A stretch of DNA of 39,141 nt from an uncultured Thermoleophilia bacterium (GTDB taxonomy: Bacteria > Actinomycetota > Thermoleophilia > Miltoncostaeales > Miltoncostaeaceae). Of this stretch, positions 1 through 39,141 are shown piece after piece. The position numbers and the translations under genes were made by a program. The notes beneath the pieces are model-generated. The model was not told where the DNA came from, did no database searches, and saw only the letters and a program-made list of their open reading frames with translations. The stretch spans positions 1 through 39,141 of the forward strand of contig CAMYIK010000002.1 of NCBI GenBank assembly GCA_947258365.1, written 5' to 3'. Positions within the stretch are counted from its first letter, which is position 1; each line of letters begins with the position of its first letter.

Positions 1-16
1 GCTACAACTCCAGGCC

Positions 17-946
17 ATGGCCAAATCGCTGCCGCCGCTTCCGCCTCGTCCAGAGAGCGGCAGAGGCCTTCCCCATCTGGAGACCCGCGCCCGTACACGC
101 GAGGGCTTGCCGGGGCTGACCGAAGCTCCCCCGGCGCGGGACCGAAGCCTGCCACCCCTCTCAGGAGCCGCGCCGCTACGCCGCCCCGCGCCACCTCGTC
201 CGCGGCGTCGTCAGGGGAACGGGCGTCTCGGCCTTGCCACGCTCCTTGTGGCCGGGCTCGTCGGCGCGGGAGCGGTGGGCGCACTGGTTGCGACGGTCGT
301 CAGCGACGACCCGCCAGCACTTGAGGCCAGTGCCCAGACCTCGACGCCGTCCCTGCCCGGGGTCGTCAACGAGAGTCTCAATCTGTCGAGCGCGGTCCGC
401 ACCGCATCTCCGTCGGTCGTGCAGGTCATCGCCGGCAACAGCTCGGGCAGCGGCGTAATCGTGCAGCCCCGCGGCCTGATCGTCACCAATCAGCACGTCG
501 TCGGTAATCAGACCCGCGTGACGGTGGTGACCGCTGACAATCGCCGCATTCCCGCCGACGTTGAGACCAGCGACGCGACCCAGGATCTGGCGATTCTTCG
601 GCCCAACGGTGTGGCAGGACCCGGTGCCCAGGTCGCCGTCGAGCCCGATGGTGGACTGGAGGTCGGTGAACAGGTCTTCGCGATCGGTAGCCCATTTGAT
701 CTTCCGGGCACCGTGACCGCGGGCATCGTCAGCGCCGTGGGTCGGGTCAACGACCGCAACGGTATTCCCATGATTCAGACCGACGCGCCGATCAATCCGG
801 GAAATTCCGGTGGAGGCCTTTTTGACCTTCGCGGCCGTCTGGTGGGCATCCCCACCGCGATCGCCGCCCCGATCCGCGGCAACGTCGGAATCGGTTTCGC
901 CGTTCCATCCTCCCGCGTCAGGACGCTGCTCGAGAGCGTCGACTAA
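17..946 (+). CDS. Membrane-anchored trypsin-like (HtrA/DegP-type) serine protease without PDZ
   Basis: Predicted extracytoplasmic serine protease. Residues 1-70 are proline/arginine-rich and cytoplasmic in character, about 73-95 form one transmembrane helix, and 125-309 are a chymotrypsin-fold protease domain. The catalytic triad is visible as H160 (TNQHVV), D190 (TQDLAIL) and S264 (NPGNSGGG). The protein ends right after the protease domain, so the PDZ domain usual in HtrA is absent. The frame stays open to the left window edge, so the ATG at 17 is a probable but unproven start. It lies 15 bp upstream of moxR on the same strand, probably in one operon with the Bat genes, which suggests a role in envelope quality control. 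Family assignment is firm; substrate is unknown. Confidence 0.85.
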   Translation: MAKSLPPLPPRPESGRGLPHLETRARTREGLPGLTEAPPARDRSLPPLSGAAPLRRPAPPRPRRRQGNGRLGLATLLVAGLVGAGAVGALVATVVSDDPPALEASAQTSTPSLPGVVNESLNLSSAVRTASPSVVQVIAGNSSGSGVIVQPRGLIVTNQHVVGNQTRVTVVTADNRRIPADVETSDATQDLAILRPNGVAGPGAQVAVEPDGGLEVGEQVFAIGSPFDLPGTVTAGIVSAVGRVNDRNGIPMIQTDAPINPGNSGGGLFDLRGRLVGIPTAIAAPIRGNVGIGFAVPSSRVRTLLESVD

Positions 947-961
947 CTCAGGAAGGTCCCC

Positions 962-1987
962 ATGTCAGATAGTCAAGACGAACCCACGTCGGTTCCGCCG
1001 CGCACCGCGCCGCCACGAGAGCAGCTCGAGGCTGTGCTCTACGAGCTTCGCCGTGTCATCGTCGGCCAAGATCGCCTGCTCGATCGGATCCTCGTCGCGC
1101 TACTCGGTCGTGGGCACGTGCTGCTTGAAGGTGTTCCGGGTCTCGCCAAGACGCTGACACTCGAGACCGTGGCTCGGGTCATGGGTGGCCAGTTCTCGCG
1201 CATTCAATTCACGCCGGACCTTGTTCCGACCGATGTGGTCGGCGGCCAGGTCCTGGACAAAGACTCCGGGTTCAGCACTCGCCTCGGCCCGGTCTTCGCC
1301 AACTTCGTGCTGGCCGACGAGATCAACCGCGCCCCTGCCAAGGTTCAGTCGGCTCTGCTTGAGGTCATGGCCGAAGGTCATGTGACGATCGCGGGTGAGA
1401 CCCATGGTGTGCCAAGCCCCTTCTTCGTCTTGGCGACCCAGAACCCGATCGAGAGCGAAGGGGTCTACCAACTGCCCGAAGCTCAGGTCGACCGGTTCGC
1501 CATGAAGTTGATCGTGGGCTATCCGACCGCCGCCGACGAGGAAGAGATCGTCCGCCGCATGGCCGCCGATCCGCCCAAGCCGCGCCAACTACTCGGTCCT
1601 GAGCGCCTGCGCGAGCTCCAGGAGCTCGCCGATTCGGTGTTCGTCGACCATCGAGTGCGGTCCTATGCCGTGCGATTGGTTAACGCCACCCGGGAACCGA
1701 ACACCGAGGGTCTGCCGCATTTGGAGCCGTACCTCGACCTTGGCGGTTCTCCGCGCGCATCGCTCTCACTGATTCGCGGCGGCCGCGCTCTGGCCGTACT
1801 TCGTGGTCGCAGCTACGTCATGCCTGAGGACATCGCGAGCCTCTTCCACGACGCGCTCCGCCACCGAGTCGTCTTGAGCTACGAGGCACTGGCCGCCGAC
1901 GTTGCGCCCGACCAGGTACTCGACGCGATCATCGAGGCCATCCCTCAGCCCGAGGTCGATCTCGGCGGGGGCCGTGCAGTCGCCTGA
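962..1987 (+). CDS. moxR: MoxR-family AAA+ ATPase
   Basis: MoxR AAA+ ATPases act as chaperones that mature or activate partner proteins carrying von Willebrand A domains. Walker A is GVPGLAKT at residues 57-64 and Walker B is VLADE near 116-120, followed by the INRAPAKVQSALLEVM segment typical of the MoxR clade; an ATQNPIE sensor segment follows. Length (341 aa) is normal for the family. An AGGAAGG Shine-Dalgarno precedes the ATG. Downstream DUF58, BatA and BatB complete the classic MoxR-DUF58-VWA set, so those proteins are the likely clients. Confidence 0.95.
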   Translation: MSDSQDEPTSVPPRTAPPREQLEAVLYELRRVIVGQDRLLDRILVALLGRGHVLLEGVPGLAKTLTLETVARVMGGQFSRIQFTPDLVPTDVVGGQVLDKDSGFSTRLGPVFANFVLADEINRAPAKVQSALLEVMAEGHVTIAGETHGVPSPFFVLATQNPIESEGVYQLPEAQVDRFAMKLIVGYPTAADEEEIVRRMAADPPKPRQLLGPERLRELQELADSVFVDHRVRSYAVRLVNATREPNTEGLPHLEPYLDLGGSPRASLSLIRGGRALAVLRGRSYVMPEDIASLFHDALRHRVVLSYEALAADVAPDQVLDAIIEAIPQPEVDLGGGRAVA

Positions 1988-2864
1988 GCGGCTTCTCCGT
2001 CACGCGGAGATCTCGGTTGCCCGGCGCCTCGACGGGGTGCTCCAGGGCGAGCGCCGCGGCCGACGCCCTGGCCCCGGCGACGAACCGGCGGTAACGCGTG
2101 CCTATGAGCCCGGCGACGATGTGCGCTGGGTCGATTGGCCGTTGTCGGCACGCTCGGGCGGTCCGATGGTCCGTGTGCCCGAAATCGAGCCCGTGCTGAC
2201 GGCGTGGGTATTGGTTGACCGCTCCCCCTCGATGGCCTTTGGCAGCGCAGTGCGCACCAAGGCCGAGGTTGGGCAGGAGATCGTCGCCGGAATCGGCGCG
2301 GTGCTCCGGCGGCGGGGCGACCGCATTGGAATCGCCGCGACGCGAAACGGTGAGCTGGATCTGATCCGCCCGCCTCGTGGCGATCGACGAGCGCTGATCG
2401 GGGCACTTGCCGCGACCCAGCGGGTCGAGCCGACGATGTCCAGTGGGGACACGAATCTCGCCACCGCGATCACGGCCCTTGGACGCATCGCGCGTCACCG
2501 GGGACTTGTGGCGATCATCAGCGACTTCCCGAATGAACCTCGGATCGAAGAAGCGGTCGGCGTGCTGAGTCGGCGCCACGAGGTCCTGGCGATTGAGGTC
2601 CGAGATCGTCGTGAGCACGAGCTTCCGGAGATCGGCCCGGTCCGCCTCGAGGACATGGAGACCGGTCGTCAGCGTCTCATCGATACGGCTGACCCCAAGT
2701 TCCGTGAGCGGTTCCGTCAAGAGGTCGAGCGAGCGGCGAACACTCGCCAGTCGATGCTTCGGCGCGCGGGTGCGCGCCACATCGCGGTTCAGCCGGACGT
2801 GGACTGGCTGATGCCCCTGGTCTATGGCCTGCGCCGTCCGGCTCCACGGCGGCGCGTCGGATGA
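1974..2864 (+). CDS. DUF58 domain protein of the MoxR/Bat operon
   Basis: DUF58 proteins sit between MoxR and the VWA proteins in Bat (aerotolerance-type) operons; their biochemical role is unsettled. The family hallmark YEPGDDVRWVDWPLSAR is present near residues 43-59, followed by a degenerate VWA-like core whose metal-site-like motif reads VDRSPSM. I place the start at the GTG at 1974, giving 296 aa and a 14-bp overlap with moxR. An upstream ATG at 1902 would put about 24 extra, out-of-character residues inside moxR. The end overlaps batA by ATGA, implying translational coupling. Confidence 0.9.
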   Translation: MQSPERLLRHAEISVARRLDGVLQGERRGRRPGPGDEPAVTRAYEPGDDVRWVDWPLSARSGGPMVRVPEIEPVLTAWVLVDRSPSMAFGSAVRTKAEVGQEIVAGIGAVLRRRGDRIGIAATRNGELDLIRPPRGDRRALIGALAATQRVEPTMSSGDTNLATAITALGRIARHRGLVAIISDFPNEPRIEEAVGVLSRRHEVLAIEVRDRREHELPEIGPVRLEDMETGRQRLIDTADPKFRERFRQEVERAANTRQSMLRRAGARHIAVQPDVDWLMPLVYGLRRPAPRRRVG

Positions 2865-3793
2865 CTTTCATCACGCCACTTGGCCTGCTGGCACTATTGG
2901 TCGTGCCACTCACGATCGGCGCGTGGTTCCTGTTCCGGCGCCTTCGACCGCCCAACGGTGTTCCCCATCCCGACCTCACCCACATCGAGGCGGCGGCACC
3001 TGCTCCGTCGAAGCTGCGGTTCCTTCCGGGGATCCTCGCACTGCTCGGTATCGCGCTGCTCGCTTTCGCGCTGGGCCGACCCGAGATCGAGCGCGACCAA
3101 CCCCGCGAGCAGGCATCGATCATGTTGGCGATCGACGTCTCCGGCTCCATGGCCGCCGACGACGTCGCGCCGTTCCGCTTGCGGGCTGCCCAGGATGCGG
3201 CGAAGCGCTTCGCCGAAACCGTTCCTCGCCAGTACCAGGTCGGGCTCGTGAGCTTTTCCGGCGTCGCGACCGTGGTGCTTCCGCCGACGACCAACCGGGA
3301 TGAGCTGAATCGCGCGCTCGACAGCCTCATCGCCGACGGAGCGACGGCGATCGGCGACGCCGTCGACACGTCTCTTGCGGCGCTGCGTGAAAGCCAAGGC
3401 GGCGCGGAAGAGCTCATAGCGGCACGGATCCTTCTGCTGAGCGACGGCGCCAGTACGACGGGTCTTCCCGTCGATATCGCCGCGCGCGACGCGCGCGCGT
3501 CGGGCGTTCCCGTGTTCACGGTTGCCCTTGGTACGACCGAGGGCGTGCTGCCCGACGGGCGCCGGGTTCCACCCGCTCCTGAGGCGCTGTCGCGACTGGC
3601 GGAGATCACCGACGGGCAGTCGTTCGAGTCGCGCGACGCGTCGTCGGTCAGTCAGGTCTATGAGCGGCTGGGGTCGTTCATCGGCACGATTCGTGTCAAA
3701 GAGGAGATCACCGCCTGGCCGGCCATCGCCGGAGCGCTTCTGTTGATCCTCGCCGGTGTCGGCGCGTGGCGTTTCGCCCCAAGGCTTTCATGA
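2861..3793 (+). CDS. batA: BatA-like VWA-domain membrane protein
   Basis: Membrane-anchored VWA protein. A hydrophobic helix lies near residues 5-25, a second near 54-72, a VWA domain covers about 85-280, and a C-terminal helix covers about 286-305. The MIDAS metal site DxSxS is intact (D92, S94, S96, in IDVSGSM). This helix-VWA-helix plan and 310-aa length match BatA/Aer-type proteins. It starts at an ATG overlapping the DUF58 stop (ATGA), and its own stop overlaps the batB start in the same way. In other bacteria such proteins form periplasm-facing complexes linked to envelope stress; partners here are inferred from the operon. Confidence 0.9.
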   Translation: MTFITPLGLLALLVVPLTIGAWFLFRRLRPPNGVPHPDLTHIEAAAPAPSKLRFLPGILALLGIALLAFALGRPEIERDQPREQASIMLAIDVSGSMAADDVAPFRLRAAQDAAKRFAETVPRQYQVGLVSFSGVATVVLPPTTNRDELNRALDSLIADGATAIGDAVDTSLAALRESQGGAEELIAARILLLSDGASTTGLPVDIAARDARASGVPVFTVALGTTEGVLPDGRRVPPAPEALSRLAEITDGQSFESRDASSVSQVYERLGSFIGTIRVKEEITAWPAIAGALLLILAGVGAWRFAPRLS

Positions 3794-4788
3794 CCGAGAT
3801 CGGGCCTGTGGTCTTTCAGTCGCCGGAGTCGCTCCTTGCGCTTCTGCTGGTTCCGGCACTCGCCGTACTCGCCTTGCTGTGGTGGCGGCGCGGAGGGCGC
3901 GCCGCCACCGCCGACGCCGATACCAACATGGGGGATGTTCGGTCCACGGGGTGGTCTCGAGGCGCTCAGCTCGCCGGTGGACTGCTTGGCCTGCTCGCGA
4001 TCGCCGCTCTCGCGGTCGGTGCAGCCCGTCCATCGGTCGACGTGACTCGGGAAGAAGAGCGGGGCACCGTGATCTTGGCGATCGACACGTCGCTATCGAT
4101 GCGCAAGGACGACCTCCAACCTTCGCGGCTCGGCGCCGCCTCGGACGCGGCGAAGCGTTTGATCGACGAGGCGCCCGAGTCGACTGCGGTCGGCTTGGTC
4201 AACTTCGCCGATAGGGCGCGAACGCTGGTCTCGCCCACTGTCGAACGGAACGTCGTCAAAGCTGCGCTCGACGATCTGCCGGAGCCGCGCGAAGGCACGG
4301 CGCTCGGAGACGCGGTGGCGACGTCGCTCTCGCTTCTCAGCGGGGCAGGCGTGCTCGAGGAGATCCCGGCGAACCCCCAGGACTCGCCCGCCCGCATCGT
4401 GCTTTTGACCGATGGCGCCCGGACGCTCGGGCTCGAGCCCTCGGCTGCCGCCGCTCGGGCTCAGGCCGTACAGGTGCCCGTCTTCACGATCCTCGTGGGC
4501 GACGACCCACCGCACCCGCGCTTCGGCGATCCACGTGAGACGCTCGCCATGCTGGCCACGCAGACCGGTGGCACCTACACCCAGACCACCGATGACGTCG
4601 ACCTCGCGCGGGTTTTCGAGGACATCGGGAAGACCCTCACTCCCGTGCAGCGGCTTCGCGAGCTCACGGTCTGGCTGGTTGCCTCCGCACTCGGATTGCT
4701 CGTTCTGGCCGGCTTGGCGCTGGCTCTGGCGCGGCCGCGACACGCAGATTGGAAGATTCGTGGCGTCGACACCCAGCGCGCAGCCTGA
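3790..4788 (+). CDS. batB: BatB-like VWA-domain membrane protein
   Basis: Second VWA protein of the operon. Helices lie near residues 15-32 and 60-78, the VWA domain covers about 92-290, and a C-terminal helix lies near 300-322. The MIDAS is intact (D99, S101, S103, in AIDTSLSM). I choose the ATG at 3790, which overlaps the batA stop (ATGA); a GTG at 3766 would add eight residues read through the end of batA. The C-terminal tail is basic. BatA and BatB are paralogous and probably arose by tandem duplication. A dyad-rich intergenic region follows. Confidence 0.9.
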   Translation: MTEIGPVVFQSPESLLALLLVPALAVLALLWWRRGGRAATADADTNMGDVRSTGWSRGAQLAGGLLGLLAIAALAVGAARPSVDVTREEERGTVILAIDTSLSMRKDDLQPSRLGAASDAAKRLIDEAPESTAVGLVNFADRARTLVSPTVERNVVKAALDDLPEPREGTALGDAVATSLSLLSGAGVLEEIPANPQDSPARIVLLTDGARTLGLEPSAAAARAQAVQVPVFTILVGDDPPHPRFGDPRETLAMLATQTGGTYTQTTDDVDLARVFEDIGKTLTPVQRLRELTVWLVASALGLLVLAGLALALARPRHADWKIRGVDTQRAA

Positions 4789-4837
4789 TCCTTTCGCCAG
4801 AATGGGGCACTAAATCGGGTGAATTCAGCGTTTTCGC

Positions 4838-4865
4838 GTTGCGACGGCTTTCGCAACAGTTGCGA
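4838..4865. promoter_or_regulatory. Triple GTTGCGA dyad cluster (operator or weak terminator)
   Basis: Three copies of the 7-mer GTTGCGA lie in alternating orientation: 4838-4844 forward, 4851-4857 reverse, 4859-4865 forward. The last two form a perfect 15-bp dyad, TCGCAAC-A-GTTGCGA, with the geometry of a protein-binding operator. The first two could instead fold into a 7-bp hairpin with a 6-nt loop after the Bat operon, but no T-tract follows. A possible -10 (TAGGAT, 4902-4907) lies between this cluster and the surface-protein gene at 4965. Confidence 0.4.
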
Positions 4866-4964
4866 GAACCGCCGGTGGATGTCTGAGGCAGGGGTCCGGC
4901 CTAGGATCGAACATAACTCCCCTGTCTGTTCTCCGAATCCACTGGTCTCGAGGGGGCCCTGCTT

Positions 4965-6392
4965 ATGCCATCCCGATCCACCCGTCGCCGACTCGGCGCG
5001 CTGTTGCTCGTCGCAGGTACGGCACTTTCCCTGCCCGCCGTTGCAGCGGGCGCCGGCATCACGCTCGATCGCGTGCCGTCGCCGCCGCAAGCGATCACTC
5101 CTGGCCAGACCGAGCAGATCCAGCACTCGATCACCTACACCTCAAACCCGCTGAGCAGGCTGCTCGAGGTCAGGGACTCGACCGGAATCGTTCGCCTCTC
5201 TGAGTCGATCGACCTGACCGGCCAAAACAGTCCGGCATCGGGGAGCACCGCGTTCACGCCTCCCATTGGCGTACCACCGGGCCGTTACACGATCAGCCTC
5301 CAGTTCAATAGCTCAAGCGGATCACCAGAGAGCACGGCTACGACCATCTTCGATGTGGCCGCCGCCCTCGGAAACCTTCGGCTGGTCAAGTTCGAGGACG
5401 TGAACGGGAACGGCCAGCGCGACGCGGGCGACCCCGGCCTGCCGTCGTGGAACTTCAGCCTGACGAACCCGTCCGGCGGTACCAGCAGCTCCTCCACAGG
5501 CACTGAGGGCGACGTGCTGCTCAGCAATGTCCCCGCCGGGACGTGGAACGTCGCTGAGGTGCCTGAGCCCGGATGGGTCCCCGTAACACCGGCGAGCGGC
5601 CAGGTCGTCGTACCTGCCGGCGGCACCGGCACCTTCCAGGTTGGCAACGTTCGGCCCGCGCCGCTCAGCGGTACGGTCTGGATCGACCAGAACCGCAACC
5701 AGCAGATCGATATCGGCGAGATCGGTGCCGGTGGCATCAAGCTCGAGCTCACGGGTACGACCGGCACGGGAGCATCCGTCACGGGCACGACCTTCAGCGC
5801 GGCCGGCGGTACCTACGAGTTCCCTGGCCTGCTGCCGGGCAGCTATCAGGTAAAGGTCGTGAAGCCCGGCGGCTTCAGCCTCACCACTTCACAGGTGATC
5901 GGCAGTATTCCGATCACCTCTGGAACGCCGAGCCCGAACCACAACTTCGGCATTGCGCGGGGCGGCCCACCCGTCACCCCGACGGGTACTCCGAGGACGA
6001 ACCCGCCGGACCTGGACATCGACAAGCGCGGCCCTGCCACCAGGAAGCGGAACGTACCGTTCAACTTCACGATCCGGGTCACCAACACCAGCCGCTTCAT
6101 CGCGCGTCAGGTCGTATTGATCGACCCGGTGCCGGACTCCATGGCATTGGTCAGCCGCCCCAGGGGCGCGACCGTCGAGAACGGCGTACTGACGTGGAAC
6201 CTCGGCGCCATCCGTGCCGGACGTTCCAAGACCGTGCGGATGCGCGTGCGCATCCTGCCGGGCGTACCTGCGGGGCCGAAGCGCAACGCAGCGACCGTGA
6301 CCGCGCTGGGCGTTCGACCCGAGACCGACACGGCAATCGTGAGGGTCACCGACCCGCCGCCGCCTCCGCGCAGCGGTGGCGTCACGGGCTGA
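4965..6392 (+). CDS. Secreted surface protein with two SdrD-B-like domains and a DUF11 domain
   Basis: Probable exported, cell-surface structural protein. A Sec signal peptide (basic RSTRRR, hydrophobic residues 10-28, AxA-like end) is followed by a beta-rich domain (30-135). Two SdrD B-like repeats come next, each with a calcium-loop-like motif (DVNGNGQRDAGD near 145-156, and DQNRNQQIDIGE). A C-terminal DUF11 repeat covers about 345-465. The tail is proline-rich and carries no LPXTG motif or membrane helix, so the anchoring mode is unclear. The ATG at 4965 has a purine-rich GAGGGGG upstream. No function beyond a surface or adhesive role can be claimed. Confidence 0.8.
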   Translation: MPSRSTRRRLGALLLVAGTALSLPAVAAGAGITLDRVPSPPQAITPGQTEQIQHSITYTSNPLSRLLEVRDSTGIVRLSESIDLTGQNSPASGSTAFTPPIGVPPGRYTISLQFNSSSGSPESTATTIFDVAAALGNLRLVKFEDVNGNGQRDAGDPGLPSWNFSLTNPSGGTSSSSTGTEGDVLLSNVPAGTWNVAEVPEPGWVPVTPASGQVVVPAGGTGTFQVGNVRPAPLSGTVWIDQNRNQQIDIGEIGAGGIKLELTGTTGTGASVTGTTFSAAGGTYEFPGLLPGSYQVKVVKPGGFSLTTSQVIGSIPITSGTPSPNHNFGIARGGPPVTPTGTPRTNPPDLDIDKRGPATRKRNVPFNFTIRVTNTSRFIARQVVLIDPVPDSMALVSRPRGATVENGVLTWNLGAIRAGRSKTVRMRVRILPGVPAGPKRNAATVTALGVRPETDTAIVRVTDPPPPPRSGGVTG

Positions 6393-6405
6393 CCTAGGCC
6401 GTACT

Positions 6406-6434
6406 CTGGGCGGCGGGCACCCCCCGCCGCCCAG
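6406..6434 (+). terminator. Intrinsic terminator-like hairpin after the surface protein gene
   Basis: A perfect 12-bp GC-rich stem (CTGGGCGGCGGG, 6406-6417; CCCGCCGCCCAG, 6423-6434) encloses a 5-nt loop. It starts 13 bp after the stop codon. Only a short CATTTCG follows, so there is no strong U-tract, which is common in high-GC actinobacteria. Confidence 0.7.
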
Positions 6435-6583
6435 GTCATTTCGCCAGAACTCCTCGGCGTTGGCCGCCGGGAGACCTGAACCTGGGAGCTCTTGGAAGTG
6501 GAACTTAGCTTGGCCACACAGGTCTGTTCCGCGCGAACGCGGGACGCAGGATCGTCAACGACCACGATGAAAAGGTGGGAGCA

Positions 6584-7363
6584 GTGAGCCTTCCCAAGCG
6601 TCGACTACTCGCCCTCGCTCTGACAGCGGCCGGCCTGGCCGCGTTGGCGGGAGCCGCCACGACCTCAGGTGCCGTCACGACGTCGTCCGAGGCCAAGACC
6701 TCGCACGCCACGGCACCGCGACCGATCGCCTCGCGACCGTCGACCAACAAGGCGTGGACCGCGCGAGTGCTCTATCCGGTTTGGGCGCGCACAGCCGCAC
6801 GGAAAAACGCCAAGCGCAAGAAGAAGCTCTCGCCGCTCGCGTCCTACAACAAGGGGCCCCAAACACTCCTCGTCCTCGGCGCGCGCACCAGCCGCAAGCA
6901 TGGCGTTTGGTACAAGGTCCGCCTCGCGACCCGGCCCAACACTGCGACCGGATGGGTTCCGGCTGACGCTCTGAAAGTGACCTCTACTCCATGGCGTGTC
7001 AAAGTCGATGTTAGTCAGAGGCGTGCTTGGGTATTCCGCAACGGCCGCCGCACTCGTACCTTCCGCGTGGTCGTAGGTCGATCGTCGTTCCCGACGCCCA
7101 CGGGCCGCTTCGCTATCCACGAGGTCGTCAAGCAGCGCTCTGCGGGTGGCTTCTTCGGCCCCTACATCCTCACGCTCTCGGCTCACTCTCAGCGGCTGAA
7201 CTTCTTTGACGGCGGCCGCGGCCGCGTGGCACTGCATGGCACGAGCCGACCCAGCCTGCTCGGCACCGCCGCAAGTCATGGATGTGTGCGCTTCGGCAAT
7301 GCCGCAATCAACTACATCGGCCGCCGTGTGCCCCCGGGCACGCCGGTCGACGTCGTCACCTAG
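6584..7363 (+). CDS. L,D-transpeptidase (YkuD) with signal peptide
   Basis: Predicted secreted L,D-transpeptidase that makes 3-3 peptidoglycan cross-links or attaches proteins to the wall. After a signal sequence and a threonine/serine-rich linker comes an SH3b-like segment (about residues 50-125). The YkuD domain follows, with HGT (ALHGTSRP) and the catalytic signature SHGCVRFGNAAINYI near the C-terminus. I favour the GTG at 6584 because AAGGTGG lies 5 bp upstream; a GTG at 6575 would add three residues and has no such site. Its TAG stop lies within CTAG, which also encodes the glcF stop on the opposite strand. Confidence 0.88.
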   Translation: MSLPKRRLLALALTAAGLAALAGAATTSGAVTTSSEAKTSHATAPRPIASRPSTNKAWTARVLYPVWARTAARKNAKRKKKLSPLASYNKGPQTLLVLGARTSRKHGVWYKVRLATRPNTATGWVPADALKVTSTPWRVKVDVSQRRAWVFRNGRRTRTFRVVVGRSSFPTPTGRFAIHEVVKQRSAGGFFGPYILTLSAHSQRLNFFDGGRGRVALHGTSRPSLLGTAASHGCVRFGNAAINYIGRRVPPGTPVDVVT

Positions 7364-8559
7364 CTACCGCTGATCAGCTGAGTCGGGTGCGCGACCCGCA
7401 CTGACGATCCCGCCTCTTCCAGGCCCTGCGCGATCTGGATCGCGCAGCCGGGATTGGCGACCGCGACCACGGGTGCGCCGGTGGCGATGATGGCTTCGGC
7501 CTTCTGTTGGCGCAGCTGTGCGGACAACTCGGGCTGAGCCATCGCGTAGGCACCCGCCGCGCCGCAGCAGCGACCACCGTCTCCGAGCTCACAGATCGTG
7601 GCGCCCGCGTTGCGAAGCGTGCGGCGTGGTTGGTCGGCGATCAGCTGGCCATTGAGGTGGTGACAGGCATCGTGCATCGCCACATCACTGTCGATGGAGC
7701 CCGAACCCGACGGCTCGAGCTCGAGCACGTCCACGACTCGCGAGGCCAAAGCCTCGGCGCGACCTGCCCACGCGGGGTCATCGGCGAGCAGCTCCCCGTA
7801 GTTCTTCATATGCCCACTGCAGCCGGCGCTGTTGACCACGACGCGATCGAAGATCTCGAGCTCGGCGATGCGCTTTCGCGCCATCTGTCGAGCGGCCTCG
7901 GGACTCCCGTAGTGAGCGGCGAGCGCGCCGCAACAGCCGCTACCTCGCGGGCGCACCGCCGTGTAGCCGGCTGCCGCCATCACGTCCATCGTCGCCGCGT
8001 GCACATCCCGGAAGGCGACATCCATCACGCAGCCGGTCATGAGTGCTGCGGCAGGTCCACGTCCGTGGCGCCGCGGCAGCGGCCGAAAGACTTCGCCAAG
8101 GCTCACCTGGGGCGCGCTCTGGATCAGGCGGTCCGGCACGAGGCGATCAAGGCCGGTTGCCTGGGCGATGGCGAGGCCAATTCCAAGGGCGCGCACCAGG
8201 GGCTGCCGTGGCAGCACTTTGGCCAGTGCGAGCCGCTTCAGGCCCCTGATCGAGGCGGGTCGTTCCGGTTCGACCTGCGCGCGTGCAGCCTCGATCATCC
8301 GCCCGAAGGGGACTCCGCTGGGGCAGGCTGTCTCGCAGGCGCGGCAGGCCAGGCACTCATCCATCATGGTCGTGAACGCGCCATCGACGGGAGCACCGTC
8401 CTCCTCGACTGCTCGCATCGCAGCGATGCGACCTCGGGGACTGGCGGTTTCTCGGCCGGTGATCCGGAAGGTCGGACAGTGCGGCAGGCAGAGACCGCAC
8501 GAGACGCATTTGACGATGTCTTCGGCCGCCGGCGCCGGGTGCTCGGGATTCCAGCCCAT
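7360..8559 (-). CDS. glcF: Glycolate oxidase iron-sulfur subunit GlcF
   Basis: Iron-sulfur subunit of glycolate (2-hydroxyacid) oxidase that passes electrons from the flavin subunits to the membrane. Two 4Fe-4S motifs are visible (CVSCGLCLPHCP near the N-terminus and CLACRACETACP). Two CCG (cysteine-rich) domains follow (GCCGALAAHYG, MHDACHHLNGQ, GRCCGAAGAYAM). The start is taken as the ATG at 8559, whose A is the last base of the glcE stop (TGATG); a TTG one codon earlier is also possible. Length 399 aa is typical. It is the last gene of the glc operon and ends on the same four bases as the convergent transpeptidase gene. Confidence 0.93.
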   Translation of the reverse strand: MGWNPEHPAPAAEDIVKCVSCGLCLPHCPTFRITGRETASPRGRIAAMRAVEEDGAPVDGAFTTMMDECLACRACETACPSGVPFGRMIEAARAQVEPERPASIRGLKRLALAKVLPRQPLVRALGIGLAIAQATGLDRLVPDRLIQSAPQVSLGEVFRPLPRRHGRGPAAALMTGCVMDVAFRDVHAATMDVMAAAGYTAVRPRGSGCCGALAAHYGSPEAARQMARKRIAELEIFDRVVVNSAGCSGHMKNYGELLADDPAWAGRAEALASRVVDVLELEPSGSGSIDSDVAMHDACHHLNGQLIADQPRRTLRNAGATICELGDGGRCCGAAGAYAMAQPELSAQLRQQKAEAIIATGAPVVAVANPGCAIQIAQGLEEAGSSVRVAHPTQLISGS

Positions 8560-9596
8560 CAAATACCTCCGGGCATCAACCCGGGGTTCAGGACCCCGGC
8601 GGGATCAAACGCTGCCTTGAGGCGACGCATGATCTCCAGGCCTGCGGGCGGCGGCCCCCATGGGTCGATTCGGAGCTCATCAGGTGCGTCGTCGACTACC
8701 GCGTGGCCGCCGATGCGCTGGGCATGGGCCCGGACCTCGGCGATCTGTTCGGTGGACTCCACCGCGACCAGGCACGTCCCTACTCCGAGCTGCGTCGACA
8801 TCGGAACACCGAGGCCGCCAAGCGCATGGAGTAGCTCACGTACTCGCGCGGGCGTTACCCCGACTCTGACGACGCCGGTGCCGATCGGCGGCGGCGGAGC
8901 CTCAGAAGGCGTAAAGCCGGCGGGTGCCACGACATCCTCGGGCTGCCCGACCAGCTCGACGTGGGTCGTGTCGCCCGAGACGATCACCGCGCCCGGCCGA
9001 TAGAGCTCAGACAGCAGCGCCAGCCCGACATCGAGGGCATCGGCGCCGGATCGCGCGAACCATCGCCGGGCGGGCAGGCGCGGCCAGAGTTTCAGGGTGA
9101 CCTCCACGATGACTCCCAAGCTGCCAAACGAACCCGTCATGAGTCGGGGCAGGTCATAGCCGGACACGCCTTTCACGGTTCGCCCGCCCGCGGTGATGAG
9201 GCGCCCGTCGCCGGTGGCGACGACCACCTGCAACAGCGAGTCGCGAACGGGTCCGAAGCGCAAGCGGGACAGCCCGGAGGTCGCCGAGGCCAGAACACCT
9301 CCGACGGTCGCCTCGGCGCCCGCCCCGACCTGCGGCCAGAATTGGCCGTGCTGGTCCGCGATCTCGCCAAGCCGATCGACCGACATCCCCGCCTCCACGG
9401 TGATGGTGAGGTCCTGCGGTGTGTAGTCGATCAGCGCGTCCAGTTGGGTGGTCGAGATCGAGGAGCGGGGGCGCCCCTCCGGGTGGCCGACTCGCGAATG
9501 CGTTCCGCCGCCACGAGGGGAGACGGGCAGGCCATCTGCGCTGGCCTGGGCGAGCTGTGCGGCCAGCTCCGTTCTGTCGCGAGGAGCCTCACTCAC
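8559..9596 (-). CDS. glcE: Glycolate oxidase FAD-binding subunit GlcE
   Basis: PCMH-type FAD-binding subunit of the glycolate oxidase complex. FAD-contact motifs include SPRGGGTHSRVG near the N-terminus and GVLASATSGLSRLRFGPVRD, then GGRTVKGVSGYDLPRLMTGSFGSLGVI. The start is the GTG at 9596, which overlaps the glcD stop as GTGA; the frame also opens further upstream inside glcD, but those residues do not look like GlcE. This gives 345 aa, normal for the family. One-base coupling to glcF follows. Confidence 0.92.
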   Translation of the reverse strand: MSEAPRDRTELAAQLAQASADGLPVSPRGGGTHSRVGHPEGRPRSSISTTQLDALIDYTPQDLTITVEAGMSVDRLGEIADQHGQFWPQVGAGAEATVGGVLASATSGLSRLRFGPVRDSLLQVVVATGDGRLITAGGRTVKGVSGYDLPRLMTGSFGSLGVIVEVTLKLWPRLPARRWFARSGADALDVGLALLSELYRPGAVIVSGDTTHVELVGQPEDVVAPAGFTPSEAPPPPIGTGVVRVGVTPARVRELLHALGGLGVPMSTQLGVGTCLVAVESTEQIAEVRAHAQRIGGHAVVDDAPDELRIDPWGPPPAGLEIMRRLKAAFDPAGVLNPGLMPGGI

Positions 9597-11038
9597 AGCC
9601 AGGTCCCCGGGGGCAGGCTGTCCGGCGCCACGGTCAACTCTCCACACCGGCTCCCGGCAGGGAGGACCTTGAGGGGATTCATCAGCCCGTCGGGGTCGAA
9701 GGCGCAGCGGGCGTCGGCCTGGGCGGCGAGGTCAATCTCGCCGAACTGCAGCGGCATGAAGTCACGTTTTTCCACACCGATCCCATGCTCGCCGCTCAGC
9801 ACTCCGCCAACCGCCATGCACGCGGCAATGATCTCCCTGCCCGCCTCGTACACCCGGTCGACCTGGTCCGAATCCCGACGGTCGAACGCGATCAGGGGGT
9901 GGAGGTTGCCGTCGCCGGCATGGAACACATTCATGATCACCAAGTCGTGGCGCTCGGCGATGGCCCCGATCTCCTCGAGGACGTCCACAAGGTGGGTCCG
10001 CGGCACCACACAGTCGTGCAGATAGTAGTTCGGTGCGACCCGAGCCACGGCTCCGAACGCACTCTTTCGTGCCTTCCACAGCAGTTGCCGCTCCGTCTCA
10101 TCGGCGGCGACGCGGACCTCGCGGGCGCCGTGCTCGCGGCCGACTCTTTGGACGAGCTCCGCCTCTGCGGCGATTTGTGCGGGCGTCCCATCGACTTCGA
10201 CGAGCAACACCGTGGCGGCGTCGACCGGCAGGCCGGCGCCGACGAAGGCCTCGACGGCGATGTTCATCTTCTGGTCCATCATCTCCATGGCCGCGGGCAC
10301 GACTCCGGCGGCCACGATGGCGCCCACGGTGGCGGCGCCTTCCGCGACCGAATCGAAGTCGAGCAGCATTGTTCGGACCGCGGGCGGGTTCCGAGTGAGC
10401 CGCACGCAGACCTTGGTCACCAGCCCCAACGTGCCTTCGCCGCCCACGGAAAGACCGCGAAGGTCGAAACCGGGTGGGTCTGGCGCGGGGCCGCCGAGCT
10501 CCAGCACGCTGCCGTCGGCGGTCACCATCTCGAGGCCCATGATGTGTTGCGCGGTCACGCCATACGCCAGGCAGTGCGGCCCGCCGGAGTTGGTGGCCAC
10601 GTTGCCGCCGATGGAGCAGGCTGCCTGGCTGGAGGGGTCGGGCGCGTAGTGCAGGTCCAGGTCAGCCACGGCCGTACTGATGTCGAGATTCAGCACGCCG
10701 GGCTCGACCCATGCGCAGGGCACGTCGGGGTCGATGTCGAGGATCCGGTTCATTCGTGCAAGAGAAACGACGACCGCATCGTCGAACGGCACCGCGCCCC
10801 CGGCGAGGCCGGTGCCGGAGCCTCGAGGCACGATAGCCAGGCCGAGTTCGGCGGCGACTCGCACGCAGGCGGACACCTCTTCACGGGTCTGTGGCAGCAC
10901 AACGAGACCGCACTTGCCCTCCGTGATGGAGCCGTCTCGCGCGTAGATCGCGCGCTCCAGCGGATGTTCCATAACCCGCTCGGAGTCCAACAGCGCGCGG
11001 AATCGCGCGGCGCTCGCTGTTGCCGTAGCCGTCCCCAT
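9593..11038 (-). CDS. glcD: Glycolate oxidase subunit GlcD
   Basis: Catalytic FAD subunit oxidising glycolate or D-lactate-like hydroxyacids. The PCMH FAD domain carries VPRGSGTGLAGGAVP and SIGGNVATNSGGPHCLAYGV. The FAD-oxidase C-terminal domain carries FHAGDGNLHPLI and VLSGEHGIGVEKRDFM, both characteristic of GlcD. 481 aa is the usual length. It lies 7 bp after the FAD oxidoreductase gene and is coupled to glcE by GTGA. The complete GlcDEF set implies use of glycolate or a related 2-hydroxyacid. Confidence 0.94.
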   Translation of the reverse strand: MGTATATASAARFRALLDSERVMEHPLERAIYARDGSITEGKCGLVVLPQTREEVSACVRVAAELGLAIVPRGSGTGLAGGAVPFDDAVVVSLARMNRILDIDPDVPCAWVEPGVLNLDISTAVADLDLHYAPDPSSQAACSIGGNVATNSGGPHCLAYGVTAQHIMGLEMVTADGSVLELGGPAPDPPGFDLRGLSVGGEGTLGLVTKVCVRLTRNPPAVRTMLLDFDSVAEGAATVGAIVAAGVVPAAMEMMDQKMNIAVEAFVGAGLPVDAATVLLVEVDGTPAQIAAEAELVQRVGREHGAREVRVAADETERQLLWKARKSAFGAVARVAPNYYLHDCVVPRTHLVDVLEEIGAIAERHDLVIMNVFHAGDGNLHPLIAFDRRDSDQVDRVYEAGREIIAACMAVGGVLSGEHGIGVEKRDFMPLQFGEIDLAAQADARCAFDPDGLMNPLKVLPAGSRCGELTVAPDSLPPGTWL

Positions 11039-11045
11039 GGGGTGA

Positions 11046-12287
11046 CTAGGCGCCAGCGCGGCCGGCGCCGATGACGCGCTCGGCGGCGCGCTCGCCGGCC
11101 TCGATGGCTTCGATCACGGCCGCGCCCGGCGCCAGATGCACGCCGTCGATCTGCGACAGCCACTGGCCCGCCGCACTGATCTCCGGCAGTTGGTCAAGAT
11201 CCGGAACCGGATACGCGCGCGGCATCCTCACCACTTCGATGAGCGACGCCAGCTCTACGTGGGCGATCCAGCCGAGCGGATCCGCGGCAGCAGCCGCGCA
11301 CGCCTGGCCCAGCGCGTCGTCATCCAGGCTCCAGATCGGGTCATCGCCGTCCGCTTGGCAGTAGCACTCGAGGCCGAGCATGGTCTCCTCTCGCGGAGAT
11401 AGGCGCTCGCTCCAGTTGCGTGGCTCGAAAGCACGGGAGAAGGGCACGTCAGGGTGATCGACCTGAATCCACGCCTGATCGGTGACCGAGCGCTGATCGA
11501 TACCGAGATAGACGATGCAGACGGCCCGCATGGCCACCTCTGGCGTCGCAAACGGTGGGGCGGCAGGCTGCACGAGTCGGGCCGCGGGGCCTGCGGGAAT
11601 CCCGACCACGATGGACTCGGTGGCGACGTCTCGCCGGTGACGCGGGCCGTCCGCGGTGATACCCATGACTCGACCGGAGGAAACATTGATCGCCTGGGCG
11701 CGGTGAGCGGTCGCCACCTCACCTCCCGCGGCCGTGATGGCATGGGCCATCGCATCCATCAACTGGCCAATGCCTTCGTTGGGGAACCAAAAGCCGTCAG
11801 GTGCCGCTTGATCGACCATCAGCTTGATCGCCCGTGTGCCGGGAATCTTCTCGAGCGGCACGCCATCGATCTTCTCGAGATAGGGCCGCATGGCGTCATC
11901 TACGAAGGTGGCGCCGAAGCGGCTGCCGAGTTCACCGAATGCGGTCTCGTCGTGCGCGCCGAGAGTCTGCTGAGCGGTCGGTCGCCGGTCGAGGTAGCGG
12001 CCAGGGGTAATCGCTCCGTCCACAATGCATGAAACCGGTCGGTCCACCCAGTGGAGTTCCCCATCCAGGACCTCACCGAGCCATGATCGCCGGGCATCGT
12101 CGCGCACGAAGGGGATATGCCCGCCAACGTCGTACGCAAAGCCGTTGCTGCGCCGGGTAACGCAGAGCCCGCCAACGGTCTGGCTCGCTTCCAGAACTAC
12201 CACCTTGGCGCCCTCGCGCGCTAAGGCCAAGCCGGCGCCGAGCCCGCTTGGTCCAGCGCCCAGCACGACCGCATCGACCCGTTCCAT
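11046..12287 (-). CDS. FAD-dependent oxidoreductase (amine oxidase/protoporphyrinogen oxidase-like)
   Basis: Rossmann FAD protein with a dinucleotide motif at the very N-terminus (VVLGAGPSGLGAGLALAREG) and a following GGLCVTRRSNGFAYDVGGHIPF block. That block is typical of the protoporphyrinogen oxidase, phytoene desaturase and UDP-galactopyranose mutase-like superfamily. The substrate cannot be told from sequence alone. The ATG at 12287 starts directly before the FAD motif (413 aa); an earlier start at 12386 would add a low-complexity leader. TAAACT lies 7 nt upstream of this ATG, suggesting a leaderless transcript. It heads the glcDEF transcription unit. Confidence 0.75.
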   Translation of the reverse strand: MERVDAVVLGAGPSGLGAGLALAREGAKVVVLEASQTVGGLCVTRRSNGFAYDVGGHIPFVRDDARRSWLGEVLDGELHWVDRPVSCIVDGAITPGRYLDRRPTAQQTLGAHDETAFGELGSRFGATFVDDAMRPYLEKIDGVPLEKIPGTRAIKLMVDQAAPDGFWFPNEGIGQLMDAMAHAITAAGGEVATAHRAQAINVSSGRVMGITADGPRHRRDVATESIVVGIPAGPAARLVQPAAPPFATPEVAMRAVCIVYLGIDQRSVTDQAWIQVDHPDVPFSRAFEPRNWSERLSPREETMLGLECYCQADGDDPIWSLDDDALGQACAAAAADPLGWIAHVELASLIEVVRMPRAYPVPDLDQLPEISAAGQWLSQIDGVHLAPGAAVIEAIEAGERAAERVIGAGRAGA

Positions 12288-12294
12288 GCGGCGG

Positions 12295-12321
12295 AGTTTA
12301 GTGCCGCGGATGGGAAGCCAA
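12295..12321 (-). promoter_or_regulatory. Predicted promoter of the FAD oxidoreductase-glcDEF unit (leaderless)
   Basis: On the minus strand a TAAACT -10 element (12300-12295) ends 7 nt before the ATG, so transcription would start at or next to the start codon. A TTGGCT -35-like element (12321-12316) lies 15 bp further upstream. There is no Shine-Dalgarno before this ATG, which agrees with leaderless initiation. Confidence 0.5.
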
Positions 12322-12362
12322 CCCGGGACGTCCGGACTGGCGGGTGGCCCACCACCCTGGGT

Positions 12363-12368
12363 TATGCT
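12363..12368 (+). promoter_or_regulatory. Predicted -10 element for the ctaB unit
   Basis: TATGCT lies 7 nt before a GTG at 12376, the same spacing as at ctaC and pyrE. No convincing -35 is visible. If used, the transcript would begin at the GTG of a short leader frame rather than at the membrane-protein ATG at 12399. Confidence 0.4.
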
Positions 12369-12375
12369 CGCCACG

Positions 12376-12402
12376 GTGTTCGCCAAACATTCCGCGCGAT
12401 GA
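12376..12402 (+). CDS. Possible leaderless 8-residue leader peptide upstream of the mini membrane protein
   Basis: A GTG 7 nt downstream of a TATGCT box opens a frame of eight codons (MFAKHSAR) ending in a TGA that overlaps the next gene's ATG as ATGA. The downstream ATG at 12399 has no Shine-Dalgarno, so coupling from this leader would explain how it is translated. The peptide is too short to judge by composition; this is inferred from spacing and overlap only. Confidence 0.3.
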   Translation: MFAKHSAR

Positions 12403-12587
12403 GCCTCAGCTCGATCGCGCTCGTTCTCGCCGTCGTTCTCGCCGTACCCGCGGCGCTAGTGGCTTCATGGCGAATTTGGCCCAGAGAAGGCGCGTGGAAC
12501 ACCGCACGGAGCCTTGACGCACTCTGGACGTCCGTTCCTCCCGCGCTACTCGGGTTGCTCATTCTTCTGACCATCGGCGCGGCATGA
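12399..12587 (+). CDS. Small two-helix membrane protein resembling a COX subunit II transmembrane segment
   Basis: A 62-aa protein of two hydrophobic helices (about residues 5-23 and 42-60) joined by a short polar loop. The second helix, starting LWTSVPPALLGLLILL, mirrors the CtaC helix in this window that starts IWTIIPAVLLAVVVVL. This includes the W-T-x-x-P signature that leads the second helix of cytochrome oxidase subunit II. It overlaps ctaB by ATGA and so belongs to the oxidase region. A role as an accessory or assembly subunit is inference; no catalytic residues are present. Confidence 0.65.
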   Translation: MSLSSIALVLAVVLAVPAALVASWRIWPREGAWNTARSLDALWTSVPPALLGLLILLTIGAA

Positions 12588-13498
12588 CGACGGGTGTGAG
12601 AACCGCGGGCACCGACGGTGACACGGCGCCAACGGCGACCGTTCTCGGTTACCTCGCGGACTACGTACGCCTCACCAAGCCGCGAATCATCTCCCTGCTG
12701 TTGGTCACGACCGCCGCGGCGATGTTCGTGGCCGCGGACGGACGGCCTGGCGGGCTCGCTCTTTTCTGGACGATGATCGGCGGCTATCTGGCCGCCGGCG
12801 GAGCGAACGCGATCAACCAGTTCGTCGATCGCGACATCGACGCGACGATGGCCCGCACGACCGACCGACCGGTCGTCTCCGGTCGCGTTTCTCCGACCCA
12901 TGCGCTGATCTTCGGCATCCTGCTGGGTGCGGCGAGCGCCCTCTTGCTCGGTTTCCTGGTCAACTGGCTGGCCGCCGCGCTGGCTGTCGTCGGACTGCTC
13001 GTCTACGTCGGCGTCTACACCATCTGGCTCAAGCGCAGCACGCCCCACAACATCGTCATCGGCGGCGCCGCCGGCGCCGTGCCGCCCCTAGTTGGCTGGG
13101 CCGCGGCCACGGGGAGTCTTTCTCTGGAAGCATGGCTGCTCTTTGCCATCGTCTTCTTCTGGACGCCCCCTCACTTCTGGGCGCTGGCGCTGATCCTGTC
13201 GAAGGACTACGCGTCCGTTCGAGTACCGATGCTGCCGGTGGTCTCCGGCGACAAAGAAACCCGACTCCAAGTCCTGGTGTGGAGCTTCGTGATGGTCGGA
13301 GTCTCCTTGCTCCCGGTGGCCTCAGGTGACGCGGGAGGCATCTACTTCGGGTCTGCTCTCGCTCTCGGCGCGGTCTTCGTGGCTTTGGCGTTCGGAGCGT
13401 GGCGCGAAGCCGACCTTCGATACACCCGCCACACCTTCAAGTACTCGCTCCTCTACCTGGCGCTGCTCTTTATCGCGCTCGTCGTCGACGCTCTCTAG
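12584..13498 (+). CDS. ctaB: Protoheme IX farnesyltransferase (heme O synthase)
   Basis: Integral-membrane UbiA-superfamily enzyme that farnesylates protoheme to heme O, the precursor of heme A for the oxidase downstream. The first Asp-rich motif is NAINQFVDRDIDATMARTTD with RPVVSGRVSP. The family signature YTIWLKRSTPHNIVIGG then leads into GAVPPLVGWAA. About nine helices and 304 aa fit CtaB/CyoE. Translation is coupled to the upstream mini-protein (ATGA). No ctaA (heme A synthase) is seen in the window. Confidence 0.95.
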   Translation: MTTGVRTAGTDGDTAPTATVLGYLADYVRLTKPRIISLLLVTTAAAMFVAADGRPGGLALFWTMIGGYLAAGGANAINQFVDRDIDATMARTTDRPVVSGRVSPTHALIFGILLGAASALLLGFLVNWLAAALAVVGLLVYVGVYTIWLKRSTPHNIVIGGAAGAVPPLVGWAAATGSLSLEAWLLFAIVFFWTPPHFWALALILSKDYASVRVPMLPVVSGDKETRLQVLVWSFVMVGVSLLPVASGDAGGIYFGSALALGAVFVALAFGAWREADLRYTRHTFKYSLLYLALLFIALVVDAL

Positions 13499-13501
13499 GT
13501 C

Positions 13502-14728
13502 ATGAGCGACGCCTCCGGCCGACGTTTGCCGCGCGGCCCAATGGCCGCGGTGATGCTCGCGGTATTCGTCGACCTCGTCGGCTTCGGAATCGTGTTACCG
13601 CTGCTTCCTCTTTGGGCGGAACGATTCGGCGCGTCGCCTTTCGTCATCGGGGCGCTGCTCGCCTCCTATGCGGTGATGCAGTTCCTGCTCGCGCCGGTTT
13701 GGGGGCGGATCTCGGACAGGTACGGGCGTCGGCCCGTCATTCTGGTCGCGCTTGCCGGCAGCGCCCTAGCCGCACTGGCGCTTGGGTTCGCCGATGCACT
13801 CTGGGTGATCTTCCTGGCGCGCGTTTTCCATGGTGCGGCGGGTGCGTCGTACTCGGTCGCCCAGGCCTATGTGGCCGACATCACGACACCGCAGCAGCGT
13901 GCCCGCGCGATGGGACTGATCGGAGCGGCGTTTGGCGTAGGGTTCATCGCGGGGCCGGCCATCGGCGCGGCCTCCGCGGCGGTCGACGTGAGGTTGCCCT
14001 TCTTCGTCGCGGCGGGCCTCGCGACGATCAACTTCGCGCTTGCGTGGGTGAGGCTGCCCGAGTCGTTGGACCAACGCCTGCGCGCTCGCACGTCGCCATC
14101 GCGCCTTTCGCTCTTACGGCGAGCCTTCATGGAGCGTGGCCTCGCTCCACTCGTCTGGATGTCGTTCGTCGCGACCCTCGCCTTCGTGGGGATGGAAGCG
14201 ACGTTCGCGCTGTTCGTCGAGCGGCGTCTGGACTTCGGGCCACCGGAGGTCGCATGGGCGTTCGTCTATATCGGTCTGCTGGCCGCCGCTTCACAAGGGG
14301 TCTTCGTCGGGCGGCTCGTCGGGCGCTACGGCGAGTCGCGCGTATTGCTGGCCGGACTGATCGTCACCGGCGTCGGTCTCGGGGGTCTCGCGTTCGTCAC
14401 GAACGTCCCCTCGTTGCTGCTGGCGCTCTTGCCACTTTCATTCGGTTCGGGTCTCGTTTTTGCGACCACCACGGCGCTGATCTCGCGCAGCGTGAGTGAC
14501 ACCGAGCAGGGTGTGGCCTTGGGGATCACGGCGTCTGTCAGCGGCCTGGCGCGCATCGGAGCACCATTGGGCGCCACCGCGCTCTTTCAAGCCATCGATC
14601 CCGGCGCCCCCTTGGTCGTCGGTGGCGTCTTGTTCCTGGGCTGCGCGGTAGCCATCGGCACGGCCTTGGCGCGCGGTTCCCACGGCTTTGGCGAGGTCCC
14701 GATTACGGGTTCGGCGAGGGACGTCTGA
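13502..14728 (+). CDS. MFS (DHA1/TetA-like) transporter
   Basis: A 408-aa major facilitator protein with about twelve predicted helices. Motif A is clear between helices 2 and 3 (GRISDRYGRRPVIL), and the N-terminal helix carries the FVDLVGFGIVLPLLPLWAERFGA pattern common in TetA-type drug/H+ antiporters. It starts 3 bp after the ctaB stop and precedes ctaC, so it sits inside the oxidase region. That position hints at an effector related to heme or copper, but equally it may be an unrelated exporter. The substrate is unknown. Confidence 0.88.
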   Translation: MSDASGRRLPRGPMAAVMLAVFVDLVGFGIVLPLLPLWAERFGASPFVIGALLASYAVMQFLLAPVWGRISDRYGRRPVILVALAGSALAALALGFADALWVIFLARVFHGAAGASYSVAQAYVADITTPQQRARAMGLIGAAFGVGFIAGPAIGAASAAVDVRLPFFVAAGLATINFALAWVRLPESLDQRLRARTSPSRLSLLRRAFMERGLAPLVWMSFVATLAFVGMEATFALFVERRLDFGPPEVAWAFVYIGLLAAASQGVFVGRLVGRYGESRVLLAGLIVTGVGLGGLAFVTNVPSLLLALLPLSFGSGLVFATTTALISRSVSDTEQGVALGITASVSGLARIGAPLGATALFQAIDPGAPLVVGGVLFLGCAVAIGTALARGSHGFGEVPITGSARDV

Positions 14729-14766
14729 CAGGCGGGTTTTTCGCCTCGGGCAGCGAGAACGGGTGA

Positions 14767-14772
14767 TAGGGT
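14767..14772 (+). promoter_or_regulatory. Predicted -10 element for a leaderless ctaC transcript
   Basis: TAGGGT ends 7 nt before the GTG start of ctaC and no Shine-Dalgarno lies in between. This places the transcription start at or beside the start codon. No clear -35 is visible. Confidence 0.45.
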
Positions 14773-14779
14773 CGCCGCC

Positions 14780-15547
14780 GTGTTGAACAGCCGACACACT
14801 GGTCCTATGGCGCTCATCGCTCTCGTCGTCGGGGCCATTACCGTGGGCCAGGCCCTCCTCATCGATTGGCTGCCTGAGCGGGCCGGCGAGGAAGCCGCAC
14901 GGATCGACGCGCTCCTCTGGTTCCTCTTCTGGGTCAGCGCCGTCATCTTCGTGCTCGTGACCGTCGTCCTGGTGTACGCAGTATGGGCTTTTCGGGCAGA
15001 GCCGGGCGACGAGACCGACGGCCCCCCGATTCACGGAAACACTCGTCTCGAGGTGATCTGGACGATCATCCCCGCGGTCCTTCTGGCCGTCGTCGTGGTC
15101 CTCGCGATCGTCGTGCTCGAAGAGAATGAGGCGCTCGCCGCCGACCGCGTCAAGATCGACGTGATCGGTGAGCAGTTCGCGTGGCGCATGCAGTATCCCG
15201 ACGTCGACGTCGAGTCGGGTGACCTGCGGGTGCCCGTCGATCGACAAGTGGAGCTGTCGATCCGCGCGTCGGACGTGATCCACAGTTTCTGGGTGCCGGC
15301 GATGCGCGTGAAACAAGACGCGGTACCGGGTATCACCACCGACCTCGTGTTCACGCCCGACAAGGTCGGCAACTACGAGGTGATCTGCGCTGAGCTCTGC
15401 GGTGCCGGGCACGGGGTGATGCGCACCAGGGCGATCGTCATGGAACCGGGTGCCTACGAGGAATGGCTGTCGGCCGCCCGGGCGAAGGTGGAGGCCGACG
15501 CCCAAGCGACGCCGGCCCCCAACGACACCGACACGCCGGAGGGCTGA
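14780..15547 (+). CDS. ctaC: Cytochrome c oxidase subunit II
   Basis: Subunit II carries the binuclear CuA centre that accepts electrons from cytochrome c. CuA ligands are visible: H168 (IHSFWVPAMR), C203 and C207 (CAELCGAGH), H211 and M214. Three hydrophobic segments occur (about 10-28, 45-70 and 92-113), one more than the usual two. No cytochrome c domain is fused at the C-terminus, so this is not a caa3-type subunit II; the separate lipoprotein cytochrome c downstream could fill that role. The GTG at 14780 is favoured because of the TAGGGT box 7 nt upstream; an ATG at 14807 is an alternative. 255 aa. Confidence 0.93.
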   Translation: MLNSRHTGPMALIALVVGAITVGQALLIDWLPERAGEEAARIDALLWFLFWVSAVIFVLVTVVLVYAVWAFRAEPGDETDGPPIHGNTRLEVIWTIIPAVLLAVVVVLAIVVLEENEALAADRVKIDVIGEQFAWRMQYPDVDVESGDLRVPVDRQVELSIRASDVIHSFWVPAMRVKQDAVPGITTDLVFTPDKVGNYEVICAELCGAGHGVMRTRAIVMEPGAYEEWLSAARAKVEADAQATPAPNDTDTPEG

Positions 15548-15551
15548 CCCG

Positions 15552-18311
15552 ATGAGCACTCACGCACCGGCACCGGCCGCTCACGGTCACGACCACCACT
15601 CCCCGAACGTTCCCCTCTCGTATTGGTGGAAGCGCGTCGCGTGGATGACGCCGGCCTTCTTCGCCTTCGGCCTGGCCCTCGTGTGGTTCGCCCGCGCCGT
15701 GTTCGGCATGGACCCGCTGTGGAACGCGGAGGCCTACTACACGGTCGCCACGCTCTTGGGGGGAATGGGTTTCCTCACGGGCATCGGGTGTTTCGACTGG
15801 TGGCTCAAGTACGCCATAGGCGGAAAGGTCGACTTCGACGACCACTCCTTCCACGGGGCGACGAGCTGGAAGGCCTACTTCCGCGTCAACACCGACCACA
15901 AGGTGATCGGGACTCAGTACGTCGTACTGACCTTCATCTTCTTCATCTTCGGTGGCCTCTTTGCCGAGGCCATCCGCGCCGAGCTCGCGCAGCCCGGTCA
16001 GCAATTCGCCAGTGGCGAGCAGTACAACGGGATCTTCAGCACCCACGCGGTGATCATGATCTTCCTGTTCGTCATCCCGATGTACGCGGGCCTGGCGAAC
16101 TACGTACTGCCGATCATGATCGGCGCAAAGGACATGGCGTTCCCCAAGCTGAACGCGCTCTCTTTCTGGATGCTGGTCCCTGCGGGGGCCATGATTCTGG
16201 CGAGCCCCTTCGTTGGGTACTTCTCCGCCGGCTGGACGCAGTACGCACCCCTGGCGATCCAGGGTGGTACAGGTGTAACGCTTTTCCAGATCGGCGTGCA
16301 GTTCGCTGGCTTCTCATCGATCTTCACTGCGATCAACTTCCTGGCGACGATCGCGACGATGCGAGCGCCCGGGATGACCGTATGGCGAATGCCCCTGCTC
16401 GTGTGGGCAAACGCCACGACGTCGGCTCTGGTCGTCTTCGGTACGCCGTTCGTCGCCGGCTCGCAGTTCATGAACCTGTTCGACCGGGTCATGGGCACGA
16501 ACTTCTTCGACGCCACTCAGGGCGGCGATGTCATCGCCTACCAGCACATCTTCTGGTTCTACTCGCACCCGGCCGTCTACATCATGATGATCCCGGGCTT
16601 CGGGATCATCAGTGAGGTGCTCGCGACCTTCTCACGTAAGCCCGTCTTCGGTTATCGCGCTCTCGCGATGGCCACCGTCGCGATCGCCGTGCTCGGCTTC
16701 GGCGTTTGGGCCCACCACATGTTCACCAGCGGCATGGCCGACTGGCTTCGGGTCCCCATGATGATCACCACGGTCATCATCGCGGTGCCGACCGGAATCA
16801 AAGTCTTCTCGTGGCTTGGCACGATCTGGCGCGGAAAACTGCACTTGAAGACCCCCATGCTCTATGCGCTGGGCTTCCTCTTCACGTTCACCATCGGTGG
16901 CCTCTCGGGCGTCTTCCTCGGCACCGTGCCGATCACGATCGCCACGACCGACACGTACTTCATCGTCGCCCACATTCACTACGTCTTCGTCGGCGGTAGC
17001 GCGTTCACCATCTTCGCGGGCATCTACTACTGGTTCCCGAAGATGACCGGCCGCATGTACAACGAGCGGCTGGGCCAATGGCAGTTCTGGCTCTTTTTCA
17101 TCGGCTTTAACGCGACCATGTATCCGATGCACTGGCTCGGCCTTCAAGGCATGCCTCGCCGGGTGGCCGACTACGACGAGCGCTTCGCCGAGCTGAACCT
17201 CTTCATCAGTCTCGCGTCGATTCTCATGGTGATCAGCACCTTGCTGTTCGCCTACAACATGGTCAACTCGTGGGTCCGCGGCCCGAAGGCGCCATGGAAC
17301 CCGTGGCGCGGTCGCAGCCTGGAATGGCTCGTTTCCTCACCGCCGTCCACCTTCAACTTCGAGACCGACCCCCTCGTCGTCGGTGGTCCGTACCAGTATG
17401 GAATCGAGGGTGCTCGGCACGCGGTGGTGTACGCGCCCTCTCAGGTGGGCGGGGAGCTCACCGAGGAGGAGAAGCGCACCGTCCTCGTGGTCGCTCATGA
17501 GACGCTTGCTTCGCAACAGCTCGTGGACGCCATCCGCCGCAAGGCGGCCGAGGATTACTACTGGCGCTTCACGATCGCGGTGCCCGCAGCAGGGCGCGAC
17601 AAGCGTGCCGCTGAACGACGTTTGCAGACCGTACTCGCGGTGCTCGCGGAAGACGGCATCGATGCCAGCGGCGAGGTCTACGACCTCGGTCCCATCGAGG
17701 CCGCCGCGACGGTGGCTGGCGAAGAGACGCTCCACGGCGTGATCGTCGCCACGTACTCCAAGGACAGCTCACGCTGGCTCCAGGAGGACGTCGTGGATCG
17801 TATGCGCAAGTCGCTCCGTATGGATCTCTCTCAGATCGTCGTCACCCCGGGGGACGTACTCGAGGCATTCGACGCCAAGGGCGTACAGCACGTCGCCGTC
17901 ATTGGGCGCGACGGCCTCTCTTCCCAGGCCTTGGTCGCGGAGCTCGAGCGCCGCGCCGACGTCAATCCGCTGCGGGTCACGGTGCTCGCCGCGGCGGGGA
18001 TTGATGGTCCCGCGTGGACCGACGAGGCCTCCGCGCTACGCGAAGACATCGGCGAGCGAGCCGGTGAGACTCTTGGTCTACTACTGCTGGCGGGTATCCC
18101 CGCCCAGGGCGAGGTGATCGACCGCGATGCCACTGCGGCCGCGGTGGTTGCCGTCGAGTCCTACGCTCCGGATCTGATCGTCGTTGCCACTGCGCGTGGT
18201 GAGACCGCGGTCGAGTCCGCGATCGAAGCTGTGCGCGAGAAAGCCGGAGTCATCGAGGTAGAGCACTTCATCGTCGACGCAGAGGCTCCCGCGGCCCCGA
18301 TGGGTTCCTAG
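15552..18311 (+). CDS. ctaD: Cytochrome c oxidase subunit I (A2-type) fused to two Usp-like domains
   Basis: A 919-aa fusion. Residues 1-114 add two helices before the canonical core, which starts near D115-H116-K117. The core (about 115-617) keeps H165 (heme a), H339, H388 and H389 (CuB), H474 and H476 (heme a3/a) and Y343 (His-Tyr cross-link). The D-channel Glu of HPEVY is replaced by Ala and preceded by Y337-S338, giving YSHPAVY, the signature of A2-type heme-copper oxidases. Residues about 640-905 form two tandem alpha/beta domains of Usp/HUP type (VLVVAHE..., HVAVIGRDG...), with no membrane helix. Start: ATG at 15552, 4 bp after the ctaC stop; the frame is open upstream but only as a shadow of ctaC. 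One uninterrupted frame joins all parts. Confidence 0.93.
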   Translation: MSTHAPAPAAHGHDHHSPNVPLSYWWKRVAWMTPAFFAFGLALVWFARAVFGMDPLWNAEAYYTVATLLGGMGFLTGIGCFDWWLKYAIGGKVDFDDHSFHGATSWKAYFRVNTDHKVIGTQYVVLTFIFFIFGGLFAEAIRAELAQPGQQFASGEQYNGIFSTHAVIMIFLFVIPMYAGLANYVLPIMIGAKDMAFPKLNALSFWMLVPAGAMILASPFVGYFSAGWTQYAPLAIQGGTGVTLFQIGVQFAGFSSIFTAINFLATIATMRAPGMTVWRMPLLVWANATTSALVVFGTPFVAGSQFMNLFDRVMGTNFFDATQGGDVIAYQHIFWFYSHPAVYIMMIPGFGIISEVLATFSRKPVFGYRALAMATVAIAVLGFGVWAHHMFTSGMADWLRVPMMITTVIIAVPTGIKVFSWLGTIWRGKLHLKTPMLYALGFLFTFTIGGLSGVFLGTVPITIATTDTYFIVAHIHYVFVGGSAFTIFAGIYYWFPKMTGRMYNERLGQWQFWLFFIGFNATMYPMHWLGLQGMPRRVADYDERFAELNLFISLASILMVISTLLFAYNMVNSWVRGPKAPWNPWRGRSLEWLVSSPPSTFNFETDPLVVGGPYQYGIEGARHAVVYAPSQVGGELTEEEKRTVLVVAHETLASQQLVDAIRRKAAEDYYWRFTIAVPAAGRDKRAAERRLQTVLAVLAEDGIDASGEVYDLGPIEAAATVAGEETLHGVIVATYSKDSSRWLQEDVVDRMRKSLRMDLSQIVVTPGDVLEAFDAKGVQHVAVIGRDGLSSQALVAELERRADVNPLRVTVLAAAGIDGPAWTDEASALREDIGERAGETLGLLLLAGIPAQGEVIDRDATAAAVVAVESYAPDLIVVATARGETAVESAIEAVREKAGVIEVEHFIVDAEAPAAPMGS

Positions 18312-18314
18312 CCC

Positions 18315-18929
18315 ATGGCAACGGAAGCACTATCAACGACGACCGCCAGGCCGGTCACCGACGAAGGCCCTCGCATCAGCGCAGGCATGGTCGCGATGTT
18401 GCTGTTCATCGGTTCTGAGGTGATGCTCTTCGCGTCGCTTTTCGCCGCGTATTTCTTCGCCAGGTTCAACATCGCCGACAACGTGTGGCCGCCGCTCAGC
18501 CCGGACGGCGAGGCCTATCACCTGCCCATTCTGCTGACGGGCATCAATACGGCGTTCCTGGTGACCTCGAGCTTCACCGTCTGGTGGGCTGAGCACCGGC
18601 TTGCACACGGAGACCGTAGGGGCCTGATTCGTGGCCTCTGGGTAACGATCATGCTGGGCGCGACGTTCCTGATCATTCAGATCAACGAGTACGCCCACCT
18701 CGACTTCACGCCACAAGATCAGGCATTCGGCTCGACCTTCTACGTGCTGACGGGTGCCCACGGCCTTCACGTCTTCGTGGGCCTGAGCGTGCTCACGGTT
18801 ATGCTCATCCGGTCCTACCGGGGGGACTTCAGCCCCACCTCCGCAACACCGCTCACCGCCGCGTCTGCCTACTGGCACTTCGTCGATGTCGTGTGGGTCC
18901 TGCTGTTCGTGCTGGTCTACCTCCTTTAA
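18315..18929 (+). CDS. ctaE: Cytochrome c oxidase subunit III
   Basis: A 204-aa membrane subunit with five predicted helices, as in short bacterial subunit III. Signature stretches are MLLFIGSEVMLFASLFAAYF, FYVLTGAHGLHVFVGL and ASAYWHFVDVVWVLLFVLVYLL. It stabilises subunit I and the proton path. It starts 3 bp after ctaD, and its TAA overlaps the ATG of the cytochrome c gene (TAATG), so all four belong to one unit. Confidence 0.95.
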   Translation: MATEALSTTTARPVTDEGPRISAGMVAMLLFIGSEVMLFASLFAAYFFARFNIADNVWPPLSPDGEAYHLPILLTGINTAFLVTSSFTVWWAEHRLAHGDRRGLIRGLWVTIMLGATFLIIQINEYAHLDFTPQDQAFGSTFYVLTGAHGLHVFVGLSVLTVMLIRSYRGDFSPTSATPLTAASAYWHFVDVVWVLLFVLVYLL

Positions 18930-19462
18930 TGATGAAGCTCGCGAATCTCAGAGCCGGAAGACTTGCCGGCACAGGTGTGCTCGTTGCGATCGGGCTGGCA
19001 CTCGCCGGCTGCGCCGGGACGCCACCAGACGATGCCGACCTCGAGTCCGGCAAGCAGCTGTTCGTCAGCAGCTGTGGCGCCTGCCACGCTCTCGAAGATG
19101 CCGGCACGAATACCCGCATCGGCCCGAATCTGGACGACGCGTTCCGTGGATCCCGCCAGCAGGGCTTCGATGAGAGCCAGTTCGCGGGGGTCGTCGAGGC
19201 GTGGATCGAGCGCCCTCAGCCGCCGATGGCCAAAGACATCGTCGTCGGTGTGGACAAGGAGAACGTGGCCGCATACGTGGCGAGCGTCGCAGGTCTGTCG
19301 CCGGACAGCGAAATCCGCGCGTCGGAGCCCTTTGTCATTCGGCCGCCGGTCCCTGGTGGCGACGCGCCCGGGGCTGATCCACCCATCCTCCTCCCGGGCG
19401 AAAAGACCGCTGGTCCGCAGCCCGGCAGCGAGCCTCCGCCGGAAGAGGGCGAGGGCGGCTAG
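18929..19462 (+). CDS. Lipoprotein cytochrome c (class I), likely oxidase electron donor
   Basis: Lipid-anchored c-type cytochrome. The N-terminal signal ends in a lipobox (LAGC, lipidated C28). The heme-binding CxxCH is C49-G-A-C-H53 and a plausible axial methionine is M100 (QPPMAKDI). A proline-rich tail of about 50 residues follows the heme domain. It starts at the ATG overlapping the ctaE stop; a second ATG follows immediately. Its place in the cta unit and the lack of a fused cytochrome on CtaC suggest that it docks with CtaC. Heme attachment would depend on the Ccm genes at 24577-26825. Confidence 0.88.
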   Translation: MMKLANLRAGRLAGTGVLVAIGLALAGCAGTPPDDADLESGKQLFVSSCGACHALEDAGTNTRIGPNLDDAFRGSRQQGFDESQFAGVVEAWIERPQPPMAKDIVVGVDKENVAAYVASVAGLSPDSEIRASEPFVIRPPVPGGDAPGADPPILLPGEKTAGPQPGSEPPPEEGEGG

Positions 19463-19480
19463 CCCGCTCCCGGCGCGATC

Positions 19481-20161
19481 GTGCGCCGTCTTGTCGGATC
19501 TCGCATAGTCGTCACCGGAGCGTCCCGGGGGATCGGGCGCGCTTTGGCAGAAGCGCTCGGCGATGAGGGCGCCGCGCTTGTTCTGACCGCAACGACGGTC
19601 GAACACATCGCTCCTGTGGCCGAGAGTCTCGGCGCGGAGGCCCTGGCATTGGACCTTCGCGACTCCGAAAGCATCCAATCTGCGGCATCTGCTGCGGCGA
19701 GGCTTGGCCGTGTCGACGTGCTGGTCAACAATGCCGGCCTATTGGGAGTACGGGCCCCCCTCAGCGACTACCCGATGGATGTCTGGCGCGACGTGATGTC
19801 GGTCAGCGTGGACGGCACGCTGGAGTTCACTCAGGCGCTACTCCCCTCGGTCGCTGATGGCGGAGCGATCATCAATGTGACCTCGGGCGCCGCAGGGCGC
19901 CCGAGCTGGGGCGCGTACGGCGTTTCCCGTCTGGCGATCAACGGGTTGACCCAGATGCTGCGTGCCGAACTCGTCGATCGCGACATCCGCTGTGTCGCGA
20001 TCAATCCCGGCGGTGTACGTACCGAGATGCGAGCTGCGGCCTACCCGGACGAGGACCCGCTGACGGTTCCGGACCCGAAGGAACGCCTGGAGCCGTTCGT
20101 GGCCGTTGCCGCGGGCGAGGACCCCGGTTGGTTCGTTGAAGCGAAGGACTGGAGTTCATGA
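19481..20161 (+). CDS. SDR-family protein with altered active site
   Basis: Rossmann short-chain dehydrogenase/reductase fold, 226 aa. The cofactor motif TGASRGIG (12-19) and the NNAG motif (83-86) are intact, as are S135 and Y146. The catalytic lysine of YxxxK is arginine (R150, in YGVSR) and the tetrad asparagine position appears to be serine (S109, in VSVDG). Activity is therefore uncertain; it may have a non-standard reaction or a binding role. The GTG start lies 18 bp after the cytochrome gene, and the stop overlaps the next gene by ATGA. Confidence 0.82.
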   Translation: MRRLVGSRIVVTGASRGIGRALAEALGDEGAALVLTATTVEHIAPVAESLGAEALALDLRDSESIQSAASAAARLGRVDVLVNNAGLLGVRAPLSDYPMDVWRDVMSVSVDGTLEFTQALLPSVADGGAIINVTSGAAGRPSWGAYGVSRLAINGLTQMLRAELVDRDIRCVAINPGGVRTEMRAAAYPDEDPLTVPDPKERLEPFVAVAAGEDPGWFVEAKDWSS

Positions 20162-20838
20162 ACCATCCAATGCCGCGACTCTTCCCGAAGACAGGCTGGG
20201 AAGAGGTATCGGTCGAGCCCGTCGACGAGCCGCTGGTCCGCGTCGCTGATGCCCATCCGCGCATCCTGCAAGAGGCGGCGTACCAGCTGATGGGTCTACC
20301 GGGCGCGCTGGCCGAGGGCTGGCTTCGCGAAGGGCTCTTGGAGCGGTTGGTCGTGGTAGCCGACGGCCTGCCTGATGGCGTCGCGCTGTTGGTGTGGGAT
20401 GGCTACCGGCCCTTCGAGGTGCAAAAGGCGCTGTTCGATCGCTACGTCGATGAGTTGGTCGCAGTCCATCCGGATATGCCGGCCGATGCCATCGAGGACG
20501 CCGCCACGCGCTATGTCAGTAGACCGTCCAGCTCCGATCATGCGCCGTCTCCCCACATCACCGGAGGCGCCGTGGACCTGACGTTGTGCACCCCGGAGGG
20601 CGTCCCGCTCAATCTCGGCACGGGCTTCGACGCGTTCGTGCCGGCGGCCGGTGCCAGCGCCTTCGAGGATCGCCCGGGTGAGGTTCGCGACAACCGCCGG
20701 CTGCTGTTCTGGAGCATGGTCGGAGCGGGATTCGCCGCGTACACGGAGGAGTGGTGGCACTTCGACCACGGCGACCAGTTCTGGGGCAACATTCGGGGCT
20801 GCGCCGCGCGCTACGGCCCCATGCCTCGGCCTGCATAG
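20158..20838 (+). CDS. VanX/DdpX-like D-alanyl-D-alanine dipeptidase
   Basis: Zinc dipeptidase of the peptidase M15D family. The zinc-site pattern SxHxxGxAxD is seen as SPHITGGAVDLTL, and the third ligand with the catalytic Glu lies in EEWWHFDHG near the C-terminus. 226 aa is normal for VanX. VanX enzymes hydrolyse D-Ala-D-Ala; there are no vanH, vanA or vanRS genes nearby, so a peptidoglycan turnover role is more likely than glycopeptide resistance. Translation is coupled to the SDR gene (ATGA). No signal peptide, so it is cytoplasmic. Confidence 0.88.
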   Translation: MNHPMPRLFPKTGWEEVSVEPVDEPLVRVADAHPRILQEAAYQLMGLPGALAEGWLREGLLERLVVVADGLPDGVALLVWDGYRPFEVQKALFDRYVDELVAVHPDMPADAIEDAATRYVSRPSSSDHAPSPHITGGAVDLTLCTPEGVPLNLGTGFDAFVPAAGASAFEDRPGEVRDNRRLLFWSMVGAGFAAYTEEWWHFDHGDQFWGNIRGCAARYGPMPRPA

Positions 20839-20932
20839 CGAGCCTCGAGCGTCATCCACGGCGACTCTGGCCAACAGGCAGCGGGTCGGGATACCGTGAG
20901 CAGCAACAACACCGACTGAGGGGAGCGGGACT

Positions 20933-21328
20933 ATGCAAAGCACCTACAGGCCCAGGACGAGTGGTTGGGTGAGCTTCGCGGCCGTCGTCTTCTTCATCGT
21001 CGGCGTATTCAATTTCATCGAGGGCCTGATCTTCGTCGTCGAGGACAACTGGGTGGTGCTCTCACCCGACGACGTCCTGTTTTGGGACCTCACCGCGTGG
21101 GGTTGGATCCTCATCATCACCGGTATCGTCCAAGTGATCGTGGCGGCCGGCGTGCTCGGAGGCGCCGTATGGGCGCGGGCTCTCGGAGTATTCATCGCGT
21201 CGCTCGCGCTACTGGTGAACCTGATCTCCGTACCGATCTACCCGTTGTGGGCGATCATCTTCATGGTCCTCAACTTCCTCGTCATCTTCGCCCTGGTCGT
21301 CCATGGCGACGAGGTCGCGACCGACTAG
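20933..21328 (+). CDS. Small four-helix membrane protein (DUF7144-like)
   Basis: A 131-aa integral membrane protein with four hydrophobic segments (about 12-32, 55-76, 78-97 and 100-122). The N-terminal GWVSFAAVVFFIVGVFNFIEGL resembles the DUF7144 family common in actinobacteria; function is unknown. The ATG is preceded by GAGGGGAG. TACCGT at 20892-20897 may be its -10. A strong hairpin follows 30 bp after the stop, so it is probably a single-gene unit. Confidence 0.75.
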   Translation: MQSTYRPRTSGWVSFAAVVFFIVGVFNFIEGLIFVVEDNWVVLSPDDVLFWDLTAWGWILIITGIVQVIVAAGVLGGAVWARALGVFIASLALLVNLISVPIYPLWAIIFMVLNFLVIFALVVHGDEVATD

Positions 21329-21357
21329 CGGAGCCGCCTCAAACTGTCGCCTGATGA

Positions 21358-21387
21358 CGGAGGGCGGGCTTGGGGGCCCGCCCTCCG
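21358..21387. terminator. Bidirectional terminator hairpin between convergent genes
   Basis: A perfect 12-bp stem (CGGAGGGCGGGC, 21358-21369; GCCCGCCCTCCG, 21376-21387) encloses the 6-nt loop TTGGGG. It lies between the stop of the small membrane protein gene and the stop of the convergent DUF11 gene, and can work in both directions. U-tracts are weak on both sides. Confidence 0.75.
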
Positions 21388-21415
21388 AGGCGATCCGTCT
21401 TCTCCTACGTCTCGC

Positions 21416-22678
21416 CTATCCGAGCACGGCGGGGGACACCGTCTTCGGCTTGGGCTGCACGATGCGTGTGCAGCTCCTCGTTCGGACGCGGGAGGCATTC
21501 CTCGCTATGGCGTCCGCACGGTTGCAGCGTGTCCCGCGCGCGCTCTTGAGCACACGAAGGACCACGATCTTGGTGATGGACCGCTTGCGGGTGAGGCCGC
21601 GCGTGGTCCAGATGAGTTGACGGCCCTTGACCTGAATGCCCGGCACTCGGCGTGCCAGCACCATGCCCGCGGGCAAGATGTCGCGGACGACCACGCGCCG
21701 CGCCGCGACCTTCGTACGCGTGGAGACCGTGATGCGGTATCGCACCAGCGAACCGGCCACGGCGCGGCGCGGGCCGCGCTTGGTGATGCGCAGTCGCGTG
21801 CGAGGGGCCCGCTTCGCCCTGGGCGTCGGCGCGACGGAGGCCACCTGCGTGGGCGGGGTCACCTCTTGGGTGCTGATGATCGGCGCGGGAGTCTTAGGCC
21901 GACAGATGGTGACCTCAGCGCTGGCCGTCTCCGGCTCGTTGCCCTTTTCGCCCTTCTTCTTCGAGAGCACGCTCTCCAAGTGGGCGGTGTTCGGGTAGAC
22001 GCGGCAGCCGGTCTTCGGGGTCGCCAGAGTGCGGGTGTAGGTGAAGGTCTTGCTTTCGGTGAGACCCTCGCCACCGCTGAGTAGCTCCGGCGCCGCGCCA
22101 TCGAACGCGTCGGTCACGTTGACCGCGCCGTCGATGGTCTTGTCGGGCTTGGTGAAGGAGACCGGCGCGGACTTGAGGGCCTTGTAGCCACCCTTCCAGG
22201 AGACCTCGACATCGACCTTCGGCTTCGCGCCCGGACCCTTGGAGTCGTAGGTGCAGACATAGCTCACGGTGGACGTGGTGCTTGCCGGCACCTGACCGAC
22301 GGCTCCGTCTCCGTCCACGGTGCAGGCTGCCCCATCCGCGGTGGCGGTTGCCACCACGTCGTCGAACGCGTGCTTGGCAGAGTTGTTGACGGCGACCTCG
22401 CCGCGGACGGTCCACTCCGAGGTGGTGCCGTCATCACGATTCGCGATGACCTCGTACGTGACGTTGGTCTGGCTGTCGGTGGTGCTGATCGTGCCGCCGG
22501 GAGTAGCGGTCTTGGTCAGCGTCCAGTCGTAGCTGACAGTGTGCGCAGGGTGCGCCGACACCTCCACGGTGAGAGGTGTCTTCGGCTTGCCGATTGCCGG
22601 GCCGACGAGAGTCAGCGCGAGCGTTGCGACAAGTAGAGCGCTGGCGGTGGCCGTTCCGGCCGAGCGCGAGAGAGGCAT
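21416..22678 (-). CDS. Secreted DUF11-type surface protein, highly basic
   Basis: Exported protein of 420 aa. A signal peptide covers residues 1-30 (MPLSRSAGTA then a hydrophobic stretch ending VGPAIG). Beta-rich domains follow, containing TYEVIANRDDGTTSEW and cysteine pairs. The last 120 residues form a DUF11-like domain (LRITKRGPRRAVAGSLVRYRI), very rich in Arg and Lys. The ATG at 22678 has a perfect AAGGAG 8 nt upstream; a start at 22780 would bury the signal peptide. It shares the DUF11 plan with the surface protein at 4965. No sorting motif or C-terminal helix is seen. Role unknown, probably cell-wall associated. Confidence 0.75.
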   Translation of the reverse strand: MPLSRSAGTATASALLVATLALTLVGPAIGKPKTPLTVEVSAHPAHTVSYDWTLTKTATPGGTISTTDSQTNVTYEVIANRDDGTTSEWTVRGEVAVNNSAKHAFDDVVATATADGAACTVDGDGAVGQVPASTTSTVSYVCTYDSKGPGAKPKVDVEVSWKGGYKALKSAPVSFTKPDKTIDGAVNVTDAFDGAAPELLSGGEGLTESKTFTYTRTLATPKTGCRVYPNTAHLESVLSKKKGEKGNEPETASAEVTICRPKTPAPIISTQEVTPPTQVASVAPTPRAKRAPRTRLRITKRGPRRAVAGSLVRYRITVSTRTKVAARRVVVRDILPAGMVLARRVPGIQVKGRQLIWTTRGLTRKRSITKIVVLRVLKSARGTRCNRADAIARNASRVRTRSCTRIVQPKPKTVSPAVLG

Positions 22679-22994
22679 TGGTCTTCTCCTTAAGAAGGGT
22701 CCAGACCGACCTCTGAGGATTGAGGACGTACGTGCGGGGCCGGTCTGCTCGCCGTCCTGGCTCACTACGCCGGTCTCCATACCGACAGAGCCATGTTTCC
22801 CCTCCGCTATGGGGATTACGCTGGTCGCCCGGGGGTGATTGTCACCCTGCTCATCGGTCTAGCACCGGCCTCCGGAGCACCCCGCCCGGGGGGCGGACCG
22901 CGGCCGGGCGCTGCCGGCCGTCTAGCCGATCGCGCGCAAACTGCGCCGAATCCGCCAAAGGAGTTAACCGACGACGATAAGGAAGCCCTTCGAA
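22679..22994. other. Intergenic region (about 340 bp with its terminator), GC-rich and structured
   Basis: This gap separates the DUF11 gene from the J-domain gene. It holds the AAGGAG site of the DUF11 gene, an IR GGGTGA-TTG-TCACCC (22833-22847), and several short GC stems at 22880-22925. A plus-strand frame of 72 codons (22793-23011) runs through it, but has no Shine-Dalgarno and ends inside the J-domain terminator, so I do not call it. The length suggests a long 5' leader for the DUF11 gene. I recognise no known riboswitch. Confidence 0.4.
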
Positions 22995-23020
22995 GAGCGT
23001 CCCTCGCGTGAGGGACGCTC
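22995..23020 (-). terminator. Terminator of the J-domain gene
   Basis: A perfect 11-bp stem (GAGCGTCCCTC, 22995-23005; GAGGGACGCTC, 23010-23020) with a 4-nt loop directly abuts, and shares a base with, the J-domain TAG stop. On the minus strand it is followed by TTCGAAGG. Confidence 0.75.
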
Positions 23021-23634
23021 TAGGAGACCTTCCAGGCCAGATCCACGTCGGGTGCGTGGTTCACTGCGTAAACCGGTCGGCCCTTTGAGGGGTCGAAAAC
23101 CACCGAAAAGCGCTCACCTTGGCTCAGGGCCAGCTCCTTCGGGAAGGAGCGAAAGAAGATGACGCTCTGCTCCCCTCGTCGGGTCCGAAAACCGACGACG
23201 TAGTTCAGCCTGAGCCAGCCTCGACGCTCCAGCGTGGGCCTCAGGACGCAGATGGCGCCCACCATCGCGGAGAACTTCACGCGACAGGCGGGACAAATCA
23301 GCTCGACCGTCTCACCCTGCTGGTCCTCGATCTGGCTCGGTGTCGCGCAGCTGGGGCAGGGAATGCTTCGCTTTGCCGGTGCGGAGCCGAAGTCGGTCGA
23401 TGTCGAGCTTGCGCGGATGTGGTCGTAGCGGCCGCGCGATGCCTCATCCTGCAGCACCCCCCAGGCGGCGTTCGCTCGCTTGGTGATCTCCTCCGCCCGG
23501 TCCCGCAGCTCCTCGTCGCGGAACTTGTCCGGGTGGTACGCCTGGAGGGTGAAGCGCCAAGCCTCTTTGATCTCCTCGGTCGCCGCGTCTGGGCTGACCC
23601 CGAGGGTGGTGTAGTGGTCGTCTGGTCCGTTCAT
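23020..23634 (-). CDS. J-domain protein with zinc ribbon
   Basis: A DnaJ-type co-chaperone or J-protein of 204 aa. The N-terminal J domain (6-72) has the HPD motif at 34-36, needed to stimulate Hsp70 ATPase. A linker leads to a four-cysteine zinc ribbon (C93, C96, C114, C117). The C-terminal 80 residues are beta-rich and unrecognised. The Gly/Phe region and DnaJ substrate domains are missing, so this is a type-III-like J-protein with a specialised client. It is divergent from the mqnP-ccm cluster with 55 bp between. Confidence 0.8.
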   Translation of the reverse strand: MNGPDDHYTTLGVSPDAATEEIKEAWRFTLQAYHPDKFRDEELRDRAEEITKRANAAWGVLQDEASRGRYDHIRASSTSTDFGSAPAKRSIPCPSCATPSQIEDQQGETVELICPACRVKFSAMVGAICVLRPTLERRGWLRLNYVVGFRTRRGEQSVIFFRSFPKELALSQGERFSVVFDPSKGRPVYAVNHAPDVDLAWKVS

Positions 23635-23677
23635 CCCTGAACGATTCTCACAGACGGGAAGCGCCGTGGGCCGTCGC

Positions 23678-23683
23678 TAGGCT
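23678..23683 (+). promoter_or_regulatory. Predicted -10 element for a leaderless mqnP transcript
   Basis: TAGGCT ends 6 nt before the GTG start at 23690. There is no separate Shine-Dalgarno, so the mRNA probably starts at the GTG. It would drive the long mqnP-ccm-hem unit. Confidence 0.45.
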
Positions 23684-23689
23684 CTGGGA

Positions 23690-24580
23690 GTGGGTACATC
23701 CACCCGTGCGGCGACTCCCGCAACCGGTCTGGCGATCGTCCCCGCCCTCCTGCGGTTGGTGCGGTTCAGCCATACGATCTTCGCCCTGCCGTTCGCCCTC
23801 GCCGGCGCCCTGCTGGCCGAGCTCGCGTTCCCGGGCGCCGTTCGCCTGCTCTGGATTCTGGTCGCCATGGTCGGGGCGCGGACCGCCGCAATGGCGATGA
23901 ACCGCCTCATCGACGCCCGAATCGATGCCCTCAATCCGCGCACGGCGGGTCGGGAACTGCCGTCCGGGCAGGTGTCGCGCGGCCACGTCATCGCTCTGGC
24001 GCTCGTCGGCATCGTGCTTTTGCTGGTCGCCGTCAGCCAGCTGCCGGAGATCACGTGGTACCTCTGGCCGATTCCCGTGGCGCTGTTTGTGATCTACCCC
24101 TACGCCAAGCGGTTCACGTGGGCGTGTCACCTGATCCTCGGGGTGGCGATCGGACTGGCTCCCGTAGCCGGCTGGATTGCCGTCACTGGCAGCTTCGGTA
24201 CCGGTGGAGTCCTCTTAGGACTCGCGGTCGCGACATGGATTGCCGGCTTCGACGTCATCTACGCCCTGCTGGATCGGGAATTCGACCGAGCCCATCGAGT
24301 GCATTCGATTCCCGCGCGGTTTGGCACCCGAGCCGCACTGTGGATGTCACGGGGACTCCACGCGCTGACTATCGTCTTGCTGCTCGCGGCGGGTGCCGTG
24401 TCTGACGCGAACGGGTGGTACTTCGCGGGAGTCGCCGTCTGTGCGGCCATCCTCGTCTACGAACACGCGACGGCGAACCCGGCCGACCAACAGGCGATTC
24501 AGCGCGCGTTTGGAACCGCGAACATGATGATCGCGGTCGTCTTTTTCGCAGCGGTCGTTCTGGCCGTCCTCACCGCATGA
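23690..24580 (+). CDS. mqnP: UbiA-family polyprenyltransferase, MqnP-like (menaquinone, futalosine route)
   Basis: Integral-membrane prenyltransferase of 296 aa that attaches the polyprenyl tail to an aromatic quinone precursor. The first Mg-diphosphate motif is NRLIDARIDALNPRTAGREL and the second is LLDREFDRAHRVHSIPARFG. The NPRTAGREL and HSIPARFG blocks are typical of UbiA-like MqnP proteins rather than of MenA. About eight helices. The start is a GTG 6 nt after a TAGGCT box. It overlaps ccmA by ATGA, tying quinone synthesis to cytochrome c assembly. The MqnP call is by motif resemblance; no other mqn gene is in the window. Confidence 0.78.
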   Translation: MGTSTRAATPATGLAIVPALLRLVRFSHTIFALPFALAGALLAELAFPGAVRLLWILVAMVGARTAAMAMNRLIDARIDALNPRTAGRELPSGQVSRGHVIALALVGIVLLLVAVSQLPEITWYLWPIPVALFVIYPYAKRFTWACHLILGVAIGLAPVAGWIAVTGSFGTGGVLLGLAVATWIAGFDVIYALLDREFDRAHRVHSIPARFGTRAALWMSRGLHALTIVLLLAAGAVSDANGWYFAGVAVCAAILVYEHATANPADQQAIQRAFGTANMMIAVVFFAAVVLAVLTA

Positions 24581-25272
24581 GCGACGCGATGATCGAGGCG
24601 GAGGGGCTCGTCCGCCGGTTCGACGCCAGAGCCGCTCTCAACGGTCTGTCGCTGACTCTCGACGCGGGCGAAGTCCTCGCGCTGATCGGACCGAATGGCG
24701 CGGGCAAGACGACGTTGCTGCGTGTCATCGCAGGATTGCTGCGTCCCGATGAGGGCGCCATCGCTGTGGGCGGACACGAATACCCGGACAAACGACAGGC
24801 CGCCCGCCCGCTGATCGGTTACCTCGGCCACGATCCGCTGGTCTACCTCGACTTGACCGCGGCCCAGAACCTCGAATTCTACGCCGACCTCTATGGAGCG
24901 CCCACCGACAGGGTGCTGAGCGGCTTGGAGCGCGTCGGATTGCTTGCACGCGCGTACGACCCGGTTCGCACCTTCAGTCGCGGCATGGTGCAACGTCTCG
25001 CGCTTGCGCGATTGATGATGCACGACCCTCGACTTCTCCTGCTCGACGAACCATTCGCGGGTCTGGACGCGGCGGGCACCGAGTTGCTCGAGTCGGTGCT
25101 GCGAGATCTTGGTGACACTCGTGGAGTGGTGCTGGTGACCCACGACATGGCGATCGCCGCCCGTCACGCCACCCGGGTAGTCGGACTTCGGGCGGGGGCG
25201 GTCGCCTTCGAGGCGCTCGGCCCAGTCGGACATGAAGAGCTCGTTCAACGGTACAGCGAGGTGATCTCGTGA
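24577..25272 (+). CDS. ccmA: Heme exporter ATP-binding protein CcmA
   Basis: ABC ATPase (231 aa) of the CcmABCD system that drives release of heme-loaded CcmE. Walker A is GPNGAGKTT, the signature loop is the divergent FSRGMVQRLALAR typical of CcmA, and Walker B is LLLLDEPFAGLD followed by the H-loop VTHD. The ATG at 24577 overlaps the mqnP stop; the frame extends further upstream only as a shadow of mqnP. It ends with a GTGA overlap with ccmB. Confidence 0.92.
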   Translation: MSDAMIEAEGLVRRFDARAALNGLSLTLDAGEVLALIGPNGAGKTTLLRVIAGLLRPDEGAIAVGGHEYPDKRQAARPLIGYLGHDPLVYLDLTAAQNLEFYADLYGAPTDRVLSGLERVGLLARAYDPVRTFSRGMVQRLALARLMMHDPRLLLLDEPFAGLDAAGTELLESVLRDLGDTRGVVLVTHDMAIAARHATRVVGLRAGAVAFEALGPVGHEELVQRYSEVIS

Positions 25273-25955
25273 CGGCGGCTTCACGACAGTTCCGGGCGCT
25301 GCTGCTGAAGGACCTGCGCCTCGAGCTTCGTACGCGGCAAACCGCTATCGCCATGGTGCTGTTCGCCGTGGTGGCCATGATGGCCTTTCAATTCGGGTTC
25401 GGCTTTCGGGTCGATGACACGACGCCGCTTGCCGGGGGGATCCTGTGGGCGACCCTGGCGCTTACCGCCGTATTGGGGGTGGGTCGAAGCTTCGTCCCAG
25501 AGCGCGAACAAAGAGTTCTCGACGGCCTTCTGCTTGCGCCCGTGTCGCGCAACTTGCTGCTGGTCGCGCGCGCCGCATCGGTCTTCGTCTATCTCGTGGT
25601 GGTGGAGGTGATCACGGTCCCGCTGGTGACCGTCTTCTTCGTCCAGGATCCTGCAGCGACGGATTTCGCCCTGATCGCCGTCGTGTGCGTCGCGGCGAAC
25701 TTCGGGATTTCGATTCTGGGGTCGTTGCTTGCCGCTATGGCCGTGTTCTCGCGCGCCAGAGAGTTGCTGCTACCGGTTCTCTTCCTCCCTGCGCTACTGC
25801 CGGTCATCATCGCCTCGGCGGGGGCCACTCACGCCGTTTTGGGAGTGTCGAACGACATGCCCGAGTATCAGGGATACGTCCTGTTCCTCCTGGTGTATGC
25901 CGTAATCTTCGCTTTGGTCGCGTACGCGACATATGACCATGTCTTTGATGACTGA
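25269..25955 (+). CDS. ccmB: Heme exporter permease CcmB
   Basis: Six-helix permease of 228 aa with the CcmB N-terminal pattern LLLKDLRLELRTRQ and the conserved segment GRSFVPEREQRVLDGLLLAPVS. It pairs with CcmA. The GTG start overlaps ccmA (GTGA). Its 3' end overlaps the ccmC start region by up to 23 bp. Confidence 0.9.
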   Translation: MTAASRQFRALLLKDLRLELRTRQTAIAMVLFAVVAMMAFQFGFGFRVDDTTPLAGGILWATLALTAVLGVGRSFVPEREQRVLDGLLLAPVSRNLLLVARAASVFVYLVVVEVITVPLVTVFFVQDPAATDFALIAVVCVAANFGISILGSLLAAMAVFSRARELLLPVLFLPALLPVIIASAGATHAVLGVSNDMPEYQGYVLFLLVYAVIFALVAYATYDHVFDD

Positions 25956-26649
25956 AACCGGCCCAGGCCGCTCGATCGCCCTCTGGGGAACCCTGACCGC
26001 AGTGCTCAGCACGGCGGCGATTGTCGGCGCATTCCTCGTGGCGCCGGAGGATGCCGACCAAGGCATCATCCAGCGCATCTTCTACTTCCACGTCGCGATC
26101 GCGATCACATCGATGGTGGCCTTCGCGGTGGCCTTCGTGGCCGGAGTGCTCTACTTGCGCAAGCGCGAGCGGCGCTTCGATGAGATCGGCGTGGTCTCGA
26201 TCGGTCTTGGGGTGCTCTTCTCGGCACTCACCGTGCTGACCGGCTCGATCTGGGCAAAAGCCTCGTGGGGCATTTGGTGGCAGTGGTCCGACCCGCGCCT
26301 GGTGACGTACGCAATCGTCGTGTTGCTCTACGTGTCGTACTTCATGCTGCGTTCGTCCGTGGATGGGGAACGCCAAGCCCGCTACAGCGCCATCTTCTCC
26401 GTGGTTGCGTTCGCGTCGGTGCCCTTGTCGTTCTACGCCGTACGAGTGGCTCAGTCATTCATTCATCCCGTCGTCTTTACCCAGAGCGGCGCGAACATGC
26501 CGAACACCATGCTGGTGTGGTTCGTCGTCAGCCAGGTCGCGATGCTCTGCCTGTTCATCACCCTCTTGAAGCTCGAGCTGCTCCAGCGTCGAGTTGATCA
26601 GGCCCTCGGGGAGCTCAAGCTCCGCCTCGAGGCCTCGCGGCCGGTCTGA
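25933..26649 (+). CDS. ccmC: Heme handling membrane protein CcmC
   Basis: Six-helix protein of the heme-handling family that delivers heme to CcmE. The tryptophan-rich signature WGIWWQWSDPRLVTYAI is present, and flanking histidines occur in YFHVAIAI and SFIHPVVF. Three in-frame ATGs at 25933, 25939 and 25948 are possible; I give the first (238 aa), though the third is as likely. It is followed 2 bp later by ccmD. Confidence 0.93.
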   Translation: MTMSLMTETGPGRSIALWGTLTAVLSTAAIVGAFLVAPEDADQGIIQRIFYFHVAIAITSMVAFAVAFVAGVLYLRKRERRFDEIGVVSIGLGVLFSALTVLTGSIWAKASWGIWWQWSDPRLVTYAIVVLLYVSYFMLRSSVDGERQARYSAIFSVVAFASVPLSFYAVRVAQSFIHPVVFTQSGANMPNTMLVWFVVSQVAMLCLFITLLKLELLQRRVDQALGELKLRLEASRPV

Positions 26650-26651
26650 AC

Positions 26652-26825
26652 GTGTCGTCCGGGGCAGACTTCGTTATCGCCGTGTACGCGGTGATCTGGT
26701 TCGTGCTCTTGATGTACGTCGTCCTGCTGGCATCGCGCACCGCTCGCCTCTCGCGCCAAGTCGAGCTTCTTTCGCGCTTAACGGGTCTCCACGACGAGGA
26801 CGACGAGGATGCAGGCGCACCCTGA
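26652..26825 (+). CDS. ccmD: CcmD-like small membrane protein
   Basis: A 57-aa frame beginning at GTG, 2 bp after the ccmC stop. It has one N-terminal helix (FVIAVYAVIWFVLLMYVVLL) followed by a basic, coiled-coil-like stretch (RTARLSRQVELLSRL) and an acidic tail (DEDDEDAG). This size, topology and position after CcmC are exactly those of CcmD, which stabilises the CcmABC-CcmE interaction. CcmE, CcmF, CcmG and CcmH are not in the window. Confidence 0.8.
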   Translation: MSSGADFVIAVYAVIWFVLLMYVVLLASRTARLSRQVELLSRLTGLHDEDDEDAGAP

Positions 26826-26880
26826 AGGGACGTAATTCATCTGCAATGCCGTCGTGGGTCCTTCTAAAGTGGGAGAGGAC

Positions 26881-27546
26881 GTGACCTCCCCGGAGGGTGG
26901 CCAAACCACGCCCCGGCGGCCCAGACTCCCCGTCATGTTGGATATCGGCGATCGGCGATGCCTCGTCATCGGTGGCGGTGACGTTGGCGCCGAGAGAGCA
27001 CGAACTCTGAAAGAACACGGAGCGCGAGTGACCGTAGTCAGCCCGGAGATGTCGGCCCGAATGGCCGAGATGCTCTTGGCGGGTGACGTCGAGGAGCATC
27101 ATGCTCGCCCGTATGACGCCGGCGACGTCGATGGCTGCGCTCTGGTCGTCGCCGCGACGGAAGACCCTGCCGTGAACGCCACGGTGGCGGCAGCCGCCGC
27201 TGAGCGGCGCGTGCCCTGCAACGTCGCGGGCGCGGGCGCGCGGGGTGACGTCGTGCTTCCGGCTGCCGTCTCCCGCGGGCCGCTTACCCTCACGGTTTCT
27301 ACCGCGGGAGCGAGCCCCCGCCTAGCACGGCTCCTGCGCGATCGCATCGGTGCCCAGTACGACGAGGCCTGGGGTGAGCTCGTCGAGTTGATCGGGGAGC
27401 TCCGGGCGGACATCGAGCGCGCGCCGGAGGAGACTCGGGACGCTTTGGTAGGCAGGATGTTGGATGGGCCGGCAGTGGCGATGCTCGCTGGAGGAGCCGA
27501 TCGGGAGCGCGTACGCGCCGCCCTTCGACGGGAGCTTGAGCGATGA
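26881..27546 (+). CDS. Precorrin-2 dehydrogenase (CysG N-terminal/Met8p-like)
   Basis: NAD-dependent dehydrogenase converting precorrin-2 to sirohydrochlorin, first step of the siroheme branch. A Rossmann motif (CLVIGGGDVGAERARTL) opens the domain. VVAATEDPAVN and the block LPAAVSRGPLTLTVSTAGASPRLARLLRDRI then match the family. I choose the GTG at 26881 (221 aa) because GGGAGAGG lies just upstream; GTGs at 26854 and 26869 would extend it. It overlaps hemA by ATGA. A distal sirohydrochlorin ferrochelatase activity cannot be judged. Confidence 0.85.
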   Translation: MTSPEGGQTTPRRPRLPVMLDIGDRRCLVIGGGDVGAERARTLKEHGARVTVVSPEMSARMAEMLLAGDVEEHHARPYDAGDVDGCALVVAATEDPAVNATVAAAAAERRVPCNVAGAGARGDVVLPAAVSRGPLTLTVSTAGASPRLARLLRDRIGAQYDEAWGELVELIGELRADIERAPEETRDALVGRMLDGPAVAMLAGGADRERVRAALRRELER

Positions 27547-28814
27547 ATGTGATCATGCTCGGGATCTCACATAAGACGGCGCCGGTCGAGCTACGCGAGA
27601 AGGCGGCGCTCTCGGACTCGGCCGCTCGCGCCATGCTCGCCGACATCACCGCCAGTGAATTCGTGACCGAGGCGGCGGCGCTATCCACATGCAACCGCAT
27701 CGAGATCTATCTCGCCTCAGCGGACCCGCCTTCGGCCGAGGCGATCGCGACCGAAGCGCTGGTGCGCCATACGAACGTCTCCGCCGACAGGTTCGGCTGT
27801 GCCCGATACGTCTTGCGCGATGACCAGGCGGCATCCCACCTCTACCGGGTGGCCGCGAGCCTCGACTCGATGGTGCTCGGAGAGTCGGAGATCCAGGGTC
27901 AGGTCCTCGACGCGTGGGAGCGCGGAATGGCGCTCGACGCCGTTGGCCCCCAGCTCAACCGCCTCTTTCGAGGCGCTCTGGAGGTCGGCAAACAGGTTCG
28001 GTCCGATACGAGGATCGGCCGTGGCGCCGTCTCGGTGTCGTCCGTGGCGGTCGATCTGGCGCGCCAGACGATCGGTGAGCTTGCGAGCAGCACGGTGCTG
28101 GTGCTCGGCGCCGGGCAGATGGCCGAGGCCACGACCCGCGCTTTGGTCGAACAGGGGGCGGCGCACGTCGTCGTCGCCAACCGCACGGAGGGCACCGCGC
28201 ATTCCTTGGCTCGTCGCGTCGGCGGGCGCGGCGTGGCGTTGGCGGACGTAGGGCCGGAGCTGACCACCGCCGACATCGTCATCTCCTCCACCGATGCCCC
28301 TCACACGGTGCTGAGGCGCGAGGATCTCGAACGGGGCATCGGAGGGCGTGGAGACCGCCCTATGGTGCTGATCGATATCTCCGTGCCGCGCGATCTGGAT
28401 CCTCGGATCGGCTCCTTGCCGGGTGTGACCTTGCACGACATCGACGACCTCCAGCGCGTCGTGGAGGACAACCTCAATGGTCGCCGTGCCGAGGCAGAAC
28501 GCGGTGAGTCCATCGTCAACGACGCGGTCGTCGACTACGCCGCCTGGCGGGCGAACCTCACCGCCACGCCGACCATCCGTTCGCTCCGTGAGCGCGCCGA
28601 GCGCATCCGGCAGGCGGAAATCGAGCGAGTGCGCTCACGGATGGAGACACTCTCCGACGAGGATCGCGAGCTGATGGAGTCGGTGAGCAAGGGGATCCTC
28701 AACACCCTGCTGCACGATCCTACGGTCCGCGTCCAAGAGGCCGTTCGCTCAGGTGACGGGACAGCGTACCTCGAAAGCCTTCGCCACCTCTTCGACCTCG
28801 ACTCAGAGGACTGA
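27543..28814 (+). CDS. hemA: Glutamyl-tRNA reductase
   Basis: First committed step of C5-pathway tetrapyrrole synthesis: reduces glutamyl-tRNA to glutamate-1-semialdehyde. The N-terminal GISHKTAPVELREK motif and catalytic C50 (STCNRIEIYLA) are present, then the NADPH Rossmann domain (VLGAGQMAEATTRAL) and the helical dimerisation domain. 423 aa is normal. ATG start overlaps the precorrin-2 dehydrogenase stop. hemC follows after 14 bp. Confidence 0.96.
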   Translation: MNVIMLGISHKTAPVELREKAALSDSAARAMLADITASEFVTEAAALSTCNRIEIYLASADPPSAEAIATEALVRHTNVSADRFGCARYVLRDDQAASHLYRVAASLDSMVLGESEIQGQVLDAWERGMALDAVGPQLNRLFRGALEVGKQVRSDTRIGRGAVSVSSVAVDLARQTIGELASSTVLVLGAGQMAEATTRALVEQGAAHVVVANRTEGTAHSLARRVGGRGVALADVGPELTTADIVISSTDAPHTVLRREDLERGIGGRGDRPMVLIDISVPRDLDPRIGSLPGVTLHDIDDLQRVVEDNLNGRRAEAERGESIVNDAVVDYAAWRANLTATPTIRSLRERAERIRQAEIERVRSRMETLSDEDRELMESVSKGILNTLLHDPTVRVQEAVRSGDGTAYLESLRHLFDLDSED

Positions 28815-28828
28815 ACCTCCTGGCCATC

Positions 28829-29695
28829 GTGCTCGCCACCCGGCGGTCCGATCTCGCCGTGGCGCAGACAGGGCTGGTCGCCGATCGCATCCGTGCTCTC
28901 GGGCACGACGTCGAGCTGTTGCCACTGACGACTACGGGAGACCGCTGGAGCGCCAGTGGCGACTCGTCCCCACCTGACAAGGGCATGTTCGTCAAGGAAC
29001 TCGAGCGCGCTTTGCTCGACGGTGACGCCCATCTCGCCGTTCACTCCGCAAAGGACATCCCCGCGGAGATGCCGGAGGGTCTCGGGCTGGTTGGAGTACC
29101 TCCCAGGGCCGACGCGCGCGACGTGGTCATCGGCGCTCCTGGCGGCCTGTTGGCCCTGCCGCCCGGTGCCCGGGTTGCGACCGGCAGCCCGCGGCGCGCG
29201 GCGCAGATCGAAGAAGCCCGCCCCGATCTCGAGATCGTCGACATCCGTGGCAACGTGCCAACCCGGCTCAAGAAGCTCGAGGACGGCCTGGCCGACGCGC
29301 TGGTCATCGCCGCTGCGGGATTGGAGCGGTTGGGCCTCGGCGTTGCCCGAGCGCCGCTGCCCGTGGAGCTGTCAACGCCGGCACCGGGTCAGGGCTATCT
29401 CGCGCTTCAGGGGCGTCGGGGCGATCTTGAGGTGGCTGGGCTCGCGTCGAATCTCACTGAGGACGCGGATCGCCTCTGCCTGGATGCCGAGCGCGCCGTA
29501 CTTGTCGCCGTCGGCGGCGGCTGCCAGTCAGCGGTTGGCGCGTACTGCTCGGCCCTTGCGGGGGGCCGCTACTCGTTGACGGTCTACGTCCGACCCGAGG
29601 GCGCGACCATCGGCACACGGGCCGCCGTGGAGGGCGACGACGCCCGAACGCTCGCGGCAGAAGCCGTCGCGGCCCTCGACGACCCCGAGTCGTGA
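28829..29695 (+). CDS. hemC: Porphobilinogen deaminase (hydroxymethylbilane synthase)
   Basis: Polymerises four porphobilinogens to hydroxymethylbilane. The N-terminal ATRRSDLAVAQ, HSAKDIP and TGSPRRAAQ motifs are present. C232 (GGGCQSA) is the attachment site of the dipyrromethane cofactor. GTG start; 288 aa, slightly short because the C-terminal domain is compact. Its stop overlaps the next gene as GTGA. Confidence 0.95.
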   Translation: MLATRRSDLAVAQTGLVADRIRALGHDVELLPLTTTGDRWSASGDSSPPDKGMFVKELERALLDGDAHLAVHSAKDIPAEMPEGLGLVGVPPRADARDVVIGAPGGLLALPPGARVATGSPRRAAQIEEARPDLEIVDIRGNVPTRLKKLEDGLADALVIAAAGLERLGLGVARAPLPVELSTPAPGQGYLALQGRRGDLEVAGLASNLTEDADRLCLDAERAVLVAVGGGCQSAVGAYCSALAGGRYSLTVYVRPEGATIGTRAAVEGDDARTLAAEAVAALDDPES

Positions 29696-31194
29696 GCGGC
29701 AAAGTCTTCCTGGTCGGAGCGGGACCGGGTGACCCGGGTCTGCTGACGCTCCGCGGGCGTGAGCTGCTCGAGGCCGCCGATGTGGTCCTTCATGACCGCC
29801 TGGGCACCGCAAACGTACTGGCCTTCTGCTCGCCGGAGGCCCTCTTGGTCAACGCCGGCAAAGCTCCCGGCGACGTCGCGATGACCCAGGATCAGATCAA
29901 TGCCGCCTTGATCGAGCACGCGACAGCGGGCCGGATGGTGGTCCGCCTGAAGGGGGGCGACCCGTTCGTCTTCGGTCGGGGAAGCGAAGAGGCCGAAGCG
30001 CTTCTGGCGGCGGCCATCCCCTACGAGGTGGTACCCGGCATCACCAGCGCCATCGCGGCACCCGCGTACGCCGGAGTCCCGGTGACTCACCGCGGCATGG
30101 CCACCGCGTTCACCGTCGTGACAGGTCACGAGGACCCCGCCAAGCCCGAGACACAGACCGACTGGCGCTCTCTCGCCAAGGGCGGTGGCACGATCGTCGT
30201 GCTCATGGGAATGGGTCGCCTCGCGCGCATCACCGCCGAGCTTCAGGCGGGAGGGCGCCCCGCCACCGAACCTGTTGCCGTCGTGCAGTGGGGCACCACT
30301 ACTCGCCAGCGCTCGCTGCATGGGACGCTCGCGACCATTTCCGACCTGGCTGAGGACTTGGGGATCGGCTCTCCCGCGGTCGTCGTCGTCGGGCCCGTCG
30401 CGGCGAAGGGCGAGAAACTCGCATGGCGCGACGGGCCGCTTCAGGGCAAGAGCGTGGTCGTGACCCGAGCACGAGCCCAGGCCAGTGATTTGTCTGCCGA
30501 GCTCAGGATTCTGGGTGCGGAGGTCATCGAGCTCCCGACCATTCGTATCGCGCCGCTGCCGCCCGGCGAGGTTCGCGCCGCTATAGGCGAGATCGACGGG
30601 TACTCGATGCTGGTGCTGACGAGCGTGAACGGTGTGGACGGCCTCTTCGCTGCACTCGACGAGCGTGGGGAGGATGCGCGAGCCATTCCCGCTTCGACCA
30701 CGATCGTCGCGATCGGACCGGCCACGGCGGCGCGCCTGCGTGAGCGTGGAGTCCGGGCCGACATCGTGCCGGAGCGATTCGTCGCAGAAGGGATCTTGGA
30801 GGCACTCGAGGCGACCGAACTCGATGGTGCTCGCGTTCTGGTTGCGCGCGCGCGCGGTTCGCGGCCGGAGCTGGTGGACGGACTCCGCGCGCGCGGCGCT
30901 GACGTCAACGAGGTCCATCTCTACGAAGCCGTGGCTGAGCCAATGCGCGCAATGGAGCTCGAGCGGGCCCTTTCGGCCGACTACCTCACCTTCACCGCAT
31001 CCAGCACCGTTCGGCACCTCATGGAACAGCTTCCGGATGAGTCGCGTGCGCGCCTTGAGTCCAAGGTGATCAGCATCGGGCCGATCACGAGTCAGACGGC
31101 CCGGGACTTCGGCCTCGAGGTCGCGCGCGAAGCCGGGGAGCACACCATCCCCGGGCTCGTCGCCGAGCTGCTGGCCGACTCCGCCACAGGGTGA
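29692..31194 (+). CDS. Fused uroporphyrinogen-III C-methyltransferase (CobA) and uroporphyrinogen-III synthase (HemD)
   Basis: Bifunctional protein of 500 aa. Residues 1-250 are the SAM-dependent methyltransferase making precorrin-2 (VFLVGAGPGDPGLLTLRG, LKGGDPFVFGRGSEE). Residues about 255-495 are uroporphyrinogen-III synthase, closing the ring (VVVTRARAQASDLSAEL, FTASSTVRHL). This fusion is well known in actinobacteria and firmicutes. It feeds both heme and siroheme, and together with the precorrin-2 dehydrogenase upstream completes the route to sirohydrochlorin. GTG start overlaps hemC; the stop overlaps the SAM hydrolase gene. Confidence 0.94.
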   Translation: MSGKVFLVGAGPGDPGLLTLRGRELLEAADVVLHDRLGTANVLAFCSPEALLVNAGKAPGDVAMTQDQINAALIEHATAGRMVVRLKGGDPFVFGRGSEEAEALLAAAIPYEVVPGITSAIAAPAYAGVPVTHRGMATAFTVVTGHEDPAKPETQTDWRSLAKGGGTIVVLMGMGRLARITAELQAGGRPATEPVAVVQWGTTTRQRSLHGTLATISDLAEDLGIGSPAVVVVGPVAAKGEKLAWRDGPLQGKSVVVTRARAQASDLSAELRILGAEVIELPTIRIAPLPPGEVRAAIGEIDGYSMLVLTSVNGVDGLFAALDERGEDARAIPASTTIVAIGPATAARLRERGVRADIVPERFVAEGILEALEATELDGARVLVARARGSRPELVDGLRARGADVNEVHLYEAVAEPMRAMELERALSADYLTFTASSTVRHLMEQLPDESRARLESKVISIGPITSQTARDFGLEVAREAGEHTIPGLVAELLADSATG

Positions 31195-31973
31195 CCCGTC
31201 CGGTAAGCCTGCTCACCGACTACGGGCCGGGCACCGAGCATGTGGGGGCGCTGCACGCGGTCATCGCCGCCGCCTGTCCGGACGCGGATCGCGTCGATCT
31301 GGCTCACGACGTGCCGCCAGGCGACGTGCGGTGGGGCGCGCTAATGCTCGCGCGCCTGGTGCCACTGCTTCCCGGAGCCGTGACGGTGGCGGTCGTCGAT
31401 CCCGGTGTAGGAACCGACCGGGCGGCAATCGCCATCGAGCTGGCCGACGGCGGCGCCGCGGTGGGGCCGGACAACGGCCTGCTCTCGGGGTTGTTCCATA
31501 TGGCCGTTCGGGCGGCGCGGCTCACGGAGCCTCAGACCGCATCAGCGACCTTTCACGGCCGAGACGTCTTCGCGCCGGCCGCCGCCTGTCTGGCGGCAGG
31601 CTCTGGACTTGAAGACATCGGGACTCCCACCGAGCTGGCGCGGCTCATCACGCCGAAGTGGTCGACGGCCACGGCGCAGCCGGGTCACATCGACACCACC
31701 GTGATCGGTCGCGACCGCTTCGGCAATATCGCCCTCGACGGGGACGCGGAGCATCTCTCAGCCGCGCGCTTCACCCATGGAGACCGCGTCACGATCGCCG
31801 GCGCCGTCGGCGTCCACCAGGCCACCGTCGCGCGCACCTTCGCGGACGTCGCACCGACCCGGCTGCTGCTTTACGTGGATAGTGGCGGGCTGCTCTCACT
31901 CGCGGAGCGAGATGGAGATGCCCAGTCTCGCCTGGGCCTGCAAGTCGGTGCCAAACTCTCACTCACGGCCTAG
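31191..31973 (+). CDS. SAM hydrolase (SAM hydroxide adenosyltransferase, DUF62 family)
   Basis: A 260-aa member of the chlorinase/fluorinase-like family. It has the N-terminal LLTDYGPGTEHVGALH motif, then VVDPGVGTDR and GPDNGLL, which shape the SAM site. Family members with this pattern hydrolyse SAM to adenosine and methionine. The GTG start overlaps the CobA-HemD stop by GTGA, so it is co-translated with a SAM-consuming enzyme. Whether it adjusts SAM for tetrapyrrole methylation is inference. Confidence 0.85.
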   Translation: MTRPVSLLTDYGPGTEHVGALHAVIAAACPDADRVDLAHDVPPGDVRWGALMLARLVPLLPGAVTVAVVDPGVGTDRAAIAIELADGGAAVGPDNGLLSGLFHMAVRAARLTEPQTASATFHGRDVFAPAAACLAAGSGLEDIGTPTELARLITPKWSTATAQPGHIDTTVIGRDRFGNIALDGDAEHLSAARFTHGDRVTIAGAVGVHQATVARTFADVAPTRLLLYVDSGGLLSLAERDGDAQSRLGLQVGAKLSLTA

Positions 31974-32016
31974 TTCACGCGGCGAACGCGTTGGCTGCGC
32001 CGGCGAGCTCCGAGCG

Positions 32017-32841
32017 TCAGGATTGAGAGCGCACCACCAGCACTGAAGAGTCCGCTCCGTGCGCGACCCGCTCGGACACGCTTCCGAGGGCCGTCGCGCC
32101 GGTAAGTCCTCGGGCGCCCACGATCAGAAGGTCCGCGAAACCCGCGGCATCGGTAAGCCCTTTGACCGGCCGCGCCTTCGTCCAGTCCACAGGCAGCGGG
32201 GCCGCCCGTCGCGTGATCTCCTCGATTCCGTTGTCATCCCCCGCGGCGCAGAGGGCGTACCCGGTCGTTGCGCCGTTTGCCCGGGCGACGATCGACTTAG
32301 CCAGATCTAGTGCGACGAACGACTCGTTCGAGCCGTCGACGCCGACCACGATGCTGGCCGGGAATCTGGTCGGCTCGAACGGGCGACGGGCGACGAGCAC
32401 CGAGCAGGGAGCCTCGTGAAGGAGCTCCGTCACCGTGCTGCTGCGCGCGATTCCCACGAGGCGTGAGTAGCCATGGTCACCCAGCGCGAGCAGTTGGGCG
32501 TTCGTATCGATGGCCGTTTGATGAAGAGCGCCCAGGCCGACGTCGTCGATGACCCGCTGGGTGATCGTGGCTGGTGCGTCGAGCTGGGCTCGCATCGCTG
32601 AGAGCGATTCGCTCGCGTACTGCGCGAGGCGTTGGTTGGCCAACGGCGGGGCGCCCAGTTCCTGAAGCTCGCCTTCGTCAACGAGAGTTCGGGCGCCCCA
32701 ACGGTTGAGAAGGGCGAAATACGGGTCGGTCGCGGCAAGCAGCATGAGCGACCCGCCCGGGTCGGTAAGACGGCTCGCTTGACGACCCGCCTCGAAGCTG
32801 GAGCGCGTCCCATCGATTCCCGCGATGACTCTGTCGAACAC
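32017..32841 (-). CDS. Tandem universal stress protein (two Usp domains)
   Basis: A 274-aa protein made of two Usp (HUP-fold) domains, each about 135 residues. Domain 1 opens FDRVIAGIDGTRSS and ends SSTVTELLHEAPCSVLVARR. Domain 2 opens SIVVGVDGSNESFVA and ends GARGLTGATALGSVSERVAHGADSSVLVV, a somewhat shortened ATP-loop pattern. I choose the GTG at 32841, with GAGGAG 8 nt upstream; a TTG at 32847 lies only 2 nt from that site. A TACCCT box at 32877-32872 may be the -10. It is unrelated in operon terms to its neighbours. Confidence 0.88.
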   Translation of the reverse strand: MFDRVIAGIDGTRSSFEAGRQASRLTDPGGSLMLLAATDPYFALLNRWGARTLVDEGELQELGAPPLANQRLAQYASESLSAMRAQLDAPATITQRVIDDVGLGALHQTAIDTNAQLLALGDHGYSRLVGIARSSTVTELLHEAPCSVLVARRPFEPTRFPASIVVGVDGSNESFVALDLAKSIVARANGATTGYALCAAGDDNGIEEITRRAAPLPVDWTKARPVKGLTDAAGFADLLIVGARGLTGATALGSVSERVAHGADSSVLVVRSQS

Positions 32842-32952
32842 CAGCAAGACTCCTCAGCTGATTTGGGAGTCCAGGGTACGACGCCCGAACAGCGGCACGC
32901 TGCGTAGGCGCCCACGTGGCGCGAGCGGGAAATCCGCAGCCGCTCGATCGAT

Positions 32953-33507
32953 CTAGCGCGAGGCGGGAGCCTCCATCAGCTCGGCAACTCGCGCCAGGCA
33001 AACCGCCTCGATGCGATCAGCCAACGCGTCATCGTTCACTGCTCCACTCAAGAGCCCTCCGCCCACCGTGAGGACCGCGGCAAGAAGCGTGGAGCCGTCG
33101 TCGACGTCGCCGCGCACGGTCGCGAGCGCGTCGATGAGCGATCGGAGCTGACCGGTGTATCCGTCCCGTCGGGCGATGTCGCCTCGAACCGCATCGACAG
33201 GGTGCGCCGCGAGAGGGCAGCCCGTTACGACATCTGCGCGCTTGGCGGGGTCGAGGTAGGCGGCTAGCGCGGCAATCGCGCTGTCACGGGGCTCTTGAGT
33301 GCCTGCCGCCGCTCGTAGCTGCTTCACCAGCCCAGCTTCGATCTGAAGGTTGTCGCGTACGAGCGCGTCCTTCGACTCGAAATGGGCATAGAACGCGCCG
33401 CGCGTAAGGCCCGCTTCTTTCATCACTTCATCGATGGACGCGCCATCGAAACCTTTCCGGCGAAAGAGCTGCCGCGCCGCCTCGGAGGCTCTGGCGCGGG
33501 CGATCCA
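32953..33507 (-). pseudogene. TetR-family regulator lacking a normal start (5'-truncated)
   Basis: TetR repressor. The helix-turn-helix is clear (AARQLFRRKGFDGASI, DEVMKEAGLTRGAFYAHFESKDALV) and the C-terminal ligand domain (TetR_C_16-like) runs to the stop at 32953. Recognisable TetR sequence begins at WIARARASEAAR (33507). Further upstream the frame continues, but it is antisense to a membrane-protein gene and has no ATG, GTG or TTG until a GTG at 33657. So the usual N-terminal 10-15 residues and start codon are missing. It may be dead, or expressed with an odd N-terminal extension from 33657 or 33837. I give only the conserved part. Confidence 0.7.
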
Positions 33508-33522
33508 CCCGACGCCTGGCTG

Positions 33523-33825
33523 ATGCCGCTCGTCGGCCTTACCGCGCTGCCGATTGCCTATCTTGTTCTGCGTGGCCGTGGCATCTGGGCCTGGACGGCC
33601 GTCGTGGCGTGGAATGTGATTGGGATCTGGGACGCGTTCTCGGCGTATCTGGTCCACGAGAGCGTCCCGTGGTCCGAGTTCTTCATGATCGAGATCTTCG
33701 GCTCGAGCATGTTCTTCGGCGCGAGCGCGGTGCACGTCGTCTGCTTGTGGCTCACGAGTCGTCCCGCTATTCGTGAGGTGTTCCTGGGCGCCGACACGCG
33801 GGGCCTGAGCGAGGTTGGCCGCTAG
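33523..33825 (+). pseudogene. 5'-truncated integral membrane protein
   Basis: From the ATG at 33523 this encodes about 100 residues with three hydrophobic, tryptophan-rich segments (LVGLTALPIAYLVLRG, WAWTAVVAWNVIGIWDAF, EIFGSSMFFGASAVHVVCLW). It looks like the C-terminal half of a small actinobacterial membrane protein; the expected N-terminal helices are replaced by antisense TetR sequence. The frame stays open back to 33382 with non-membrane residues. No Shine-Dalgarno precedes 33523. Its TAG lies in CTAG, shared with the stop of the convergent ACT gene, so its 3' end is intact. Truncation is inference. Confidence 0.55.
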
Positions 33826-34217
33826 TTCGAGGCACACAGGGACCGAAGTGCGCGAATGGCATCTTCGGTCCGATCCTCGGGTACGAGGAGGTGATCGTGG
33901 TGGGCACCCGCGATCACGTTGCAGGGAATGTTCACCTCGGCGAGGGCGGCGCTGAACGCCGCCGTCAGGCCGACCGCCTCGAGTGAGCTGTGAACCGTCA
34001 AGGTCAACCAGACCCAGCTGGCCTCGACAGCTGCTCCCGCGTCGCGCGCAGCCGAGGTCGGTACCACGAGGGTCCGGCCCTCGGTTTCCTCGACAATCGC
34101 GTGCGCCTGCGCGACCAAAGCAGCCGAGCCTCCGACCACGAAGGAAAAAGCGCCAGGGCGCTGCTCCACATCGAGTGAAGCCAGCATCACATCGGGGTCT
34201 CGCTCACCGCTCGTCAC
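33822..34217 (-). CDS. ACT domain-containing protein
   Basis: A 131-aa protein built of ACT-like (CASTOR/ACT_7) ligand-binding halves; the segment WVWLTLTVHSSLEAVGLTAAFSAALAEVNIPCNVIAGAHHDHLLVPED is characteristic but shown here only by its motifs SSLEAVG, NIPCNVIAG and HDHLLVP. Such proteins bind amino acids; role unknown. I take the GTG at 34217; an ATG at 34187 is possible. It starts 31 bp after tRNA-Phe on the same strand and may be read through from it. Confidence 0.72.
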   Translation of the reverse strand: MTSGERDPDVMLASLDVEQRPGAFSFVVGGSAALVAQAHAIVEETEGRTLVVPTSAARDAGAAVEASWVWLTLTVHSSLEAVGLTAAFSAALAEVNIPCNVIAGAHHDHLLVPEDRTEDAIRALRSLCASN

Positions 34218-34248
34218 TGGCGCCGATCGTCCAGAGTGAAGGAGCCAG

Positions 34249-34321
34249 TGGCGGGACCCGGACTCGAACCGGGGACACCACGATTTTCAGTCGTGTGCTC
34301 TACCAGCTGAGCTATCCCGCC
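34249..34321 (-). tRNA. tRNA-Phe (anticodon GAA)
   Basis: On the minus strand a 73-nt cloverleaf is complete. The acceptor is GGCGGGA/TCCCGCC, the D-arm contains AGCTCAGCTGGTAGAGC, the anticodon stem is CACGA/TCGTG around loop CTGAAAA, and the T-arm contains GGTTCGAGTCC. Loop positions 34-36 read GAA. The discriminator is A, and CCA is not encoded (ACTGG follows). Confidence 0.97.
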
Positions 34322-34334
34322 ACGCGACCTGGGA

Positions 34335-34363
34335 ACGCTAGGGGCGATTCCCGGTTGATTCAC
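34335..34363 (-). promoter_or_regulatory. Predicted tRNA-Phe promoter
   Basis: On the minus strand GTGAAT (34363-34358, sharing the TGA core of -35 elements) and TAGCGT (34340-34335, a TANNNT -10) are separated by 17 bp. TAGCGT ends 13 nt before the mature tRNA 5' end. Confidence 0.4.
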
Positions 34364-34425
34364 CTCTAGCTATCGCCGAAACCGGCGCTGAAATACTCTG
34401 GGGGAGCCCGCCACCTGGAGGAACG

Positions 34426-35790
34426 ATGCCCACGAATCGCTTCGACCTGCCCTCAGATGGGACCCCGGCCCACTGGTACAACATCGCCGCGGACCTTCCT
34501 GAGCCACCTCCGCCGCCACTGAATCCTGGCACCGGAGAGCCGATTGGTCCCGAGGCGCTCGCGCCGATCTTCCCAATGGCCCTCATCGGGCAAGAGGTCA
34601 GTGCGGAGCGGTTGATCGCGATTCCGGATCCGGTTCGCGACATCCTTGCCATGTGGCGGCCTACCCCGTTGTTCCGGGCCGAGCGGTGGGAGCAGGCGCT
34701 CGGCACCGACTGCAAGATCTTCTACAAGTACGAGGGTACGAGTCCAGCGGGTAGCCACAAGCCCAATACCGCGGTCGCGCAGGCCTACTACAACAAGGAA
34801 GAAGGCGTCGAGCGCATCGCGACCGAGACCGGCGCGGGGCAGTGGGGCTCGGCCCTTTCTTTCGCCTGCAGCCAGTTCGGGATCGAGTGCAAGGTCTACA
34901 TGGTGCGGGTCTCGTACGACTCCAAGCCCTACCGTCGCACCCTCATGGAGACCTGGGGTGGAACGTGTGTCGCCAGCCCGTCTGAGGACACCAACGCCGG
35001 CCGGGCCATCCTTGCCGCGGATCCGAACGCGACCGGCAGTCTCGGTATCGCCATCAGCGAAGCGGTTGAGGATGCGGCGACCCGCGAGGACACCAAGTAC
35101 TCATTGGGCAGCGTGTTGAACCACGTCCTGCTGCACCAAACGGTCGTCGGCCAAGAGGCCAGGGATCAAATGGAGATGGCCGACGCCTACCCCGACGTCG
35201 TCATCGGCTGCGCCGGCGGCGGCTCGAACTTCGCGGGGCTCGCCTTTCCTTTCGTCGCGGACAAGCTCTCCGGCAAGGACATGACGGTGATCGCCGCCGA
35301 GCCCGCGGCCTGCCCGACGCTCACCCGCGGCGCGTACGGCTACGACTTCGGCGATACCGCCATGACCACTCCGCTGCTACCGATGCACACCCTCGGACAC
35401 GACTTCATTCCGGCTCCGATTCACTCCGGGGGCCTGCGATACCACGGTATGGCGCCGCTGGTCTCCCATCTGGTCCACACCGGCGTCGTCGAGGCCCGGG
35501 CCTATCACCAGACCGAGTGCTTTGCGGAGGCCGTGCGATTCGCCCGCAGCGAGGGCATCGTTCCGGCGCCGGAGCCGACACACGCGCTACGCGCCGTGGT
35601 CGAACAGGTCGAGCAGGCGCGCGCGGAGGGCGTCAGCAAGACCATTCTTTTCAACCTCTGCGGCCACGGGAACTTCGACATGGCCTCGTACGAGGACTAC
35701 CTCTCGGGCCGTATGACCGACTACGAACTGCCCCAGGCCGAGATCGACGAGGCCTCGGAGGCGCTCGCCGGGTTGCCCACCGTCGGCTAA
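34426..35790 (+). CDS. trpB: TrpB2-type tryptophan synthase beta-like enzyme
   Basis: PLP enzyme of fold type II, 454 aa, matching the longer TrpB2 class. The PLP lysine is K112 (GSHKPNTA), the [11 protein letters not shown] substrate loop follows, and the phosphate-cup GGGSN motif ([10 protein letters not shown]) is present. TrpB2 proteins condense indole with serine (or O-phosphoserine in some archaea) and often lack a trpA neighbour, as here. GGAGGAA precedes the ATG by a good distance and TACTCT (34394-34399) may be the -10. Its TAA overlaps the acuC stop. Confidence 0.93.
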
Positions 35791-36959
35791 GGCAGCGGCC
35801 AGAAGCGGCGGATCGCCGCGCGGGTCTCGGCGAGCGCGTGATCGACCTGCGCGGTGACCGCGGCCGTCGGCGCGTCGAGCACCTGGTCGCCGAGCACCTG
35901 GTCGGGCGGTTCGGGGCAGTTGAGTCCCACGGCCTCCTCGGCCCATTCTCTGGGCGTCGCGTCGGGGATCGTTTGCCCGGAGAGCTCTCCCATCAGCAGT
36001 GCCCAGGCGCGAGGCGGCGCGTTACAGGGATCGTAGCCTCCACCGCCAAGTGCCACGAGGCGGCCACTCGTATCGTCAGCCAGCGCCCTCAGGCCCGACC
36101 ACAGTTCGGGGTACATCGGGATGGTTGTTTGGAGGTGTGACAGCGGGTCCGCGTGATGATGGTCGACGCCGCACTGCGCCACGATGGCGTCCGGGCGAAA
36201 CGCACGCACGACCGGATCGACGATCTCGGCGAACGACCGCCGGTATGCGTCGTTGCCGCTGAAGGGTGGAAGGGAGACGTTGACGCTCGAGCCTTCCGCG
36301 CCGGGACCGCCGGTCTCGTTGGCGAAACCCGAGCCCGGAAACAGATGACGCCCGCTCTCGTGCACCGAAACGGTCAGCACGTTCGGGTTCTCGTAGTAGA
36401 TCCACTGCGTGCCGTTCCCGTGGTGGACGTCCAGATCGATGTAGGCCACACGCTCGGCCCCGGCGTCGAGAAGCGTCTGGACGGCCATCGCGGTCTCGTT
36501 GTAAAGGCCGAATCCCCACGCGCGATTCGAGAGGCCATGATGCGAACCGCCTGAGGGAACGAATGCGTATGGCACCTCACCGGCACCAACGCGTTCGGCG
36601 GCCGCGGCACATGTTGCGATCACCCGGGCCGAGTCTTCGTGCATGCCCTCATACGCCGTGTTGTCGCCGCCGATTCCCCACTGACTCGCCACGGGCTCGG
36701 CTGCCAAGGCCGGCGTGGCGCTGTACCGGCGCACCGCTTTTACGAAGGCTGGAGCGAAGACGCGGTGCAGGCCCTCATCGGCCATGGGACCCGGTGCCGG
36801 GGCCAACTCCACGTCTTCGCGTTCGAAGACTCCCGCGCGCTTGGCCAGCGACACCGCCAACCGATGACGGCGACCGTCCATCGGATGATCGTCGCCGTAG
36901 CGCATGCCGAGCCCGTCGGAATGGACGACGACAAGACGTAGCTCAGTCGCCGTCACCAT
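35787..36959 (-). CDS. acuC: AcuC-like histone deacetylase-family protein (class I/II HDAC fold)
   Basis: Zinc-dependent deacetylase of 390 aa, likely acting on acetylated proteins such as acetyl-CoA synthetase. The active-site pair H140-H141 (GGSHHGL), zinc ligands D177 and H179 ([10 protein letters not shown]) and D266 ([11 protein letters not shown]), and the GGGGYDP loop are all intact. The protein-lysine role is known from Bacillus AcuC; acetoin genes are absent here. It overlaps the upstream small membrane gene by 17 bp and the convergent trpB stop by 4 bp. Confidence 0.9.
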
Positions 36960-37155
36960 CTCCCGCAGCCGCGGCCTTCTTCTTGCGCCTGCGCATCGAC
37001 ATATGGATCCCTACGACGATGAACAGTCCAACCAGGGTGTAGGGGATGCCGAACAGGAAACGGTTGTCCTCGAGGAACAGTAGGAAGATCACGCCGCCGA
37101 CCAGGAAGGTCAGCCCGATGATGTAGCTGAAGATCAGTCCAGTCGCTGAGCTCAT
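36943..37155 (-). CDS. Small two-helix membrane protein
   Basis: A 70-aa protein with two hydrophobic segments (about 5-28 and 33-52), then a basic cluster RRRKKK and an acidic GDGDGD tail. I recognise no family. It is coupled by a TGATG one-base overlap to the Nfu-N gene upstream and overlaps the acuC start by 17 bp, so the three genes probably form one operon. Confidence 0.7.
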   Translation of the reverse strand: MSSATGLIFSYIIGLTFLVGGVIFLLFLEDNRFLFGIPYTLVGLFIVVGIHMSMRRRKKKAAAAGDGDGD

Positions 37156-37424
37156 CAGTCCGAGTAGTGCTCCTGAATGACCGCCTGCACGCGCTCGGCG
37201 AGGTCATCCCAGCTCACGCCGTCGACCTTGGTGACGCTGATGAAGTCCGCGGTGAGAAACACGTTGGTGATGTCACCGAGGGCGAAGATCTTCGCTCCGA
37301 GGGGCGAGTCTTCCGGCGTCGAGCCTTCGCGGAAGGTCTCGGGGCGGCCGCCGGTGCTCTGGCGGTCGAGACTGAATTTGAGAGCGGCGGGGTTCGGCGT
37401 CGCTTCAGGCGTGATCTGAACCAC
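37155..37424 (-). CDS. Nfu N-terminal domain protein (Fe-S scaffold-like)
   Basis: An 89-aa protein matching the Nfu/NifU-like N-terminal domain (Nfu_N): TPEATPNPAALKFSL at the start, SPLGAKIFALGDITNVFLT in the middle, and DFISVTKVDGVSWDDL. In full-length Nfu proteins this domain precedes a CxxC iron-sulfur domain, which is absent here, so it may act as a partner or regulator rather than a scaffold. I take the GTG at 37424, with AGGAGG 6 nt upstream; an earlier start would add ten residues. Confidence 0.85.
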   Translation of the reverse strand: MVQITPEATPNPAALKFSLDRQSTGGRPETFREGSTPEDSPLGAKIFALGDITNVFLTADFISVTKVDGVSWDDLAERVQAVIQEHYSD

Positions 37425-37491
37425 GAAATGCCTCCTGGCAGGCGGACCGTCCACACGCTACCGGCTGGCAGGGGTGACCCGACGGGGCAGA

Positions 37492-37497
37492 TACCAT
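37492..37497 (+). promoter_or_regulatory. Predicted -10 element for a leaderless pyrE transcript
   Basis: TACCAT ends 7 nt before the GTG start of pyrE with no Shine-Dalgarno between. Divergent from the Nfu-N gene, whose start lies 68 bp away. Confidence 0.45.
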
Positions 37498-37504
37498 CGT
37501 CTGC

Positions 37505-38068
37505 GTGAGCAACTCATCGAGCAATCGCGACGCGCTGGCCGCCTTGTTGCGCCGGGACGCGCTTACGCGCGAAAAGGTGCGCCTCTCCTCGGGCAAGACC
37601 TCGAGCTTCTACTTCGATGCCCGACAGGTGCTGCTGGACCCTGAGGGTGCCGACCTCGTGGGTCAACTCGCCTACGAGGCCTTGCGCGACTTTCAGCCCA
37701 AAGCGGTAGGTGGTCTGACGCTTGGCGCGGACCCGCTGGTGTGTGCCACCAGCGCGGCCGCCTGGCAGGACGGAGTCCGCTGGACAGGGTTCTTCATTCG
37801 GAAAGAAGCCAAGAAGCACGGGTTGCAGCAGTGGCTTGAGGGCCCCTTCATCGAAGAGGGCACTCGCGTCGTGCTGGTGGACGACGTTTTGACCGCAGGC
37901 GGGTCAATGCGCACCTCCATTGAACGGGCCCGTCAGGCCGGCGGAGTCGTCGTCGGGGCGCTGGTCGTCGTCGATCGCGGTGAGGGCGGTCGCGAACCGG
38001 TGGAGTCTGATCTCGGCGACGCTCCGCTGATCTCGCTCTATACGGCGCAGGAGCTTCTTGACGGTTGA
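37505..38068 (+). CDS. pyrE: Orotate phosphoribosyltransferase
   Basis: Pyrimidine synthesis: adds PRPP ribose-phosphate to orotate giving OMP. The PRPP-binding motif is VVLVDDVLTAGGSM near residues 120-133, preceded by GGLTLGADPLVCATS and FIRKEAKKHG, both typical of PyrE. 187 aa is normal. GTG start; TACCAT lies 7 nt upstream. Overlaps rsgA by 11 bp. Confidence 0.93.
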   Translation: MSNSSSNRDALAALLRRDALTREKVRLSSGKTSSFYFDARQVLLDPEGADLVGQLAYEALRDFQPKAVGGLTLGADPLVCATSAAAWQDGVRWTGFFIRKEAKKHGLQQWLEGPFIEEGTRVVLVDDVLTAGGSMRTSIERARQAGGVVVGALVVVDRGEGGREPVESDLGDAPLISLYTAQELLDG

Positions 38069-38927
38069 GAGTGGACCCGGCGTCGGTCCTGTACGCGTGC
38101 TGCGCGTATCGGGGCCGAGCGCGACCACACTCATGGACGGTCACGAACGCGAGCTCCGGCTTCCCCCGGGCCTAAAGGGCGGCCCGCCAGCGGCCGGCGA
38201 TCTGGTTGAAGTCAGCGAGGACGGCGACGGTGTTGAGGCCCTCCTGCCGCGCACCAGCGAGCTTCGGCGTGGCGGTCCGCGGGGCGATCGGGTCGTTGCC
38301 GCGAACGCGGATCTGATGATCGCGGTCGAGGCGGTGGTGGATCCAGAGATCCGGCCGCGGTTCTTGGATCGCTACCTCGCGGCCGCGGAGCTCGCGGACA
38401 TGAAGGCCGCCATCGTGCTGACCAAAACGGACCTCGAGCACGATCGGGAGACAATCACGGCGATTACTCGTCGCTACGAGACCATCGGCTACCCAGTGCT
38501 GCTGGGTGTGTCGTCGGACCCCGTCTTGGCGGCGCAGGTGACGGAGCTGATCGATGGCGGCATCGCCGTTCTGGCGGGGCATTCAGGCGTCGGGAAGTCG
38601 ACTCTGACCACCGCCGTCACCGGAGTTGAGCGCGCCACCAGTGCTGTCAGCCAGAAGGCGCGATCGGGTCGCCACACCACGACCGATCCACGGTTGATCC
38701 CGCTGCCCAGCGGTGGAGCGGTCATCGATACCGCTGGCGTGAGGACCTTTCATCTGCCCGCCACCGAGCCCGACGCGCTCGCGAGTGGGTTTCCTGAGAT
38801 CGCGGCCTTGGCGTCCGAGTGCCGCTTTCGCGGCTGCCGGCACAAGGGTGAAGACGGCTGTGCGGTGCCGGGCGCGGTCAGCGAAGAGCGTCTTGATTCC
38901 TACCGACGGCTGCTGTCGGGCTCTTGA
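38058..38927 (+). CDS. rsgA: Small ribosomal subunit biogenesis GTPase RsgA
   Basis: Circularly permuted GTPase that assists late 30S assembly. The order G4 (LTKTD), G1 (GHSGVGKST), G3 (DTAGVR) shows the permutation, and an OB-fold domain precedes it. The C-terminal zinc motif is CRFRGCRHKGEDGC. The start is taken as the TTG at 38058 with GGAG just upstream; 289 aa. It overlaps pyrE by 11 bp. Confidence 0.93.
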   Translation: MTVESGPGVGPVRVLRVSGPSATTLMDGHERELRLPPGLKGGPPAAGDLVEVSEDGDGVEALLPRTSELRRGGPRGDRVVAANADLMIAVEAVVDPEIRPRFLDRYLAAAELADMKAAIVLTKTDLEHDRETITAITRRYETIGYPVLLGVSSDPVLAAQVTELIDGGIAVLAGHSGVGKSTLTTAVTGVERATSAVSQKARSGRHTTTDPRLIPLPSGGAVIDTAGVRTFHLPATEPDALASGFPEIAALASECRFRGCRHKGEDGCAVPGAVSEERLDSYRRLLSGS

Positions 38928-38949
38928 CCTCCATGCTAGCCACCCGTAA

Positions 38950-38971
38950 GTTCGTGCGGCCACGCACGAAC
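38950..38971. terminator. Short perfect hairpin after rsgA
   Basis: A 9-bp inverted repeat (GTTCGTGCG, 38950-38958; CGCACGAAC, 38963-38971) with a GCCA loop lies 22 bp after the rsgA stop. There is no U-tract; it may be a terminator or an operator for the downstream gene. Confidence 0.45.
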
Positions 38972-38978
38972 CGTGCAA

Positions 38979-38990
38979 ATTGGATCCAAT
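38979..38990. promoter_or_regulatory. Perfect 12-bp palindrome upstream of the last gene
   Basis: ATTGGATCCAAT reads the same on both strands. It lies 22 bp before the ATG at 39013 and 8 bp after the preceding hairpin. Its AT-rich ends are unusual in this GC-rich DNA, suggesting a regulator binding site. Confidence 0.35.
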
Positions 38991-39012
38991 GACACCTCTT
39001 CCGGAGGAATAT

Positions 39013-39141
39013 ATGAGCCGTTTCAACTCCGATTCTGGGCGCAGCGAGCGCAACCGGCGGACCCGTTTCTGGCCGCCAATCGTTGGTGCTGCCCAGAAGA
39101 CCGGCTGGGAGGCGCTCGAGAAGCATGTCGCAGGCGAAGGT
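39013..39141 (+). CDS. Unidentified protein, 5' part only (cut by window end)
   Basis: The first 43 codons of a gene running off the right edge. An excellent CGGAGGAA Shine-Dalgarno sits before the ATG. The N-terminus is polar and basic (SGRSERNRRTRFWPP), followed by IVGAAQKTGWEALEKHV. No family can be recognised from this much. Confidence 0.55.
   Translation, partial: MSRFNSDSGRSERNRRTRFWPPIVGAAQKTGWEALEKHVAGEG

Follow-up and report, generated by a model that had tools for sequence, protein, structure and literature searches.

The window, as we call the whole 39,141-nt stretch of DNA analyzed here, is the entire contig C2 of a 2.76 Mb draft genome, and it contains two frames that meet head to head, one of which, encoding a TetR-family regulator, lacks its 5' end. 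Our preferred explanation, held with some reserve, is that this DNA was gained as a small patch and that a deletion within it fused two head-to-head genes at their 5' ends. An accessory patch of 1.4 kb (encoding the TetR regulator, a small membrane protein, and an ACT-domain protein) would have settled next to a universal stress protein (USP) gene, with the 3' side of a tRNA-Phe gene at its other edge. A deletion inside the patch would then have joined the 5' portions of the two genes. TetR would have lost about 11-17 codons, comprising its start and N-terminal arm; the promoter region between the genes would have gone too, and the membrane gene probably lost its own start and first segment. 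Left over would be a TetR remnant without a usable start and a membrane-protein remnant without a promoter of its own, both probably non-functional. Taken as a whole, the locus gives the impression of a deletion causing ordinary gene decay in an accessory patch, with no new device. The features concerned are as follows:

32017-32847, minus strand: USP gene, left neighbor of the patch (Pfam Usp, E 2e-22)
32848-34247, no strand assigned: 1.4 kb patch without counterpart in the same-genus genome; edges within 32848-32952 and 34218-34247
32953-33507, minus strand: TetR-family regulator remnant; helix-turn-helix (HTH) and C-terminal part kept, start codon and N-terminal arm missing
33483-33510, no strand assigned: likely interval of the head-to-head junction (TetR agreement from 33483-33498; membrane frame open throughout)
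33502-33825, plus strand: small hydrophobic protein frame, probably 5'-truncated; coding-like codon-position GC
33822-34217, minus strand: ACT-domain protein gene, intact (Pfam ACT_7, E 9e-13; ACT_3, E 2.5e-8)
34248-34321, minus strand: tRNA-Phe (gaa), called by ARAGORN; 3' end towards the patch

The 5' end of the TetR frame

The minus-strand frame belongs to the TetR family by its HTH: Pfam TetR_N (PF00440) matched at E 3e-15 over profile positions 3-45 of 47, starting at 33483 and spanning residues 119-161 of a 294-codon ORF. A complete N-terminus with a start codon was absent. The ORF is counted from 33837, and a stop at 34206 forms its upstream boundary; start-type codons (ATG, GTG, or TTG) upstream of 33507 were limited to the GTGs at 33657, 33735, and 33837. 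The nearest, 33657, is 50 codons away, which agrees with the original prediction that no start lies within 50 codons. An upstream run of 49 codons with neither start nor stop was found at 11-12% of sampled positions, all frames, in this DNA; such a stretch is not rare, and the argument for truncation therefore rests on relatives. A tblastn search of the genome collection returned at least 386 of these, of which the best 80 (30-43% identical in the best segment) were used. In all 80, counting upstream from the residue equivalent to 33507, a start-type codon came after 6-11 codons, these starts being chosen mechanically; 19 of the same best 80 (of at least 386) carry another, nearer start-type codon.

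The relatives also share an N-terminal arm. Among 64 distinct N-termini, R occurred at position -6 in 52, Y at -5 in 54, H at -1 in 47, K at 0 in 57, T at 3 in 52, and R at 4 in 55. In none of the three minus frames did window residues -7 to 0 agree with this arm better than chance, and the TetR frame scored -13.2, compared with -5.9 for the lowest-scoring family member. Agreement with the 64 N-termini begins at about residues 4-9, or roughly 33483-33498, slightly downstream of the proposed 33507. A frameshift in place of truncation was considered by seeking the arm in the three minus frames and was rejected, as 51%, 28%, and 97% of window 8-mers scored equally high. Some of the highest-ranked of the best 80 (such as L044, L047, and L048) themselves deviate from the common arm, so its absence is only a modest sign of truncation and weighs less than the missing start codon. 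Comparison with relatives supports the loss of the TetR 5' end, comprising the start and about 11-17 codons.

Third-position GC of the TetR frame (0.74) was the lowest of 12 genes, yet near the 0.76-0.84 of the others. Of the 42 genomes of the order, 17 had a match to it, at no more than 46% identity over a short stretch outside its own genome. The frame also contains a perfect 13-nt inverted repeat (33045-33057 and 33289-33301, with 231 nt between the arms), which may be due to chance.

Divergent neighbors and the patch beside tRNA-Phe

A deletion across a divergent intergenic region would bring two start-less frames together head to head, as they are here: the frames meet within about 33483-33510, with no intergenic region carrying an operator and promoters between them. 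No sigma-70-like promoter was found in 32800-34450, a weak sign given that 0.2 were expected from shuffles. By a crude ORF rule, the best 80 TetR relatives (of at least 386) comprised 44 with a divergent neighbor, 34 with a co-directional one, one with none, and one too short to score. Within the 44 divergent loci, the smallest gap was 21 bp, and eight of the neighbors had at least two hydrophobic segments. PMC3511530 reports that 250 of 372 Streptomyces TetR regulators are divergent from a neighbor, 198 of the 250 within 200 bp, with a range of 0 to 1123 bp; such zero-length gaps count against our reading.

That the TetR and membrane genes were once a regulator and its target, as originally proposed, is plausible. 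An intact version of the pair was not found in the genomes, plasmids, and viral contigs searched. Nor did the searched genomes yield relatives with the same short arrangement and conserved starts. Because no intact pair was found, the deletion is not told apart from the joining of two unrelated gene fragments, never a regulator-target pair, when the patch formed or inserted beside tRNA-Phe. Both the TetR and membrane genes are lacking in the same-genus stretch and sporadic in the order, and no membrane-frame relative lay in the best 80 TetR loci (of at least 386) at E up to 1, as would suit such a joining. We nevertheless consider it somewhat unlikely, since the head-to-head geometry is what deletion of a divergent intergenic region is expected to leave and TetR genes are mostly divergent from a neighbor, both among these relatives and in PMC3511530. 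On the predicted deletion of both 5' ends and a shared promoter, we can thus say that TetR 5' loss is supported and that the layout fits, while the original arrangement is one that we infer.

The same-genus comparison drew on one genome, G001, which is 67% complete. Its contig C28 (locus L126), read in window orientation, carries the USP gene (71% identical and there also adjoining tRNA-Phe), about 130 bp, tRNA-Phe, a TrpB-like gene (92% identical), and HDAC. The neighbors are conserved in the same order, and this USP/tRNA-Phe stretch is without TetR, membrane frame, or ACT gene; the syntenic comparison called for in the original prediction supplied no intact parent pair. The short intergenic DNA of G001 gave no convincing alignment to either patch edge. 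Beyond USP, the SAM hydrolase gene of G001 is split over the USP contig and a second contig carrying hemD and hemC, and the USP-SAM hydrolase interval contains an extra 2.1 kb, compared with 43 bp in the window, so the neighborhood is not frozen; the interval (L126:3332-5282) holds what we take to be an oxidoreductase-like gene and a pentapeptide-like gene. Gene content around tRNA-Phe also varies among genera: presumably a glycosyltransferase-like gene occupies the 3' side of the tRNA in L128, L137, L138, and L139, and in these four loci, as in L134 and L135, the tRNA and TrpB are separated by what appear to be a response regulator and a histidine kinase; in this genus, USP or the patch adjoins the tRNA. 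Gain in this species is the simplest account of the patch; loss in G001 is possible, the comparison being with a single genome of 67% completeness.

Relatives of the ACT gene were found in four of 199 class genomes at E 1e-8, its own included, and the surrounding DNA examined at the three outside its own genome held no TetR or membrane relative. Plasmids gave near full-length tblastn matches to the ACT gene (46 of 54 records covered at least 80%); viral contigs gave none. No integrase was found in the patch, where only the TetR and ACT frames matched a Pfam family, and the longest exact word that the patch shared with the tRNA region was 9 nt; the integrase and att duplication of a tRNA-integrated mobile island were thus not found. 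Elsewhere in the window, ARAGORN called a 93-nt tRNA-Arg on the minus strand at 29939-30031, inside the hemD frame; we regard it as probably false because hemD of L133 likewise contains a tRNA-Ala call.

The contig itself might have dropped both 5' ends and the intergenic DNA through a local collapse at the junction, and the draft is indeed fragmented (337 contigs, 87% complete). We judge such an artefact unlikely. The genes flanking the patch are also neighbors in the same-genus genome, and this conservation on both sides argues against a gross chimeric contig; no long repeat was found at the junction, only a 17-nt direct repeat pair of 82% identity at 33300 and 33517. Contig C65 matched the junction over 59 bp at 80%, gapped and within GC-rich DNA, which was taken as chance.

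The small membrane-protein frame

On the plus strand, the original prediction had placed membrane-protein homology starting close to the same point. The frame at 33502-33825 is coding-like, with GC of 0.61, 0.49, and 0.83 at the three codon positions; the homology was not reproduced in Pfam, NCBIfam, or the genomes searched, and an in-frame ATG at 33523, which would give 100 residues, had gone unmentioned. No Pfam family above the cut-off and no NCBIfam family matched. Within the order, the only genome of 42 with a match was its own. Across the phylum, three of 396 genomes matched at E 0.001, its own included, without a convincing relative; on translation we take the other two to be one longer transporter-like frame. 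Searches of the genomes of 24 of the best 80 TetR relatives gave matches in 10 at E up to 1; of the 17 matches in these 10 genomes, 15 were translated at or near the match and none was convincing. The phylum of G427 yielded matches in 10 of 398 genomes at E up to 0.01, all examined and none convincing, seven of them sharing what is presumably one stretch like a TRAP small subunit. Plasmids had no match at 1e-3 and three weak ones at E up to 10, and viral contigs had no match.

In the class, 28 of 399 genomes matched at E up to 0.05, its own included. When 19 of the 27 other matches were examined, eight at the matched place and 11 by alignment near it, only L162 merited follow-up; several others looked like pieces of larger transporters. 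A profile built from the membrane frame and L162, run at E up to 0.01 on 399 class genomes, found eight: its own, G735 (L162 itself), strong matches in G647 and G775, and four weak matches that were not convincing on examination. The strong scores derive mainly from the L162 row of the profile, the direct comparison being weak. The one lead was the small membrane-protein family L190-L192, which gave a weak match, both with hhalign (probability 79%, 47 columns, 36% identity) and in a single-sequence search (E 0.0025). In L191, an extra hydrophobic segment lies upstream of the part aligned to the membrane frame, which would fit a lost first segment in the latter. This family spans three genera of one family, with L191 75% and L192 64% identical to L190, and the one member searched had no Pfam match.

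Truncation of the membrane gene is likely. From the ATG at 33523 the frame could be complete, a point that counts against our reading, and TetR alone would then be broken; or neither gene might be broken, if TetR uses an unusual start or if sequencing introduced a one-base frameshift close to its 5' end. The absence of a Shine-Dalgarno-like (SD-like) motif at this ATG says little, since by a simple rule six of nine other genes here lack one. A single-sequence structure model of low confidence (mean pLDDT 67.6, pTM 0.43), however, begins the first helix (residues 6-27) at 33505, six residues before the ATG. The family's N-terminal arm is also missing from the other two minus frames, which argues against an intact TetR restored by a frameshift, and intact genes would be left with nearly no intergenic DNA for promoters. 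We therefore hold completeness of one or both genes to be quite unlikely. Against the deletion that we favor, neither frame is visibly decayed, so the event was recent or the frames are still used. At the other end of the membrane frame, its stop codon and that of the ACT gene overlap tail to tail at 33822-33825.

Frames across the junction and comparison with known systems

The original prediction had raised the possibility of a new chimeric frame from 33657 or 33837. Being codon-registered antisense to the membrane frame, the TetR frame stays open across the membrane gene; such an antisense frame was fully open in three of 12 genes tested (hemD, 501 of 501 codons; NFU, 100 of 100; the membrane frame, 108 of 108) and partly open in others (e.g. 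TrpB, 215 of 455; SAM hydrolase, 71 of 261). An ordinary open frame on the antisense strand accounts for the supposed chimera, and no special explanation is needed. A functional chimeric TetR protein starting at the GTG at 33657 or 33837 is thus highly improbable, although the frame is open and runs to 294 codons from 33837. Equally improbable is a working, ultra-compact divergent pair in which each promoter would lie inside the coding sequence of the other gene and TetR would be translated from a non-standard start.

If the frames proved to be expressed, the locus would show a deletion giving rise to a new regulatory unit; as it stands, it adds to the examples of gene decay in patches that are lineage-specific and adjoin a tRNA gene. 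It also calls for caution in annotation, as the 294-codon TetR and 147-codon membrane frames reported by an ORF finder cross the junction and probably do not represent real full-length proteins.

As in TetR/tetA-type divergent systems (PMC3511530), a TetR-type HTH gene here faces another gene head to head. The locus differs from them in lacking the start, the N-terminal arm, and all of the intergenic operator region. Bacterial pseudogenes can arise by deletion across a divergent promoter, and the two 5'-truncated frames placed head to head resemble such cases; here, by contrast, the intact parent pair was not found, and the deletion is one that we infer. Genomic islands and small accessory patches are known to insert at tRNA genes. 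Although this patch differs from tRNA-adjacent islands in having no integrase and no exact tRNA-region repeat longer than 9 nt, it is like tRNA-adjacent patches in that extra genes stand beside the 3' side of tRNA-Phe and are missing from the other genome of the genus.
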